Origin: Pyramidobacter sp. C12-8
GTDB taxonomy: Bacteria > Synergistota > Synergistia > Synergistales > Dethiosulfovibrionaceae
NCBI RefSeq assembly: GCF_002007215.1
Contig: NZ_MUHX01000002.1
Coordinates: forward strand, 1-64,000
Direction of reading: 5' to 3'
DNA: 64,000 nucleotides
Position numbers and translations under genes: made by a program. The notes beneath the pieces were generated by a model. The model saw only the letters and a list, made by a program, of their open reading frames with translations, was not told where the DNA came from and made no database searches. Of the stretch, positions 1-64,000 are shown piece by piece. The stretch's first letter is position 1. Every line of letters starts with the position of its first letter.

Positions 1-488
1 CGCCCGTTCCCCCTGCCAAACCATTCAAACGACGTGGCGTCAGTCTGCCACAACATCCCCGCGGCCACCTTCCGCGGTCGGGAACGGTGAAGCTTCGGCC
101 GCCGCCGCACACTCTTCTTGCTCCTGATCCCCTCGTCCTTCAGAATGCGGACGACACTCGAACGACTGATCCCGATCCCCTCCCGTTCGTTCAGGCATTC
201 CGCAAAGTGAGAGAAGTTGAAATCGTAATAGACCTCCTCATACGCCTTCAGCACCGACTCCCGAACCTCATCTCCGATCCTGCGCCGAGACGTTCTGCCG
301 CGGTTGCCGTGAACAAGCCCCGCCGCCCCTTGAGCGACGAACCTCTTCTTGATCCTGATGATTTGCCGTTGACAGAGCCCCAGCTTCTCCGCCGCCTCCC
401 TGTTCGTCATGCGTCCCTCGACAAGCGCTCCGATAATCCTGATACGATCCAGTTCCTTTTGTGACAATGTCATTCGCTCCTGTTTCAT
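1..488 (-). CDS. ISNCY-type transposase, N-terminal part (runs off left edge)
   Basis: Open frame from an ATG at 488 with no stop to the left edge; about 162 codons are visible. The N-terminus has a helix-turn-helix (residues ~5-50, with an 'EAAEKLGLCQRQ' recognition segment), a basic linker and the start of an integrase-like DDE core, where 'LWQTDATSFEWF' near residue 150 carries the first catalytic Asp. This arrangement is typical of ISNCY-family transposases, which are usually ~400-450 aa, so roughly the C-terminal two thirds and the other IS end lie outside the window. No clear terminal inverted repeat could be recognised between 489 and 570. Whether the element is intact cannot be judged here. 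Confidence 0.8.
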   Translation of the reverse strand, partial: MKQERMTLSQKELDRIRIIGALVEGRMTNREAAEKLGLCQRQIIRIKKRFVAQGAAGLVHGNRGRTSRRRIGDEVRESVLKAYEEVYYDFNFSHFAECLNEREGIGISRSSVVRILKDEGIRSKKSVRRRPKLHRSRPRKVAAGMLWQTDATSFEWFGRGNG

Positions 489-573
489 GAACGGTATTAT
501 CTCAGAGTGACATTTTCTTGGAACAGTTATGGGTGACTTTATCACTGAACAACGACACCGCCGAATTGCCTCA

Positions 574-602
574 TTGACGAAACGGGAACAATGTTGTACA
601 AT
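574..602 (+). promoter_or_regulatory. sigma-70 promoter of tRNA-Pro
   Basis: TTGACG (574-579) and TACAAT (597-602) are separated by 17 bp and lie just upstream of the tRNA, so the start point falls next to the mature 5' end at 615. Confidence 0.75.
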
Positions 603-614
603 TCCCGTCGTGTC

Positions 615-693
<79 letters not shown>

Positions 694-707
694 TTTCGGA
701 TGCACAA

Positions 708-734
708 GCCCCGGCCTTGGCCGGGACTTTTTTT
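708..734 (+). terminator. terminator of tRNA-Pro
   Basis: CCCGGCC-TT-GGCCGGG stem (710-725) followed by a T run (728-734). Confidence 0.85.
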
Positions 735-750
735 GTCCGCAAAGATTCGA

Positions 751-779
751 TTGACTAAAATTGACCTTCCGATTAAAAT
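751..779 (+). promoter_or_regulatory. smpB promoter
   Basis: TTGACT (751-756), 17-bp spacer, TAAAAT (774-779), 24 bp before the smpB start codon at 803. Confidence 0.65.
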
Positions 780-802
780 AAACGCGCAAAGGAGTGACGG
801 CG

Positions 803-1279
803 ATGGAACAGAAGAAGAAAGACCATGTGGTCGCGCTGAACCGCAAGGCGCGCCACGACTACTTCGTCGTCGATACCTTCGAATGCGGCGTCGTGCTGAC
901 CGGCACGGAGATCAAGTCGGTGCGCGCCGGCAAAGTCAACTTGAAAGACGGCTACGCCAAGTTCGAACGCGGCGAGCTGTGGCTGATGAACGTCCACATC
1001 TCCCCGTACGAAAAAGCGAGCTGGGCCCAGCACGATCCGCGCCAAAACCGCAAGCTGCTGCTCCACAAGTCGGAACTGCGACGGCTCGGCGCCAAGGTCA
1101 AAGAGAAAGGCTTCACGCTCGTTCCCCTTTCCATGTACCTGAAAGAGGGACGGCTGGCGAAAGTCGCGCTGGCCCTCGCGCAGGGAAAGAGCGCGCACGA
1201 CCGCCGCGACGCGATCATCGCGCGCGACGCCAAGCGAGCCATCGCACGGGAGCTGCGCAACCGCGGCAAAGAGCATTAG
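803..1279 (+). CDS. smpB: SsrA-binding protein SmpB
   Basis: 158-aa protein that binds the tRNA-like end of tmRNA and delivers it to stalled ribosomes (trans-translation). The OB-fold signature 'GTEIKSVRAGKVNLKDGYA' is near residues 34-52, and the basic C-terminal tail (rich in R/K, ending RNRGKEH) matches the part that mimics a codon-anticodon helix. Length is normal for the family. The ATG at 803 is preferred because AAAGGAG (788-794) is 8 nt upstream; the in-frame GTG at 794 overlaps that site. The gene is followed after ~35 nt by ssrA, its RNA partner, a common pairing. Confidence 0.96.
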   Translation: MEQKKKDHVVALNRKARHDYFVVDTFECGVVLTGTEIKSVRAGKVNLKDGYAKFERGELWLMNVHISPYEKASWAQHDPRQNRKLLLHKSELRRLGAKVKEKGFTLVPLSMYLKEGRLAKVALALAQGKSAHDRRDAIIARDAKRAIARELRNRGKEH

Positions 1280-1313
1280 CCGGTTGTGTGTCGTCCGATG
1301 TTCCACATTCATT

Positions 1314-1631
1314 GGGGGCGATCAGGTTCGACTGGTATGGTGGAAGTCTGAGAGCAGGCCGAGCGACAGGCGTTACCTGTCACAAAAAAGAAACGACAAC
1401 AACTACGCACTGGCTGCTTAACCAAGCAACCGCCCGAGCAACTGAGAGCGCCCGCAAGGTTGTGAGGGTCAATCACTGCGAGCGGCGTATGGTCTCGGAA
1501 CGTAGAGAGGCGGCGGCTGTTTTGTCGGTCACAGTCCCGCTTCTGCGCAGTAAAGAAATCGACTAAGCCTGTAGCCGCTCATTCATACACACCATGTCAG
1601 GACCGGGGTGCGATTCCCCGCGCCTCCACCA
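1314..1631 (+). ncRNA. ssrA: transfer-messenger RNA (tmRNA)
   Basis: The 5' end GGGGGCGATCAGGTTCGACT is diagnostic for tmRNA. Its first 7 nt pair with CGCCTCC just before the encoded ACCA end (one G-U), and the 3' T arm GGTGCGATTCCCC is present. The tag reading frame ends ...KRNDNNYALAA followed by TAA (1419-1421); the YALAA end is the usual ClpXP degron. The codons before it are AAA (1386) and ACA (1383), so the resume codon is not an obvious GCN. Total ~318 nt, not a permuted two-piece form. It directly follows smpB. Confidence 0.96.
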
Positions 1632-1662
1632 GAACAAAATTTCGCGAAGAGTCACATAGAGA

Positions 1663-1694
1663 CAAGGCCGGACATCGTCCGGCCTTGTTGTTGT
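1663..1694 (+). terminator. terminator of ssrA
   Basis: CAAGGCCGGAC-ATC-GTCCGGCCTTG perfect stem (1663-1687) followed by a T-rich TTGTTGT. Confidence 0.8.
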
Positions 1695-1695
1695 A

Positions 1696-1855
1696 ATACT
1701 AATTCTTGATAGAAAGTATTAACATAGTTTTCAAGGCGCTGCAGGGGAGTTCAGTCGCTCAGAAGGAACTCAACCGCTGCGCGGTCTGCGCGGCTCGCTT
1801 TGTGAATCTCCCCCGCAGCGTCTTCGCGTTCGGCTTTTTAATTGAGAAATAGTAT
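1696..1855 (+). repeat. MITE-like palindromic repeat, copy 1
   Basis: ~160 bp with ends ATACTAATTCTTGAT and ATTGAGAAATAGTAT (near-inverted repeats), an inner inverted pair (GGCGCTGCAGGGGAG and CTCCCCCGCAGCG), and a core containing GAGTTCAGTCGCTCAG. It is homologous over its whole length to the repeats at 3201-3351 and 13205-13364. No ORF inside. It lies directly after the ssrA terminator, in the same orientation as copy 2. Confidence 0.85.
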
Positions 1856-1856
1856 A

Positions 1857-1889
1857 GAATCATACCCACCGGCCGTGCCGGTTTATGCC
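1857..1889 (+). repeat. short GC palindrome next to MITE copy 1
   Basis: AATCATACCCACCGGC-CGT-GCCGG is a degenerate hairpin. It matches the reverse complement of the perfect hairpin beside MITE copy 2 (3363-3399), so the two MITEs share this right-hand neighbour. Confidence 0.55.
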
Positions 1890-1945
1890 CTCGAAGAGGC
1901 CAAAACCGATAGGCCATCTTCGCGCCTGGGCCTTCGCACGCCGAC

Positions 1946-2230
1946 TCAACACAGCGATTCGAGCGTCCGCCGCGACGACTTCTCCCGGGCTTCTTCGAGA
2001 GCGGCCCTAGAGACCTCCAATGCCTCGCGATCCGCCGTCCAGCCGCTCAGCATATCGCGCCCGGCCGGTTCGTCCATGAAGTAGCCGGACACGTTCGCGT
2101 TCCAGCCGGGCACAACGTGGGAAACGTGCGGAGTCTCAACGGCTCCGACGGTAATCGCGCAGCAGAGCATCAAGGCCGACAGCCACGTTGTTGCCAGGCA
2201 GAGTTTTCGCTTCCCGTTTTTGCCGATCAC
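1946..2230 (-). CDS. small signal-anchored protein, phage-type (overlaps the i-spanin-like gene)
   Basis: GTG start at 2230 with a strong ribosome site (GGGAGG, ~9 nt upstream), chosen over the in-frame upstream ATG at 2302. 94 aa: basic N-terminus, a hydrophobic segment (residues ~10-29) containing a Cys pair 'LMLCCAITVGA' that could be a signal/lipobox-like site, then a soluble part with 'GYFMDEPAGRDMLSGW' and a helical, charged C-terminus. It overlaps the upstream gene by ~95 bp in another frame. Nested or overlapping small membrane genes are typical of phage lysis cassettes, so a prophage remnant is inferred; no named family was recognised. Confidence 0.5.
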   Translation of the reverse strand: MIGKNGKRKLCLATTWLSALMLCCAITVGAVETPHVSHVVPGWNANVSGYFMDEPAGRDMLSGWTADREALEVSRAALEEAREKSSRRTLESLC

Positions 2231-2441
2231 GGATCGATCCCTCCCGCCTCTCCGCCTCTTCGGCGATGCTCTCGACGTCCCGGACGATTTGGCCGGAGAC
2301 ATCTTTTATGTCTCCCCAAGCTTCGATATCGCCCGAGTACCACCGGAAAGCCGCAAGCCATACGATCAGCAGCACGGCGATCATCGCCAGCGCCAACAGC
2401 CGCGGTGTCACGTTGCACAGTCCGCATCCGCAGCAGCACAC
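2136..2441 (-). CDS. i-spanin (Rz)-like small membrane protein, possible prophage remnant
   Basis: 101 aa with a Cys-rich N-terminus (CCCGCGLC), one transmembrane helix (residues ~13-33), then a predicted coiled-coil periplasmic part (about residues 45-80, rich in E/R/D). That is the layout of phage Rz inner-membrane spanins and similar lysis accessory proteins. Its 3' half overlaps the next gene in another frame. The start is uncertain: GTG at 2441 has only a weak ribosome site. The function is inference from architecture and overlap only. Confidence 0.45.
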   Translation of the reverse strand: MCCCGCGLCNVTPRLLALAMIAVLLIVWLAAFRWYSGDIEAWGDIKDVSGQIVRDVESIAEEAERREGSIRDRQKREAKTLPGNNVAVGLDALLRDYRRSR

Positions 2442-2544
2442 GCATTTGTCTTTCGCAAAATGCGGCGATAAAATTTCCCGGCCATACCCCCCCTAACGTT
2501 GAGATACATCTTCAAAAGAAGTCGAGACTAAATAGTGCGTTGTA

Positions 2545-2573
2545 TTGACAGTGCACATTCAGTACACTATAAT
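2545..2573 (+). promoter_or_regulatory. promoter and operator of the toxin-antitoxin operon
   Basis: Consensus TTGACA (2545-2550), 17 bp, TATAAT (2568-2573). The spacer and -10 carry an imperfect inverted repeat AGTGCAC-N5-GTACACT, well placed for autorepression by the ribbon-helix-helix antitoxin. Confidence 0.8.
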
Positions 2574-2598
2574 TTGAGACAAAAAGGAGCTGATGATC

Positions 2599-2865
2599 AT
2601 GGCGACAACCAACGTCACCGTAAGAATGGACGAAAACCTGAAAGCCGATTTCGAAGAAATGCTCGCCGACTTCGGGCTGAATACGTCGGTGGCCATTAAC
2701 ATCTTCGCGCGCCAGGTTGTGTACGAGCGACGAATCCCGTTCGCCATCGCGCGCGACCGCCCCAACGCCGTGACACGCGCGGCCATGGAAGACACCCGCG
2801 CGCGTCGCGGCCTGAGCAAGACCTTCTCGTCCGTGAAAGACCTGATGGCCGATCTCGATGCTTAA
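2599..2865 (+). CDS. dinJ: type II antitoxin, RelB/DinJ family
   Basis: 88-aa protein from ATG 2599 (AAGGAG ~9 nt upstream; the in-frame ATG at 2593 is only 3 nt from it). The N-terminal 'TTNVTVRMDENLKADFEE' is the ribbon-helix-helix start of DinJ/RelB antitoxins, which dimerise on the operator; the C-terminal part wraps the toxin. It overlaps the following toxin gene by 8 bp, giving translational coupling. It is expected to neutralise YafQ and, with it, to repress the promoter at 2545-2573. The pair sits between two direct MITE copies, suggesting mobile or accessory origin. Confidence 0.9.
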   Translation: MATTNVTVRMDENLKADFEEMLADFGLNTSVAINIFARQVVYERRIPFAIARDRPNAVTRAAMEDTRARRGLSKTFSSVKDLMADLDA

Positions 2866-3133
2866 TCTCAGATATCAGTCTGCCTTCAAGCGCGACTACA
2901 AGCGTATCCGCAAACGGGGGTACGATATTCGGCGGCTGGAAAACATCATCGAGATGCTCGTAAAAAAGCAGGCGCTCCCCAAAGAGTGCCGCGACCACGA
3001 TTTGGGCGGCAATTGGTCGGGGTTCCGCGAGTGCCATATCGAGCCGGACTGGCTGCTCGTCTACACCATCGACCATAATGACTTGGTCTTGGTCCTCAGC
3101 CGCACCGGTTCGCACAGCGATCTGTTCGGATAA
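2858..3133 (+). CDS. yafQ: type II toxin, YafQ family mRNA interferase
   Basis: 91-aa RelE-superfamily ribonuclease predicted to cut mRNA in the ribosomal A site. Residues matching those used by YafQ are visible: His47 ('HDLGG'), His60 and Asp64 in 'RECHIEPDW', and His86 in 'RTGSHSDLF'. It therefore looks catalytically intact. It overlaps the antitoxin by 8 bp, and a very strong terminator follows. A fast-evolving accessory module is likely. Confidence 0.92.
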   Translation: MLNLRYQSAFKRDYKRIRKRGYDIRRLENIIEMLVKKQALPKECRDHDLGGNWSGFRECHIEPDWLLVYTIDHNDLVLVLSRTGSHSDLFG

Positions 3134-3174
3134 AAGCAAAGGGCGCCCTCTCGCGAGGGCGCCCTTTGCTTTTA
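3133..3174 (+). terminator. terminator of the dinJ-yafQ operon
   Basis: AAGCAAAGGGCGCCCTC-TCGC-GAGGGCGCCCTTTGCTTTT hairpin with the A/T flanks of a bidirectional terminator. Confidence 0.85.
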
Positions 3175-3200
3175 TAATTGCCTCAACGAATAGTGCCGTA

Positions 3201-3351
3201 ATACTATTTCTTGATAAAAAGCACTAATATAGTTTGCAGGGCGCTGCGAGGGAGTTCAGTCGCTCAGAAGGAGCTCGACTGCTGCGCAGCTCGCCTTATG
3301 AATCTTCCTCTCAGCGCCTCTGCGTTCGGTATTTTAATTGAGAAATAGTAT
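3201..3351 (+). repeat. MITE-like palindromic repeat, copy 2
   Basis: Ends ATACTATTTCTTGAT and AATTGAGAAATAGTAT are near-perfect inverted repeats; inner pair GGGCGCTGCGAGGGAG / TTCCTCTCAGCGCC; core GAGTTCAGTCGCTCAG as in copy 1. It is a direct repeat of 1696-1855 and together they bracket ~1.35 kb containing the lysis-like pair and the toxin-antitoxin operon. Confidence 0.85.
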
Positions 3352-3362
3352 GAGAACATCGG

Positions 3363-3399
3363 GAATCATAGCCGCCGGCACGGCCGGCGGGTATGATTT
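3363..3399 (+). repeat. perfect GC palindrome next to MITE copy 2
   Basis: AATCATAGCCGCCGGC-ACG-GCCGGCGGGTATGATT folds into a long stem; a related, degenerate copy lies beside MITE copy 1 (1857-1889). Confidence 0.6.
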
Positions 3400-3413
3400 G
3401 TAGACGAAAACAA

Positions 3414-3453
3414 GCGCAGGACGAGCGGGAAAATTTTCCCGCTCGTCCTGCGC
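3414..3453 (-). terminator. perfect 40-bp palindrome, terminator of the IclR gene
   Basis: 20-bp arms GCGCAGGACGAGCGGGAAAA / complement with no loop; on the minus strand it is followed by TTGTTTT. It lies 45 nt past the stop codon at 3499. Confidence 0.7.
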
Positions 3454-3498
3454 TTTGCCCCGAGGGATCGCAGATTTTTCGGCCAATGGGCCGTCCTT

Positions 3499-4236
3499 TC
3501 ACGATGCCAGCTCCGAAGTGACCTGCGCCGCGATCTCCTGCAAACGGGCCACGCCGCGTGTGACGACGTCGTCCGTCAAACGGTTGGTCGGTCCGGAGAG
3601 ATTCAGCGCCGCAAGGACCCGTCCGTTTTTGTCGAAAATGGGGACGCCGATCCCCACGCTCCCCTGCCCCATTTCATCGTAGGAGACGGCGTACCCCTTT
3701 TTGCGAATTTCCCGCAGCTTCTCCGGCGAAATGCCGGGTTCGGACTTCATCACCGCCACCTGCACCTTGGGCGGCAAAAACGCCAGCAACGCCGTCCCGC
3801 CGCCGCCCAGCGTCAGCGGCAGTTCCTCTCCGACCAGCACGGTCTGGCGCAGCGGATGCGTGCTCTCGATGCGGTCGATGCAGAGACGCTTGAAGTTATG
3901 GTAAATATACACGGAAACGTTCTCGTTGAATTCCCGGTGCACTTTGACCAGATAAGGATGCGCCGCAAGGCGCAGTTCCTCTTTATCGTCCACAAGTTCG
4001 CCGAGCATTTTCACCGTCATGCCGAGAAAATACTTGCGGTTCTCGGGATTCCTCGCCAGGAATCCTTTTTCCGCCAGCGTCTGGATCAGCCGATAGGTGC
4101 TTGTCGTGTTGCGCCCGACCGTCCTGGCGATCTCCGTCAGAGAAAGCTCCCGATGATTTTTCAAAAAGCACATGAGCACGTCGAGCCCATGTTCCAAAGT
4201 TCTCGACGTCGACTCGCTTTTCGTTGAATCCGCCAT
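3499..4236 (-). CDS. IclR-family transcriptional regulator
   Basis: 245 aa. The N-terminal winged helix (residues ~10-75, 'LSLTEIARTVGRNTTSTYRLIQTL') is followed by the IclR effector-binding domain with 'GKVLA'-like and 'GVGIGVPIFDKNGRVLAALNLSGP' segments (split here as two pieces of one motif). Start ATG 4236 is preferred because AAAGGAG lies 8 nt upstream. IclR proteins usually respond to small carboxylates or aromatics and often regulate adjacent catabolic genes. Here the neighbours are the MITE region and a divergent trpS, so the target is unknown. A 15-bp palindrome upstream (4297-4311) may be its operator. Confidence 0.93.
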   Translation of the reverse strand: MADSTKSESTSRTLEHGLDVLMCFLKNHRELSLTEIARTVGRNTTSTYRLIQTLAEKGFLARNPENRKYFLGMTVKMLGELVDDKEELRLAAHPYLVKVHREFNENVSVYIYHNFKRLCIDRIESTHPLRQTVLVGEELPLTLGGGGTALLAFLPPKVQVAVMKSEPGISPEKLREIRKKGYAVSYDEMGQGSVGIGVPIFDKNGRVLAALNLSGPTNRLTDDVVTRGVARLQEIAAQVTSELAS

Positions 4237-4296
4237 TTTCCCCACTCCTTTGAGAATACCATCGCACCGCACTCATTTCAACAATTACCGGCATTT

Positions 4297-4311
4297 TTTC
4301 ATTATATGAAA
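4297..4311. promoter_or_regulatory. palindrome, candidate IclR operator
   Basis: TTTCAT-TAT-ATGAAA is a perfect 15-bp inverted repeat about 60 bp upstream of the IclR start, in the iclR-trpS divergent region. Confidence 0.4.
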
Positions 4312-4417
4312 TCAGGTCGCGAAAAGCAACAATGGAGGGTCTCCCCGACGTTGCTGGATTTATGCACCATTTCCCGGTAATTTCGCAATACGATCTCATA
4401 CAAATACAAATCCATCC

Positions 4418-4446
4418 TTGATTCTTCATCAAAAGGGCAATACAAT
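4418..4446 (+). promoter_or_regulatory. trpS promoter
   Basis: TTGATT (4418-4423), 17 bp, TACAAT (4441-4446). No T-box or tryptophan leader is visible between it and the start codon. Confidence 0.65.
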
Positions 4447-4503
4447 TCTATGCTGTATGGCCTCGTTTTCAAGCAGGCCCATGAAGTCAAGGAGGATATG
4501 ACA

Positions 4504-5517
4504 GTGAACGAAGCGACGCGGACGGAACGGAAAAAAGTGATCCTCAGCGGCATCCAGCCGACGGGGATTTTCACGCTGGGCAACTATATCGGCGCGGTGC
4601 GCAACTGGGGCAAGATGCAGGAGGACTACGACTGCGCCTATTTCATCGCCGACCTGCACTCGCTGACGGTGCGCCAGGAGCCGGCCAAACTGCGCAAGCA
4701 GACGCTGGACGCCTTTGCGCTGCTGCTGGCCTGCGGCATCGATCCCGAAAAGAGCCTGGTTTTCATCCAGAGCCACGTCCATGCTCACGCCGAACTGAGC
4801 TGGATCCTGTCCTGCTATTCCATGTTCGGCGAGTTGTCGCGCATGACCCAGTTCAAGGACAAGTCGGCCAAGCACGTCGACAATGTCAACGCCGGACTGT
4901 TCACCTATCCCGCGTTGATGGCGGCCGACATTCTGCTGTATCAGGCCGACTACGTCCCCGTCGGGGAAGATCAGCGCCAGCATCTGGAGTTCACCCGCGA
5001 CGTGGTGACCCGCTTCAACAACATCTACGGCGAGGTGTTCCGCATGCCCGACGCTTACATTCCCGAGGCCGGCGCGCGCATCATGTCGCTGCAGGAGCCG
5101 ACGAAAAAAATGTCCAAGTCGGACACGAACGTCAACGCGTTCATCTCCATCCTCGACGAGCCGAACGCCATCGTCAACAAGTTCAAGCGCGCCGTCACCG
5201 ACAGCGAGACCGTCGTCTGTTACCGCGAAGGCAAGGACGGTATCAACAACCTGATGAGCATTTATTCGGTCGTCACCGGCGAAAGCTACGACCGGATCGA
5301 ACGCGACTTCGCCGGCAAGGGCTACGGCGGTTTCAAGCTTGCCGTCGGCGAAGCCGTCGCGGAAGAGCTGCGTCCGATCCGCGAAAAATTCGCCGCGCTG
5401 ACGGCCGACAAGGCGGCGTTGGAAGCGCTTTACCGCAAGGGGGCGGAAACAGCCGCCCATATCGCCGAGCGGACGCTGGGCAAGGTCAAGAAAAAACTCG
5501 GCCTGCTGCCCCGCTGA
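4504..5517 (+). CDS. trpS: tryptophanyl-tRNA synthetase
   Basis: Class I aminoacyl-tRNA synthetase charging tRNA-Trp, cytoplasmic, ~337 aa (usual 325-340). The HIGH-equivalent 'PTGIFTLGNYIGA' is near residues 18-30 and 'KKMSKS' near residue 201; 'ADILLYQADYVPVGEDQRQH' is the family Trp/ATP pocket. GTG 4504 is chosen because AAGGAGG (4489-4495) is 8 nt upstream; ATG 4498 is an alternative but only 2 nt from it. It has its own promoter and a bidirectional terminator, so it is monocistronic. Confidence 0.96.
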   Translation: MNEATRTERKKVILSGIQPTGIFTLGNYIGAVRNWGKMQEDYDCAYFIADLHSLTVRQEPAKLRKQTLDAFALLLACGIDPEKSLVFIQSHVHAHAELSWILSCYSMFGELSRMTQFKDKSAKHVDNVNAGLFTYPALMAADILLYQADYVPVGEDQRQHLEFTRDVVTRFNNIYGEVFRMPDAYIPEAGARIMSLQEPTKKMSKSDTNVNAFISILDEPNAIVNKFKRAVTDSETVVCYREGKDGINNLMSIYSVVTGESYDRIERDFAGKGYGGFKLAVGEAVAEELRPIREKFAALTADKAALEALYRKGAETAAHIAERTLGKVKKKLGLLPR

Positions 5518-5529
5518 GCCGCGACCGGC

Positions 5530-5580
5530 ATACAAAAAATCCGCTCTCCCGGCACGTCGGAAAGAGCGGATTTTTTGTAT
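5530..5580. terminator. bidirectional terminator between trpS and the ICMT-like gene
   Basis: ATACAAAAAATCCGCTCT (5530-5547) pairs with AGAGCGGATTTTTTGTAT (5563-5580); T runs on both strands serve two convergent genes. Confidence 0.9.
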
Positions 5581-5589
5581 GCCGTTTTT

Positions 5590-6174
5590 TTACCACCACA
5601 GACGCGAAAGGATCAGCGCCGTGCCGACGACCGTGACCAGCAGCGAATGGATCTCGCTTTTCAGCAGGATCGAAGCGTCGTACCCGCCGGCGCGGACATG
5701 GGACAGGGCCTCGCGGGAAAAATTCTTCGGCACGAAGCGCCCGACGCGCTTTTTGTAATCCTCGTACTCCCGGCCGAACTTCCGCGCCAGGAACGCCTCC
5801 TCGTGAGGCACGATCAGCACGCCATAGAGCACGTAGAACGCCGCCAGGAACACGACCGTGGGGACGTTGCCCGACATCCAGGCCCAGCCCAGCCCCAGCA
5901 GACCGTTGGCCACGTACAGCGGATTGCGGACCAGCGCGTAGGGGCCCCACGTCGCCAAGCGCTGCGCCTTGACTTCCTCGCCGCGGTAGAGCGCGATGCA
6001 CCCCACGCCCCAAAAGCGCAGCAGCTGCCCGAGGATCACCAGGATCAGCCCGGGGACGATGCGCCCGGGCAGCGGGCGCGCCAGGGCGAGGATCACGACG
6101 AACAGCGCCGTCCAAATGCCGCCGCGCTGCCTGAACGCCCAGACGCGAAGCTTCTGCAAAGCGTCATTCTCCAT
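5590..6174 (-). CDS. isoprenylcysteine carboxyl methyltransferase-family membrane methyltransferase
   Basis: 194-aa membrane protein with hydrophobic segments at about residues 20-35, 38-60, 88-122 and 175-192. The PEMT/ICMT signature 'GPYALVRNPLY' (77-87) and the downstream 'HEEAFLARKFGREYEDYKKR' (124-143) form the S-adenosylmethionine site of this family. In bacteria these enzymes methylate diverse lipids or small acids, and the substrate cannot be told from sequence. The start overlaps the end of the upstream flippase-like gene by 11 bp, so it is the third gene of a minus-strand operon; a shared envelope-lipid role is plausible but unproven. Confidence 0.85.
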   Translation of the reverse strand: MENDALQKLRVWAFRQRGGIWTALFVVILALARPLPGRIVPGLILVILGQLLRFWGVGCIALYRGEEVKAQRLATWGPYALVRNPLYVANGLLGLGWAWMSGNVPTVVFLAAFYVLYGVLIVPHEEAFLARKFGREYEDYKKRVGRFVPKNFSREALSHVRAGGYDASILLKSEIHSLLVTVVGTALILSRLWW

Positions 6175-7231
6175 TTCTGCGCTCCTCTTCGATCAGTTCG
6201 CCACCGGAACCGCTGATGATCTTCTCCGCCGTGCCCCAGCCGATCATGCGGATGGCGACGACGCAGCCCATGAAGATGGCCAGGTATTCCGTGAAGAAAC
6301 GGCAGATGACGGCCATGATCCCCGCCATGTTCTCGGGCATCAGCAGGCTGAAGATCGCGGCGCCGCCGCCCTCGGCCACGCCGCTGGCGCCGGGCGTGGG
6401 GATAAAGTAGAGGATGAACATGAACATGGCCTGCGCCAGCACGGCATGCAGATAATTGACCGTCAGTCTCACCGCGTGCATCAGCAGCGGCAGCACGGAA
6501 AAAAGCGCCACCAGATGGCAGACGGAGAGCGCGAACGCGCCGATAAAATACGGCAGCCCCTCCCCCACCATGCGCTTCACGTTTTCTGAATAGCTGTCGA
6601 TCTCGGAACAGGTGACGCGGTAGGCGCGCAGCACGCGCAGCCGGCTGAACCATCTGAACTTCTTCAGCCAGAGGAACATGGCGCAGCAGAAGCGTTTGAT
6701 CACGTCGGCCTTGAGGATGCTGAGGATAAAAACGACCCACATGACCACCGACAGGATCCCCACGTAAAAGAACACGCCTTTGACCAGCACGCCGCCGCCC
6801 GCCAGCTGAGGCACCGTCAGAAAGGCCACTGGCGCCGCAATGCTCAGCAGAAAGGTGCTGAACAGCGTGCGGATCAGCGTGATGGCGATGCCCGAGCCGA
6901 CCGGCACGCCCGACCTGTACAGCACGTAGACCTGGAACGGGCCGCCGCCGACCTGCATGGGCGTCAGCGCGCAGCCGAAATAGTGCAGCCAGGTCAGCAC
7001 CAGACCGCGGACAAAACGGATCTTGTAACCCATGGCCCGCGCTGTCAGGCAAAAACGCGAAGCGTCGCAGCTCCAGGCCAGAAAGACCATCATCAGCACG
7101 TACAGAATGTTGATCTTCCTCATGTGCATAAACGCGTGAAGCGCGTGCTTGTCCACGCTGACACAGATGATCAGCGCGCCGACGCCCAGCGTCAGGAACA
7201 GAAAGACCGCCAGCCCTTTTCGCAAGCTCAT
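6164..7231 (-). CDS. flippase-like membrane protein (UPF0104 / lysylphosphatidylglycerol synthase TM family)
   Basis: 355 aa, about eight transmembrane helices. The family segment 'GGGPFQVYVLYRSGVPVGSG' and the later 'PTPGASGVAEGG' are characteristic of the LPG_synthase_TM/UPF0104 group (the transmembrane half of MprF and related flippases). It lacks the soluble aminoacyl-transferase half, so it is more likely a lipid or isoprenoid-linked flippase than a synthase. Start ATG 7231 has GGGAGGAC upstream and overlaps the previous gene's TGA (ATGA), indicating translational coupling. Function is inferred from family only. Confidence 0.85.
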   Translation of the reverse strand: MSLRKGLAVFLFLTLGVGALIICVSVDKHALHAFMHMRKINILYVLMMVFLAWSCDASRFCLTARAMGYKIRFVRGLVLTWLHYFGCALTPMQVGGGPFQVYVLYRSGVPVGSGIAITLIRTLFSTFLLSIAAPVAFLTVPQLAGGGVLVKGVFFYVGILSVVMWVVFILSILKADVIKRFCCAMFLWLKKFRWFSRLRVLRAYRVTCSEIDSYSENVKRMVGEGLPYFIGAFALSVCHLVALFSVLPLLMHAVRLTVNYLHAVLAQAMFMFILYFIPTPGASGVAEGGGAAIFSLLMPENMAGIMAVICRFFTEYLAIFMGCVVAIRMIGWGTAEKIISGSGGELIEEERRNGE

Positions 7232-7836
7232 TCTTTGTCCTCCCCCGGCGTCTCGGAATCTCTGGCGTCCTCCGACTCGAACCAGCCGCGAAGCCGCTTC
7301 AAATCGCCCAGGAAGGGCGGCAGGACCTCGCGCTTCCACTCATTCTCATGCCAAGCCTGAGCTTCCGCAAAACGGCCGTCGGCCATAAGAGCATGGAAGG
7401 TTTCCACGCTCCGGCGCAGCGGCGCCGCGTCGGGAAGCGCGCCGCCGTATTCGGGATACGCGTCGCGAAAGCCTTCCGCCACCTCGCCGACCCAGTCCAG
7501 AGAAGCGTAAATCCCATCCAGCATGGAGGCGGCGAAGACTTCGGCGCCGTCAAGGATCTCCTGCAATCCTTTGAAGACTTCAAGCAGGGAATCTTTGATC
7601 TCTTCAAGGAGCTCGACTCCCAGTCCCCAGGGCGTGTTGGTCAGAACGTCCACGTCGATGCCGTCCGGGACCGTCAGCAAATCCCCGTCATCCAGCGATT
7701 CGCCGTCCGAAAGCATGTCGACGATCACGTGCCCTTCGGCGGATACCTTTTCCCGCAGCGCTTCGAGCTGTTCCTCCCGCGACAGCGATTCCATATGCGG
7801 AAAGGCCCACTCAGTTCCATCGATCAAAAATCTCAT
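7228..7836 (-). CDS. acidic protein of unknown function, first gene of the flippase operon
   Basis: 202 aa, strongly acidic (many D/E), no signal peptide or transmembrane segment. I do not recognise the family. Residues ~1-70 could be a small beta-rich domain ('MRFLIDGTEWAFPHMESLSR'), followed by a helical, amphipathic part ('LLEEIKDSLLEVFKGLQEIL') and a charged C-terminus. The gene ends in ATGA overlap with the flippase-like gene. It is probably a cytoplasmic partner or regulator of the membrane genes that follow. It is divergent from the TtcA-like gene. Confidence 0.75.
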   Translation of the reverse strand: MRFLIDGTEWAFPHMESLSREEQLEALREKVSAEGHVIVDMLSDGESLDDGDLLTVPDGIDVDVLTNTPWGLGVELLEEIKDSLLEVFKGLQEILDGAEVFAASMLDGIYASLDWVGEVAEGFRDAYPEYGGALPDAAPLRRSVETFHALMADGRFAEAQAWHENEWKREVLPPFLGDLKRLRGWFESEDARDSETPGEDKE

Positions 7837-7958
7837 AATATCCCCCTACAGGAATGGACTCTACATCGTAGCAATTTTAGCACACATATCAACTCCGACG
7901 GGAAAAATCAAAAAATATATGCTAGAATTTTCTGGCCTGCACAAGGGGGAGAGTTTCC

Positions 7959-8786
7959 ATGGACGAAATCGAAGGGAAAAATCGTCCCGAACCGCTGCGG
8001 ATCAGCGCGAAAATCCGCCGGCTGACGGGAAGAGCCATCTACCGGTACGACATGATCACGCCCGGCGACCGCATCGCCGTCGGCGTTTCCGGAGGCAAGG
8101 ACAGTCTGCTGCTGCTTTGCATCCTCAAATTCATCAAGACTTACAGCCCGGTCAAATACGATCTGCAGGCTTTCAGCGTCGACATGACCAACGGCCAATG
8201 GGACCCAATGCCGCTCCAGACTCTCTGTGATTCGCTGCAGGTGCCCCTGCACGTGATCCCTTACGCCATCGAGCACATCATCGACGTCAAGCGGGAAGAA
8301 TCCCCATGCAGCCTCTGCGCCAACCTGCGCCGTGGCATCCTCAACGCCGCCGCCAAAAAGGCCGGCTGCAACAAGCTGGCGCTCGGGCACAATCTCGACG
8401 ACGTTGTCGAAACGGGGCTGATGAACCTGCTGCGCAACGGGCGCTTCCGCAGCTTTCAGCCCAAACTCTGGCACGACCGCGCCGAGATGTGGCTGATCCG
8501 CCCCATGATCTATCTCAGCGAGTTTCAGATCCGAAACGAGCTGAACCGTCTCGGCGTCGCCACCTTCCAGCACTGCTGCAAATACGGCGCCGACACCGAG
8601 CGCTCGCGTACCAAGTCGCTGATCGCCGAGCTCAAGCCGCGTTTCCCGGACCTCAAGCAGAGTATCCTCCACGCGCTGGAGAACCACGCCCTCACCGACC
8701 ATTGGACGGCGACGCCGCGGCTCTACGCGGGCGTGTACGAGTCGGATCGTCCCGTTTCGGATTCGGAGCGGCAGCCCGATCTCTGA
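7959..8786 (+). CDS. TtcA-like PP-loop tRNA thiolation enzyme
   Basis: 275-aa ATP-pyrophosphatase. The PP-loop 'SGGKDS' is at residues 44-49; a conserved CxxC ('CSLC', Cys117/Cys120) and a later Cys pair (206-207) match the three-cysteine [Fe-S] site of TtcA, which makes 2-thiocytidine at tRNA position 32. Related TtuA-type enzymes thiolate U54 but have extra zinc fingers that are absent here. Ribosome site AAGGGGGAG before ATG 7959. Single gene between a divergent operon and a strong terminator. Confidence 0.88.
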   Translation: MDEIEGKNRPEPLRISAKIRRLTGRAIYRYDMITPGDRIAVGVSGGKDSLLLLCILKFIKTYSPVKYDLQAFSVDMTNGQWDPMPLQTLCDSLQVPLHVIPYAIEHIIDVKREESPCSLCANLRRGILNAAAKKAGCNKLALGHNLDDVVETGLMNLLRNGRFRSFQPKLWHDRAEMWLIRPMIYLSEFQIRNELNRLGVATFQHCCKYGADTERSRTKSLIAELKPRFPDLKQSILHALENHALTDHWTATPRLYAGVYESDRPVSDSERQPDL

Positions 8787-8800
8787 TATTTTTTCATAAA

Positions 8801-8844
8801 AGACGGACCGTCGCGAAAAATTTTCGCGACGGTCCGTCTTTCTT
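8801..8844. terminator. bidirectional terminator between the TtcA-like gene and pgi
   Basis: AGACGGACCGTCGCGAAAA / TTTTCGCGACGGTCCGTCT, 19-bp arms, with T-rich flank TTTCTT. Confidence 0.9.
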
Positions 8845-8858
8845 GAAAATACAATATA

Positions 8859-10196
8859 TCATTCTATCGAAAAGACCGCGCTCTTCGAGCCGGCTTCGAT
8901 GTCTTCAAGCGTTTTCAGGTAACCGGCGTAATCCGTGCTGCCGCACAGTGCCAGAGCGTAATTCTTTCCCTCTTCCACGCCGGGCTGGTCGAAGGGATCG
9001 ACGCCGAGCGCCAGGCCGACCAGGGCCGTCACCGTTTCGAGCAGGAAGATCAGGCCGCCAAGACAGAACTCGTCCGTCCGTTCCAGCTCGATCTCGCACA
9101 GCGGCAGCCCGCGGCGTTTCAGGGAAGCGACAACGCCGCGGCGTTCGCAGTCCAAAACGCGTTCCTGCGACGTGCCGTCGAGATAGCGCGCCTCGTCGAA
9201 AAGCTTGCCGGCGGGGATCGCCAGACGGCCTTCCGTGCCGGGCTTTTCGCTGAGGAAGAAGAAGAACTTGTCGTCCGGCCCCGAGGTGTAGAGCTGCAGC
9301 TGCGAGTGCTGGTCGATGGAACCCAGCGCCGCCTGCGGCGTCAGGCCGAGACCGTTCTTGCCGAGGCTTTCGCCCCAGAGCTGCGCGAACCACTCGCTCA
9401 CCGACTTGAGCCGGTCGCCGTAGGACCAGAACACCGTCACGTTGCGGCCGGCCGCCTCGCCGCGCAGCACCTCGCGCGCGATCGCCGTCGCTGCGCTGCC
9501 GGCCGTGTCCCTCAGCAGCGCTTTCTTCATCGCCGCCGCGCCGGCCAGCAGTCGTTCCGCGTCGATGCCCAGCGCGCCGGCGGCCGCCAGCCCGCAGGAC
9601 GAAAGCACCGAATAGCGCCCGCCTGTGTCCCCGGGAAAATCAAGACAGCGCGTGCCTTTCGCGACCGCGTAATCATGAAGGAAGCCTTTTGCGGGATCCG
9701 TGACGGCAAAAATATGCTTTTCGACTTCGTCCCCAAGCGCCGCGGACAATCTCTGCCTAAAAAAGAGGAAGTTGCCGAGCGTCTCCAGCGTGCGGCCCGA
9801 TTTGCTGACCGCCAGCAGCGCCGTTTTCCGCGGTTCCAGCCGCGCCCAGATCGATTCGTTGCTGCGGGCGTCCGCGTTGTCCGCGACAAAAAGCTGCGGC
9901 TGACCGTCCGCGCGGACAAAAGGATACAGAGGATCGAGAAAAGCGTTCATCAGCATCTGCGCGCCCAGCGCCGAGCCGCCGATACCGATCAGCACGATCT
10001 GCCCGAACCGCGCCAGCTCGCGCCCCGTTTCCTTCAGCGCGGCAATGTCCCGGCCGGGCAGGTTCATCCAACCGTAACCGTTTTTCCCCCGGGAAGCGCC
10101 GTCGAGAAGCTTTCCCCAGGCGGCGCCAATTCGGGCTTTCAACTCCGGCGAAACAGTTCCGTCCCTTTGTGCTTCCGTAAGTCGAATTTTCAGCAT
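8859..10196 (-). CDS. pgi: glucose-6-phosphate isomerase
   Basis: 445 aa, the compact bacterial form. It interconverts glucose-6-phosphate and fructose-6-phosphate (glycolysis/gluconeogenesis). Visible signatures: 'IGIGGSALGAQM' near residues 92-103, the SIS-domain phosphate loop 'SKSGRTLETLGNF' near 156-168, and 'GDTGGRYSVLSS' near 190-201. GGGAGG precedes ATG 10196 by ~9 nt. Monocistronic, divergent from the nfnAB leader. Confidence 0.96.
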   Translation of the reverse strand: MLKIRLTEAQRDGTVSPELKARIGAAWGKLLDGASRGKNGYGWMNLPGRDIAALKETGRELARFGQIVLIGIGGSALGAQMLMNAFLDPLYPFVRADGQPQLFVADNADARSNESIWARLEPRKTALLAVSKSGRTLETLGNFLFFRQRLSAALGDEVEKHIFAVTDPAKGFLHDYAVAKGTRCLDFPGDTGGRYSVLSSCGLAAAGALGIDAERLLAGAAAMKKALLRDTAGSAATAIAREVLRGEAAGRNVTVFWSYGDRLKSVSEWFAQLWGESLGKNGLGLTPQAALGSIDQHSQLQLYTSGPDDKFFFFLSEKPGTEGRLAIPAGKLFDEARYLDGTSQERVLDCERRGVVASLKRRGLPLCEIELERTDEFCLGGLIFLLETVTALVGLALGVDPFDQPGVEEGKNYALALCGSTDYAGYLKTLEDIEAGSKSAVFSIE

Positions 10197-10344
10197 GATC
10201 TTGCGCCTCCCTCTCTAAAATTAACAGGATACCCTCACGAATTAGTTTAAAAATGAGTCTCTTTTTTCTTGCGAAGCGTTATGTTTCTGATCTTTTGCTG
10301 TGTTTTTCAGCATAATGGGGATTTGTATTTCGCGTTCGCTCTGC

Positions 10345-10372
10345 TTGTAAAACATATTCGCAGTTGTATAAT
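10345..10372 (+). promoter_or_regulatory. nfnAB promoter
   Basis: TTGTAA (10345-10350), 16 bp, TATAAT (10367-10372). The predicted start near 10379 leaves a ~125-nt untranslated leader. Confidence 0.7.
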
Positions 10373-10385
10373 CTTTCACAAGGGA

Positions 10386-10453
10386 ATAGCTGTTTCAGGC
10401 CGCCCATCCGGGGGCGTGTTTTTATTTTACACACTTCGGCCTGTTTCAGCTAT
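10386..10453 (+). promoter_or_regulatory. structured 5' leader of nfnAB, possible attenuator
   Basis: An outer stem ATAGCTG-TTT-CAGGCCG (10386-10402) pairs with CGGCCTG-TTT-CAGCTAT (10437-10453), 14 bp with a symmetric 3x3 loop. Inside lies a terminator-like hairpin CGCCC-loop-GGGCG (10401-10416) followed by a T-rich tract (10417-10428). Two bases of the inner hairpin belong to the outer stem, so the two folds partly exclude each other. Not recognised as a known riboswitch. Confidence 0.5.
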
Positions 10454-10505
10454 AGGGAATTTCCTGAATCCATCTTGAATATCAATATTGATAGGGGGAC
10501 ATTAC

Positions 10506-11339
10506 ATGTTCAAGATTCTTTCCAAGAGCGCCCTTGCGGCCAACGAATTCGACATCTGGATCGACGCGCCGCAGATCGCTCGCAACGGACATGCCGGACA
10601 GTTCTGCGTCCTGCGTGTGAACGAGACGGGGGAGCGTATTCCTTTGACCGTCGCCGAATATGACCGCGAGGGCGGACGCATTCGCATGATCTTCCAGACC
10701 GTAGGCAAGACGACCACGGCGCTTGGCAAGCTCAACGAAGGCGACTGCATTCACGACATCCTCGGGCCTCTGGGCACGCCCAGCGAGATCAAGAAATACG
10801 GCACGGTTCTCATGATCGGCGGCGGCGTCGGCATCGCGGCGCTGTTCCCCATCATCAAGGCTTTGAAGGAAGCCGGCAACAAAGTTATCACCATCCTCGG
10901 CGGACGCACCAAGGACCTCGTCATCATGATGGACGAGTGCGCCAAGTATTCCGACGAACTGATCGTCACCACCGACGACGGTTCCTACGGCGTCAAGGGC
11001 GTCGTCACCACGGCCATGGACATGCTCGCGCAGCGCGGTGAAAAGATCGACTACTGCTGGGCTATCGGACCTTCCATCATGATGAAGTTCGCTTCTCTGA
11101 AGGCGAAGGAACTGCAGATCCCCTGCTGGGTCTCGCTCAATCCCATTATGATCGACGGCACGGGCATGTGCGGCGGCTGCCGCGTTACCGTCAACGACAA
11201 GATCCGTTTCGCCTGCGTCGACGGCCCCGAGTTCGACGGCTGGGGCGTAAACTGGAACGAATTCATGACCCGTCTGCGCCAGTACAAGGATGAAGAGAAA
11301 ATCTCTCTCGAAAAGTACAAAAGCGAGGTTGGTGAATAA
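10506..11339 (+). CDS. nfnA: NADH-dependent reduced ferredoxin:NADP+ oxidoreductase subunit A (sulfide dehydrogenase subunit-like)
   Basis: ~277-aa FAD/NAD-binding protein of the dihydroorotate-dehydrogenase electron-transfer (PyrK-like) type. The N-terminal flavin barrel has 'RIPLTVAEYD'; a nucleotide-binding 'MIGGGVGIAALFP' follows near residues 101-113; the C-terminal 'GTGMCGGCRVTV' and a downstream Cys ('FACVDG') form the [2Fe-2S] site. With NfnB it bifurcates electrons between NADPH, NAD and ferredoxin. Start ATG 10506 has GGGGGA 6 nt upstream. One base separates its stop from the nfnB start. Confidence 0.92.
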   Translation: MFKILSKSALAANEFDIWIDAPQIARNGHAGQFCVLRVNETGERIPLTVAEYDREGGRIRMIFQTVGKTTTALGKLNEGDCIHDILGPLGTPSEIKKYGTVLMIGGGVGIAALFPIIKALKEAGNKVITILGGRTKDLVIMMDECAKYSDELIVTTDDGSYGVKGVVTTAMDMLAQRGEKIDYCWAIGPSIMMKFASLKAKELQIPCWVSLNPIMIDGTGMCGGCRVTVNDKIRFACVDGPEFDGWGVNWNEFMTRLRQYKDEEKISLEKYKSEVGE

Positions 11340-11340
11340 C

Positions 11341-12783
11341 ATGGCCATTTCTCCGAAAAAGACCCCTATATCTGAGCAGGATCCAAAGGTCCGCGCCCAT
11401 AACTTCAAAGAAGTCTGCCTCGGCTACACGCCCGAAGAGGCGATGCAGGAAGCCGCGCGCTGCCTGCACTGCAAGAACGCCCCCTGCATTAAGGGCTGTC
11501 CCGTCGCCATTCGTATTCCCGATTTTATCGCCGCCATCAAGGAAGGTGATTTCGAGAAGTCTTTCGACATTCTCAGCCAGTCCACCGCTCTGCCCGCCGT
11601 CTGCGGCCGCGTCTGCCCTCAGGAAAAGCAGTGCGAAGGCGTCTGCACCGTAGGGCGCATGAAGGACCGCTCTACGGGCCTGAACAACGAGCCCGTCGCC
11701 ATTGGTAAACTTGAGCGTTTCGCCGCCGACTGGAAGGCCTCGCAACCGGCCGTCAAGCCCACTCCCGTTCCCTACAATGGCAAAGGCAAAGTGGCTGTCA
11801 TCGGTTCCGGCCCCTCCAGCCTCACCGTGGCCGGCGATCTGGCCAAGCTTGGTTACAAGGTCACCATTTTCGAAGCCCTGCACCTGCCCGGCGGCGTTCT
11901 GATGTACGGCATCCCCGAGTTCCGTCTGCCAAAAGCGATCGTGCAGCACGAGATCGACAACATCCGGGCGCTCGGTGTCGACATCGAAGTCAACGTCGTC
12001 GCCAGCCGCACCGTCACCGTCGACGAGATCCAGAAGAATTTCGACGCCGTGTACATCGCCACCGGCGCCGGCACGCCCAAGTTCGCCGGCACGCCCGGCA
12101 CCAACCTTAACGGCGTCTTTTCCGCCAGTGAATATCTGACCCGCATCAACCTGATGCACGGTTACGAGTTTCCCGCCTACGACACGCCCGCCAAGAACTC
12201 CAAGCACGTGGCCGTCATCGGCGGCGGCAACGTCGCCATGGACGCCGCCCGTTCGGCTCTGCGCCTTGGCGCCGAGAGCGTCACCGTGCTCTACCGCCGC
12301 TCCGTGGACGAGCTGCCTGCCCGTATTGAAGAGTATCACCACGCCGTTGAAGAAGGCGTCAAGTTCGAGTTTTTGACCGCGCCCGTGGAATACATCGCCT
12401 ACAGCGGCGACGACAAGAACGAAATGGGCAAACTGGTCGGCGTCAAGTGCCAGCGCATGGAACTGGGCGAGCCCGACGCTTCCGGCCGCAGAAGCCCCAA
12501 GCCGATCGCGAACAGCGAGTTCACGCTGGAGATCGACACCGTGATCGAAGCCATCGGCCAGAGCTCCAACAAGGTCCTGCTGAACGCCTGGCCCGAATTG
12601 AAGACTAACAAGTACGGTTACATTGAGGCCGACGAAGCCACCGGCGGTGCCACCTCCATCGAAGGAGTCTACGCCGGCGGCGATATCGTCACCGGTGCGG
12701 CCACCGTCATTCTCGCCATGGGCGCGGGCAAAACGGCCGCCAAGGCGATCGACGAATACCTGACCGCTAAGGCCGCTAATTAG
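11341..12783 (+). CDS. nfnB: NADH-dependent reduced ferredoxin:NADP+ oxidoreductase subunit B (glutamate-synthase-small-subunit-like)
   Basis: 480 aa. The N-terminal ferredoxin-like part has two Cys clusters ('CLHCKNAPCIKGC', Cys41/44/49/53, and 'CGRVCPQEKQCEGVC') for [4Fe-4S] clusters. An FAD dinucleotide fold ('IGSGPSSLTVAGDLA', ~153) and an NADP fold ('IGGGNVAMDAARSA', ~293) follow. These are the features of GltD-type subunits; pairing with the NfnA-type gene one base upstream, and the absence of a glutamate synthase large subunit, point to Nfn rather than GltD. It balances NADPH and ferredoxin in anaerobes. Its terminator is at 12802-12834. Confidence 0.92.
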   Translation: MAISPKKTPISEQDPKVRAHNFKEVCLGYTPEEAMQEAARCLHCKNAPCIKGCPVAIRIPDFIAAIKEGDFEKSFDILSQSTALPAVCGRVCPQEKQCEGVCTVGRMKDRSTGLNNEPVAIGKLERFAADWKASQPAVKPTPVPYNGKGKVAVIGSGPSSLTVAGDLAKLGYKVTIFEALHLPGGVLMYGIPEFRLPKAIVQHEIDNIRALGVDIEVNVVASRTVTVDEIQKNFDAVYIATGAGTPKFAGTPGTNLNGVFSASEYLTRINLMHGYEFPAYDTPAKNSKHVAVIGGGNVAMDAARSALRLGAESVTVLYRRSVDELPARIEEYHHAVEEGVKFEFLTAPVEYIAYSGDDKNEMGKLVGVKCQRMELGEPDASGRRSPKPIANSEFTLEIDTVIEAIGQSSNKVLLNAWPELKTNKYGYIEADEATGGATSIEGVYAGGDIVTGAATVILAMGAGKTAAKAIDEYLTAKAAN

Positions 12784-12801
12784 TTCTTTTCCGCCTGTCG
12801 T

Positions 12802-12834
12802 AGCGAGAGCGCTCTTCGCGCCCTCGCTTTTTCT
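12802..12834 (+). terminator. terminator after nfnB
   Basis: AGCGAGAGCGC-TCTTC-GCGCCCTCGCT (one mismatch) followed by TTTTTCT. Confidence 0.8.
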
Positions 12835-12853
12835 CTACAAAGGAGCCGATTCC

Positions 12854-13105
12854 ATGAGTTGCTACGGTGAAACCGGTTACAACGCCAACGACGATCTCAA
12901 AGACTGGAAAGTTCTCCGCCAGGAGACATTTGAACTGGCGCGCTCGAAAAACAATCCCGCGTTTCTGGATTACGTCGACGGCGTCAGCGATAAAGCTTGG
13001 GCGCACATCCTCGAAGAAAACTTCTTCACCCCCCAAAAGGCGATGGAACGCCTATGGGGATTTTACCGCACCGATATTCTGCCCTACCGACACGAGGAAC
13101 AATAG
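12854..13105 (+). CDS. small conserved-looking protein of unknown function
   Basis: 83 aa from ATG 12854 with AAAGGAG ~9 nt upstream. Soluble, no signal or transmembrane segment; rich in aromatic residues and charges ('YGETGYNANDDLKDWKVLRQ', then 'LDYVDGVSDKAWAHILEEN'). I do not recognise the family. It is bounded by its own terminator pair, 70 nt after nfnB. Codon use and the strong ribosome site support a real gene. Its stop codon is the foot of the terminator stem. Confidence 0.75.
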   Translation: MSCYGETGYNANDDLKDWKVLRQETFELARSKNNPAFLDYVDGVSDKAWAHILEENFFTPQKAMERLWGFYRTDILPYRHEEQ

Positions 13106-13153
13106 CAAGAGCGGGACTTTCACCGGATCAAGCGAAAGTCCCGCTCTTGCTAT
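13102..13153 (+). terminator. terminator of the 83-aa gene
   Basis: ATAGCAAGAGCGGGACTTTC / GAAAGTCCCGCTCTTGCTAT, 20-bp arms, 12-nt loop. The T run is weak, so it may act as a processing or boundary hairpin. Confidence 0.7.
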
Positions 13154-13204
13154 CGATCCTTGCGGACATTGATTTGTTTCATCGTTCATTTCCAATCATT
13201 CTTA

Positions 13205-13364
13205 ATATTATTTTTCAATTAAAAGGATGAACGCAAGGGCGCTGCGAGGGAGTTCAGTCGCTCAGGACTCCCTCGACCGTTGCGCGGTCTGCGCAGCCCG
13301 CTTTGTGGATCTCCCTCGCAGCGCCCTGCAAACTCTGTTAATGCTTTTTATCAAGAAATAGTAT
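13205..13364 (-). repeat. MITE-like palindromic repeat, copy 3 (arms exchanged)
   Basis: Left end ATATTATTTTTCAATTAAAA matches the reverse complement of the right ends of copies 1 and 2, and the right end TTTTTATCAAGAAATAGTAT matches the reverse complement of their left ends. The core (GAGTTCAGTCGCTCAG ... GCGCGGTCTGCGCAG) however runs in the same direction as in copies 1 and 2. The inner arms GGGCGCTGCGAGGGAG / CTCCCTCGCAGCGCCC are perfect here. Confidence 0.85.
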
Positions 13365-13620
13365 GAGGCCCTTGGCGTTCATTTTCGGTTTCGTTCTTAC
13401 GCATGACCAATGCAGCAAAATCCTTCATAAAGTACCCCGGTCCCCTGTATTCCGGGTCAACTTTCTTAAAGAAGCAGGTCGGGATCTCGCCCAGCGCAAG
13501 ATTTTTGGCGATACACGGCTCGCACCCTCCGCTGTGGTTGTTAGGATGGTTCGGACATTTCACGTCCGTACACGTGCAAAAAAGAACTCGATTTTGCGTT
13601 TTCTCGCCCCCGTTGATCAT
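13351..13620 (-). CDS. cysteine-rich small protein (DUF6485-like)
   Basis: 89 aa from ATG 13620 with GGAG upstream; the longer upstream open frame lacks support. Cysteines are grouped as 'CTCTDVKCPNHPNNHSGGCEPC' (split at its middle: CTCTDVKCPNH and SGGCEPC) and one more in 'EIPTCFF', a likely metal site of the DUF6485 type. The family has no assigned function. The last codons (HTIS) and the TGA stop are provided by the end of MITE copy 3, so the native C-terminus may have been replaced. It lies 35 nt downstream of the NTF2-like gene on the same strand. Confidence 0.75.
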   Translation of the reverse strand: MINGGEKTQNRVLFCTCTDVKCPNHPNNHSGGCEPCIAKNLALGEIPTCFFKKVDPEYRGPGYFMKDFAALVMRKNETENERQGPHTIS

Positions 13621-13655
13621 ATGCTCATCTCCATTGCGTTCAGGACGTGCGGCAG

Positions 13656-14084
13656 TCAAAACCATTTCGCCTCTTCGTCGGGAAAGACCGGTTTTTCTCC
13701 GTTTCGATAAGGATCGTAACGTTTTTTGTTGCAGCCGAACTCCTTCAAAAAAGCGATTTTGTTCCCCGGCGACCACTCGATGAGAGACATTCCCTCAAAT
13801 TCTTCGACCTTGCCGCCGGCCATTTCATCCTTGAAATCCCATTCGACGACCGTTGTGGCGCCGCTGTGAAAATATCGCTTGATATCCCACCGCAGGACGC
13901 GCCCGCGCGTGTTCCACTCGCGGAACCATTTTCCGATCTTTTCGATGCCTTCATACTGAGGCCCCCAGCTTTCGATGTAAAGGGCGTCTTCCTCGAATAC
14001 CGCGCCGATCCCGGAATCGTCCTGTCGAAGCCACATAGCAAACCAGCGTTCGACTGTTTTTTCTCTTTGGTCCGTTATGTTCAT
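13656..14084 (-). CDS. SnoaL/NTF2-like protein
   Basis: 142 aa. The pattern of an N-terminal helix pair, 'YIESWGPQYEGIEKIGKWFREW' region (about residues 35-57) and alternating beta strands ('TTVVEWDFKDEM') fits the SnoaL-like/NTF2 cone fold of small polyketide-cyclase-like or ligand-binding proteins. Substrate unknown. The start ATG 14084 has GGAGG ~6 nt upstream. The gene sits between the Cys-rich protein and the broken UvrA-like gene, all on the minus strand, and may have arrived with them. Confidence 0.75.
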   Translation of the reverse strand: MNITDQREKTVERWFAMWLRQDDSGIGAVFEEDALYIESWGPQYEGIEKIGKWFREWNTRGRVLRWDIKRYFHSGATTVVEWDFKDEMAGGKVEEFEGMSLIEWSPGNKIAFLKEFGCNKKRYDPYRNGEKPVFPDEEAKWF

Positions 14085-14239
14085 GAGGCACCTCCGTTAA
14101 GTTTTTTATGGTATCGATGATGACGGAAATATTCTTCTTGAGCTGGCCGAAACGGGCCGTATCATAAGTGCACATCTCATATACAAATTGCAAGGTATTC
14201 ATCGTAGGTCATATATCCTTTTGGTTTATTTTCTGCCAT
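14085..14239 (-). pseudogene. short coding remnant after the UvrA-like gene
   Basis: ATG 14239 has a good ribosome site (GGGGAG, 8 nt) but its frame stops after 20 codons (MAENKPKGYMTYDEYLAICI, TGA 14177-14179). A second frame starting at ATG 14202 continues with 'YDTARFGQLKKNISVIIDTI', which looks protein-like. The two together look like a small gene split by a frameshift. Family not recognised. Confidence 0.35.
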
Positions 14240-14259
14240 CACGCGGTCTCCCCGTCTCT

Positions 14260-16804
14260 TTAGATAAATCGTCCCGTCAGACTCTCTTTGGATCCGCGGA
14301 TATCCTCCGGCGTTCCCTCTGCAATGATCCTTCCTCCGGAAAGTCCGCCTCCCGGTCCCATGTCGATAATGTAATCGGCGTTCCGAATGACATCAAGATC
14401 ATGCTCGATCACGATCACCGTAGCGCCAAGATCGATCAGGCTTTGGAAGACATCCAAGAGCGTGCGGACGTCCTGCGGATGCAGGCCGATGGTCGGCTCG
14501 TCAAATACGAAGACCGAATCCTTCTGTCCCTTCCCCATCTCGCTGGCAAGCTTCAATCTCTGCGCTTCACCGCCGGAAAGGCCGGGCGTCTCTTCTCCCA
14601 GGGTCAGATAACCAAGCCCCAGATCGTGCAGGACCTGAAGCCTCTTTTGCAAAAGGGAGAGCCTCTTGCAGGCGGCGAGCACTTCATCCACGCTCATGTT
14701 CATCAGGTCGGGAAGACTGTAGTCGTTGCCGTCTTTCGCTCTTCGCAGAATCCTGTGCGCCTCTTTGCCGTAGCGGGAACCTCTGCAGTCGGGGCATGTG
14801 ACATCCACATCCGGAAGGAACTGCACGTCGAGAGAAATCTGCCCCGTCCCATCGCAACTGGGGCAGCGAAGCGTTCCCGTGTTGTAGGAAAAATCTCCCG
14901 CTTTGTATCCATGCCGCTTTGCGCTTTCCGTTCTGGCATATACTTTGCGAAGCTCATCGTGAACGCCGGCATAAGTCGCCACGGTCGATCGCACGTTGAT
15001 GCCGATGGGAGCTGCATCGATCAGCTTCACCTGGCGGATCCCTTTTGCCTCGATACTCTTCACATGAGCCGGAAGCTTTTCGGCCTTTATATCCGCCTCG
15101 AGGCCGGGGATCAGACTCTCCAGCACCATGGTCGTTTTTCGAGCCGGAAACACCGGTGACGACTGTCAGCCGGCTCATCGGGATATCGACCTCGAGCGGA
15201 TGTACGGTATGAATCTGGTCAGTGGACATGTGAATCCTACCATTCGAAAACAGATCTTCTTTCGGCACCTCAGGTCTCGTCCTGCGGTACGGTCCCCCGC
15301 CGATCTTCTTCCCGCGGCCCCTAACGGTTTTTCTCTGAGCCTCCGCCGTCAGATACGGGCCGATAAGAGAGTTCTCATTATTTTCAAGCTCATCCACCGT
15401 TCCTTCGGCAATGACAGTCCCGCCCTCCGCTCCGGCGCCCTTTCCCATTTCTACCATATAGTCACTGTGCCTCAGCACCTGGGTGTCATGGTCCACCAGG
15501 ACGACCGAATTCCCGTCCGCGATCAGGTCATCCACGACACCGGTCAGTCCCTTCAGATTGTACGGGTGCAGGCCGATCGACGGCTCGTCCAGAACGTAGA
15601 GGACTCCGGTCGTCCGGTTCCTGACGGATCGGGCCAGCTGCACCCGCTGCCGTTCCCCCGTGGACAGCGTGGAAGACGCACGGTCCAGCGACAGATAGCC
15701 GAGGCCCAGATCGATCAAGCGCTTCGCCGTGTCCAGGAAAGATTCGCAGATATTCCTCGCCATGGGACGCATCTCTTCCGGGAGGGAATCCGGCACAGCC
15801 TTCACCCAGCGGATCAGATCATCCAGCGTCATTTTGGAAGCTTCGTCCACCCCGATCCCGCGAAGGCAAGGGGCTCTGGTCGCTTCAGACATGCGGGTGC
15901 CATGGCAGTCAGGACAGACGCCCTCCTTCAGGAACCGCTCGAGCCGTTTCATCCCCGTATCATCCTTGACCTTGGACAGGGCATTTTCTACCGTGTAGAC
16001 CGCATTGTAATAGGTAAAATCCATCTCCGCCGTCTGCTGCGTTTTGGGATTCACATACAGGATATGCTTCTTTTCCGCCGGTCCGTGATAGACAATTTCT
16101 TTCTCTTTGTCGGTGAGATCCTTAAACGGCACATCCGTGCGAACGCCCATTTCCCGACAGACATCCTTCATCAGGGCCCACATCAGCGTCCCCCATACCG
16201 CGACAGCCCCTTCATCGATCGTCAAATCTTCATTCGGAACCAGCGCCGCCTCGTTTACCGTGCGAACCACGCCGGTCCCCCCGCAGGTCGGGCAGGCGCC
16301 TCGACTGTTGAATGCAAGATCCTCCGCTCCCGGTCCGTAAAATTTTTCCCCGCAGACGGGGCAGGTGATTTCCTGCATAGCCGCCACGGCAAAGGACGGT
16401 TCCACATAATGTCCGTTCGGGCATCTATGGCTGGCAAGTCTCGAGAACATGAGGCGAAGACTGTTCGACAACTCTGTCATGGTCCCGAAAGTGCTGCGGA
16501 TTCCGGGGACTCCGGGCCTCTGATGCAGCGCGAGCGCCGCCGGCACATATCGGACCTCGTCGACATCGGCACGCTCTCCCTGCGTCATCCGTCTTCTTGT
16601 ATAAGTGGAAAGCGATTCAAGATATCGTCTGGAACCTTCCGCGTACAGAATGCCGAGGGCAAGGGACGACTTGCCGGAACCGGAAACGCCGGCGATGCCT
16701 ACGATCTTGTTCAGCGGAATATCCACATCGATATTTTTCAGATTATGCACCTTCGCACCGCGCACTTCCATACAGCGCGGCAACACTTTCACCGCTTTCC
16801 CCAT
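14260..16804 (-). pseudogene. UvrA-like ATPase (drug-resistance/UvrA2 type), frameshifted
   Basis: Two overlapping frames together make one ~840-aa UvrA paralogue. Frame 1 (ATG 16804, GGAGG upstream) encodes Walker A 'GVSGSGKSSLALG', zinc-type Cys pairs (CPVCG, CPTCGG), signature 'STGERQRVQLARS' and Walker B 'LDEPSIGLHP'. Frame 2 (to 14260) holds CPSCDGTG, 'GLSGGEAQRLKLASE' and 'FDEPTIGLHPQDV'. The break is at ~15140: 'GVSGS-K' replaces GVSGSGKTT because two G residues are missing from the GGA codon, destroying the second Walker A. The protein lacks the length of true UvrA (compare 951 aa at 27876-30731) and resembles UvrA-like proteins that confer DNA-intercalator resistance. Either a genuine pseudogene or a sequencing error. 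Confidence 0.85.
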
Positions 16805-17255
16805 GACATTGCCTCCATTTTATAAGCAAAACGACGTTCGCGTCCGCAAACCTTTATGCGTCCTTTCAGCACATCAATCATACTATATCTGATACAGCGA
16901 TCAAGTACGCAGAATATCCATACAGAGTACGCTCCGTGATACCGTTCTGAGCCGTATGATCCGGTATCACGGAGCGTAAACTACAGCTTTGGGAAGAGGC
17001 TGTCTCAAAAGCCGATCGAGGCAGCCTCTTCCCGTTTACAATAAAAGGACGCCGGTTTACTGGAAACGCAGTAAATCGGCGTTTTCTCCTTAAGGATCAC
17101 TTTTTGTCTGTTTCATTCTCCCGATTTCGTACCTACCGCAAAATCTTCAACCGCGACGACCGCCCCTACGCACTTTTCAAGACGTCCTTCACGCTGTAGG
17201 CAGTCGGTCTCACCGAAGGTAAAATGTTCTCAAAAGTGCTTAAAACAAAGCCTCT
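16805..17255. other. gene-free stretch with three tandem hairpins
   Basis: 451 bp without a convincing gene. Hairpins: TACGCTCCGTGATACCG / CGGTATCACGGAGCGTA (~16928-16979), GGGAAGAGGCTG / CAGCCTCTTCCC (~16989-17034), and CGCCGGTTTACTG / CAGTAAATCGGCG followed by TTTTCTCC (~17051-17090). The pieces GAGGCTGTCTCAAAAG (~16995) and GTTCTCAAAAGTGC (~17227) resemble IS ends, so the region may hold decayed insertion-sequence borders. A short open stretch at 17110-17200 ends in TAG but has no start signals. Confidence 0.5.
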
Positions 17256-18605
17256 TTAGGACTTCTGTCTTTGCAGCAGCGCCACAGTCTCCACGTGGCA
17301 GGTCTGCGGGAACATGTCGAAGACTCTGAGGCTGTCCATGTCGAGGGCGTAGCCGGCGTCGCGCAGGAGGGCGGCGTCGCGGGCGAGGGTGGCGGGGTTG
17401 CAGGAGATGTAGAGGACGCGCGGCACGCGGCTGGTGGCGATGGTCTCGATCAGGCTTTTGTCGCAGCCGGCGCGGGGCGGATCGACGACGACGCAGTCGA
17501 TGCCTTCGAGATCGGCGGGAGCGACGACGTTTTCCGCCGCGCCCTGAACCACGGTCAGCCCTTCGATCCGGTTGAACTCGCCGTTTTCCCTAGCCAGCGC
17601 GACGGCGGAGGGCCATACTTCGACCGCCGTGATAGTCTTCGCTTTCCGGGACAGGAACGCCGTCAGCGCGCCGACGCCGCAGTAGAGTTCGAGCAGATTC
17701 TGCCCCTCTACCAGGCTGGCGGCATACGCAAAGAGCTGTTCCGCCTGCTCCGAGTTCGCCTGAAAGAACGACGTGCCGTCGTAATCCAGCCTGAAGTTTC
17801 CCAGCCGCTCCGTCAGGCGGTCTTCGCCTTTGACGAGCACGGACTCCGTGCCAATGATGACGTTGCCCTCGTCGGGATTGACGTTGACGACAAGCCCGCG
17901 CAGTTCCGGAAAGCGCTCTTTGAGATGATCGTAGAGCCGTTCGAGCGACTCGCGCGCGCCGCCCTCGGGGCGGGCGGCGGCGACGAGGATCAGCAGGAGT
18001 TCTTCGCCGTCACGGGCGCTGCGGATGACGACGTGCCGCAGCCAGCCGCTGTTGCTTTTTTCGTCGTAACAGCAGAAGCGGCCGTAGTTGATCATGTTCT
18101 TGATAACAGCGTACAGCTTGTTGGCGCGGTCGCAGATAACGGGGCAGCGGTCGACGGGAACGATCTCGTGCGAGCCGCGTTTGAAAAAGCCGATGTCGCC
18201 GGCGCGTCCGCGAGCGCGCACGGGAAAGGACGCTTTGTTGCGGTAGCGCCATTCGCTGCGGGACGGCACGCAGGGGATCTCGCCGTCGATCTCGAAGCCG
18301 CCGATGCGGCGCAGCGCGTCGGCGGCAAGCATCGCTTTGATCTGGCACTGCAGCGTATATTCGGCGTGCTGGAGCTGGCAGCCGCCGCAGCTGCGGTACC
18401 AGCGGCAGGGCGGTTCGCGGCGCTCCGGACTGGCTTCCACGACGCGCTCGACGCGCGCCTGAATGTAGCTTTTCTTTTCCTGCCGCACGGCGACGACCGC
18501 CGTCTCCCCCGGCAGCGCCCCCTCCACAAACACGGTCCGCCCGTCGGCGGCCCGCCCGATCCCCTGACCGGCGGAGTTCATTCTGTCGATATAAAGTTGT
18601 TCCAT
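17256..18605 (-). CDS. rlmD: 23S rRNA (uracil-5-)-methyltransferase RlmD/RumA
   Basis: 449 aa. Begins with a TRAM domain (residues ~1-58), then a four-Cys [4Fe-4S] site ('CRWYRSCGGCQ' plus 'DRCPVI'), and a SAM-dependent methyltransferase domain with 'LLELYCGVGALTAFL' and the catalytic 'YISCNPATLARD' near residues 400-411. Methylates a 23S rRNA uridine (U1939 in E. coli; TrmA-type specificity cannot be excluded). ATG 18605 is chosen over the longer frame because GGGAGGTCC precedes it. Ends convergent with no partner; not obviously in an operon. Confidence 0.93.
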   Translation of the reverse strand: MEQLYIDRMNSAGQGIGRAADGRTVFVEGALPGETAVVAVRQEKKSYIQARVERVVEASPERREPPCRWYRSCGGCQLQHAEYTLQCQIKAMLAADALRRIGGFEIDGEIPCVPSRSEWRYRNKASFPVRARGRAGDIGFFKRGSHEIVPVDRCPVICDRANKLYAVIKNMINYGRFCCYDEKSNSGWLRHVVIRSARDGEELLLILVAAARPEGGARESLERLYDHLKERFPELRGLVVNVNPDEGNVIIGTESVLVKGEDRLTERLGNFRLDYDGTSFFQANSEQAEQLFAYAASLVEGQNLLELYCGVGALTAFLSRKAKTITAVEVWPSAVALARENGEFNRIEGLTVVQGAAENVVAPADLEGIDCVVVDPPRAGCDKSLIETIATSRVPRVLYISCNPATLARDAALLRDAGYALDMDSLRVFDMFPQTCHVETVALLQRQKS

Positions 18606-18689
18606 CGTTGGACCTCCCTCGTCCTCTTCTCTTTCGCCCATTATACTCGTTCCGTTGGGAATATTCTCCCGGCCGACGCGCGCACGGTA

Positions 18690-18730
18690 CAAAAAAATCC
18701 TCCGCCCGAAACAGAGCGGAGGATTTTCTA
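18690..18730. terminator. terminator after korC
   Basis: AAAATCCTCCGC (18694-18705) / GCGGAGGATTTT (18716-18727); seven T on the minus strand follow the stem. Confidence 0.85.
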
Positions 18731-18746
18731 TTTCTGCGCCCGGAAC

Positions 18747-19316
18747 TTACTGCATATGGGCGGGAGCGTCCTTGAACATGCTGTAGCCTTCGTCGAAGGC
18801 CTTGCAATTCAATTCCTCCGTGCCCCTGGGGACGCGGTCGAGCATGGCCTTGCGGACGGCTTCGGGCTTCATCATGCCTTCGAGCTCAAGCACGCGGGCG
18901 ACCATGCCGAGAGCGACCATGTTGGTGACGATCTCGCGGCCGATCTTGTCGCGGGCCGTCTGGATGATGGGAAGCTGATAGATGTTCGCGTCCACCACCG
19001 GCACCTCTTCGACGGCAAAGCTGTCGAGAATCAAACGGCCGCCGTGCTTCACGTCGCCGGCGTACTTGTCGGCGGCGCCGCCGGTCAAACAGATCATCAG
19101 ATCGGGATTGATGGGCTTGGGGTAATCGATGGGTTCGTCGGAGATCACGACTTCGGCCTTCGCCGAGCCGCCGCGGGCCGCGGGGCCGTAGCTCTGCGTC
19201 TGCACGGCGTAAAGGCCGTCGCAGAAGATAGAAGCGGCTTCGCCGGCCATGATGGCCGCGGTGATAACGCCTTGGCCGCCGGAACCGGCCAGACAGATTT
19301 CAAAACGTTTGGACAT
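18747..19316 (-). CDS. korC: 2-oxoacid:ferredoxin oxidoreductase gamma subunit
   Basis: 189 aa, the POR/KOR gamma domain: 'LAGSGGQGVITAAIMAGEAA' at the N-terminus and 'QSYGPAARGGSAKAEVVISD' near residues 42-61. Part of a four-subunit KorDABC complex oxidising a 2-oxoacid (most likely 2-oxoglutarate) with CoA to an acyl-CoA and reduced ferredoxin in the cytoplasm. Last gene of the operon, 11 nt after korB. Confidence 0.92.
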   Translation of the reverse strand: MSKRFEICLAGSGGQGVITAAIMAGEAASIFCDGLYAVQTQSYGPAARGGSAKAEVVISDEPIDYPKPINPDLMICLTGGAADKYAGDVKHGGRLILDSFAVEEVPVVDANIYQLPIIQTARDKIGREIVTNMVALGMVARVLELEGMMKPEAVRKAMLDRVPRGTEELNCKAFDEGYSMFKDAPAHMQ

Positions 19317-19327
19317 GGAAGCGCCTC

Positions 19328-20146
19328 CTACTTAGCCATAACGCGCTCAAGAAGAGCCTTGTACTGATCGGTGTACTCGGCACGCTCGGTGTCGACGAAC
19401 ACGCCCGTCACGATCTTGCCCTGGAGTTCTTCGGGCGGCATCTCAGCGGCTTTCTTGGCGGGCACGAGATGCTGCTTGAGGTACTCGATGTTGACGATGG
19501 GAGTTTTCAGTTTGTTGTAGCGCCCGTACTGGGTATGGCAGAAACCGGACACTTCGACCACGGAGAAGCCGTGATGTTTCACGGCCAGAGTGATCGTCTT
19601 TTCGACGTCGCGCGGATTGGCCACGCAGGTGCGGGCCACGAAGGTCGCGCCGGCGCCGGCCGCCAGCTTGCAGATGTCGAAAGAGGGATCGGTGACGCCG
19701 TAAGGGGCCGTCTTGGCGATGGCGCCGACCGGCGTCGTCGGCGACATCTGGCCGCCGGTCATGCCGTAGATGTTGTTGTTCATGACGATGGCGGTGATGT
19801 CGATGTTGCGGCGGCAGGCGTGGATAAAATGGTTTCCGCCGATGGCGCTGCAGTCGCCGTCGCCCATGACGTCGATCACGGTGAGCTGCGGCTTGGCCAT
19901 CTTGATGCCGGTGGCGTAGGCCAGCGAACGGCCGTGAGTGGTGTGCAGCGTGCAGGCGTTGACGTAGCCGGGAAGGCGGCTGGAGCAGCCGATGCCGGAC
20001 GCGAAAACGGTCTGGGTAGGATCAAGCTTCAGATCGACGACGGCCCGCAGGAGCGCGTTGAGAATGATCCCGTGGCCGCAGCCGGGACACCACATATGAG
20101 GGAAAAAGCGAGGGCGCATCCATTCGAAGACTTCTTTGCTGGGCAT
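19328..20146 (-). CDS. korB: 2-oxoacid:ferredoxin oxidoreductase beta subunit
   Basis: 272 aa. The thiamine-diphosphate subunit: 'WCPGCGHGIILNAL' (residues ~19-32), 'GDGDCSAIGGNHFIHA' and the Mg/TPP 'NNNIYGMTGGQ' motif. It lacks extra ferredoxin clusters, as expected when KorD is a separate subunit. ATG 20146 sits just after the korA stop (TAA 20148-20150) with GAGGAGG inside the end of korA. Substrate (2-oxoglutarate versus branched-chain oxoacids) is assigned by gene order, not by a proven residue. Confidence 0.93.
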   Translation of the reverse strand: MPSKEVFEWMRPRFFPHMWCPGCGHGIILNALLRAVVDLKLDPTQTVFASGIGCSSRLPGYVNACTLHTTHGRSLAYATGIKMAKPQLTVIDVMGDGDCSAIGGNHFIHACRRNIDITAIVMNNNIYGMTGGQMSPTTPVGAIAKTAPYGVTDPSFDICKLAAGAGATFVARTCVANPRDVEKTITLAVKHHGFSVVEVSGFCHTQYGRYNKLKTPIVNIEYLKQHLVPAKKAAEMPPEELQGKIVTGVFVDTERAEYTDQYKALLERVMAK

Positions 20147-20147
20147 C

Positions 20148-21284
20148 TTACTTGGCCTCCTCGACAATCTTGTTGAAAATTTCGGTGGGCTGGAAGAGCT
20201 CGCCGTCCACACGGTTCAGCGGCACGACGCGGGCCTTGCCGTGAACGGCGCGCTCGACTTCAAGCACCATTTGGCCGCAGTTCAGTTCGGGCACGATGAT
20301 GGTCTTGACGCGGCGGGCCAGGCGCTCCAGTTCCTTATCGGCGAAAGGCCACAGGGTGATGGGACGGAAATGCCCGACTTTGACGCCTTGAGCGCGTGCG
20401 TCGCGCACGGCGCGGACGCTGGAACGGGAAACGCTGCCGTAGGACACCACCAGGATCTCGGCATCTTCCACTTCGACGGTATCGAATTTGACGATGTCGT
20501 CGCGGAAACGGTCGACTTTGCGCATCAAACGGTGCATCTTCTTGTCGATATCGCCGGGATCGGTCGTGGGGAATCCCCAATCGTTATGGGTCAGCCCCGT
20601 CACATGCCAACGGTACCCGTCGCCAAAGCCGGCCATGGGCGGAACGTCGTCTTCGGGATCGGCCTGATAGGGCACGAAGTGCTCCGCATCGACAGAAGGT
20701 CTCTTGCGATCGACGACCCTCAGACTTTCGGGATCGGGGACAACGAACTTTTCCCTCATGTGGCCGATCTCGGCGTCGCTCATGATAAGAACTGGCTGGC
20801 GAAAACGCTCCGCCAGGTTGAACGCCTCGACCGTCAACGTATAGCACTCTTCCACTGAAGCGGGCGCCAGGGCGATCGTGCCGTGATCGCCATGCGTACC
20901 CCAGCGGGCCTGCATGACGTCCTGCTGGGCGCCCTGCGTGGGAAGTCCCGTGGAAGGGCCGCCGCGCATGACGTCGACGACAACCAGGGGAATTTCGGCT
21001 TCATACGCCAGGCCCAGGTTTTCCTGTTTCAGCGTGAAGCCCGGGCCGGAACTGGCCGTCATCGACTTGACGCCGGCAATGGAAGCGCCGATAGCGCAGC
21101 CGCAGGCGCCAAGCTCGTCTTCCATCTGCTGGAAGACGCCGCCGACCTTGGGCAGTTCGACAGCCATCGTCTCCATGACTTCCGTCGAGGGAGTAATCGG
21201 ATACCCCGCGTAGAATTTGCATCCCGCCGCCAGCGCGCCAAACGCGACGGCCTCGTTGCCCTGCCAGAATTTGATCTCAGCCAT
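20148..21284 (-). CDS. korA: 2-oxoacid:ferredoxin oxidoreductase alpha subunit
   Basis: 378 aa from ATG 21284, overlapping the last base of the korD stop (TAATG). 'YAGYPITPSTEVMETMA' near residues 24-40 and 'SSGPGFTLKQENLGLAYEAE' are typical of KOR/VOR alpha subunits, with a C-terminal transketolase-like domain ('VSYGSVSRSSVRAV'). Frames starting further upstream run through korD and are shadows. Confidence 0.93.
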   Translation of the reverse strand: MAEIKFWQGNEAVAFGALAAGCKFYAGYPITPSTEVMETMAVELPKVGGVFQQMEDELGACGCAIGASIAGVKSMTASSGPGFTLKQENLGLAYEAEIPLVVVDVMRGGPSTGLPTQGAQQDVMQARWGTHGDHGTIALAPASVEECYTLTVEAFNLAERFRQPVLIMSDAEIGHMREKFVVPDPESLRVVDRKRPSVDAEHFVPYQADPEDDVPPMAGFGDGYRWHVTGLTHNDWGFPTTDPGDIDKKMHRLMRKVDRFRDDIVKFDTVEVEDAEILVVSYGSVSRSSVRAVRDARAQGVKVGHFRPITLWPFADKELERLARRVKTIIVPELNCGQMVLEVERAVHGKARVVPLNRVDGELFQPTEIFNKIVEEAK

Positions 21285-21493
21285 TATTTCGTCCCATCCT
21301 CTCGCACAGTGATCGCAAGATCGGGGCAGATATTTTCGCACGATCTGCAACCGATGCACTCTTCCGGATGTACAGCCTCGGACTTCACTCTGTCGTTCAG
21401 GGCAAGAACCTTCTTGGGGCAAACGGAAACGCATAAACTGCATCCTTTGCACCAAGTTTTGTTGATGGATACATCGAACTTCTTGGCCAACAC
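21284..21493 (-). CDS. korD: ferredoxin-type delta subunit of the 2-oxoacid:ferredoxin oxidoreductase
   Basis: ~69 aa with two [4Fe-4S] motifs: 'CKGCSLCVSVCP' and 'CIGCRSCENICP'. It carries electrons from the KorAB active site to ferredoxin. The start is uncertain: GTG 21493 (5 nt after GGAGG) is preferred; GTG 21499 overlaps the ribosome site, and TTG 21490 is possible. First kor gene, ~55 nt after tsaB. Confidence 0.9.
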   Translation of the reverse strand: MLAKKFDVSINKTWCKGCSLCVSVCPKKVLALNDRVKSEAVHPEECIGCRSCENICPDLAITVREDGTK

Positions 21494-21548
21494 CTTCACC
21501 TCCAGAAAAAATAAAAAGCTTCCCCCATTTACAACAAAAAAACAAACT

Positions 21549-22205
21549 CTATAAAGAACGGCCGAGGCCGGGCTCGCGCAGATAGCGAGCTCTCAGCTCG
21601 TCCGGCTTTATACTTGCATGAAGACGCTCCAAGGCCAGCGCCGCATGCGCCGCGCCGCTCGGGTTTGCGATGTATTGTACCCCCTCGCGAGGCGACGAGG
21701 CAAACAAGCGCGCATCTTTCACCGACCACATTTCAAAATCACTCGAAATCTCATGCAGTTTCGATAAAAGTTCCTCGTATGAGCGCTCTTTTTCGGGCAG
21801 TACAAGGCAACCGTCCCTGTAAACGCTGGAAAAAGCCAGCTCGCGCGACGCGGCGATCAGCGGCGCCTTCACGCCGCAATCCCAGCCAGGGCAGGAACGG
21901 AGCACCGCCTCCAAGCTGCTCAGCGGCACAATTCTGACGCCAAGGGCGAAGGCCAGGCCGGCGGCGTAGGCCATGCCGATGCGGATACCGGTAAAATAGC
22001 CGGGGCCGACCGTCACTGCGACGCACGCCACGTCCCGAACTTTCAGCCCGTGTCCGGCCAGCAGTTCCGCCGCCAGCAGGGGCAGGCGGGCCGCCTGTTC
22101 GCGCCCAAGGTCGAGATTGCGCTCGCCGGCAATCTTTCCGCCGACGGCCAGTCCCAGACAGGACCAGCGGTTGGAACAATCTATGGACAAGAGGACGTCA
22201 CTCAT
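21549..22205 (-). CDS. tsaB: tRNA threonylcarbamoyladenosine biosynthesis protein TsaB
   Basis: 218 aa, ASKHA-fold partner of TsaD in t6A37 formation. The N-terminal 'LLSIDCSNRWSCLGLAVGG' and 'VAVTVGPGYFTGIRIGMAYA' (near residues 63-82) are diagnostic; the 'GPGSFTG'-type motif here reads GPGYFTG. ATG 22205 overlaps the tsaE stop (ATGA). TsaD and TsaC are not in the window. Confidence 0.92.
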   Translation of the reverse strand: MSDVLLSIDCSNRWSCLGLAVGGKIAGERNLDLGREQAARLPLLAAELLAGHGLKVRDVACVAVTVGPGYFTGIRIGMAYAAGLAFALGVRIVPLSSLEAVLRSCPGWDCGVKAPLIAASRELAFSSVYRDGCLVLPEKERSYEELLSKLHEISSDFEMWSVKDARLFASSPREGVQYIANPSGAAHAALALERLHASIKPDELRARYLREPGLGRSL

Positions 22206-22690
22206 GAACATGCCTTCTCCAGCTGCGCCAAAGCGCTCCGCGCCGTTTCGCCTACAGCGGCGACGCGGAAGCGGCGTTTCTCGCCCGCGGCAGACATCTC
22301 GCAGTGCCAGACGTCTTCGAAATCATCGCGGGCAAGGCGCTCGGGCCACTCGATAATCAGCACCCAGCCGTCGTCAAGATACTCATCGAAGCCAAGGTCC
22401 CGGCCGTCGACGCGCTCAAGACGGTACAGGTCGGCATGCGCGACGGAGATCCGCGCCCGCGCGTACTCGTTGACCAGCGCGAAAGACGGACTGCAGGTCC
22501 GCTTCCAGCCCAGCGCGCGGCACAGTTCGCGCACCAGCGTGGTTTTGCCGGCGCCCAGCTCGCCTTTCATCAACAGCGTCATGCCGGGACGCAGGACGGC
22601 GGCGATGTTTTCCCCCAGCGCCCGCGTATCGTCAAGCCCGTCGAGCGAAAAACAGCTTCGCCCGTCCGGTTCTTTTTTTACCGTCAGCAC
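22202..22690 (-). CDS. tsaE: tRNA threonylcarbamoyladenosine biosynthesis ATPase TsaE
   Basis: 162 aa P-loop ATPase of the t6A pathway. 'MKGELGAGKTTLVRELCRALG' (Walker A, residues ~38-58; cited as GELGAGKTTL), 'SPSFALVNEY' and 'HADLYRLERVDGRDLGFDEY' match the family. GTG 22690 is used because the frame before it lies inside nnrD and the overlap with the nnrD stop (22684-22686) gives coupling. The rest of the long upstream open frame is a shadow. Confidence 0.9.
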   Translation of the reverse strand: MLTVKKEPDGRSCFSLDGLDDTRALGENIAAVLRPGMTLLMKGELGAGKTTLVRELCRALGWKRTCSPSFALVNEYARARISVAHADLYRLERVDGRDLGFDEYLDDGWVLIIEWPERLARDDFEDVWHCEMSAAGEKRRFRVAAVGETARSALAQLEKACS

Positions 22691-24177
22691 GCTCCGCTCA
22701 GCTCCTTCAAAACCGCCGGCAGACGATCGGCCACTTCGTGAGCCAGCATGCCGTCCTGCCCTTGCATGCGGCCCAAGGTCTCTCCGGCCGCGCCGTGGCA
22801 CCAAGCCCCCAGCGCCAGCGCCTTTTCCGCGGGAACCCCCGCGGCCAGCAGGGCCGCGCAGGCCCCCGACAGCACGTCGCCCGACCCCGGCACGGACAAG
22901 GTTCGGTCCCCGCGCGGCACGATCCACGGCGTTTGCTCCGGACCGGCGACAAGCGAGCGGTACCCTTTCAAAAGTACGAAGCCATACTGCCGCGCCAAAG
23001 CCGCGGCCGCCTCGAAGCGATCCCGCACGGGCAATGGCTCGCCGAGGAGCGCCGCCGCTTCGCCCTCGTGAGGCGTCAGACAGCACCGCACAGGTTTTAT
23101 GTCATCTTCGCCCAGCCAGTACAGGCCGTCGCCGTCCCACAGAGAGGGGCCGTCCCACTGCGAGCCGATCCGGCACAGTTCGCGGGCGCGGCTGTCGCGA
23201 TCAAGCCCCGAACCGATCAGCAGCACAGAACAGCGGGAGCGCCATTTCGCCATGATCCGTTCAAGCGCCGCCGCGTCTTCCAGAGGTTCGGCGATTGCCT
23301 CCGGAAGCGAGGCCGCGAGGACGTCCAGAACTTCCGGAACCGAGGCCAGCACCGCCAGCCCCGCGCCGGCGCGCAGTGCACCGCGCGCCGCCAGAAGGGC
23401 CGCGCCGCGATAGCGCTCCGATCCGGCGACGATCAGCACGCCGCCGCGGCGGCCTTTGTGGTCGTCGATCCGGCGGCGGGGAAGGAAATTTCGCACGTCG
23501 CTCTCTTCCAGCTCCAGCGCATCGGGAACTCCCAGCAGCGGCGCGGCGTTCTCGTCCAGAGGGATCAGGATCGTCTCCCCCGCCAAGGCCGCGCCGCGCC
23601 CCGTCGCCATCGACAGTTTCCGGCCGCCGGCCGTGCAGGTCCACTGCGCTTCGACGCCCTCGCCGCCTTCCGCGCCGCTGGGGATGTCTACCGCCAGCAC
23701 ACGACGGCCAAAGCGGCAGCGATTGAGCGCCGCGATCAGACGGGCGGTCTCGCCGCGGGGCGCGCCCGCCGCGCCGGTGCCCAGAAGCGCGTCGACGACA
23801 AGATCGTGCGAATTCAACAGCTCCGTCAGCGCCGTTTCGTCAAGGGTGCGGCTTTCAACGACCGGCACCGCCATCTTCCCGAGCCTCGTCAGATTGACGG
23901 CGGCATCGCCCTGGGAACGGGAGGCCTCGTGGCTGAGAAGCACCGTCGCTTTCCAGCCTCGTTCCATCAAAAGCCGGGCGACCACGAAGCCGTCGCCGCC
24001 GTTGTTCCCGGCGCCCGCCAAAATCAACGCTGAATGAGCGAGCGTCTGTTTCAGGATAAAATCGACAATGCCGCGGCCGACGCGCTCCATCAGTTCCAGG
24101 CCCGACAGGCCGGATTCGATCAGCCGCGCGTCAAGGACTCTCACTTTTCCGTTCGCGTACCACGGGATCACGGCCAT
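22684..24177 (-). CDS. nnrD: bifunctional NAD(P)H-hydrate epimerase / ADP-dependent NAD(P)H-hydrate dehydratase
   Basis: 497 aa fusion that repairs hydrated NAD(P)H. The N-terminal YjeF_N epimerase (about residues 1-215) has 'LAGAGNNGGDGFVVARLLMERG' (cited as GAGNNGGDGFVVAR) and 'VDALLGTGAAG'; the C-terminal carbohydrate-kinase-like dehydratase has 'TPHEGEAAALLG' and 'VPGSGDVLSGACAALLA'. Overlaps acpS and tsaE at either end. This acpS-nnrD-tsaE-tsaB order is common in bacteria. Confidence 0.94.
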   Translation of the reverse strand: MAVIPWYANGKVRVLDARLIESGLSGLELMERVGRGIVDFILKQTLAHSALILAGAGNNGGDGFVVARLLMERGWKATVLLSHEASRSQGDAAVNLTRLGKMAVPVVESRTLDETALTELLNSHDLVVDALLGTGAAGAPRGETARLIAALNRCRFGRRVLAVDIPSGAEGGEGVEAQWTCTAGGRKLSMATGRGAALAGETILIPLDENAAPLLGVPDALELEESDVRNFLPRRRIDDHKGRRGGVLIVAGSERYRGAALLAARGALRAGAGLAVLASVPEVLDVLAASLPEAIAEPLEDAAALERIMAKWRSRCSVLLIGSGLDRDSRARELCRIGSQWDGPSLWDGDGLYWLGEDDIKPVRCCLTPHEGEAAALLGEPLPVRDRFEAAAALARQYGFVLLKGYRSLVAGPEQTPWIVPRGDRTLSVPGSGDVLSGACAALLAAGVPAEKALALGAWCHGAAGETLGRMQGQDGMLAHEVADRLPAVLKELSGAC

Positions 24178-24551
24178 CAGACTCCTTCCGTCTCGTAGAT
24201 CACCACGGCGGCCGCGATGCCGCCGTCATGGCTGAGCGAAAGATGAAAACGCGCCCGGCGGTACGGCTCCAGCGCCGGCGTCTGCGGATCGAGAACAAGA
24301 AAAGGCCGCCCTTCCGCGTCGTGACGCACGCTCACGCTGTGAAGCCCCAGCTTTGCCAAGCCCAAACCGGTCGCTTTGGCAAAGGCCTCCTTCGCCGCGT
24401 ACGCCGCGGCAAGATGACAGGCGCGCGATTTTTTCCCCGCCGCGTAAAACAACTCCGCTTCGGTAAAAACTCTTCGACAAAAAGCTTCGCTCTCGCAGGC
24501 TTCCCGCATGCGCTCCACGCCGCAGAGATCCATTCCGACACCGGCAATCAT
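24177..24551 (-). CDS. acpS: holo-[acyl-carrier-protein] synthase
   Basis: 124 aa phosphopantetheinyl transferase that activates AcpP (38846-39097). 'GVGMDLCGVERM' (Mg site) and 'YAAKEAFAKATGLGLAK' near residues 51-67 are visible; 'LSLSHDGGIAAAVVI' closes the domain. First gene of the minus-strand acpS-nnrD-tsaE-tsaB-kor series, with a TTGTAA/TAGTAT promoter-like pair upstream. Confidence 0.93.
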   Translation of the reverse strand: MIAGVGMDLCGVERMREACESEAFCRRVFTEAELFYAAGKKSRACHLAAAYAAKEAFAKATGLGLAKLGLHSVSVRHDAEGRPFLVLDPQTPALEPYRRARFHLSLSHDGGIAAAVVIYETEGV

Positions 24552-24675
24552 GTTTTCACCGCCTTATACTATACCGCTCCGCACTATTTTACAACAGTTT
24601 CAACTTAAAAAAAATCAAATTGGAACTGTATTAGAATCATCAAGACAGAAATTCAATCTATATTTTTCTCTACAA

Positions 24676-24703
24676 AAAAAGAGCACCTTGAAAAGATGCT
24701 CTC
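24676..24703 (-). terminator. terminator of tRNA-Val
   Basis: GAGCATCTTTTCAAGGTGCTC hairpin followed by seven T on the minus strand, directly after the tRNA. Confidence 0.85.
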
Positions 24704-24710
24704 GAAACCA

Positions 24711-24785
24711 TGGTGGGTGATACAAGAATCGAACTTGTGACCTCTTCCGTGTCAGGGAAGCGCTCTTCCTCTGAGCTAATCACCC
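24711..24785 (-). tRNA. tRNA-Val (anticodon GAC)
   Basis: Read on the minus strand, acceptor GGGTGAT pairs with ATCACCC followed by ACCA. Anticodon arm CTTCC-CTGACAC-GGAAG gives anticodon GAC (Val). The T arm has GTTCGATTC. Between two protein genes, with own promoter and terminator. Confidence 0.97.
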
Positions 24786-24805
24786 GATGACGCCGAACAT
24801 GAGGA

Positions 24806-24834
24806 ATTCTACTCTCTCCGCCCGCGTCTGTCAA
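24806..24834 (-). promoter_or_regulatory. tRNA-Val promoter
   Basis: On the minus strand TTGACA (24834-24829), 17 bp, TAGAAT (24811-24806). Confidence 0.8.
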
Positions 24835-24963
24835 CCCTGAAAAGCGTCTTGCCCCGCAGGGCTCGCCTATTCTCGCCTCCATAAAGTATAATAGCCTCGG
24901 CACAAAGATCAGCGCCCGCATGAAACGCGAGGCGAACGACCTGACATCGGAAGGGAGACACTT

Positions 24964-26052
24964 ATGAAAAGAACGATTCTCGTAGTGCTGGCGGCGTTGT
25001 TTTCGGCCATGCCTTTTGCGACAGGCGGAACACGAGCGGGAGCTCTCGCGACGAAAAACGAAGGAGCGGACATGAAAAATCTGAAAGAGATCTACTTCGC
25101 AGGCGGCTGTTTTTGGGGCGTTGAAGAATATTTTTCGCGCATTCCCGGCGTGAGCGACGCCGTGTCGGGATACGCCAACGGGCACACGGCAAATCCGACC
25201 TACCGGGAAGTCTGCTCCGGGAACACCGGGCACGCCGAGACCGTGCGCGTCAGTTACGACCCGCGGCTCGTCAGTCTGGAAACGCTGACGGAACAGTTTT
25301 TCGCGATCATCGACCCGACCGTTCGCGACCGGCAGGGAAACGACGTCGGCCGCCAGTACCGCACGGGCGTGTATTACGCCGACGCCGCAGACCGCGAGAT
25401 CCTCGAGCGTCTTTTCGCCGCCGAGCAAAAGAAGCACGAACAAAAACTCGCTACGGAACTGCTGCCGCTGGAAAACTTCTCCGCGGCCGAGGAGTATCAT
25501 CAGGATTATCTGAAAAAGAACCCCGGCGGATATTGCCACGTCGACTTCAGCACACTCAACGGACTGAAAGCGAAAGCGCCGCCCGCGCCCGAAAGGAAAT
25601 ACGCCAAGCCGTCCGCCGCCGAGCTCAGGAAAAAACTGACGCCGGCCCAGTACGCCGTGACGCAGGAAGCCGCCACGGAACGCCCGTTCGCCAACGAATA
25701 TTTCGACAACCGCGAACCGGGGCTGTACGTCGACGTCGTCACCGGCGAACCGCTCTTCTCGTCCGAAGCGAAGTTCGATTCCGGCTGCGGCTGGCCCAGC
25801 TTTTCGAAACCGATCGAGCTGGCTGTCGTCGTCGAACGTCACGACGGCAGTTACGGCATGAGCCGGACCGAGGTGCGCAGCCAAAGCGGCGACAGCCATC
25901 TGGGGCACGTTTTCGACGACGGTCCCAAGGAAAAAGGCGGGCTGCGCTACTGCATCAACAGCGCGGCGCTGCGTTTCATCCCCTACGACAAGCTGGACGA
26001 AGAAGGCTACGGCGAGTTCAAGCATCTTTGCGAAAGCTACGACAAACGCTAG
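24964..26052 (+). CDS. msrAB: bifunctional peptide methionine sulfoxide reductase MsrAB, exported
   Basis: 362 aa. A signal peptide or signal anchor (residues ~1-25, '[19 protein letters not shown]') precedes the MsrA domain with '[11 protein letters not shown]' (catalytic Cys49) and, after a linker near residue 205, an MsrB domain with '[11 protein letters not shown]' and the catalytic '[11 protein letters not shown]'. It reduces both S- and R-methionine sulfoxide in envelope proteins. The usual MsrB zinc CxxC pairs are not evident. ATG 24964 begins just after AAGGGAG. A bidirectional terminator follows. Confidence 0.94.
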
Positions 26053-26083
26053 CCCGCAGCGCGCCGGAAAACCGCGTCGCAAA

Positions 26084-26135
26084 AAAACGCCGGAGGGCGG
26101 AGAACGTCGCATGTTCTCCGCCCTCCGGCGTTTTT
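26084..26135. terminator. bidirectional terminator between msrAB and proC
   Basis: AAAACGCCGGAGGGCGGAGAAC / GTTCTCCGCCCTCCGGCGTTTT perfect arms of ~22 bp. Confidence 0.9.
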
Positions 26136-26949
26136 ATCGGCGCGATTTCTCGAACGCGGCGGCGCCTTCCCTGGCCTTTTCGACCGTGGCCGCGAGCGCC
26201 TCGACGAAGGCGCTTTTGAATCCCGCGCGCTGGAGGGCGCGCAGCCCGGCGATGGTCGTGCCGCCGGGAGTGCAGACGGAATCCTTGAGCGCGGCGGGAT
26301 GAACGTTCTTCTGCCGCGCCAGTTCGGCGGCGCCGATCAGCGTCGCCGCGCCGGCGCGCAGCGACAGATCGCTTTTCATGCCCACGGCCAGACCGCCCTG
26401 GATAAATCCTTCCAGCAGTTCCAGCACATAGGCGATCGCCGAGCCGGAAAGGCAGACGACGCCGTCCAGATCCTTTTCGGACACTTCTACGACGTCGCCG
26501 AAGAGCGCGCAGAGCCCGCGAACTTCCTCGAAGTCGCCGTCGCTCCAGTCGCCGCGGACGATGCCGGTAAATCCGGCCCCGACGGCGGAAGCGATGTTCG
26601 GCATCACGCGCCCCCAGCGGGCGTTCGGCGCCGCTTTTTTCAGCAATTCCAGGCTGACCAGCGCCGCGCAGGAAACCAGCGCGCGCCCGGCCAGCACGGC
26701 CGCGTTTTCCGCGCAGTAGCTTTCGATCAACCACGGTTTCAACGCGACGAACACGGGGCCGCGCGCCAGCGGCGCAGCCTCGGCCAAAGCGGCGACCGTT
26801 TCGACGCCGTCGCCGCTCAGCGCGTCGAAATTCGCTCCCCGGCGCTGGACCACCACGGGCCTGACGCCGGCGCGGGACAGCCCGCGCGCTACGGCGCCGC
26901 CCAGATTGCCGCCGCCGATGACGATCGGGCGAAGTTCTTTTACGTTCAT
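26134..26949 (-). CDS. proC: pyrroline-5-carboxylate reductase
   Basis: 271 aa; last step of proline biosynthesis. The N-terminal Rossmann start 'IVIGGGNLGGAVARGLSRAG', 'ALKPWLIES' and the C-terminal helix signature 'CTPGGTTIAGLRALQ' match ProC. ATG 26949 is preferred (GGGAGG ~8 nt upstream) over the frame opening in rlmB. Last gene of the uvrB-uvrA-rlmB-proC run. Confidence 0.9.
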   Translation of the reverse strand: MNVKELRPIVIGGGNLGGAVARGLSRAGVRPVVVQRRGANFDALSGDGVETVAALAEAAPLARGPVFVALKPWLIESYCAENAAVLAGRALVSCAALVSLELLKKAAPNARWGRVMPNIASAVGAGFTGIVRGDWSDGDFEEVRGLCALFGDVVEVSEKDLDGVVCLSGSAIAYVLELLEGFIQGGLAVGMKSDLSLRAGAATLIGAAELARQKNVHPAALKDSVCTPGGTTIAGLRALQRAGFKSAFVEALAATVEKAREGAAAFEKSRR

Positions 26950-26971
26950 GACACACGCCTCCCAGCAAAAT

Positions 26972-27875
26972 TCATTCAGGCGCTCTCGCGCCGCAGCCAT
27001 ACAGACGCACCCACTCGAACATGCCCAGCGCCGCCGCGACGCCGGCGTTGAGGCTGCCGGTGCGCCCCGCCATGGGGAAACTGACGAGCTTGTCGCAGTT
27101 TTTCGCCGTCAGCGCCGAGATGCCGTCGCCTTCGGAACCGACGACGAGCGCCAGCCGTTCGGGCAGCGCGCTGCTCCACACGGTCTCGTCGGTACGGTGA
27201 TCCAGCCCCACGACCCAGAAGCCTTTGTGCTTGAGGCGTTCCACGGTGCGCCCGACGTTGATCACCCGCGCCACGGGCAAACGGAAGGCGGCGCCGGCGC
27301 TGGTCTTGACGACCGTGCCGTTGACGGTCGCCGAGCGGTCGTTCTGGCAGACGACGCAGGCGGCTCCGGCCACTTCGGCCGTGCGGATCACCGCGCCGAG
27401 GTTGTGAGGATCCTGGCAGTGATCGAGCAGCACGACCAGCGCCGGCGCCTGGGGATCCAGCGCGTTGACAACGTCGTCGAGATCGGCCGGCGGGATCGGC
27501 GCCACGCGGGCCGCTACGCCCTGATGGACCGCGCCGCCGGTCAGCCGCTCCAGATCGTCCCGCTCCGTCAGGTCCAGCGGGATCCGCCGGTCGGCGCAGA
27601 GGCGCGTCACCGTGTCGCGGAACTCGTCCTGCGCGCCTGCCAGCAAAAAGACCTTGCGGCACAGCTCAGGCCGGTTTTGCAGCAGCGTTAGGACGGGATT
27701 GCGCCCCCAACAGAGATCTTCGGAACCGGACGGCGCGGCGCGCTTCGGCCGGGGCCGGCGTTCGGGAAACGGACGACCGCCGGGATTCTCCCATGCCTGA
27801 CGGGGCGCGAAGTCCTTTTTACCGCCGGGACGCGCAGAACGCCCCAAGCCCCCGCGGCCGTCTCTCCTGCCGCGA

Positions 27876-27901
<26 letters not shown>
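26972..27901 (-). CDS. rlmB: 23S rRNA (guanosine-2'-O)-methyltransferase RlmB/TrmH family
   Basis: 309 aa. A very basic, disordered N-terminal extension (residues ~1-60, many R/K/P/G) precedes an L30e-like substrate domain and a SPOUT methyltransferase domain: 'LLDHCQDPHNLGAVIRTAE' and 'LVVGSEGDGIS', 'FPMAGRTGSLNAGVAAAL'. The last is the trefoil-knot SAM site. It overlaps uvrA by 26 bp. The extended tail is longer than in E. coli RlmB and probably RNA-binding. Confidence 0.92.
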
Positions 27902-30731
<2,830 letters not shown>

Positions 30732-32829
30732 GGAGACCGGTTCCTCCTTCTTCTTCGCCGAACCCGCCTTGGGGAGTCCGGCCTTCTTCCATGGCCTGGA
30801 TCATGTCGCGGATCCGGGCGGCCTTTTCGAACTGGAGCTTTTCCACGGCCTCCCACATGAGCTTTTCGAGAGCCTCGTTGTCCATGTGCTCGATGCGCTG
30901 CTGCGCCCGCTTGTTCTTCGCTTCGGGCGCGGCCTCGAACTCCACCTCGGGCAGCATGCGTTCGATGGATTTGCGGATCGTCCGCGGCACGATATGATGT
31001 TCTTCGTTGTACTTCAGCTGCGCCTCGCGGCGGCGCCTCGACTCGCTCACGGCCTCGCGGATGCTGTCGGTCACCTCGTCGGCATAGAGGATCACGCGCG
31101 AATCGACGTTGCGCGCCGCGCGTCCCATCACCTGCACGAGCGAGCGGTAGGAGCGCAGAAACCCCTCGCGGTCGGCGTCGAGGATCGCCACGAGCGTCAC
31201 CTCGGGCATGTCGATGCCCTCGCGCAGCAGGTTGACGCCGATCAGCACCTCGATGTCGCCGCTGCGGAGGCGGTTGATCTCCTCGGCGCGCTCGAAGGCG
31301 TTCAGTTCGGAATGGATATATTCGGACTTGACGCGCAGCGTGCTCATGTATCCGGCCAGCTCTTCGGCTCCTTTTTTGGTGAGCGTGGTGACAAGGCAGC
31401 GTCCGCCCGCGCCCCGGACTTTCTGGATCTCGGCCAGCAGATCGTCGATCTGTCCCGTCGCTTTGCGGATCTCCACTTCGGGGTCGGCGATGCCGGTGGG
31501 ACGGACCAGCTGCTCGACGACGCGCTTCGAATGCTCCACTTCCCAGTCGCCGGGCGTGGCGGAGCAGCAGACGACGCGCTGCATGTAATGTTCGAACTCA
31601 TGCCATTTGAGCGGCCGGTTGTCGAGGCACGACGGCAGGCGGAAGCCGTGCTCCACCAGCACTTCCTTGCGGGCGCGGTCGCCGTTGAACATGCCGCGCA
31701 CCTGCGGCAGGGTGATATGCGATTCGTCCACGACCATCAAAAAGTCAGGAGGAAAAAAGTCAAGCAGCGTGCCTGGCTGTTCGCCCTCGGCGCGGCCGTC
31801 GAGATAGCGCGAATAGTTTTCGATGCCGGAGCAGTAACCGGCCTCGGCCAGCATTTCCATGTCGTAGCGGGTGCGGCTGCCGAGGCGTTCGGCCTCGAGA
31901 TATTTGCCCTCGGACTTGAAGCGGCCGACTTGCAGTTCCAGCTCGCGCTTGATCTTGTCCATCGATTCGGCGATCGCGCCGTCGCTGGTGACGTAATGCT
32001 GCGCCGGGAAGACCGAGACGTGCTGTTTGCGGGCGATGGAATGCCCGCTGACGGGATCGACCTCCTCGATGGATTCCAGCTCGTCGTCGAAGAAGGAAAA
32101 GCGCAGCGTGGCGTCGCTGTACACGGGATAGACTTCCAGCACGTCGCCGCGCACGCGGTATTTGCCGGGCTGCAGGTCGAAGTCGTTGCGCTCGTAATAG
32201 GCTTTCATCAACGCTTCCTGGAAGTTGCGCCGGTTCCAGCGCTCGCCCACGGCGAAGCTGACGATCGCGTCTTCGTAGTTCTTGCGCTTGCCCATGCCGT
32301 AGATGCAGGAGACCGACGCCACCACGATTACGTCGCGGCGTTCGATCAGCGACTTGGTGGTGGCGAGCCGCATGCGCTCGATCTGGGTGTTGATGGAAGC
32401 GTCTTTTTCGATGAACGTGTCCGAGCTCGGGATGTAGGCCTCGGGCTGGTAGTAATCGTAATAGCTCACGTAATAGTGCACGGCGTTCTCGGGGAAAAAT
32501 CGTTTGAACTCGCTGAACAACTGCGCCGCAAGGGTTTTGTTGTGCGCCAGCACCAGCGTGGGGCGGTTATACTGCGCCACGACGTTGGCGACGGTGAACG
32601 TCTTGCCGCTGCCCGTCACACCCATCAGCGTCGAGCATTTCTCGCCGCGCTCCAGGCCTTCGAGCAGCGAATCGATGGCCTGCGGCTGATCGCCCGACGG
32701 CGGCCAGGGCGCGCACAATTTGAATTTTTCAGTCTCCATGATCGGACCTCCACGAGACAAAACGGATGACGAAAGCGAAAAGAAAAGGACGGAGCGAAAA
32801 GATCCACTCCGTCCTTCTATTGTACCAGT

Positions 32830-34806
32830 TTATTCGCCTTTTGCAGAGGGCGGTTCTTTTCCCGTCATCGGGGCCATCTCGTTGGAAACGACGGGCGCCC
32901 GCGGGATAAAGCCGTCTGTCGCTTTCTCTCCCGCCGGAGCCGTTCCTTCCGGCGCGGGGACATCGGCGCCTTCGGAGGCGGGCTTTTCCTCGGGCTTCTC
33001 GGGGACGGGCTCTTCCTCGCCGAGCAGCACCGCCAAGTCGTGACCGTCCATCACTTCGCGTTCGAGCAACGTTTCGGCGACGAGGTCGACTTTGTCCCTG
33101 TTCTCCGACAGCAGATTCTTGACGCGGACGTAACACTCCTCCACGATCTTGCGGACTTCCTCGTCGATGGCGAAGGCGATCTGGTCGCTGTAGTTGCGGT
33201 CTTCGCCCAAGTCGCGGCCGAGGAACACCTCATGGCGCTGGCGTCCCAGCACGACGGGGCCGAGAGAGCTCATGCCGTACTGCGTGACCATGCTGCGGGC
33301 CACCTGCGTGGCGCGTTCCAAATCGTTGCTGGCGCCGGTGGTGATGTCGCCGAAAACCAGCTCTTCGGTGACGCGGCCGCCGAGCAACACGCAGATGTTG
33401 TTGGTCAGCTCGTTCTTCGAGGCCAGGAAACGGTCCTCGGCCGGAAGCTGGAGCGTGTAGCCCAGCGCCGCGCTGCCGCGGGGGATGATCGAGATCTTGT
33501 GCACGGGATCGCAGCCGGGGATCAGCTTCGCCACCATCGCGTGCCCCGTCTCGTGGTAGGCGATGATCTTCTTCTCGCGGGGGCCGATCAGGCGGCTCTT
33601 GCGCTCGGGGCCGGCGATGGAACGGTCGATGCCCTCTTCCAGCTCGGCCATACCGATCTCCGTTTTGCCGCCGCGAGCGGCCAGCAGCGCCGCTTCGTTG
33701 ATGACGTTGGCTAGATCGGCGCCGACGAAGCCGGGCGTGCGCTTGGCCAGCACCTTGAAATCGACGTCGGGCGCGAATTTCTTGTCCTTGGCGTGGACTT
33801 TCAGGATCGCCTCGCGCCCTTTCACGTCGGGCGTGTCCACGACCACGTGGCGGTCGAAACGCCCCGGGCGCAGCAGCGCCGGATCGAGCACGTCGGCGCG
33901 GTTGGTGGCCGCGATCAGGATGATGCCGGTCTTCTCGTCGAAGCCGTCCATCTCGACGAGCAGCTGGTTCAGCGTCTGCTCGCGCTCGTCGTGGCCGCCG
34001 CCGAGGCCGGTGCCTCTCTGGCGGCCGACGGCGTCGATCTCGTCGATGAAGACGAGGCAGGGCTGATACTTGCGGGCCTGTTCGAACAGGTCGCGCACGC
34101 GCGAAGCGCCGACGCCGACGAACATTTCCACGAAGTCGGAGCCGCTGGTGCTGAAAAACGGCACGTCCGCTTCGCCGGCGCAGGCACGGGCCAGCAGGGT
34201 CTTGCCGGTTCCGGGCGAGCCGAGCAGCAGCACGCCCTTGGGCACTTTGGCTCCCAGCTTGGTAAAGCGATCGGGCGATTTGAGGAACTCTACCACTTCC
34301 TTGAGCTCCTCCTTGGCCTCGTCGCAGCCGGCCACGTCGTTGAAGGTCACCTTGGGGCGGTTGTCGAGGAACATTTTCGCCTTGCTCTTGGCGAAGCTCA
34401 TGACCTTTCCGCCGCCGCCCTGCATGTTGTGCAGGAAGAAGATCCACACGCCGATCAGCAGCAGCGTGGGGAACACGGACGAAGCCAGCGTCATCCACCA
34501 CGGCGTTTCCGGCGGCTCGGCGATCTTTACTTCCACGCCCCGGGCGGCGGCTTCTTCGGCCACGTCCTTGACGCCGACGATGTTGCTGACGAACGCTTTG
34601 CCGTCGGCGTAACGCCCCTGGGCCCTCATATCGTTGATCGTGAAGTTTTTGATCCGCCCCGCGGCCAGATCGGTCCTGAACTGGCTGTAGGGGATCTCCG
34701 CCACTTCGGGGCCCGCGGTCTGAGGCGTGAGAAACATGTTCACAACGCTGACGACGAGCACCACGAGGATCAGATACACGCCGAGGTTCTTCATTAATCG
34801 CTGCAC
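32830..34806 (-). CDS. ftsH: ATP-dependent zinc metalloprotease FtsH
   Basis: 658 aa membrane protease. Two transmembrane helices (residues ~7-25 and ~105-125) flank a periplasmic part; the AAA domain has '[11 protein letters not shown]' (Walker A), 'IDEIDAVG' and '[20 protein letters not shown]' (SRH), then the zinc site 'HETGH'. The C-terminal 60 residues are Pro/Glu/Ala-rich and probably disordered. GTG 34806 follows AAGGAGG by 7 nt. Third gene of tilS-hpt-ftsH, an order common in Gram-positive and related bacteria. Confidence 0.97.
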
Positions 34807-34833
34807 AATGGCGCCTCCTTAAAATTTATAACA

Positions 34834-35373
34834 TCACTCCGAAACGGAGCGCACCGTGTGGATCGAAGGCAGGTTGCGCATCTTCTGATCATAATCCATG
34901 CCGTAGCCGACCACGAACTCATCGGGAATCACGAATCCCGTGTACTCGACCGGCACGTCGACGACGCGCCGTTCCCTTTTGTCCAGCAGGACGCACACTT
35001 CCACGGACGCGGCGCCCTCGTCCTTGAAGTATCCGCGCAGGTGCTGCAGCGTCAGCCCCGTGTCCACGATGTCCTCGACGATCAAAATGTGGCGTCCCTT
35101 CACCGCGATGCCCGTTCCCTGCGAAATGGTCACTTTGCCCGACGACGTGGTCGAAGCGCCGTAGGACGCGGCCTTCATGAACTCCATGACGACGTTCACC
35201 GACGGCGAGATCTCGCGCACCAGGTCGGCCATGAAGATCACCGCGCCGCGCAGGATGCCGATGACGGTCAGGCTCTGCCCGTCGTATTTCTTGCTGATCT
35301 CCGACGCCAGCACGCGAACGCGCGCGGCGATCTGTTCCCTGGCGATCAGGACTTCCGCTGCTTTCAATTCCAT
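34834..35373 (-). CDS. hpt: hypoxanthine phosphoribosyltransferase
   Basis: 179 aa purine salvage enzyme (hypoxanthine/guanine + PRPP). PRPP motif 'ILIVEDIVDTGLTLQHL' near residues 96-112, 'VIGILRGAVIFMADLVREI' and 'DQKMRNLPSIHTV' at the C-terminus. ATG 35373 has GGAGGG upstream and overlaps the 3' end of tilS by 10 bp. Also reported as an FtsH partner in Gram-positives. Confidence 0.96.
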   Translation of the reverse strand: MELKAAEVLIAREQIAARVRVLASEISKKYDGQSLTVIGILRGAVIFMADLVREISPSVNVVMEFMKAASYGASTTSSGKVTISQGTGIAVKGRHILIVEDIVDTGLTLQHLRGYFKDEGAASVEVCVLLDKRERRVVDVPVEYTGFVIPDEFVVGYGMDYDQKMRNLPSIHTVRSVSE

Positions 35374-36668
35374 AAAGATTCCCTCCAGCGCCCGACAAGG
35401 GGACTCAAAACGACCTGAGCAACAATATTATATTTTACACTATGGCGGAGGATTTCCCATCGGTTTTGTTTTTTTTCCGCCCGAAAAACATTTTTTTGGA
35501 AGATCACCGGAAAAAAAGACGTTGTCACATCATATTTTTCAGTATTTTTTTGCAGAACGACCGGCCGCGCCTCATCGAGTGGGCAGCGGGGGCCGAAATC
35601 GGACTCCGCTGACGCGCCCTTCAGCCGCAGCGAAACTTTCCAGCCGCCCCAGCGCGCCGTTTCGCCGAGCGAAAGCCGGAGCGCCTCCAGCCGCTTTTCC
35701 GCCGCCGGATGCCAGCACAGCAGGCCGTCCCCCGCTTCCACGTCGACCTCGGAGCCCCATTGGAACACAAAGCGTCCGGAACGGCACGTCAGGCGATCCA
35801 GCTCTTCGACGCGGGGTCTGGTCAGAGCGGCCAGCCCCAGCCGACGCCCCACAAAGCGCAGCAGTTCACGGCGCTGGAACTCGTGGACGCGGCGCAGTTT
35901 GCTCAGGCTCAGGCACGGCCAGCCGCGCCGCGGCAGCGAGACCTCGCGGCACAGCGCGGCCGACTGCTCTTCCTGCATCTTTCGCCAAAGCTGCGCCTCT
36001 TCGGCCAGAGAGGCCAGATGCTCGACGACGCCGGGATTGACCTCGCGGGCCAGCAGAGGCATCACTTCGTTGCGGACGCGGTTGCGCTGGTAAATGTTCA
36101 ACGCGTTCGTCTCGTCTTCTACCCAGCTCCAGCCCTGCGCGCGGAGAAAATCGCGCAGTTCCTCGCGGCGGAACGAAAGCAGCGGGCGGATATAGATGCC
36201 GCGCTGTTCCGGCATCCCCGCCACGCCCCAAAGCCCGCAGCCGCGGGCCATGTTCATGAGCGCGTTTTCGGCCAGATCGTCGCGCGTATGCCCCAAGGCC
36301 GCCAGACGGCATCCGAATCTTTGCGCCGTCTCCTCGTAGAGCTCATAGCGAAGCCGACGCCCCGCCGCTTCTTCAGACTCGCCTTTTCGAGACAATTCAG
36401 GGACCGGACGGCGTTCGTCCACACAGCGCACGTTCAATTCGGCGCAGCGCTTTTTCACGAACTCGCCGTCGCCGCACGAGGCGCCTCGGATGCCGTGGTC
36501 CATATGGACCACGATCAGCTGCGAAGGCTCGTAAAGCCGGGAAAAAAGACAGAGCAGACTCATCGAGTCGCTGCCGCCCGAAACGCCGAGCAGCACCGGC
36601 GTCTGACCGAGCCAGCCGCGTCGTTCCATGACGCCGCGAAAGCGCCGCGGCACATCGCTTTTCGTCAC
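35364..36668 (-). CDS. tilS: tRNA(Ile)-lysidine synthase
   Basis: 434 aa from GTG 36668 (GGGGAG 8 nt upstream; the longer frame is not supported). PP-loop 'SGGSDSM' (residues 30-36), 'LGHTRDDLAENALMNMARG' and the lysine-transfer helix region are intact. Converts C34 of tRNA-Ile(CAU) to lysidine. The last ~65 codons (35364-35560) are AT-rich, differ in base composition from the rest and look like readthrough of an intergenic tract to the hpt ribosome site; the usual TilS C-terminal domain may be shortened. Confidence 0.92.
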   Translation of the reverse strand: MTKSDVPRRFRGVMERRGWLGQTPVLLGVSGGSDSMSLLCLFSRLYEPSQLIVVHMDHGIRGASCGDGEFVKKRCAELNVRCVDERRPVPELSRKGESEEAAGRRLRYELYEETAQRFGCRLAALGHTRDDLAENALMNMARGCGLWGVAGMPEQRGIYIRPLLSFRREELRDFLRAQGWSWVEDETNALNIYQRNRVRNEVMPLLAREVNPGVVEHLASLAEEAQLWRKMQEEQSAALCREVSLPRRGWPCLSLSKLRRVHEFQRRELLRFVGRRLGLAALTRPRVEELDRLTCRSGRFVFQWGSEVDVEAGDGLLCWHPAAEKRLEALRLSLGETARWGGWKVSLRLKGASAESDFGPRCPLDEARPVVLQKNTEKYDVTTSFFPVIFQKNVFRAEKKQNRWEILRHSVKYNIVAQVVLSPLVGRWRESLWN

Positions 36669-36767
36669 GTCAGGTTCTCCCCTTTCCTTCGCCTCACGGA
36701 AATTGATTCTAAATCGAATACGCAGCAAAATCAAGTTGAAGGCACAAATAAAATCGCGCCCCGTCAT

Positions 36768-36805
36768 AAAAAGATCGCTCGTCCATAGGTGGACAAGCGA
36801 TCTTT
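36768..36805 (-). terminator. terminator after rnc (operon end)
   Basis: AAAAAGATCGCTCGTCC / GGACAAGCGATCTTT (one mismatch) with a run of T on the minus strand; 2 nt past the rnc stop. Confidence 0.8.
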
Positions 36806-36806
36806 C

Positions 36807-37502
36807 TCAGGGCTGTTCTTTTGGCGGTTCGACCAGTTTCAAGGCGGCTCTCGCCGCTGCCTGCTCAGCTGCCTTGCGGCTGGTTCCTCTGCCGCGGGCG
36901 AGCTCTTTGCCGTCCAGCAGAGCCCGGACGATGAAAATCGGATCATGCTCCGGCCCTTTACGCTGAAGCAGTTCATAATAAGGCGTCGGCCCGTTCCGTT
37001 CTTGACAGAGGATCTGCAGACGGCTCTTCGGGTCGAGCTGCTCGTGCGACGCTTCCCGCGGACGACGGTTCAGAAAAGCGCGGGCCTGTTCCAGCCCGCC
37101 GTCGAGATAAAGCGCCCCGATCAGAGCTTCGACCGCGTCGCCGATCATGTTCTCGCTGGCGCTGCCGCGCTGTCCCATTCCCAAAAGGAGCAGGCCGTCC
37201 AATCCCAAAGAATGTCCCCAGGCGGAAAGCACCTCTTCGCGAACCAGCGAAGCGCGCTCGCGGGTCATCTGCCCTTCGCTGGCGTCGGGGCGGGCGCGGA
37301 ACAGTTCTTCGCTGATCAGCACTTCCAGCACGGCGTCGCCGAGAAACTCGAGGCGTTCGTTCCAGAACGGGACTCCCCGTTCATGCGCGTAGGAAGAATG
37401 AGTCAGCGCTTCTTCCAGCAGGGCCGGGTCGCTGAACTCGTAGCCGATGCGCCGCTGAAACTCGAGCAGATCTTTTGCCCGCGCCGGCTCCGTTCCGTTC
37501 AT
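36807..37502 (-). CDS. rnc: ribonuclease III
   Basis: 231 aa. Catalytic signature 'NERLEFLGDAVLEVLI' (acidic Glu49, Glu52, Asp56), second acidic segment 'MIGDAVEALIGALYLDGG', and a C-terminal double-stranded-RNA-binding domain ('GRGTSRKAAEQAAARAAL'). Processes rRNA and structured mRNAs. Overlaps the fabF stop by one base (TAATG). It ends the fab operon, as in many Firmicutes-like gene orders. Confidence 0.95.
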   Translation of the reverse strand: MNGTEPARAKDLLEFQRRIGYEFSDPALLEEALTHSSYAHERGVPFWNERLEFLGDAVLEVLISEELFRARPDASEGQMTRERASLVREEVLSAWGHSLGLDGLLLLGMGQRGSASENMIGDAVEALIGALYLDGGLEQARAFLNRRPREASHEQLDPKSRLQILCQERNGPTPYYELLQRKGPEHDPIFIVRALLDGKELARGRGTSRKAAEQAAARAALKLVEPPKEQP

Positions 37503-38740
37503 TATCCTTCGTACTTCTGCAGCGCGAGCACGCCGTTATGGCCGCCGAAGCCGAAATTGTTGACGAGGATGCGTTTGACGTCCCGGTCGTACAGCGTTTC
37601 GGCGACGACGTTGACGTCGCATTCGGGATCGGGCGTTTCGTAGTTGCGCGTCTTGTGGACGATCCCCTGCTCGAAGGCCTGGAGCGCCGCCACGATCGCC
37701 ACGCCGCCGGCCGCGCCGAGCGTGTGGCCGAAGATCGACTTGGTGGAGGTGACGAGCGTATCCTTCGCCTTGTTGCCGAGCAGTCCGTTGATGGCCTTGG
37801 ACTCCATGATCTCGTTGAGATGAGTGGACGTCCCGTGGGCGTTGACCAGATCGACGCCGTCCCAGCCCGACTGCTTCATGGCCAGCTCCATGGCCTTCAT
37901 GGCGCCGGCGCCGTCGGGATCGGGAGCGGTCAGATGATAGGCGTCGCACGTGGCGCCGTAGCCGGTCAGCTCGCCGTAAATGTGAGCGCCGCGGGCGCGG
38001 GCGCGCTCAAGATCCTCAAGGACGACGACGCCGGCTCCCTCCGCGACGATGAAGCCGGCGCGGTCTTTGTCGAAGGGACGGGACGCACGCTCCGGATCGT
38101 CGTTGTGGGTCGTGCACAGCGCCTTCATGGAGGCAAAGCCGGCCACGGTCAGTCCCATCACGCAGGCCTCGGCGCCGCCGGCCAGCATCACGTCGGCATC
38201 GCCGCGCTGGACAGCGTACCATGCCTCGCCGATGCTGTTGATCGACGAAGCGCAGGCGGTGACGATGCACATGTTGGGGCCTTTGCAGCCGTACTTGATG
38301 GCGATGTAGGCCGAGGTCATGTTGCTGATCATCATCGGGATGGCGAAAGGCCCGACATGGCGAGGCCCTTTTTCGGAAAGATCCTGATATCCTTCCCAGC
38401 TGGTGTGCAATCCGCCGGTGCCGGAACCGATGTAGACGCCGAACTTCCAGGGATCGACGGAAGCCGGATCGAGCTTCGCGTCTTCGATCGCCATTGACGC
38501 CGCCGCCGTCGAGAACTGAATGACGCGGTCGGTGCGCTTGGCCTCTTTTTTAGCCATATAAAGGGCAGGGTCAAAGTCGATGACCTCTCCCGCGATTTTC
38601 ACGTTATAGTCTGAAGTGTCGAAGGCAGTAATGCTTCGAACGCCATTTTCTCCCGCTTCAAGAGCGCGCCAGTAATTCTCCTTGCCGATGCCAACGGGGC
38701 TGACCACGCCGAGCCCGGTGATCACGACTCTTCGATTCAT
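37502..38740 (-). CDS. fabF: 3-oxoacyl-[acyl-carrier-protein] synthase II
   Basis: 412 aa elongating condensing enzyme. Cys163 in 'TACASSINS', His in 'AHGTSTHLNE' and 'GHTLGAAGG' make up the Cys-His-His triad of KAS I/II. ATG 38740 has AAGGAG upstream. It follows acpP but a terminator-like hairpin (38791-38829) lies between, so read-through may be partial. Confidence 0.95.
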   Translation of the reverse strand: MNRRVVITGLGVVSPVGIGKENYWRALEAGENGVRSITAFDTSDYNVKIAGEVIDFDPALYMAKKEAKRTDRVIQFSTAAASMAIEDAKLDPASVDPWKFGVYIGSGTGGLHTSWEGYQDLSEKGPRHVGPFAIPMMISNMTSAYIAIKYGCKGPNMCIVTACASSINSIGEAWYAVQRGDADVMLAGGAEACVMGLTVAGFASMKALCTTHNDDPERASRPFDKDRAGFIVAEGAGVVVLEDLERARARGAHIYGELTGYGATCDAYHLTAPDPDGAGAMKAMELAMKQSGWDGVDLVNAHGTSTHLNEIMESKAINGLLGNKAKDTLVTSTKSIFGHTLGAAGGVAIVAALQAFEQGIVHKTRNYETPDPECDVNVVAETLYDRDVKRILVNNFGFGGHNGVLALQKYEG

Positions 38741-38790
38741 TTTGAGATCTCCTTGCGTCTCGGTGGACGAATACACTAGATGGTCCTTTG

Positions 38791-38829
38791 AAAAGGGGGA
38801 GAGGAACCGCCGTACTGGTATCCTCTCCC
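38791..38829 (-). terminator. terminator-like hairpin between acpP and fabF
   Basis: On the minus strand GGGAGAGGA-loop-TCCTCTCCCC followed by CTTTTC; likely partial attenuation that raises acpP over fabF expression. Confidence 0.55.
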
Positions 38830-38845
38830 GACAAATACAGCTTCG

Positions 38846-39097
38846 TTACTCCTCGATGCCAAGCTTACTGGCGGCGTAGTTGATCGCTTCGCCGACAGTG
38901 GTCAGCTTTTCGGCATCCTCATCGGGGATCTCGATGTCGAACTCTTCCTCGATGCCCATGATCAGCTCGACGATGTCAAGGGAATCGGCGCCGAGATCTT
39001 CCACGAAAGAAGCCTCGGGGCGGATCTGCTCCTCTTCCACGTCAAGACGGTCGATGATGATTTCCTTCAGGCGAGCGAGAACATCTGCTTTAGTCAT
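38846..39097 (-). CDS. acpP: acyl carrier protein
   Basis: 83 aa, acidic four-helix protein; phosphopantetheine attaches to Ser39 in '[10 protein letters not shown]'. The protein made active by AcpS (24177-24551). Usual length 75-85. Strong ribosome site AGGTGC... preceding ATG 39097. Confidence 0.97.
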
Positions 39098-39145
39098 AGC
39101 TCAAAGCACCTCCATAAAAATATGCGGCCTTGTAAAAGAACCGCT

Positions 39146-39883
<738 letters not shown>

Positions 39884-39885
39884 CG

Positions 39886-40836
39886 TTATTCCGCCGCCTT
39901 CCGTTCCGTAAAGGGAGCGACCTGCTCGAGATCGGCCGGCTGTTCCACGTTGAGCACCGCGGCCTGACGGGCGATCTTCTTGACCGTACCGCTCAGCACC
40001 TTGCCGGGCCCCATCTCGATGAATCCTTCCACTCCCTGCGCAGCCATGGTCTGCACGCTTTCGACCCATCTGATGGGACTGTAGGTCTGAGCGTACAGTC
40101 CGTCGCGAATCGCGGAAACGTCGCTGACCGTCTGGGCGGAAACGTTGGCGACCAGCGGGCAGCCGCCGGCGTTCCAGACGCACTTTTCCATTTCGGCCGC
40201 CAGACGGTCCGCCACCGGACGCATCAGCGAGCAGTGGAACGGGGCGCTCACGTTCAGCATCACGCAACGCTTGGCGCCTTTTGCGGAAGACAGCGCGACG
40301 GCGCGTTCCACCGCGGTCGTATGGCCGGAGATGACCGTCTGCACGGGCGTGTTGTAGTTCGCCGCCTCGCAGACTTCGCCCTGAGCGGCCTCTGCGCAGA
40401 CGGCGCGGACCGCGTCGGCTTCAAGCCCGAGGATCGCCGCCATGGCGCCTACGCCCCGAGGCACGGCCTCCTGCATGAAGGAACCGCGCTTGTGCACGAG
40501 ACGCACGCCGTCGGCCAACGACAGTACGCCGTTGGCGACGAGAGCCGTGTACTCGCCAAGGCTGTGTCCGGCCACAAAAGCGGGAGCCAGCGTCACGCCT
40601 TTTTCCTGAAGCGCGCGGAACACGGCGATGGACATGGTCAGAATAGCCGGCTGAGTGTAGGCCGTCAGGACCAGTTTGTCCTCGGGACCGCTGAAAATGA
40701 TGTCGCTGAGAGAAAATCCAAGGGCCTCGTCGGCTTCAGCGAAAGTATCCTTTGCCGCCTTGGAAACGCCGCAAAGTTCCTTTCCCATGCCGACGGCCTG
40801 AGAGCCCTGGCCGGGAAAAACGATCGCATACTTCAT
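39886..40836 (-). CDS. fabD: malonyl-CoA:acyl carrier protein transacylase
   Basis: 316 aa. N-terminal 'FPGQGSQAVGMGKEL', catalytic Ser92 in 'GHSLGEYTAL', and 'VTVISGHTTAVERA'-type segment. Loads malonyl groups onto ACP. Ends 2 nt before fabG. Confidence 0.95.
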   Translation of the reverse strand: MKYAIVFPGQGSQAVGMGKELCGVSKAAKDTFAEADEALGFSLSDIIFSGPEDKLVLTAYTQPAILTMSIAVFRALQEKGVTLAPAFVAGHSLGEYTALVANGVLSLADGVRLVHKRGSFMQEAVPRGVGAMAAILGLEADAVRAVCAEAAQGEVCEAANYNTPVQTVISGHTTAVERAVALSSAKGAKRCVMLNVSAPFHCSLMRPVADRLAAEMEKCVWNAGGCPLVANVSAQTVSDVSAIRDGLYAQTYSPIRWVESVQTMAAQGVEGFIEMGPGKVLSGTVKKIARQAAVLNVEQPADLEQVAPFTERKAAE

Positions 40837-40851
40837 AGGCTTCGACTCCTT

Positions 40852-41793
40852 TTAAGCGTTGGCTTCCAAGTCCTTGAGAATAGTTTTGGCCTCGGCGACC
40901 ATGCTTTCGATGATATCGGCACAGGAACGGATGTCACTCACGAGCGCAGCCGACTGGCCGGCCATGACGGATCCCCGTTCCATGTCGCCGTCGACGACGG
41001 CGGCACGAAGACGGCCTGTGCCCAACTTTTCGATCTCGGCCACCGGGGCGTGGTTGTACTCGAGATCGAGGAATTCCTTCGTCAGTTTATTGGCGATGCA
41101 GCGCACGGGATGCCCCGTGCTGGCGCCGGTCACTGCGGTGCAGCGCTCTTTTGCCCTGACAAGTTCCTGTTTGTAATCGGGATGCACCGTGCATTCCTTG
41201 GAACAAACGAAGCGCGTCCCCACCTGAACTCCTTTGGCCCCCAGAGAGAAAGCGGCCGCCATGCCGCGGCCGTCGACGATGCCGCCGGCGCAGACAACGG
41301 GGACTTTCACCGCTTGAGCCACGAGGGGCGTGAGCACCATGGTCGTCAGCTCGCCGATATGTCCGCCGGCTTCCATGCCCTCGGCCACCACAGCCTGCGC
41401 ACCCTGGCGGACGGCACGGATCGCCACCGCCGTGGAAGCGACGACGGGCATGACGATCGCCCCGAGAGGTTTTAACCGCTCGATCACTTTGCCGGGGCTG
41501 CCGGCGCCGGTCGTAATGACTTTGATGCGATATTTGGCGGCCAGTTCCACCGCGGCGGGAGCCGTCGGCGACATAAGCATGATGTTCATGCCGTAGGGCT
41601 TGTCGGTCAACTCGCGAATCTTGAGCAATTCTTTCTCCAGCAGCTCGGGCGGCGTCGCTCCCGCGGCGATGATACCAAGGCCGCCTGCATTGCTGACCGC
41701 AGCGGCCAGCTCCGCATTGGCGATCCAAGCCATAGCCCCTTGGATCACAGGATGTTTAATTCCCAAAAGTTCCGTGATTTCCTTACCGAGCAT
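40852..41793 (-). CDS. fabK: enoyl-[acyl-carrier-protein] reductase, FMN-dependent FabK type
   Basis: 313 aa TIM-barrel flavoprotein of the nitronate-monooxygenase fold: 'PVIQGAMAWIANAELAAAVS', 'GMNIMLMSPTAPAAVELAA' and 'VVCAGGIVDGRGMAAAFSLG', 'VQVGTRFVCSKEC'. FabK (rather than FabI) type implies natural triclosan tolerance of the enoyl-reductase step. Next to fabD and plsX. Confidence 0.92.
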   Translation of the reverse strand: MLGKEITELLGIKHPVIQGAMAWIANAELAAAVSNAGGLGIIAAGATPPELLEKELLKIRELTDKPYGMNIMLMSPTAPAAVELAAKYRIKVITTGAGSPGKVIERLKPLGAIVMPVVASTAVAIRAVRQGAQAVVAEGMEAGGHIGELTTMVLTPLVAQAVKVPVVCAGGIVDGRGMAAAFSLGAKGVQVGTRFVCSKECTVHPDYKQELVRAKERCTAVTGASTGHPVRCIANKLTKEFLDLEYNHAPVAEIEKLGTGRLRAAVVDGDMERGSVMAGQSAALVSDIRSCADIIESMVAEAKTILKDLEANA

Positions 41794-41889
41794 GAAGAAA
41801 CGAACCCCTTTCGTTTTTCGCAGTCAGAGCGCTGCTGACACCAATCCTCTCAAACCTCATCAAACGTTCCGGCGAACGGTGCGCGATCG

Positions 41890-42921
41890 TCAGCACAGCG
41901 TCTCCTCGGCAGCAACTTTTTCCAATTCCTGTGCAATATCCTCACGGATACGTTCCAGCGCGTTACGTGCCACGAAGCTGTAGGCCACGCCAATGGCGTT
42001 GGCGATGGCGGGCGCTTTGGAACGCCCGTGAGCTTTGATCACCGCGCCGTTCACGCCCATCAGCGCGGAACCGCCGTAGCGCTGATAATCGACGCGCGCG
42101 CCAAGTCTCTTCATGGAAGGATACAGCAACAGCGCACCGGCTTTCGCCAGCCAAGATTCCTGGATGGTTTCTTTGACCAGTCCTTTGCAGAATTTGATCA
42201 ACCCTTCAAAGGACTTGAGCATGACGTTGCCGGAAAAACCGTCGCAAACCACGACGTCCGCGTCGCCCATGGGAACGCGGTTGGCTTCGACATACCCGCC
42301 GAAATTCAGGTCGGCGCTGGCGCGCAGTCGTTCGCGAGCCGCCACGATCACGTCGTCGCCCTTGATTTCTTCGGAACCATTGGAAAGCAAACAGACCCGC
42401 GGCGACGAGGAGAGCTTTTCCACGTCCTTCATGTAAACGGAACCCATCAGCGAAAATTGTACCAGATTCAGCGGCTTGCAGCGAACGGTAGCTCCGGCGT
42501 CAAGAAGGAACACCGGTTTCTTCGTCGGCAGCAAGATCCCCAAGCCGGGACGGTCGATCCCCTTCAGACGGCCGACTACAAGCACGCCGCCGGCCACGAT
42601 CGCGCCGGTGCTGCCGGAAGAGACGCAACCCTTCGCTTCACCAGACCGGACCATTTCCATAGCGATACGCATGCTGGAACGTTTTTTGCAGCGGATCGCC
42701 TTTGCGGGCGACTCGTTCGGATCGACCACTTCATCGGTATGGACCACGCGAATGCGGCTTCGGACGCTGCTGTCAGCTTTGTCCAGATAAGGTTCGATGA
42801 CGGTTTTGTCCCCAATCAAAGCGATCTCGAGATCGCTGTTTTTATTGCATGCTTCAATGACGCCAGGACAGACGGCAGACGCGCCGTGATCGCCGCCCAT
42901 GGCGTCTACGGCAATGATCAT
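41890..42921 (-). CDS. plsX: phosphate acyltransferase PlsX
   Basis: 343 aa; makes acyl-phosphate from acyl-ACP for phospholipid synthesis. 'IAVDAMGGDHGASAVCPGVI' at the N-terminus, 'GSTGAIVAGG', 'VVCDGFSGNVMLKSFEGL' and 'GVNGAVIKAHG' match the family. 2 nt after fapR. Confidence 0.95.
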   Translation of the reverse strand: MIIAVDAMGGDHGASAVCPGVIEACNKNSDLEIALIGDKTVIEPYLDKADSSVRSRIRVVHTDEVVDPNESPAKAIRCKKRSSMRIAMEMVRSGEAKGCVSSGSTGAIVAGGVLVVGRLKGIDRPGLGILLPTKKPVFLLDAGATVRCKPLNLVQFSLMGSVYMKDVEKLSSSPRVCLLSNGSEEIKGDDVIVAARERLRASADLNFGGYVEANRVPMGDADVVVCDGFSGNVMLKSFEGLIKFCKGLVKETIQESWLAKAGALLLYPSMKRLGARVDYQRYGGSALMGVNGAVIKAHGRSKAPAIANAIGVAYSFVARNALERIREDIAQELEKVAAEETLC

Positions 42922-42923
42922 GT

Positions 42924-43526
42924 TTATCCCTCGTTCCCCCGCACGGCTGAAACCGTGCTTTCTTCACCGCTCGACAGAGCCCGCACGATAAAGCGCCCCA
43001 CGTAAATCTCTCGGTCGCCCACGTTGGTATGAACGCTCACGATGTACTTATCGCCTTCATGGACGCCCACTTTTGCCCGGGCCACCAGTCGGTCTCCCAC
43101 AACCGCAGGAGCGCTGTAGCGGCCGCGGAACGTCTGCACGACAACCATGTCGGCTTCTACCACGGCGATCGCCAGCGTGCTCGCTTGAGCGTAGATGTAT
43201 TGATCCCAGACCTGGTCGGTGTGGCGAAAGGCCATTTCCTTGGTGGTCTGGAGCATGGAGAGCGCCCAGACGTTTGGCTCCAGCCCCAGAAGTTCGCCGA
43301 TGAATTCCTCCTGCTTCAGAGAACGCAGGCGACTGACGGCCCGCTCGGCCATCTGGCGGGTGCGTTCGCGCAGTTCCGGCACGCCCATGAGCGCGCGGTC
43401 AAGCCGGATCGTACTGAGACTCACTTTCAGCAGCCGAGCGAGATCTTCATCGGTATAGAGAGGATTCTGTTCCATCAGCGCGAATAACTTTTCGTGGCGC
43501 TTCAACTTGCCATTTTTCAGTGACAT
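42924..43526 (-). CDS. fapR: fatty-acid and phospholipid biosynthesis regulator FapR
   Basis: 200 aa. N-terminal helix-turn-helix ('YTDEDLARLLKVSLSTIRLDRALMGV' region, residues ~24-49) linked to a hotdog-fold domain ('GRYSAPAVVGDRLVARAKVG') that binds malonyl-CoA in characterised FapR proteins. It represses lipid-synthesis genes until malonyl-CoA accumulates. It is first in the fapR-plsX-fab operon, and a FapR-box-like palindrome lies at its own promoter. Confidence 0.92.
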   Translation of the reverse strand: MSLKNGKLKRHEKLFALMEQNPLYTDEDLARLLKVSLSTIRLDRALMGVPELRERTRQMAERAVSRLRSLKQEEFIGELLGLEPNVWALSMLQTTKEMAFRHTDQVWDQYIYAQASTLAIAVVEADMVVVQTFRGRYSAPAVVGDRLVARAKVGVHEGDKYIVSVHTNVGDREIYVGRFIVRALSSGEESTVSAVRGNEG

Positions 43527-43541
43527 GTTCCTCCCTCGCTT

Positions 43542-43558
43542 TTAACACCTAGTCCTAA
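43542..43558 (-). promoter_or_regulatory. FapR-box-like operator
   Basis: Minus strand TTAGGACTAGGTGTTAA resembles the 17-bp FapR consensus (TTAGTACCWGRTACTAA) with arm mismatches. It lies between the promoter and the fapR start codon. Confidence 0.65.
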
Positions 43559-43580
43559 TATCTACTCTCGAACTACGCGA

Positions 43581-43609
43581 AGTATAAAGACTTTACCGTG
43601 AAAGGTCAA
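43581..43609 (-). promoter_or_regulatory. promoter of the fapR-plsX-fab operon
   Basis: Minus strand TTGACC (43609-43604), 17 bp, TATACT (43586-43581); the FapR-box-like site begins ~23 bp downstream. Confidence 0.75.
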
Positions 43610-43762
43610 GACACTTTCAGCCGTCCCCAAATATTTTTTACGTATGAAACTGTGCAGAAATGATATATCCCGCCGTGCCGGCACGTTCTCTCCAGGAAAA
43701 GGATTTTCATCGCTTCGCACCGGCTCTTCTTGACAATGAACACTGACTTCCAAGAGAAACGC

Positions 43763-43805
43763 AAAGAGCCCCCTGCCGTAGCATTTTTACGCAGGGGGCT
43801 CTTCA
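43763..43805 (-). terminator. hairpin after rpmF
   Basis: AAAGAGCCCCCTGC (43763-43776) / GCAGGGGGCTCTT (43791-43803); U tract short on the minus strand, so strength uncertain. Confidence 0.6.
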
Positions 43806-43827
43806 GTTTTCTGTGAGCAGCTCGAGC

Positions 43828-44043
43828 TTATTCGGCTTTCGCTTCGGTTTCGGCCTTGTCGGCGGCGACCTTGAGCACCTTGCGGCCGCGGTAATAGCCG
43901 CAGACAGGGCAGGCGCTGTAGGTCGGGATCATCTCGCCGCAGTGAGAACAGGCCGTCATGCCGGGAGCGGTCTTTTCGCCCAGCCAATGGGCAAAACGCA
44001 TGTGGGTCCTGCGGTGGGACACTTTCATCTTCGGGGTTGCCAT
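43828..44043 (-). CDS. rpmF: 50S ribosomal protein L32
   Basis: 71 aa. 'PKMKVSHRRTHMRFAHW' N-terminus and zinc-type 'CSHCG' ... 'CPVCGYY' pair. ATG 44043 is preferred: AAGGAGG is ~9 nt upstream while ATG 44049 is too close. Acidic Ala/Glu tail. Cotranscribed with yceD, as is widespread. Confidence 0.95.
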   Translation of the reverse strand: MATPKMKVSHRRTHMRFAHWLGEKTAPGMTACSHCGEMIPTYSACPVCGYYRGRKVLKVAADKAETEAKAE

Positions 44044-44045
44044 AG

Positions 44046-44612
44046 TCATTTCCCTCCTTTTTGCTTTTCTTCATCCACGAAATCCGCCAGAGCCAGGAAA
44101 CGCGGATCTCTTCGATCCTCGGCGGGGAGAAGCGAATCGATCTCAATGCATCCCTCAGGGCACGTCGCGTAAAGCGGCAAAGCCACCACAAGGCATTCCC
44201 ACACGAGATCGGTCACGTCAACGCTGCCGCCGAGCCACGTAACGGGCAGAACGACCCTGTTGGAATCGTAGAATAATTCCTCTTCTTCCTGTACTTTCCC
44301 AACATCTTCCGACTGCAAGACGTAAGAATACATGAATTCCTGCCGAATTGCAACCGTCAAAGGCGCGCAACATCTACGGCATTCGGTAGCAACTTCTCCA
44401 CTAATTCCGATCAAAACGTCGGCCCCCTCAGGGGTCCGCTGCGTTTCCACGGTGACTTTGACAGGACCGGTGAAGGAGAATTCCTGAGCGCCGCAGGACA
44501 GGGGCTCTTTCAGATCCAACGTCCAGATTTGGGAGAGCCTGAGCTGCGAATCTTTCGCGTCCGGCAAAGGCACAACGAAACGCCAGTCCGCCGGCCGTTC
44601 GGTCAGTGCCAT
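44046..44612 (-). CDS. yceD: DUF177 / YceD family protein
   Basis: 188 aa. The N-terminal beta-rich part and 'CRRCCAPLTV' ... 'LYATCPEGCIEID' Cys pairs fit the YceD (DUF177) family, which is almost always next to rpmF and is linked to 23S rRNA accumulation. Ends 2 nt from the rpmF start. Located 31 nt after ackA. Confidence 0.9.
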   Translation of the reverse strand: MALTERPADWRFVVPLPDAKDSQLRLSQIWTLDLKEPLSCGAQEFSFTGPVKVTVETQRTPEGADVLIGISGEVATECRRCCAPLTVAIRQEFMYSYVLQSEDVGKVQEEEELFYDSNRVVLPVTWLGGSVDVTDLVWECLVVALPLYATCPEGCIEIDSLLPAEDRRDPRFLALADFVDEEKQKGGK

Positions 44613-44643
44613 AGGTCTTGCTCTCTCCGCTCCTGGTCCCCGC

Positions 44644-45831
44644 TCAGAAAGCCATCTTCTTGGTGTCGCGGGCGATGACCAGCTCTTCGTTGGTGGGAAT
44701 AACGATGACTTTGACCTTGGAATCGGGAGCGCTGATGACGCGTTCCTCGCCGCGGAAATTATTCTTGGAATAATCCATCTTCACGCCCAGGAATCCAAGT
44801 CCTTCGGTGACCATCTGGCGAGTCGTGGCGCTGTTCTCGCCGATACCGGCCGTGAAGACGATGGCGTCAACGCCGCCCATGGCCGCCGCGTAAGCGCCGA
44901 TGTACTTTTTGACGCTGTAGGTCAGCATTTTATAAGCCAGCGCGCACTTAGCGTCGCCCTTGTTCATGCCTTCTTCGACGTCGCGAAGGTCGGCGGAAAC
45001 GCCGGAGACGCCGAGCAGACCGCTCTCCTTGTTGAGGATCTTGTCGGTTTTCTCGGCGCCTTCCTTCTGGGCGATAAAGGTGACAACGCTCGGATCCAGG
45101 TCGCCGCAGCGAGTGCCCATGACGACGCCGGGAAGCGGCGTGAAGCCCATGGAGGTGTCGACGACCTTGCCGTGGTCGACGGCCGCCAGCGAACTGCCGT
45201 TGCCGAGATGGCAGGTGATGATCTTCAGATCTTCGATGGGACGGCCGAGAATTTCGGCGCAGCGGGACGATACGAAGCGGTGGCTGGTGCCGTGGAAACC
45301 GTAACGGCGCACGTGGTCTTCCTTGTAATATCTCTCAGGCACGGCATAGCGGAAAACGTAGTCGGGCATGGTCTGATGGAACGCCGTGTCGAAAACGCCG
45401 ACCTGAGGGACCGAAGGCAACGCTGCCGTGATCGCCTCGATGCCGATGATGTTGGCGGGATTGTGAAGAGGCGCAAGGGGGGCACAACGTTTCAGAGCGT
45501 CCATCACAGCGGGCGTGATTTTTACGGAGCCGGCGAACTCCTCGCCGCCGTGGACGACGCGGTGCCCGACGGCCCCCAGTTCGTCAAGGCTCTTGAGCAC
45601 GCCGACTTTGGCGTCGAGCAGCGACTTGAGGACGAGATCGACGGCGACCTTGTGATCGGGGATCGCGGTCTCGGTGACCACCGCGTCCATGCCGATCTTG
45701 GTGTGCTTGAGGCGGGAACCGTCGATGCCGATGCGCTCGACCAGACCTTTGGCAAGCACGGACTCGTTGTCCATGTCGAAGACCTGATACTTCAGAGAGG
45801 AGCTGCCGCAGTTAATAACGAGAATCTTCAT
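44644..45831 (-). CDS. ackA: acetate kinase
   Basis: 395 aa. 'MKILVINCGSSSLKYQVFDM' N-terminus, 'FDTAFHQTMPDYVFRYAVP', 'RYGFHGTSHRFVS' and 'FTAGIGENSATTRQM'. Converts acetyl-phosphate + ADP to acetate + ATP. ATG 45831 follows AAGGAGG (the longer frame is not supported). No pta next to it in this window. Divergent from tmcAL. Confidence 0.96.
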   Translation of the reverse strand: MKILVINCGSSSLKYQVFDMDNESVLAKGLVERIGIDGSRLKHTKIGMDAVVTETAIPDHKVAVDLVLKSLLDAKVGVLKSLDELGAVGHRVVHGGEEFAGSVKITPAVMDALKRCAPLAPLHNPANIIGIEAITAALPSVPQVGVFDTAFHQTMPDYVFRYAVPERYYKEDHVRRYGFHGTSHRFVSSRCAEILGRPIEDLKIITCHLGNGSSLAAVDHGKVVDTSMGFTPLPGVVMGTRCGDLDPSVVTFIAQKEGAEKTDKILNKESGLLGVSGVSADLRDVEEGMNKGDAKCALAYKMLTYSVKKYIGAYAAAMGGVDAIVFTAGIGENSATTRQMVTEGLGFLGVKMDYSKNNFRGEERVISAPDSKVKVIVIPTNEELVIARDTKKMAF

Positions 45832-45928
45832 TACAAAAAACCTCCTTGACGTTTTTGACGCTCTGTCGTATATCCAAACTGTCACTCATCCCCTGCGCCG
45901 CGGGCAAATTCAGAGGAGAATCACCATC

Positions 45929-47140
45929 ATGAGAAAAATCATCGGCATCGTCGCCGAATACAATCCCTTTCATCGGGGCCATCGGTACCAGATCGAGGAG
46001 ATAAAAAAAAGAAACGCCGGCGCGGCCGTTATCTCCGTTTTGTCGTCGAATTTCCTGCAGCGGGGCGTGCCCGCGCTGCAGGACAAATGGGAACGCGCCC
46101 GTGCCGCGGTGCACTGCGGCGTCGATCTGGCGATCGAGCTGCCGCTGCCGTTTTCCTGCAACAACGCCGGCGTTTTCGCCGGCGGCGCCGTGGCGCTGCT
46201 GAAAGCGACGGGCGTCGTCGAGGCCATTTCCTTCGGCATGGAAGACGAAACGGATCTGCTCGGCGCAATCTCTGCTATTTTAGTCCAGGAACCCCCGGCT
46301 TTCAAGGCTGTTTTACAGGATTTCTTAAAAAAAGGTTCTTCTTACGCCCAGGCGAGAGCTGAGGCGGCCGAACGGCTTTGTCCCGGCGCCGGCGCGCTGC
46401 TGGGCAAGCCCAACAACACGCTGGCCCTCGCTTACGCGGAGGCGGCGCTGCGCCAGCAGGCCGAATTCGAACTGCTGCCGGTGCGGCGCGTCGGAACTGG
46501 ATACCATGACCGCAGCGAAGGCGAGATCATGAGCGCTACGGGGATCCGCGAAGCGCTTCTGGACGGGCGGACGGAGCGCGCGTACCGCGCCATGCCGGAC
46601 AAAAGCGCGGCGATTCTTCGGGGAAATATCGCCGCCGGACGCTGCTGCCTCGATTGGAAGCCGCTTTGGCTGGCGCTGCGGCTGCTGCTCATGCGCGCCG
46701 CGAAAGCGGAGCTGGCGCGATACGCCGACATGAGCGAGGGCATCGAAAACCGTTTTTTCGACCAGTATCCGCGCTGCGAAAGTTTCGAAGAACTGGCCGA
46801 ACGAGTCGCCACGCGCCGCTATCCGCGCACGCGCGTCCGCCGTCAGCTCATGGGGCTGCTGCTGAACGTCGGCGAAGCGGACAACCAGCTCTTTCAGCGC
46901 CGCGGCCCCGCCTACATCCGTCCGCTGGCGATGAACGACCGCGGCCGCGAGCTGCTGCGCCTGATGCGCAAAAAGAGTGCGCTGCCGGTGATCACGAAAC
47001 CCGCGGGATTGCGCGGCGACGACTACGCCCAAAAGATCATGACGCTGGAATTCCGCGGCGCGGCGCTGTGGGAAAGTCTTGTGCCCCGCCCCGACTGGGA
47101 GCGCGAGAAAAAAGCCGTGCCGCTGGTCCTGAACGGCTAG
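45929..47140 (+). CDS. tmcAL: tRNA(Met) cytidine acetate ligase (TmcAL)
   Basis: 403 aa; acetylates the wobble C34 of elongator tRNA-Met using acetate and ATP. Nucleotidyltransferase motif 'AEYNPFHRGHRYQIEEI' (residues ~9-25), 'SGNFLQRGVPA'-type 'SSNFLQRGVPALQDKWERA' and 'ATGIREALL'. Next to the ackA divergent promoter region, which fits an acetate-using enzyme. Ends overlapping coaD by 4 bp convergently. Confidence 0.9.
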   Translation: MRKIIGIVAEYNPFHRGHRYQIEEIKKRNAGAAVISVLSSNFLQRGVPALQDKWERARAAVHCGVDLAIELPLPFSCNNAGVFAGGAVALLKATGVVEAISFGMEDETDLLGAISAILVQEPPAFKAVLQDFLKKGSSYAQARAEAAERLCPGAGALLGKPNNTLALAYAEAALRQQAEFELLPVRRVGTGYHDRSEGEIMSATGIREALLDGRTERAYRAMPDKSAAILRGNIAAGRCCLDWKPLWLALRLLLMRAAKAELARYADMSEGIENRFFDQYPRCESFEELAERVATRRYPRTRVRRQLMGLLLNVGEADNQLFQRRGPAYIRPLAMNDRGRELLRLMRKKSALPVITKPAGLRGDDYAQKIMTLEFRGAALWESLVPRPDWEREKKAVPLVLNG

Positions 47141-47655
47141 CTTCTCACCAGACCGGCGCCGGCTTTGGCGCCGCTGTGAAAGCGCTCCACCAGACGGCGG
47201 TACACATAGGGCGGCACGAGGTTGCGCACTTCGCCGCCGAGCTGGAACACGTCCTTGATGGTATGGCTGGAAAGAAACGAATATTTGGCGTCGGTGACGA
47301 TGAACAGCGTTTCGATCTCCGGCGCCAGCTGACGGTTCATCAGCGCCATCTGAAACTCGTACTCGAAGTCGGACAGCGCCCGCAGACCGCGGATGACGAT
47401 ACTGCTTTTGCGCTGGCGCAGAAAATCCACCAGCAGCCCGGAGAAGGAATTCACCGTGACGTTGGAAAGGTGTTTGAGAGCCTCGCGAGCCATGTCGACC
47501 CGTTCGTCGATCGCGAAGGCTCCTTTTTTGTCGGGATTGATCAACACGGAGACCTCGACCTCGTCGAACAGCGCCGCCGCGCGTTCGGCGATGAACACGT
47601 GGCCGTTCGTGATCGGGTCGAAGGAACCGGGATAGACCGCCTTATGCCTGTACAT
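47137..47655 (-). CDS. coaD: phosphopantetheine adenylyltransferase
   Basis: 172 aa; penultimate CoA step. 'AVYPGSFDPITNGHVFIAER' has the TxGH motif (TNGH 16-19) and 'SSHTIKDVFQLGGEV' the ISSTxVK motif. Overlaps rsmD's 3' end by 14 bp; third gene of trmB-rsmD-coaD. Confidence 0.96.
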   Translation of the reverse strand: MYRHKAVYPGSFDPITNGHVFIAERAAALFDEVEVSVLINPDKKGAFAIDERVDMAREALKHLSNVTVNSFSGLLVDFLRQRKSSIVIRGLRALSDFEYEFQMALMNRQLAPEIETLFIVTDAKYSFLSSHTIKDVFQLGGEVRNLVPPYVYRRLVERFHSGAKAGAGLVRS

Positions 47656-48148
47656 CGGAGACCTCCTTCAGTTTGAGGAAATCGAGCACCGAAACGCCGT
47701 AGCGCCGCTCGTCCGCCAGCTCCCAGGGCGAATCATCCAGGTCAAGCGGCTCGCGCCCGGCGCGCTCGAGGATCACCGTGCCGCCGGGCTTCAACAGTCC
47801 GGCATGAGCGCCGAGGAGCCGCGGCAGCTCGCTCATCCACTTCATCTCATAGGGCGGATCGGCGAAGATCACGTCGAAGCTCAGCCCGCGCTTTTCCAGC
47901 CAATTCAGCGCCCTGCGCACGTCCATGCAGAGGGCGGTATGATTTTCCGCGCCCAGCGCGCGGCGGATCTCCGCCGCCCGGTCGCGCAGCAGCTCCACCG
48001 TGACGATCGACGCGCCGCGGGCGCGCGCCTCCTTCGCCACCCGCCCGGTGCCGGAGAACAGATCGAGAAAGCTCATGCCCGACAGCGGCCCGAGGATACT
48101 GAACAGCGCCCCCAGCGTCTTGCCGGCGGTCGGCCTGACCTCTTTCAC
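47642..48148 (-). CDS. rsmD: 16S rRNA (guanine966-N2)-methyltransferase
   Basis: 168 aa from GTG 48148, overlapping the trmB stop (GTGA). 'RPTAGKTLGALFSIL', SAM site 'FLDLFSGTGRVAKEA' and catalytic 'FADPPYE' are present. It is shorter at the N-terminus than usual RsmD (which opens with a RIIAG-type strand), so ~15 residues may be missing. The frame upstream is a trmB shadow. Confidence 0.88.
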   Translation of the reverse strand: MKEVRPTAGKTLGALFSILGPLSGMSFLDLFSGTGRVAKEARARGASIVTVELLRDRAAEIRRALGAENHTALCMDVRRALNWLEKRGLSFDVIFADPPYEMKWMSELPRLLGAHAGLLKPGGTVILERAGREPLDLDDSPWELADERRYGVSVLDFLKLKEVSDVQA

Positions 48149-49089
48149 TGTTCCCGGATCCTCCGCGCCGCATCCTCGACGGCGAAGCGCACCGCCGGCG
48201 TCAGAAACGGGGCGAAGACGCCGTCCAGCTTGACCAGCGTACACTCCGGCTTACTGACGATTTTGACGTAGAACTTCTGTTCGTAGCCGGAGTCGGTGCA
48301 GATCGTCTCCTCCAGCAGCGTGCCGTCGGCGGCGCAAAAACCGCCGCGGAAAGCCCAGTGCGAATCCTCGCCATGGCGCCCCTGCGCGCTGCCCGTCCGG
48401 CCGGTCACCGTCCGGTCGAGAAGTTCAAGATCGACCAGCACCGCCGGCGCGATTCTTACGTGCATGTCCTCCACGCTCCCTTCCACCATTCGCGGCACGC
48501 TCCAGGGCGCCGTTTTCTCGATGTAAAGATGATGAATGTCCTTGCCCATGTCCAGCCATTTGCGCTCGTACTTGGTGGTGATGCCGCGCCGGAAATTGAG
48601 GCGGCGCTCGGCCAGCTTCAGCGCCGCGTGCGAGCCGAGGATCCGTTCGACCTCGTCGGCGTACCAGGCTTCGTCGGTGGCCATCTCAAAGACGCCGCCG
48701 ATCTTCAGCACCGAGGCCAACAGAGCGGAAAAACCTTCCGAGGTGACGCGGCGGCGCGCATGGCGCTCCTTCGGCCAGGGGCAGGGAAAACTCATGTAGA
48801 TGCGCTCCACCGAGTTATCGGCGAAACACTCGCGCACGAGGAAGCGCGCGTCGCCGCACAGCAGGCGCACGTTCCCCAGCTTCAGGCGCGCGACGCGCGA
48901 CAGCGCTTTTTCGAGGCACATGTGGGAAACTTCCACGCCGTAAACCAGCGCTTCCGGGCGTTTCTGCGCGAGGTCGACGAGAAAATCGCCGTTGCCGAAG
49001 CCGATCTCGATCAGCCGCGGCGCGCCCTCGCGCTCGGCCGGCAGGCGGCATTCCGGCGTCGGTCTGAGGACCACGTCTCCACGATTCAA
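48145..49089 (-). CDS. trmB: tRNA (guanine46-N7)-methyltransferase with long C-terminal extension
   Basis: ~314 aa from TTG 49089 (GGAGGG ~8 nt upstream). ATG 49191 would add 34 codons but has no ribosome site and runs through a CGCAGGG/CCCTGCG hairpin (~49118-49145). 'LIEIGFGNGDFLVDLAQKRP', 'SFPCPWPKERHARRR' and 'TDEAWYADEVERIL' are TrmB motifs, all in the first ~190 residues. About 120 further residues (after ~'HHLYIEKTAPWSVPRM') form an extension absent from E. coli TrmB. Confidence 0.88.
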   Translation of the reverse strand: MNRGDVVLRPTPECRLPAEREGAPRLIEIGFGNGDFLVDLAQKRPEALVYGVEVSHMCLEKALSRVARLKLGNVRLLCGDARFLVRECFADNSVERIYMSFPCPWPKERHARRRVTSEGFSALLASVLKIGGVFEMATDEAWYADEVERILGSHAALKLAERRLNFRRGITTKYERKWLDMGKDIHHLYIEKTAPWSVPRMVEGSVEDMHVRIAPAVLVDLELLDRTVTGRTGSAQGRHGEDSHWAFRGGFCAADGTLLEETICTDSGYEQKFYVKIVSKPECTLVKLDGVFAPFLTPAVRFAVEDAARRIREQ

Positions 49090-49352
49090 AATTCTTCCCT
49101 CCAATGCCTTTTTCACGCAGGGGGAAAATCCATGACTCTCCCTGCGTTTTGCAGGCGCGGAATTCTCGTTTTTTTCTGAAAGACGGCCCATTATAACAAA
49201 AAAATCCGCGCCGCGTGAACGGTCCGTCCGCCGCCGTTTTCGAGGGCGAAAAGACGTTCCACGTGGAACATTTCCTATTTTTTCTTGGCGCCGCCGCGTT
49301 CGCGGCGATATCTTTCAGGAAATACGACGATCGCGCGCCGAACCGCGCGGGC

Positions 49353-49400
49353 AAAAAAGGCCGGGCTTCTTTTTCATCGACAAAAAAAGAAGTCCGGCCT
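49353..49400 (-). terminator. terminator after mrp
   Basis: AGGCCGGGCTTCTTTTT / AAAAAGAAGTCCGGCCT with one mismatch, and a T run on the minus strand. Confidence 0.8.
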
Positions 49401-49417
49401 CCCCGTTCAAAAATCGG

Positions 49418-50242
49418 TCACACGCGGCCCTTCACGCCGACGGCTGCGGCGGTCAGAGCCTGCATGAGCTCGTCGTTTTCGTATTCCTCGAGACGTCCCG
49501 CGTCGCCGAGCTCGGTCAGCTTCTGATCGACGGGAATGCGCGCCAACGTCTTGAGGCTGAAAAGCTTCTCGATCTCCTCGCGGTGCGACGAGCCGAAAAG
49601 GTCCCAGCGCTCGCCGCAGTGCGGGCACACCGCGTAGGACATGTTCTCCACCAGGCCGAGCAGCGGCACGTTCATCATCTTGCCGAGATTGATCTGCTTC
49701 TGCACGATCATCGTCGACAGCCCCTGCGGCATGGTCACGGCCAGGATGCCGTCGACCTGGATGCTTTGCATGACCGTCAGCGGCGCGTCGGCGGTCCCCG
49801 GCGGCAGATCGATGACGGCGAAGTCGAGCCCGCCCCAAGCGCCGTCTTCCCAGAACTGCTTGATGGTGCCGCTGATCAGCGGACCGCGCCAGACGACGGG
49901 CGCGCCGTCGTCCTTGAGCAGCAGATTGACGGAAAGCACTTTGATGCCATTGGCCGTGGCAGGCATTTGGATCTTGTTGTTCTCCACGTACGGCGGCCGA
50001 TCGATGCCCAGCAGTTTCGGGATCGAAGGACCGGTGACGTCGGCGTCGAGCACGCCGACGCGGTAGCCGGCGCGGTTCAGCGCCACCGCCAGCAGCGCCG
50101 ACACGGTGCTTTTGCCGACGCCGCCCTTGCCGCTGCCGACGGCGATGATGCGGCCGACGCCCTGCCGCGTCGGGCCGGGGATCTTATTGCAGTTTCCGGC
50201 CGACGAGCAGCTGCTGCACGAACCATTACACGTCTCGCTCAT
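49418..50242 (-). CDS. mrp: Mrp/NBP35-type P-loop Fe-S cluster carrier
   Basis: 274 aa. N-terminal Cys cluster 'CNGSCSSCSSAGNC' (residues 5-18), deviant Walker A 'SGKGGVGKSTVSALLAVAL', 'DADVTGPSIPKLLG' and the C-terminal CxxC 'AVCPHCGERWDLFG'. Carries and inserts [4Fe-4S] clusters in the many Fe-S proteins of this anaerobe (KorD, NfnB, RlmD). Monocistronic. Confidence 0.92.
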   Translation of the reverse strand: MSETCNGSCSSCSSAGNCNKIPGPTRQGVGRIIAVGSGKGGVGKSTVSALLAVALNRAGYRVGVLDADVTGPSIPKLLGIDRPPYVENNKIQMPATANGIKVLSVNLLLKDDGAPVVWRGPLISGTIKQFWEDGAWGGLDFAVIDLPPGTADAPLTVMQSIQVDGILAVTMPQGLSTMIVQKQINLGKMMNVPLLGLVENMSYAVCPHCGERWDLFGSSHREEIEKLFSLKTLARIPVDQKLTELGDAGRLEEYENDELMQALTAAAVGVKGRV

Positions 50243-50300
50243 AACACAAGCCTCCCCAAATAAAAACTCAACGGCCCCATCATACCACTTTTACGCCGTT

Positions 50301-51128
50301 TTATCCGAGAATCAGCTCGCCAGCCGTGGAAACGAGCGTCGTTTTGACCAGCGTCACCGCCGGACGCACGCCGCTGCCGCGGATCGCGTTGGTCAGCACG
50401 CGCGCCGCCAGCACGCCCAGTTCTCTGACCGGCACGCGCAAGCAGTTGGCGCGCAGCAGACGCGCCAGCCGTTCGTCGCCGCAGAGCAGGTCGGGGCGTT
50501 CGCCGTCGGGCGAATTCTTCGCCCCGTCCCAGATCACGAACGGTTCGCCGTCGCCCATTTCCGTTTCCAGTTCCGCCAGGAACTCCATCACGGCCGCCGG
50601 ACCGCCGCGATAGCGCACGGGACGACGCCCCGCCAGCGCGCGGACCCGCGCCGAGACGCTCTCGCGCTCCAGCGCCACGCTGAATTGGCCTGCGCACGCC
50701 GATGGTCCGATGCAGACCACGGGGATTTCCAACGCGCCGAGCTCCCGCGCCTGCGCGCCGAACCAGATCAGTCCGTCGGCCTTGCGCCCTTCGACGCGAC
50801 GCAGCACGTTGGCGGCCAGCGAGGCGCTGCCGCCCTCAAAAAGGAGCAGCTCCATCTTGCAGCGCGACAGCACGCCGGATACCGCGCTCAGGAACTCGCC
50901 CGTCCACGGCGCGTCCATGCATTCCAGCACCACGCCGATGACGCCGGTGCGTTTGCTGGAAAGTCCGCTGGCCACCGCGTCCAGTTCGTAGCCCAGTTTT
51001 TTTGCCGCTTTCCAGACGCGACCGCGCGTCTCCGCGGAAATGCGCCGGTCGCCCCTCAGCGCGCGGCTGACGGTGCCTTTGTTGACGCCCGCCTCGAGCG
51101 CCACGTCGGCCATCGTGACCCGAGCCAT
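50301..51128 (-). CDS. LacI-family transcriptional regulator (short form)
   Basis: 275 aa from ATG 51128. N-terminal LacI headpiece 'VTMADVALEAGVNKGTVSRALRGDRR' then a ligand domain with 'DAVASGLSSKRTGVIGVVLE'. It is ~55 residues shorter than typical LacI proteins, with a compressed effector domain ('VVCIGPSACAGQF', 'KTTLVSTAGELILG'), so the effector fold may be atypical. It follows the ThrRS-like/kinase gene by 10 nt, suggesting co-transcription with it. Target unknown. Confidence 0.85.
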   Translation of the reverse strand: MARVTMADVALEAGVNKGTVSRALRGDRRISAETRGRVWKAAKKLGYELDAVASGLSSKRTGVIGVVLECMDAPWTGEFLSAVSGVLSRCKMELLLFEGGSASLAANVLRRVEGRKADGLIWFGAQARELGALEIPVVCIGPSACAGQFSVALERESVSARVRALAGRRPVRYRGGPAAVMEFLAELETEMGDGEPFVIWDGAKNSPDGERPDLLCGDERLARLLRANCLRVPVRELGVLAARVLTNAIRGSGVRPAVTLVKTTLVSTAGELILG

Positions 51129-51138
51129 GACGGGCGCC

Positions 51139-52815
51139 TCAGATCTCGATGATGCTGCCGCCGATGAACTCGCGCAGCAGCGAATTGCTGGGCACCAGAC
51201 GGGGATCCATGGCCGGCACGAAGCGCAGCATGCGCAGCAGCCGCATCGCCTCGCCGCGCTGGGGCGATTCCTCGCCGACGGAGCGCAGCAAGTTTTCGGC
51301 ATAAGGTTTCATCACCGGCAGCTCGTAGATCAGCGACGAGTTGAACATCACGTCGGCGTTCTTCTGATAGGGGAAGATATATCTTGCCGCGCCGCGTACC
51401 ACCGAGGGCCAGCGGTTCAGCGTCGCCTCGGGCGAGTTGCCGCGGGTGCGGTTGTCGCGGATCAAGCGCCGCAGCAGGCGCAGGTCGGTCGTACTGGTGC
51501 GGGAATGCTGGTCGAGGCAGAGGCTGGTCAACGGCGAGAGGAACACGCCGTAGCGCGCCTGCGGAGGGATCGCCGCCAGCACTTTGTCGTTGAGCCCGTG
51601 GAGTCCCTCGAGGATCAGCACGTCGTCCTTTTCCAGTTTCAGTTCGGCTCCGGCCATGCGACGCCCCTCGTAAAAGTCGAAGCGCGGCAGCCGTACCGTT
51701 TTTCCCGTCAGCAGCGCATGGATGTGCTCGTTCAACAGCTCGGTGTCCACCGCCTCGACCGCCTCGAAGTCGCGCTTGCCGTCCTCGTCGAGCGGGCACT
51801 TGTCGCGGTCCACGAAGTAGTCGTCCAGCGAGATCGCCACGGGGCGCCGGCCGGCCACTTCCAGCTGGATGCGCAGCTTGTGCGACGTGGTCGTCTTGCC
51901 GGAGCCCGACGGGCCGGCGATGGTGATGACGCGGCGCTCGGGGACGCTCAAAAAATCCTGCGTCACCTCGGCGACCTTCTGGGCGTGAAGCGCTTCGGAC
52001 ATGAGGATCAGTTCCTTGCCGCCGTCGCGCGCCACCGCTTCGCAGATCTCCACGAGATTGACGACGTGGAGCTTGCGCATCCAGTCGGCGTAGTCGAGAA
52101 ATACCGTCGAAAGCTTGTGCGAAGGCCGGTATTCGGGCAGCCCGCCGCGGCTCAGCGCGACCGGGAAGCGCAGCACGACGCCCGGCGTCAGTTTCGAAAG
52201 CTTGTAAGGACGAAGATAGCCGGTGGAAGGAACCATCGGCGAATAGAAGTGGTCGCGCTCGCCGTCGCAGCAGGCCATCTCCACGGGCAGATCGGACCAC
52301 ATATGAGCCAGCAGTTTCGCCTTGTCGGGGCGCTCGTGTTCTTCGAAAAAACGCCGCGCTTCGTCGATCGGCGTCATCTCGGCGCGGATGGGCAAATCGG
52401 CGGCGATGATCCGTTCCATCTCCGCGGCGATGGCGCTGACCTTGTCCGCGGGGATTTCCTCGTCTTCGCCGTTAAGCCGTTCCCCCGGACGGGGCATAAG
52501 CTCCCAGAACGTGCCTTCGGAAATGGAATGGGTAACGCGCAGCCCGCGCCCCAGCACGCGACGGGCGGCAATGGTCAGCACGAAGCTCAGCGAGCTCTGA
52601 AAGACGCTCACGCCCTCCGCCGAGGCCAAGTCGACCCAGCTGATCCGGGCGTTCTTGTCCACGATCCAGTTCAGCGGACGCAGATAATGATTGACGTGCC
52701 ACGCCACCACCGGCACGCCGCTTTGCGAGCCGCCCAAGCGGCGCAACAGTTCCTCGCCGCTTGTCGGCGCGTCGCACGGCACGCTCTTTCCGTCGGGGAA
52801 AAACACGTTAAACAT
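51139..52815 (-). CDS. nucleoside (uridine) kinase with ThrRS-like N-terminal domains
   Basis: 558 aa. Residues ~1-60 resemble a TGS-like domain and ~70-230 a threonyl-tRNA-synthetase second additional domain ('VTHSISEGTFWELMPRPGE', then 'HMWSDLPVEMACCDGERDHF'); the C-terminal part is a uridine-kinase/phosphoribulokinase P-loop NTPase with 'GPSGSGKTTT' (301-310), 'SLDDYFVDRDKCPLDEDG' and 'ILEGLHGLNDKVL'. Such fusions are annotated as uridine kinase-like; nucleoside is unproven. Followed by the LacI-type regulator in the same operon. Confidence 0.88.
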   Translation of the reverse strand: MFNVFFPDGKSVPCDAPTSGEELLRRLGGSQSGVPVVAWHVNHYLRPLNWIVDKNARISWVDLASAEGVSVFQSSLSFVLTIAARRVLGRGLRVTHSISEGTFWELMPRPGERLNGEDEEIPADKVSAIAAEMERIIAADLPIRAEMTPIDEARRFFEEHERPDKAKLLAHMWSDLPVEMACCDGERDHFYSPMVPSTGYLRPYKLSKLTPGVVLRFPVALSRGGLPEYRPSHKLSTVFLDYADWMRKLHVVNLVEICEAVARDGGKELILMSEALHAQKVAEVTQDFLSVPERRVITIAGPSGSGKTTTSHKLRIQLEVAGRRPVAISLDDYFVDRDKCPLDEDGKRDFEAVEAVDTELLNEHIHALLTGKTVRLPRFDFYEGRRMAGAELKLEKDDVLILEGLHGLNDKVLAAIPPQARYGVFLSPLTSLCLDQHSRTSTTDLRLLRRLIRDNRTRGNSPEATLNRWPSVVRGAARYIFPYQKNADVMFNSSLIYELPVMKPYAENLLRSVGEESPQRGEAMRLLRMLRFVPAMDPRLVPSNSLLREFIGGSIIEI

Positions 52816-52868
52816 CTCCCAGCCTCCTCACAGACAGGTCTGCGCGGCGAAATCGTACCGCGCGCATT

Positions 52869-52897
52869 TTGCCTTTTATTATACCGTGTCATACAAT
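52869..52897 (+). promoter_or_regulatory. promoter of the 50-aa gene
   Basis: TTGCCT (52869-52874), 17 bp, TACAAT (52892-52897). Confidence 0.55.
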
Positions 52898-52947
52898 AAT
52901 CGGCGCAGCGCGAGTGAGAAATCTTCGTGCAAAGGAGGCGAACACCC

Positions 52948-53100
52948 ATGGCCGACGGTTTCGAAAGCGACCGCAGCGAAGCCTATTTCAACGGCGGCAT
53001 GAAGCCGCGCCCGGCGCCGCGACGCATCGGGGCGGCCGAGAAAAAACGCGGCGGGAAAACGGCCGCGGCGAAACGAAAGGATCCCCGCTCCGGAGGATAA
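52948..53100 (+). CDS. small basic protein of unknown function
   Basis: 50 aa from ATG 52948 with a near-perfect AAAGGAGG ribosome site (~9 nt upstream). Soluble, very basic C-terminal half (AAEKKRGGKTAAAKRK region), N-terminal 'ADGFESDRSEAYFNGGMKP'. No family recognised. Its last codons and TAA (53098-53100) lie in the loop and 5' arm of a strong terminator (53076-53127), so translation and transcription end together. Confidence 0.7.
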   Translation: MADGFESDRSEAYFNGGMKPRPAPRRIGAAEKKRGGKTAAAKRKDPRSGG

Positions 53101-53130
53101 AAATTTCCTCCGGAGCGGGGATCCTTTTTC
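53076..53130. terminator. terminator overlapping the 3' end of the 50-aa gene
   Basis: AAAGGATCCCCGCTCCGGAGG (53076-53096) pairs with CCTCCGGAGCGGGGATCCTTT (53107-53127); the loop contains the TAA stop. It also faces the minus-strand gene ending at 53141. Confidence 0.9.
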
Positions 53131-53140
53131 GATCCGCGGC

Positions 53141-53626
53141 TTAGCAGTTGATGATGAAGTGTTCGGGTTCGTAAAAGGTCTGGAAGTCGGTGAGGTTGTT
53201 CTCACGGGCGATGTTTTCCACCTCGTCCTCGCTCTCCACGCTGAAAACGTCCACGCCCTCGTCGGTGTAATTGACGAGCAGGCAGCCGTAGCCTTCCTTG
53301 ACGCCGTCCTTGAAAGCCTGGAGGTACAGTTCCAGCTCGATCAGGTCCTCGAAGAAGATCTCGCTGGACAGTTCGCCTTCGCTCTCCGCGCCTTCCTCGT
53401 CCTCCGTCAGCGCCTGAAGATAGGAAGCGATGCGTTCGTTCATCGTCTGTTCGAACTCGGGGGCGATGTCGAGCTGCATCTCGTCCTCGTTCAGCTCCCT
53501 GAAACTGCCGGCCGGTTTCCCTTCAAGCCACAGCTCGCCGGAATACAGAAGGCTCTCGTCGTTGTCCCGCTCGGCCAGATTGTGGATTTCCACCCCGTTG
53601 ATCGACGCGTGCTCGATGTCTTTCAT
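53141..53626 (-). CDS. acidic protein of unknown function
   Basis: 161 aa from ATG 53626 with AAGGAG ~9 nt upstream. Strongly acidic (many E/D), no signal or transmembrane region; N-terminal 'SINGVEIHNLAERDNDESLL', a helical 'FEQTMNERIASYLQALTEDE' and a C-terminal 'YGCLLVNYTDEGVDVFSVES'. Family not recognised. Monocistronic between a terminator and the AEC transporter. Confidence 0.75.
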   Translation of the reverse strand: MKDIEHASINGVEIHNLAERDNDESLLYSGELWLEGKPAGSFRELNEDEMQLDIAPEFEQTMNERIASYLQALTEDEEGAESEGELSSEIFFEDLIELELYLQAFKDGVKEGYGCLLVNYTDEGVDVFSVESEDEVENIARENNLTDFQTFYEPEHFIINC

Positions 53627-53738
53627 TTTAGAAGGTCTCCTTCCCGGAACTTTCATTCCTCGGAATGCTGTCACTCATTTTACCCGAATCGGAGCGTAAC
53701 CGCCAGCCTCCTTTTCGCGGAGCCGCCTTTTTTTAGAC

Positions 53739-54665
53739 TCATAACAGGAAACGGATCACCAGCGGCAGCGTCAGCACCGACAGCATCGTGCTGACCATGA
53801 CGGCGCGGGCCGTATAATCGCCGTCCATGCCCATGGCTTCGGCCATTGGAAACGTGTTCATGGCCACCGGCATGGCCATGACGAGGATGCAGGTTTTCAC
53901 CATCTCGGGCTGAGACGGGAAAAATCTAAAACCCAGCGCGAGGATCAGCGGCGAAATGATCAGACGTACGATCATGTCGGGCCAGACCTGAAGCAGATCG
54001 CGCCGCAGCTCGCCGGGCTTGAGCTTCATGCCCAGCGTTATCAGCGCCAGCCCGGTGCCGAGGTCGCCGAGAATCTTCAGCGACAGGTCGAGCCAGCGCG
54101 GCAGAGGCAGGCCGACGCCCACATTCCAAAGCGCTCCCAACACGATGCTGAGCACCACGGGATTACGGCTCAGCGAACGGAAAACGCGCCGCAGGGAATC
54201 CTTTCTCAGCCCGCCGTGAAGCACGATCAGACCGCTGACGGCAGAAAAAATTTCAAAACCCGCCACGGAAAGCGCCATGAAGCGCCCGTAATATTCGAGC
54301 GCGCCTTCGCCCCAAAGCATGACCACAGCCGGCATGCCCATAAACATGTTGTTCGAGCGGATCGCCATCATCACCGAGGCAGCTTTGCGCCGCGCGTCGC
54401 CGCGCCGAAAACGCTCGCTCAGCCAGGCGCAGAAGATCATGCCCAAGTAGCCGCCGTACAGCGCAAGGACGAAATTGACGTCGCCAAGATCGCGGGCGCT
54501 GACCGACAGCGTGATGCGGAAAACCAGGCAGGGCGCGGCCACATAAAAAACAACGCGCCCCATCTGCGAGCCGCCCTCGTCGTTCAAGATCCCCACGCGC
54601 TTCAACCCCCACCCCGTCATGATGCAGCACATGATGGGCAGGATCAACAGAAAACCGCCAAGCAT
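53739..54665 (-). CDS. AEC-family transporter
   Basis: 308 aa, ~9-10 transmembrane helices. 'AIRSNNMFMGMPAVVMLWGE' near residues 101-120 and 'LALITLGMKLKPGELRRDL' plus the closing 'AMNTFPMAEAMGMDGD' match the auxin efflux carrier/malonate family, proton- or sodium-coupled carriers of organic anions. Substrate unknown. ATG 54665 with GGCGGAGGTGCTG upstream. Confidence 0.88.
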   Translation of the reverse strand: MLGGFLLILPIMCCIMTGWGLKRVGILNDEGGSQMGRVVFYVAAPCLVFRITLSVSARDLGDVNFVLALYGGYLGMIFCAWLSERFRRGDARRKAASVMMAIRSNNMFMGMPAVVMLWGEGALEYYGRFMALSVAGFEIFSAVSGLIVLHGGLRKDSLRRVFRSLSRNPVVLSIVLGALWNVGVGLPLPRWLDLSLKILGDLGTGLALITLGMKLKPGELRRDLLQVWPDMIVRLIISPLILALGFRFFPSQPEMVKTCILVMAMPVAMNTFPMAEAMGMDGDYTARAVMVSTMLSVLTLPLVIRFLL

Positions 54666-54832
54666 GACCTCAGCACCTCCGCCGGAAAATGTTTTTCATT
54701 ATAAATTTTCCGGCGGAAAAAGGGAACCCCGCTTCGATCCGATTGTCGAAGCTTCCCCGAGACGATATAATGGACTTGAAATATGAGACGGCATTCCCGA
54801 TCAGACCATCCAGAAAGAAGGAAAAATCCATC

Positions 54833-56215
54833 ATGATCCCGGTTCCTTCCCGCATTTTTCGCGAGTACGACATCCGCGGCGAAGCCGAGAGCGAACTGAC
54901 CGACGAAAACGTGCGGGCGGTCGCGCGCGCCTACGGCACGTATTTGAAACGCGCCGGTATCCTCAAAGCCACCGTAGGCGGCGACGTACGCCTGTCCACC
55001 GAGCGGATCCGCGCCGCCGCCATCGAAGGCCTGCGCTCCTGCGGCGTCGACGTCATCGACCTCGGCACGGTGACCACGCCCATGCTCTACTGGAGCTTCT
55101 TCCGCTTCGGCGTCGACGGCGGCGTCATGATCACCGGCAGTCACAATCCGAAGGACATGAACGGCCTCAAGCTGGGGTTCAAAAAAGCCACGCTGTTCGG
55201 CGAAGAAATCCAGAAGATCCGCCGCATGGCGCAGACGGGCGACTTCGACCTCGCCGCCGCGCCGGGAGCGCTGGAAAAAGCCGACATCGCCGACGGATAC
55301 GTCGCCATGCTGACGGAGAAAGTGCGTCTGCCGCGGCCGATGAAGATCGTCATCGACCCCGCCAACGGCACGGCGGCGCTGTTCGCCGGCAGATTCTTCA
55401 AAGCCCTCGGCTGCGACGTCACCGCCCTGTACGACACGCCCGACGGCACCTTTCCCAACCACCATCCCGACCCTCAGAAGAAGGAGAACATGCGGGACTT
55501 GGCGCGCACAGTCGTGGAGGTCGGCGCCGAGGCCGGCTTCGGCTTCGACGGCGACGCCGACCGCATCGGCGTCGTCGACAACGAAGGCGGGATCGTCGGC
55601 GGCGACATTCTCATGGCCCTGTTCTGGCGCGAGATTCTGCCCAAATATCCCGGCGCCACCGCCATCATCGAAGTGAAATGCTCCAAAGCGCTCGAAGAAG
55701 AAGTGCGCCGCCTCGGCGGCAAACCCTGTTATTACAAAGCCGGCCATTCGCTGATCAAGGCCGAGATGAAGCGCATCGGCGCGCCCTTCGCCGGCGAATA
55801 TTCGGGACACATGTTCTTCGCCGACGAATATTACGGCTACGACGATTCCTTCTACGCCGCCGCCCGGCTGCTGCGCCTCGTCGCCGCCGGCCGCGAGACG
55901 CTGGCGCAGATGCGCGCCTCAATCCCCGCCTACTGCCACACCGAGGAGATGCGCATCGACTGCCCCGACGAGCGCAAGTTCGAGGTGATGAAGCAGATCA
56001 CCGCGCAGGCACTCAAAGACCACGACGCCATCACCGTCGACGGCGTGCGCATCCTCTACGACGGCGGCTGGGGGCTGATCCGCGCCTCCAACACCCAGCC
56101 CGTGCTGGCCGTCAGGTGCGAAGGCACGACGCCCGAGAAGCGCGACCAGATCGCAGCCGACATCCGCGCCCGCATCCTTCGCGCCGGACTGCCCGACTTC
56201 CAATGGAAAATGTAA
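54833..56215 (+). CDS. phosphomannomutase/phosphoglucomutase
   Basis: 460 aa alpha-D-phosphohexomutase. Catalytic phosphoserine Ser103 in 'TGSHNPKDMNGLKL', Mg loop 'GFDGDADRIGVVDNEG' near residue 240, sugar-binding 'EYSGHMFFADEYYGYDD' and the phosphate-binding 'SNTQPVLAVRCEG'. Interconverts mannose/glucose 6- and 1-phosphate for envelope polysaccharide and lipopolysaccharide precursors. ATG 54833 has AAGGAAAA upstream. Followed 10 nt later by ybaK. Confidence 0.95.
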   Translation: MIPVPSRIFREYDIRGEAESELTDENVRAVARAYGTYLKRAGILKATVGGDVRLSTERIRAAAIEGLRSCGVDVIDLGTVTTPMLYWSFFRFGVDGGVMITGSHNPKDMNGLKLGFKKATLFGEEIQKIRRMAQTGDFDLAAAPGALEKADIADGYVAMLTEKVRLPRPMKIVIDPANGTAALFAGRFFKALGCDVTALYDTPDGTFPNHHPDPQKKENMRDLARTVVEVGAEAGFGFDGDADRIGVVDNEGGIVGGDILMALFWREILPKYPGATAIIEVKCSKALEEEVRRLGGKPCYYKAGHSLIKAEMKRIGAPFAGEYSGHMFFADEYYGYDDSFYAAARLLRLVAAGRETLAQMRASIPAYCHTEEMRIDCPDERKFEVMKQITAQALKDHDAITVDGVRILYDGGWGLIRASNTQPVLAVRCEGTTPEKRDQIAADIRARILRAGLPDFQWKM

Positions 56216-56225
56216 GGAGACTGTC

Positions 56226-56708
56226 ATGACCGATCCCGTTGAAAAAGTGCAAAAGGCTCTCGACGAACTTCACTACGAAGGGAGCATCATCCACAGCGAC
56301 GCCACCATCTTCACCGTCGAAGACGCTTCCAAAGCGATCGGCGTCACGCCGGGCGAGATCCTCAAGAGCCTGATCTTCATGGTCGACGGACAGCCCTGGC
56401 TCGTGCTCATGTCCGGTCCGAACAAAGTCCATTCGGGCAAGATCAAGCGGCTCAGCCAGGGACATCGCGTCACTATGGCTTCGCCCGACTACGTTTTCGA
56501 GAACTTCGGTTTCAGAATCGGCGGCGTGCCGCCCCTCGGCTATCCGCGGACGCTGCCCGCGCTGCTGGACGAGGATTTGTGGAATTTTTCCATTGTCTGG
56601 GCTGCGGCCGGCACCGACCACGCTTTCTTTCCCATCGCCCCGGAAACGCTGCGAGAATACACCCAGGGACAGAAAGCGGCCGTCAAGAAAGAGCCCCCTC
56701 AGCCGTGA
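56226..56708 (+). CDS. ybaK: YbaK/EbsC-family aminoacyl-tRNA deacylase
   Basis: 160 aa. 'KSLIFMVDGQPWLVLMSGPNKVHSGKIKRL' region (cited in parts: KSLIFMVDG, SGPNKVHSGK) and 'GGVPPLGYP' are the YbaK/ProX signatures, with the catalytic Lys and Gly loop. Hydrolyses mischarged Cys- or Ala-tRNA-Pro or related species. Translationally linked to the phosphomutase (10 nt), with no obvious functional link. Confidence 0.92.
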   Translation: MTDPVEKVQKALDELHYEGSIIHSDATIFTVEDASKAIGVTPGEILKSLIFMVDGQPWLVLMSGPNKVHSGKIKRLSQGHRVTMASPDYVFENFGFRIGGVPPLGYPRTLPALLDEDLWNFSIVWAAAGTDHAFFPIAPETLREYTQGQKAAVKKEPPQP

Positions 56709-56760
56709 TCTTCCGCCCCTTCTTCCATCCTGACGATGAAAGAACAGAAAGGAGCTTCCC

Positions 56761-57099
56761 ATGAAAACTCCGGCACTCAAGATCTATCGCGAACGTCCCA
56801 TTATGGGCTGCGGCTGAAGCACCGCCATCTACACCGAGAACGAGTTGAAACATTTTCCCGGTGCAGCCAACCGCGTCGCGGTTGGGCAGCTTTACATGAA
56901 GCTCAAAGAAGAGTATGGTCCCCGCCTCGACATCAACTTCTACGACCCGCGCTGTTTCGTATTTCTCTTCGACACGCTGCGCTATCGCCTGCGCGGCGAC
57001 GAAGTCACCTGGGTGCTGAACGGCAAGGTGATCTTCCGCGGCATTCCCGAGTGGGAAAACCTGAAAGACGCTATCGACGGCGTCCTTCCAGCCTCGTAG
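56761..57099 (+). CDS. candidate selenoprotein: small thioredoxin-like protein with in-frame UGA
   Basis: Reading the frame from ATG 56761 (AAAGGAG, 6 nt upstream) gives 18 codons, a TGA (56815-56817, codon 19), then 93 more to TAG (57097-57099): 112 aa in all if UGA is selenocysteine. The site reads C17-G18-U19-S-T, a redox-type Cys/Sec pair right after a first beta strand, and the remainder ('RYRLRGDEVTWVLNGKVIFR') fits a small thioredoxin/ArsD-like fold; it resembles the thioredoxin-like (seleno)protein group called SaoT, which I could not verify. A 6-bp stem GCACCG/CGGTGC (56819-56824 / 56859-56864) follows the UGA. Alternative: a nonsense mutation. Confidence 0.65.
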
Positions 57100-57108
57100 A
57101 TACAAGAC

Positions 57109-57152
57109 GAGACCGTCCCGGCCTGCAGCGGGCCGAGACGGTCTCTTTTTTC
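57109..57152 (+). terminator. terminator of the phosphomutase-ybaK-selenoprotein run
   Basis: GAGACCGTC / GACGGTCTC outer stem with inner CCCGGCC/GGGCCG pairing, then TTTTTT. Confidence 0.85.
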
Positions 57153-57214
57153 GTATCCGCGTGAAAACGAACTCGATGCCGATTTTACTTAAAAAATTTA
57201 ATTGGGACTCACCA

Positions 57215-58537
57215 TCAGTCGTGATAGCGCAGATCGATGCGCAGGATCCGCCGCGGACGGCCTGCCGCGGCCTGCGGCTCCTTTCCCAGCACGGTCAGAT
57301 AGCGAAACTCCTCCAGCTTCTGCAGCAGCCTGTTCATGCTGCGCAGCGACAGCGAGCAGTAACGCGCCAGTTCGGACGAAGTGACCGTGTCGGTCCGGTA
57401 TTGCAGAAGGGCCTGCTCGATCTTGCTCAGCGATCTGATCCCGATCCCGGTCTGCACGGAGATCTGGCGCAGATTTTCGTTGAACAGCCCTTTCGCGTCG
57501 GGATCGCCCGACAGCGAGATCGGGCCGAAAAAATGCCCTCTCTCGTCAAGACCGTAACAGCAAGATGCCGGGCTTCTTCGGCTTCTCTGCTGCGCCTTGT
57601 CGGCCGCGTAACGGGCCTCCCGGGCCGTATACCCGATGCCGATGCCCGCCGAAATCTTCTCCAGACAGGGATTTTGAAAGGGCATGTGCAGCAGACTGAG
57701 ACCGGTGAAGTTCCCCGTCTCGGCCATCAGCGTCCTCAGATCGCACGCCACGTAATAGTCAGCCATGTCCGTCTGAAACACGGCGCCGCCGAGATGCTGC
57801 GCAAAATAGCAGACGGACTCGCCGATCTGCGCCTGCAGTCTCAGCGTCTGCAGCTCGCTGTACATGTGCATCTCGCGGCTCAGCTGGAATTCCGGCCGGA
57901 TCACGACCACCGCGGGAAGGTTTCTTTCGGCAACGGTGATCTGATGTCTCAGCAGCAAAAACTGGAGCTTCTGCTGCAGAAGAGAAAAATTCGGACCGGT
58001 CTTGATCGAAGGGATCCCCATCGCCCGAAGTTTTTCGTAGATCTTCTCCAGTCCCGTCACGCACAGATCCGCCCTGCCGGTGCGGTAATTTTCCGCGTGA
58101 TATTGAACGACCTGCTGAAAATAATCTTCGGCCATGATGTCAAAGCGGGTATTGTAAAGCCGCACGCTTTCTTCGGTCCCCTTCAGCTCTTCGCGTATCT
58201 CTTCGATGATTTCATCGTCAAAACCGTCCATGCTGACGTTCTGGATCCTGTTTTTGTATTTCAGTCCCGCCTTGACGAGCGCGCACATGGTCGACAGCAT
58301 GTTGCGCGGCATAAAATCCCACGGGACCGCGGGTTGGAGCAGAGACGTCGCGTACAGATAAGGCGTCTGTCCCGTGAAAAGCAGAGCGTCGCATTTCCTC
58401 TCGTTTTCTTCGATCAGTTTTATCGCCTCGTGAAAATCCCGATACGCCAGAGGCATCAGCTGTACGGAAAACCGAGCCGATCTTTTCTGCAGGATTCTCA
58501 GACTTGTCTCGGGGCCAATCACGCCAATGATCATCAT
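57215..58537 (-). CDS. multidomain transcriptional regulator (sensor + GGDEF-like + winged helix)
   Basis: 440 aa from ATG 58537 (GAGGGAACG upstream). An N-terminal PrpR-N-like sensor region ('IGVIGPETSLRILQKRS', 'LLFTGQTPYLYATSLLQPAV'), a middle part with 'ISAGIGIGYTAREARYAADKAQ' typical of GGDEF-like/GTP-cyclohydrolase III folds without a full GGDEF loop, and a C-terminal winged helix ('TVTSSELARYCSLSLRSMNRLLQKLEEF', cited in parts). I recognise no named protein. Divergent from the transporter at 58733, which it probably activates. Confidence 0.75.
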   Translation of the reverse strand: MMIIGVIGPETSLRILQKRSARFSVQLMPLAYRDFHEAIKLIEENERKCDALLFTGQTPYLYATSLLQPAVPWDFMPRNMLSTMCALVKAGLKYKNRIQNVSMDGFDDEIIEEIREELKGTEESVRLYNTRFDIMAEDYFQQVVQYHAENYRTGRADLCVTGLEKIYEKLRAMGIPSIKTGPNFSLLQQKLQFLLLRHQITVAERNLPAVVVIRPEFQLSREMHMYSELQTLRLQAQIGESVCYFAQHLGGAVFQTDMADYYVACDLRTLMAETGNFTGLSLLHMPFQNPCLEKISAGIGIGYTAREARYAADKAQQRSRRSPASCCYGLDERGHFFGPISLSGDPDAKGLFNENLRQISVQTGIGIRSLSKIEQALLQYRTDTVTSSELARYCSLSLRSMNRLLQKLEEFRYLTVLGKEPQAAAGRPRRILRIDLRYHD

Positions 58538-58612
58538 CGTTCCCTCGCGATAGAGAAATCTTGCCCGTTCCGCATGGTTCGGACATGCCGCTTCATTGTA
58601 CGCGGCCATTGC

Positions 58613-58662
58613 ATTAAGGTCAAATTAAGGTCGTTTTATAGCATCCAAGACGCCCATATAAT
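58613..58662 (+). promoter_or_regulatory. activator-type promoter of the transporter gene with TTAAGGTC direct repeats
   Basis: TTAAGGTC occurs twice, ~11 bp apart (58614-58632), directly upstream of a weak -35; the -10 is TATAAT (58657-58662). This placement suits an activator such as the divergent regulator. Confidence 0.5.
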
Positions 58663-58732
58663 GAAATAAGCAGTGAATTTATTTTTACAAACGAATTCAT
58701 TGCGCTTCATTCCCGAAAAGGAGGTTCTCTTC

Positions 58733-59938
58733 ATGTATTGGGCTCTTCTCGTCGTGTTCGGCATCTTCGCGCTGGGAGATTACCTTGGCGTCGTCTCGAA
58801 GGCTCGCCTCTCCTCCGTGTTCGTCGCCCTGATGTGCTTTCTGGTGCTGTTTCTGAGCGGCGTTCTGCCTCAGGATCTAATTAAGATCGCCGGACTCACC
58901 GATTTGGCTAAAATGGCGACGCCGTTTCTCGTTTTCTCCATGGGCTCGTCCATCAACCTGTCGCAGATGCGCAGGGAATGGAAAGTCGTCGTCATGTCGC
59001 TGGCGGCGATGCTGGTCGCCGTCGTCTCCGTACTTGCCGTCGCGCCGCTGATCGGCATGCAGAGCGCTCTGGTGTGCATTCCTATCGTCAACGGCGGCAT
59101 CGTCGCCACGCAGATCATGACCGCCGCCGCTCTCGAAAAAGGATTCGGCCTGGCCGCCGCGCTCGGCACGCTGGTATTCGCCGTGCAGAAATTCGTCGGC
59201 ACCATCCCCGCCTCGCACTTCGGCCTCAAGGAAGCGAAGCTGCTGGTCAGCGACTACCGCGAGAAAAAGGCCCAGGGCATCGATCTTTTAAAGGCCGCTC
59301 AGCCGCAGGGCCACCAGGAAACGGACGCTCAACCGAAGAAAGTTCCGTTCTGCGTCCGGTACGACAAATATTACACCGTCTACATGACGCTCGGCATCGC
59401 AGCCGCAGTCGCCTACGTCAGCAGCCTGATCGCCAGGGTCACGGGCATCGCCGCTTCGATCTGGTGCCTGCTTTTCGGCATGCTGCTCAATCAGCTGCAT
59501 CTGATCCCTTCGCGTATCCTCGACCGGGGAAAGTCGAGCGGGCTGTTCATGACGGCGACGTTTTGCAGTTTGATCCCCGCCCTGGCGAAGATCGAGCTCT
59601 CCGACATGGGCAGCATGGCCGTCAGTCTGGCGCTGGTATTCGGGGCGGTGCTGATCGGTACTTTCCTGCTGCTCTACGTCCTGCCGCTGTGGAAGTTCAT
59701 CGGCTCGCGCAACATGGTGGTCGGCATCGCCATGTCGCAGCTGCTGGGATTCCCCGCCACGTTCCTGATCGTCAACGAAGTGGCGACGGCCGTCGCGCGG
59801 AACGACGACGAGAAAAACTACGTCGTCGAGAAGCTGACGCCGGCCTTCGTCGTGTCGGGCTTCGTCTCCGTGACGACGTTCTCGATCATCATGGCGGGGA
59901 TTTTCGCCTCTTTCCTGCATCTGTTCCCGGCGCCGTAA
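58733..59938 (+). CDS. multi-pass membrane transporter, sodium/glutamate-symporter-like
   Basis: 401 aa from ATG 58733 (AAAGGAGG ~8 nt upstream; the earlier in-frame ATG at 58673 lacks one). About ten transmembrane helices in two halves separated by a soluble loop (residues ~175-215, Q/K-rich). 'VNGGIVATQIMTAAALEKGFG' and 'QLLGFPATFLIVNEVATAVA' resemble repeat motifs of two-domain ion-coupled carriers such as GltS, but the match is not decisive. Next to gamma-glutamyltransferase, so glutamate or a gamma-glutamyl compound is a reasonable substrate guess. Confidence 0.7.
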   Translation: MYWALLVVFGIFALGDYLGVVSKARLSSVFVALMCFLVLFLSGVLPQDLIKIAGLTDLAKMATPFLVFSMGSSINLSQMRREWKVVVMSLAAMLVAVVSVLAVAPLIGMQSALVCIPIVNGGIVATQIMTAAALEKGFGLAAALGTLVFAVQKFVGTIPASHFGLKEAKLLVSDYREKKAQGIDLLKAAQPQGHQETDAQPKKVPFCVRYDKYYTVYMTLGIAAAVAYVSSLIARVTGIAASIWCLLFGMLLNQLHLIPSRILDRGKSSGLFMTATFCSLIPALAKIELSDMGSMAVSLALVFGAVLIGTFLLLYVLPLWKFIGSRNMVVGIAMSQLLGFPATFLIVNEVATAVARNDDEKNYVVEKLTPAFVVSGFVSVTTFSIIMAGIFASFLHLFPAP

Positions 59939-60070
59939 ATCCGGCCACGAAAAACACGAACGAAACCGACGGATCTGTTTTATAATAGCGGCGGCCTCGA
60001 AAAAACGCTCTGCACCGTCAGGCGCCGTGCGAGTCCGCCCACAACTCAAGGAAAGCCGGAGGGAAAAATC

Positions 60071-61678
60071 ATGAAATTCGACATGCTGAATTATCGTTAT
60101 CCGTCTCGCCGCAGCGTCATTTACGGGCGCAAAGGCATGGTCTGCACCTCTCAGCCGCTGGCCGCCCAGGCCGGACTGGACATTCTGAAAAAGGGAGGCA
60201 ACGCCGTCGACGCCATGATCGCCACGGCGATCTGCATGACCGTATTGGAGCCCACGGGAAACGGGCTCGGTTCGGACGCGTTCGACCTCGTCTGGTTCGG
60301 CGGCAGACTTTACGGGCTCAACGGCAGCGGCGGCGCCGCGAAGCTTCAGACCCTCGAGAAGATGAAGGCCAAAGGCTACGATTCCATGCCGCAGCGCGGC
60401 TGGGACTCCGTCACGGTGCCCGGCGCCGTATCGGCCTGGAGCGAACTGCACCAACGTTTCGGACGCTTGCCCTTCAAAGACCTGTTCACTGCCGCCATCG
60501 ACTACGCCGAAAACGGCTATCCCGTCCACCCCATCGTCGGCCGTCTTTGGAACGACGCGGCCAAAGTCTTCATGCCGTTCAAGGACAAGCCGGAATTCCG
60601 TCCGTTCTTCGAAACGTTCCTCAAAAACGGCGCCCCGGCCATCGGCAGCCTGGTCAAACTCCCCGATCACGCCAGAACCCTGCGCGAACTTGCCGAGACG
60701 AACTGCGAGAGCTTTTACCGCGGCCGAATCGCCGCGGCGTTCGACGCGTTCTCGAAAGAGACGGGCGGCCTCCTGCGCGCCGAGGACCTGGCGGCGTACC
60801 GGGCCGAATGGGTCGAACCGATCACGACCAACTACAAAGGCTACGAAGTCTGCGAAATCCCGCCCAACGGCCACGGCATCGTCGCGCTGATGACGCTGAA
60901 CATGCTGCAGAAGATGGACACCTCGCTGGGGCGCGACGCCGAGCCAACGGTCCACAAACAGCTGGAAGCGATGAAGCTGGCTTTCATCGACGGACAAACC
61001 TACATCGCCGACCCGCGCTTCATGAAGATGAAGACGGATTTTCTGCTCAGCGACGCCTATGCCGCGGGACGCAGCGGCGAAATCGGCGCAGAGGCGCTGC
61101 TGCCGAAACCCATCGATCCGCAGTGCGGCGGCACGGTTTACATGTGCGCCGCTGACAGCGAGGGCAACATGATCTCGCACATCCAGAGCAACTTCCGCGG
61201 CTTCGGCAGCGGCATCGTCATCCCCGGCTGCGGTATCGCGCTGAACGACCGCGGCAACGGCTTCAAGCTCGATCCGCAGTCCGACGACTGCATTGCCCCG
61301 GGCAAGAAGCCCTACCACACCATCATCCCCGGATTCCTGATGAAGGACGGCCGGGCCGTCGGTCCTTTCGGCGTCATGGGCGGCTTCATGCAACCCCAGG
61401 GCCATGTGCAGGTGCTGATGAACATGATCGATTACGGCCTCAATCCCCAGGAAGCTCTCGACGCGCCGCGCTGGCAGTGGATCGGCGGCAGGAAGGTGGA
61501 ACTGGAAGCCGGCTTTGACCCCGCCGTGGCCGAAGGGCTGAGCAAACGCGGTCACGAAGTGACCGTCACCAGCGACTTCCTCAGCTTCGGACGCGGTCAG
61601 ATGATCCTGCGCGGCGACGACGGCGTGCTCATCGGCGCCACCGAGCCGCGCACCGACGGCTGCGTCGCCGCCTGGTAA
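60071..61678 (+). CDS. ggt: gamma-glutamyltransferase family protein, cytoplasmic
   Basis: 535 aa N-terminal nucleophile hydrolase. Autocleavage site 'CGGTVYMCAADSEGNM' with the nucleophile Thr355, 'NGGGGAA'-like 'GSGGAAKLQTL', and 'GGFMQPQGHVQVLMNMIDYG' of the small subunit. No signal peptide, unlike many Ggt proteins. Splits gamma-glutamyl compounds such as glutathione. The usual TxHxSV after the nucleophile reads TVYMCA, a difference to test. Downstream of the transporter by 132 nt and followed by a terminator. Confidence 0.9.
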   Translation: MKFDMLNYRYPSRRSVIYGRKGMVCTSQPLAAQAGLDILKKGGNAVDAMIATAICMTVLEPTGNGLGSDAFDLVWFGGRLYGLNGSGGAAKLQTLEKMKAKGYDSMPQRGWDSVTVPGAVSAWSELHQRFGRLPFKDLFTAAIDYAENGYPVHPIVGRLWNDAAKVFMPFKDKPEFRPFFETFLKNGAPAIGSLVKLPDHARTLRELAETNCESFYRGRIAAAFDAFSKETGGLLRAEDLAAYRAEWVEPITTNYKGYEVCEIPPNGHGIVALMTLNMLQKMDTSLGRDAEPTVHKQLEAMKLAFIDGQTYIADPRFMKMKTDFLLSDAYAAGRSGEIGAEALLPKPIDPQCGGTVYMCAADSEGNMISHIQSNFRGFGSGIVIPGCGIALNDRGNGFKLDPQSDDCIAPGKKPYHTIIPGFLMKDGRAVGPFGVMGGFMQPQGHVQVLMNMIDYGLNPQEALDAPRWQWIGGRKVELEAGFDPAVAEGLSKRGHEVTVTSDFLSFGRGQMILRGDDGVLIGATEPRTDGCVAAW

Positions 61679-61710
61679 AACGGGTCGCCCTTCTCCGCTC
61701 AGAAACACAC

Positions 61711-61775
61711 AAACGCCAAGCGGCCGAGAACTGATGCATTCATTTGAATCATCAGATCCCGGCCGCTTGGTTTGT
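61711..61775 (+). terminator. terminator after ggt
   Basis: CCAAGCGGCCG / CGGCCGCTTGG outer stem with inner CTGATG/CATCAG, followed by TTTG. Confidence 0.75.
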
Positions 61776-61828
61776 CCTGCGGAGGACATCGTCGGTCACG
61801 CGACCGACCCTTTTCGTTTTGTGAGTTT

Positions 61829-63028
61829 TCAGCGTTTGTTTTTGATCGTCTTGGGATTGCCCTTGCCGTTCCGCCACAGGATCACGGACCAGTAGAAGCG
61901 GCTCATTTCGCGGAAATCGCGCGGCTTGACGCCGAGGATGCTCTCCAGCTTTTCAAGGCGGTAATCCACCGTGGTGCGATGCACGTGCAGCAGCTCGGCG
62001 GCGCGCACGACGCTGAAGCCGCTTTCGCACCAGGCCGCGATCGTCTCCTGCAGTTCCTCGCCGTCAGTCCGCACGAAAAGCGGCGCCAGTTCGCGCTCCA
62101 CCATGCTGTCGAGCAGGCGGGGCTCGGAACAGAGCAGCAGTTCCTCGACGCGAAAATCGGTGATGATGTGGACTTTGTCGCGCGGGAGCAGTTTGCTGCC
62201 GACGCCCAAGGCGACCTGCGCCTCGCGATACGACGAGACTAGGCCGGGAATGCCGTCCTGCACGCTGCCGATGCCGACCGCGGCGGAAAAACCGCGGCGC
62301 TTGAGCTGGTCGGTCAGCTGCAGGCACTGCTCGCGCACCGCCACGTAGAACTTGTCGCGATTGAACTCGCGCCCGCGCATGGCGCTGCGGAAGACCACGT
62401 AGCGGTGCGGGCCGACGCTGCCGGAAACGTCGCCGGGAGCGTTGAAGATCTGGCGGATGTCCATCAGCGTGCGGTCGCGTTCGGGATAGTCGCCGTCCTC
62501 GCTGCTCTGCGACGACGTGTCGATCTCGATCACCGAATAGGCCAGCGTCTTGTCGTAGCCCATCAGCGCCGCCTTGGTCTCGATCACCTGCGGATCGTTG
62601 ATGCCGGGGCGGAACAGGGCGATGTCGGCCACCAACGCCTGCAGGTTGCGCTCGCGTTCCAGCAGTTCGCGCGTGATCATGCGCTCTTTCAGGTACAGCT
62701 CAGCCTGGCTTTTGACGAGCTGAGCGAACGGCTTGACCTTTTCGGGATCGCCCGTGATAGCGATCGTGCCGATCACATGCTGCTCAGTATCGAGGATCGG
62801 ATAGGTGACGCCGGGCTTGACGCCTTTCAGACGGCGGGCGTCCTCTTCCGTTTCCCAGCGGGACTGCCCCGTGCGCCCGACAATGGCGCACGCCTCGTTC
62901 AGCGTGCCGATACCGCGGTCGAGGTCGCTGCAGCCGATCGTGATTCCGTCGGTATCGGTGATGACGACGTCGTATCCGATGACGCGGGAAATGTTTTCCG
63001 CAAGTTCCTGAGCAATAGGTCTAAGCAT
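61829..63028 (-). CDS. cdaR: CdaR-family (sugar-diacid type) transcriptional regulator
   Basis: 399 aa from ATG 63028 (GGGAGGAG upstream). N-terminal sugar-diacid-recognition/PAS-like region ('PIAQELAENISRVIGYDVVI', 'VIGTIAITGDPEKVKPFAQL'), a central GGDEF-like region, and a C-terminal PucR-type helix-turn-helix ('AAELLHVHRTTVDYRLEKLE', residues ~350-370). CdaR in E. coli responds to glucarate/galactarate/glycerate; the effector here is unknown. Convergent with ggt across a terminator. Confidence 0.9.
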   Translation of the reverse strand: MLRPIAQELAENISRVIGYDVVITDTDGITIGCSDLDRGIGTLNEACAIVGRTGQSRWETEEDARRLKGVKPGVTYPILDTEQHVIGTIAITGDPEKVKPFAQLVKSQAELYLKERMITRELLERERNLQALVADIALFRPGINDPQVIETKAALMGYDKTLAYSVIEIDTSSQSSEDGDYPERDRTLMDIRQIFNAPGDVSGSVGPHRYVVFRSAMRGREFNRDKFYVAVREQCLQLTDQLKRRGFSAAVGIGSVQDGIPGLVSSYREAQVALGVGSKLLPRDKVHIITDFRVEELLLCSEPRLLDSMVERELAPLFVRTDGEELQETIAAWCESGFSVVRAAELLHVHRTTVDYRLEKLESILGVKPRDFREMSRFYWSVILWRNGKGNPKTIKNKR

Positions 63029-63383
63029 GTGTCTCCTCCCGGACATTGTGTAATTGCGGCGTATCTGCCTGATTTTGACGGGAATTAAGGCAAGTTTTTT
63101 TCGCCGACAAGTTTATCAGAGATCTTTCGTAACGAAATTTTATTTCGTTACGAAAAAACTTTTAAGTCATATAGACGCATTCCAACATGTATTATAATAC
63201 CACTTTCGGCATTTTTGTGGAGCTCATTTTCATTTATTCGTCTCAAGATTTTGAGATTTTTATGAACAAAAATGTAGGGCGATCCGCGTCGTCCCGTCAT
63301 ATTTTCGGCAACTTGCCTGATTTCATCGGATGAATCACGCCCAAACAGCAGAAACGGCTCGCCACAAATCATCGAAAAAGATA
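63029..63383. other. intergenic region with a perfect palindrome
   Basis: 355 bp with no supported gene (a 74-codon minus-strand frame at 63148-63372 has no ribosome site and unnatural composition). TTTCGTAACGAAAT-TTT-ATTTCGTTACGAAA (63125-63155) is a near-perfect inverted repeat ~100 bp upstream of cdaR; GTATTATAATAC (63189-63200) may be a -10 element. A possible cdaR operator region. Confidence 0.4.
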
Positions 63384-64000
63384 CTACAGCACAAACGGAT
63401 CTTCCATTAAAACACGCTCAATATGACGACAACGGCCGGTTTTACGCCCCTCTTCACAGGTACAACAGCGATGCTCCACGTCCACGGCAAATTCTTCGCC
63501 GTTTTCCTCCACGAGCCATACCTTTGCTCCGACCCGCCGAAGTTCGGGGCCGCCGGCCTTTCCCGCCGACAGCCCTCGGGCTGCGGCGAAATTATCAGCC
63601 TGCTTTTCAAGAATCGGCTCGCCGGGATCCAAAGGCACGCTCTCGATGAATTCGCCCTTGTCCAGCGCCACGTTGGACAGGCGGTCGGCTTCGGCGTTCC
63701 GGGCCCTCGGCACCCAGCGGCAGCGCGCTTGCAGAGCGCGCATACGCTCGATGATCGGCTCGGCCAGCGCTTTCAGACGGGGTTCTTTGATCTTCCACTG
63801 CCCCGTTACCTGCGATATCACCAGTTTGCTGTCGCCGCAGATTTCCGCGTTCTTCAGACCGCGGCGTTCAAGCTCGTCAAGCAGCAGACTCAGCGCCATA
63901 TACTCCGCCTCGTTGTTGGTCTTCATGCCCAACGGCAGCGCACGGCGCCAGATCACCCGCTCGCCGTCGTAAATCACCATGCCGGCACCGGCGTCGCCGG
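63384..64000 (-). CDS. RNase H-like protein fused to a SWIM zinc finger (runs off right edge)
   Basis: At least 205 codons; the frame is open to the right edge, so the true start and the first catalytic Asp lie outside. The RNase HI-type core is visible: 'NNEAEYMALSLLLDELE' (Glu), 'CGDSKLVISQVTGQWKIKE' (Asp), 'RNAEADRLSNVAL' (last Asp). The C-terminal ~75 residues carry a SWIM-type zinc motif: Cys-x-Cys ... Cys-x-His in 'CTCEEGRKTGRCRHIERV'. SWIM domains bind DNA or proteins, so this resembles a nuclease with an added nucleic-acid-binding tail. Neighbours to the right unknown. Confidence 0.88.
   Translation of the reverse strand, partial: GDAGAGMVIYDGERVIWRRALPLGMKTNNEAEYMALSLLLDELERRGLKNAEICGDSKLVISQVTGQWKIKEPRLKALAEPIIERMRALQARCRWVPRARNAEADRLSNVALDKGEFIESVPLDPGEPILEKQADNFAAARGLSAGKAGGPELRRVGAKVWLVEENGEEFAVDVEHRCCTCEEGRKTGRCRHIERVLMEDPFVL

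Follow-up and report, generated by a model that had tools for sequence, protein, structure and literature searches.

A very likely thioredoxin-fold selenoprotein in Pyramidobacter sp. C12-8 and its relatives in the Synergistota

Introduction

A 2026 review distinguished 119 prokaryotic selenoprotein families and subfamilies, many of them with NCBIfam or Pfam models (PMC13188914); recognition of the Synergistetes as rich in selenoproteins dates from 2016 (PMC5029168). Several described groups resemble the gene reported here. Thioredoxin_3 (PF13192) and the MJ0307/MTH895-type small thioredoxins (TIGR00411, TIGR00412), including the Brachyspira selenoproteins Sec.1 and Sec.2 (PMC5330540), have the fold that we predict for it and carry a CxxC active site. 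SaoT (NF040730), of an organometal system, is likewise a small thioredoxin-like selenoprotein, with a UxxC motif according to a table in the review (PMC13188914). Another thioredoxin-like selenoprotein is characterised by a HUIPC motif (NF047660), which is also of the UxxC form.

We analysed the first 64,000 nucleotides of contig NZ_MUHX01000002.1 of Pyramidobacter sp. C12-8 (the window), in which a short reading frame is interrupted by a single TGA. The frame very likely encodes a selenoprotein with a thioredoxin fold. Its family resembles Thioredoxin_3 and the MJ0307/MTH895-type proteins in the C-terminal half (strand-turn-strand, GxP and last helix) and gives weak HMM matches to them (E 0.003-0.2), all far below cut-off, but has CxU/CU or a lone Cys where they have CxxC and, unlike them, conserves a DPR motif and Trp84. 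The UxxC of SaoT is absent from the window protein, and the HUIPC/UxxC motif of NF047660 from the family. Routine annotation cuts such genes short or overlooks them, since it reads their UGA as a stop. An apparently new family is thereby added to the selenoproteins of a phylum rich in them, and the repeated exchanges of selenocysteine and cysteine among its relatives offer a handy natural comparison of what selenium contributes to a small redox protein.

Results

Homologues and the TGA column

The initial annotation described a ribosome-binding site and an ATG at 56761 followed by 18 codons, a TGA (56815-56817), 93 sense codons and a TAG (57097-57099), and all of these elements are present in the sequence (Table 1). 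Searches of Synergistota genomes yielded 76 further matches to the gene. A match is present in 40 of 101 related genomes and in 64 of the 188 genomes of the phylum; named records among them belong to Synergistales, Acetomicrobium and Thermovirga. Together with the window gene they formed an alignment of 77 rows, two of which are fragments that fall short of the TGA column. Among the 75 genes that reach it, the window gene included, 40 have TGA, 29 have Cys (TGC or TGT) and six have another residue (Gly or Phe), while TAA and TAG are absent. Of the 75 genes, 69 thus show the TGA/Cys interchange at this single column, the conservation that had been proposed for checking at codon 19. On a tree built without this column, the state (Sec or other) changed at least five times, and well-supported branches force two of these changes.

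Table 1. Features of the selenoprotein locus in the window
Feature	Coordinates	Strand	Basis or remark
Upstream gene, aminoacyl-tRNA editing domain (YbaK-like)	56226..56708	+	PF04073, E 1.2e-25; neighbour table
Shine-Dalgarno AAAGGAG	56748..56754	+	6 nt before ATG; sequence
Very likely selenoprotein gene, 112 residues, Sec as residue 19	56761..57099	+	Homologues, purifying selection, AF2 thioredoxin fold
Cys17-Gly18-Sec19 motif (TGA codon 56815-56817), Sec predicted	56809..56817	+	TGA or Cys at the homologous column
Candidate bacterial SECIS hairpin, CACCG(A)GAA, 14-nt loop CGAGTTGAAACATT, TTC(C)CGGTG	56832..56863	+	Congener pairing, folding
Cys65 (DPRC motif), a possible partner for Sec19	56953..56955	+	Counts among full-length members
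Likely intrinsic terminator, GAGACCGTC...GACGGTCTC then TTTTTT	57109..57151	+	Sequence, terminator scan

Nine pairwise comparisons gave dN/dS values of about 0.11-0.28 downstream of the TGA, and the sequence on both sides of it is under purifying selection. Because homologues keep the protein on either side of the TGA and dN/dS downstream is low, the case for a coding frame goes far beyond chance. By default a TGA terminates translation, and the initial annotation had allowed for a simple nonsense mutation; decay of this gene does occur in some lineages, as truncated remnants in two Acetomicrobium-group genomes (L166 in G029, L167 in G048) and a frame-broken one elsewhere (L168 in G050) represent lineage-specific losses. 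That the TGA of the window gene is a true stop followed by decaying sequence is nevertheless extremely improbable, given that 40 genes retain the same TGA, that none has TAA or TAG, that the alternative is Cys, and that the downstream codons evolve under the constraint just described.

An 84-aa open reading frame in the ORF list could instead reflect two separate genes, with translation restarting at TTG 56845. We regard this as highly improbable: related genes conserve the stretch that precedes the TGA, and the Cys forms read without interruption through the Sec column and into the rest of the protein. Because they run straight through, they fix the full-length protein and disfavour a separate downstream gene. 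Codes in which UGA specifies Trp exist in some bacteria, and a variant code or plain read-through would place Trp or another ordinary residue at codon 19. This reading has hardly any probability in our view, since 29 genes have Cys and none has Trp at the homologous position, the conserved Trp84 of the window gene is encoded by TGG, and the genome carries selenocysteine machinery together with two canonical selenoprotein genes. On these comparisons, the TGA is almost certainly a selenocysteine codon and not a nonsense mutation.

Selenocysteine machinery

The initial annotation had made its reading depend on selenocysteine machinery in the genome, and the source assembly (2.67 Mb, 182 contigs, 99% complete) contains all of the components that were sought. 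These are selA (553.5 bits), an adjoining selB that scores over its cut-off, selD, and a tRNA-Sec (66.3 bits) that ARAGORN calls as SeC with anticodon tca. Both selD and grdA (glycine reductase A) have one in-frame TGA, in the contexts SSGU-AAK and CFVU, which match the known Sec sites of the two proteins. Since selA, selB, selD, tRNA-Sec and the TGA-bearing selD and grdA are all present, the organism very probably inserts selenocysteine at UGA. In genome counts made by eye from two listings, selA occurs in 36 of the 39 genomes with a TGA form of the gene; the other three (G052, G028 and G169) are 65-86% complete. Of the two findings that the initial annotation had named as refuting a selenoprotein, a genome lacking the machinery and a column lacking Cys/Sec conservation, neither turned up when looked for.

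Candidate SECIS element

A 6-bp stem, GCACCG (56819-56824) with CGGTGC (56859-56864), had been proposed early on as the SECIS element. It can pair in the window, whose species is the only one with full pairing, but has one mismatch in two congeners (G003 and G001) and two in two others (G002 and G004). Broken in four of five congeners, it was rejected as a SECIS. Its 3′ arm can alternatively pair with CACCG at 56832-56836, and the resulting hairpin, with outer arms 56832-56836 and 56859-56863, is the better candidate. Its four outer pairs are kept in five of five congeners. The inner part varies: in G002 an A-C mismatch is replaced by C-G and a G-C pair by C-G, and in G004, alone among the five, the inner stem is broken unless a bulge is allowed. 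Bacterial SECIS elements are expected to have a G in the first two loop bases, and there is one within the first two loop bases of this hairpin.

The 54 nt after the TGA have no folding advantage over shuffled sequence (z -0.79), whereas the segment 56829-56864 reaches -8.4 kcal/mol with z -2.22, a modest stability. Across the family, comparison with shuffles shows stronger folding after the site in Sec forms, with a mean z of -1.39, than in Cys forms, where it is -0.52 (p 0.0009, with relatedness ignored). A 9-bp hairpin occurs at about the same distance in other lineages, with 72% of its pairing kept in Sec forms and 63% in Cys forms, so that coding constraint explains part of the conservation. 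The element is a candidate, recognised only by folding and limited conservation. An Rfam scan of 54-60 kb of the window gave no meaningful match.

Predicted fold and possible function

An AF2 model built from 29 homologues (pLDDT 88.7, pTM 0.82) has the element order E H H E H E E H, and its best Foldseek matches are thioredoxins (E 2.5e-4, TM 0.56), so that a thioredoxin fold can be assigned to the modelled protein with confidence, as the initial annotation had supposed. A PDB profile search returned only RNase P matches sharing a helix, which were judged spurious against this result. Cys-Gly directly precedes the TGA, and the model places Sec19 after the first strand, in agreement with the Cys-Gly-Sec motif originally described there; it lies in the active-site loop, a part modelled with lower confidence (block means 69-79). 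In 71 full-length members the near-invariant residues are Trp84 (70), Pro96 (70), Gly94 (69) and Pro63 (65), followed by Arg64 (58), Glu11 (57) and Asp62 (57). At the column corresponding to the cis-Pro that precedes the third strand in the thioredoxin fold, 49 of the 71 have Pro and the window protein has Val. The sequence up to Sec is GCGU in Sec forms of the window's genus and SVCU/SACU or RSGU in those elsewhere.

We propose that ribosomes would insert selenocysteine at the UGA of codon 19, yielding a 112-residue protein, with decoding by the cell's SelA, SelB, SelD and tRNA-Sec and the hairpin just after the UGA, a step that comparison strongly supports. Sec19 takes the place of the active site in the modelled thioredoxin fold and would act as the conserved nucleophile, for which related lineages have Cys. 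One paralogous subfamily (L088 in G080:C5, L089 in G060:C15, L152 and L153) counts against this proposal in having Gly at the Sec/Cys column; its Cys lies two residues later (GGC), which may reflect a shift of the active site or of the alignment.

The fold, the conserved Sec or Cys and the nearby cysteines point, with a modest balance in its favour, to a small selenol/thiol redox protein. Sec19 would most likely cycle as a selenol attacking a disulfide, a peroxide or a similar electrophile, and would then be resolved as a selenenylsulfide with Cys17 of the Cys-Gly-Sec motif or Cys65 of the DPRC motif, one of which is probably its partner. Occurrence among homologues suggests Cys65: 24 of the 37 full-length Sec forms have DPRC, against none of the 28 full-length Cys forms, striking counts that amount to about two to five independent contrasts on the tree, too few to separate from phylogeny.

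The main rival to a redox function is a selenoprotein in which Sec19 and the neighbouring cysteines bind a metal or metalloid, in an ArsD-like or CU-motif-like manner, with no thiol redox activity. In favour of such binding, Cys and Sec are adjacent in many relatives (ACU, SVCU), which also have another Cys in DPRC. Against it, these additional cysteines are mostly missing from the Cys forms, and the neighbourhood comparison found no conserved metal-resistance or transport genes. We consider metal binding rather unlikely and favour the redox protein.

Relation to known families

When 29 members were searched against Pfam and NCBIfam, no family came near its cut-off. The nearest models were TIGR00411 (E 0.003; 0.0029 before rounding), PF13192 (E 0.031) and NF047660 (three weak matches, the best at E 0.038, below cut-off), and the window protein itself scores 12.4 bits against TIGR00411, whose cut-off is 92.75. 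Similarity to SaoT, suggested in the initial annotation, did not hold up: none of the 29 members matched any NCBIfam SaoT model (NF040730) at E <= 1, and the window protein has CGU-STA, in which the third residue after Sec is other than Cys, so that UxxC is absent. Membership of SaoT was rejected on both grounds.

Nothing in the 2026 review (PMC13188914) matches the family, which may be mentioned in the supplementary selenoproteome tables or in Haft's publications from 2023 and 2025. Because no model of the families listed in the review matches, this appears to be a family of thioredoxin-like selenoproteins that the review does not describe. In this analysis it was located only in the phylum Synergistota. 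A pattern scan of genome contigs found 13 loci, all within Synergistales or below; it used two short patterns and is insensitive (the window's own group was also missed), so that other phyla remain compatible with it. No homologue was found in viral contigs. A bolder reading, which we hold to be doubtful, is that an undescribed family confined to Synergistota combines Sec19, a vicinal or CxU Cys and the separate DPRC Cys in a chemistry (a selenenylsulfide relay or metalloid binding) unrepresented among known thioredoxin-fold selenoproteins.

Genomic context and further observations

The YbaK-like gene lies directly upstream in all five congeneric species compared; it scores 49.9 bits against the YbaK equivalog cut-off of 153 and is thus below it. 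The neighbourhood comparison found no neighbours conserved outside the genus, the genes beside the family being unrelated in other lineages, so that neighbours give no hint to a substrate or redox partner. A scan of the window for other open reading frames with a single read-through TGA gave no convincing candidate; it was insensitive, missing the gene at 56761-57099 as well because it also read through upstream TGAs. Two long ORFs of the window gave no Pfam or NCBIfam match at 1e-5; they encode 464 aa (57215-58609, minus strand) and 421 aa (58673-59938, plus strand; hydrophobic and transporter-like). In one homologue (L016/L069, G019:C2:56605-56910) another in-frame TGA stands in place of the codon for Trp84, a residue that is otherwise invariant; this is more likely a nonsense mutation or an assembly error than a second Sec.
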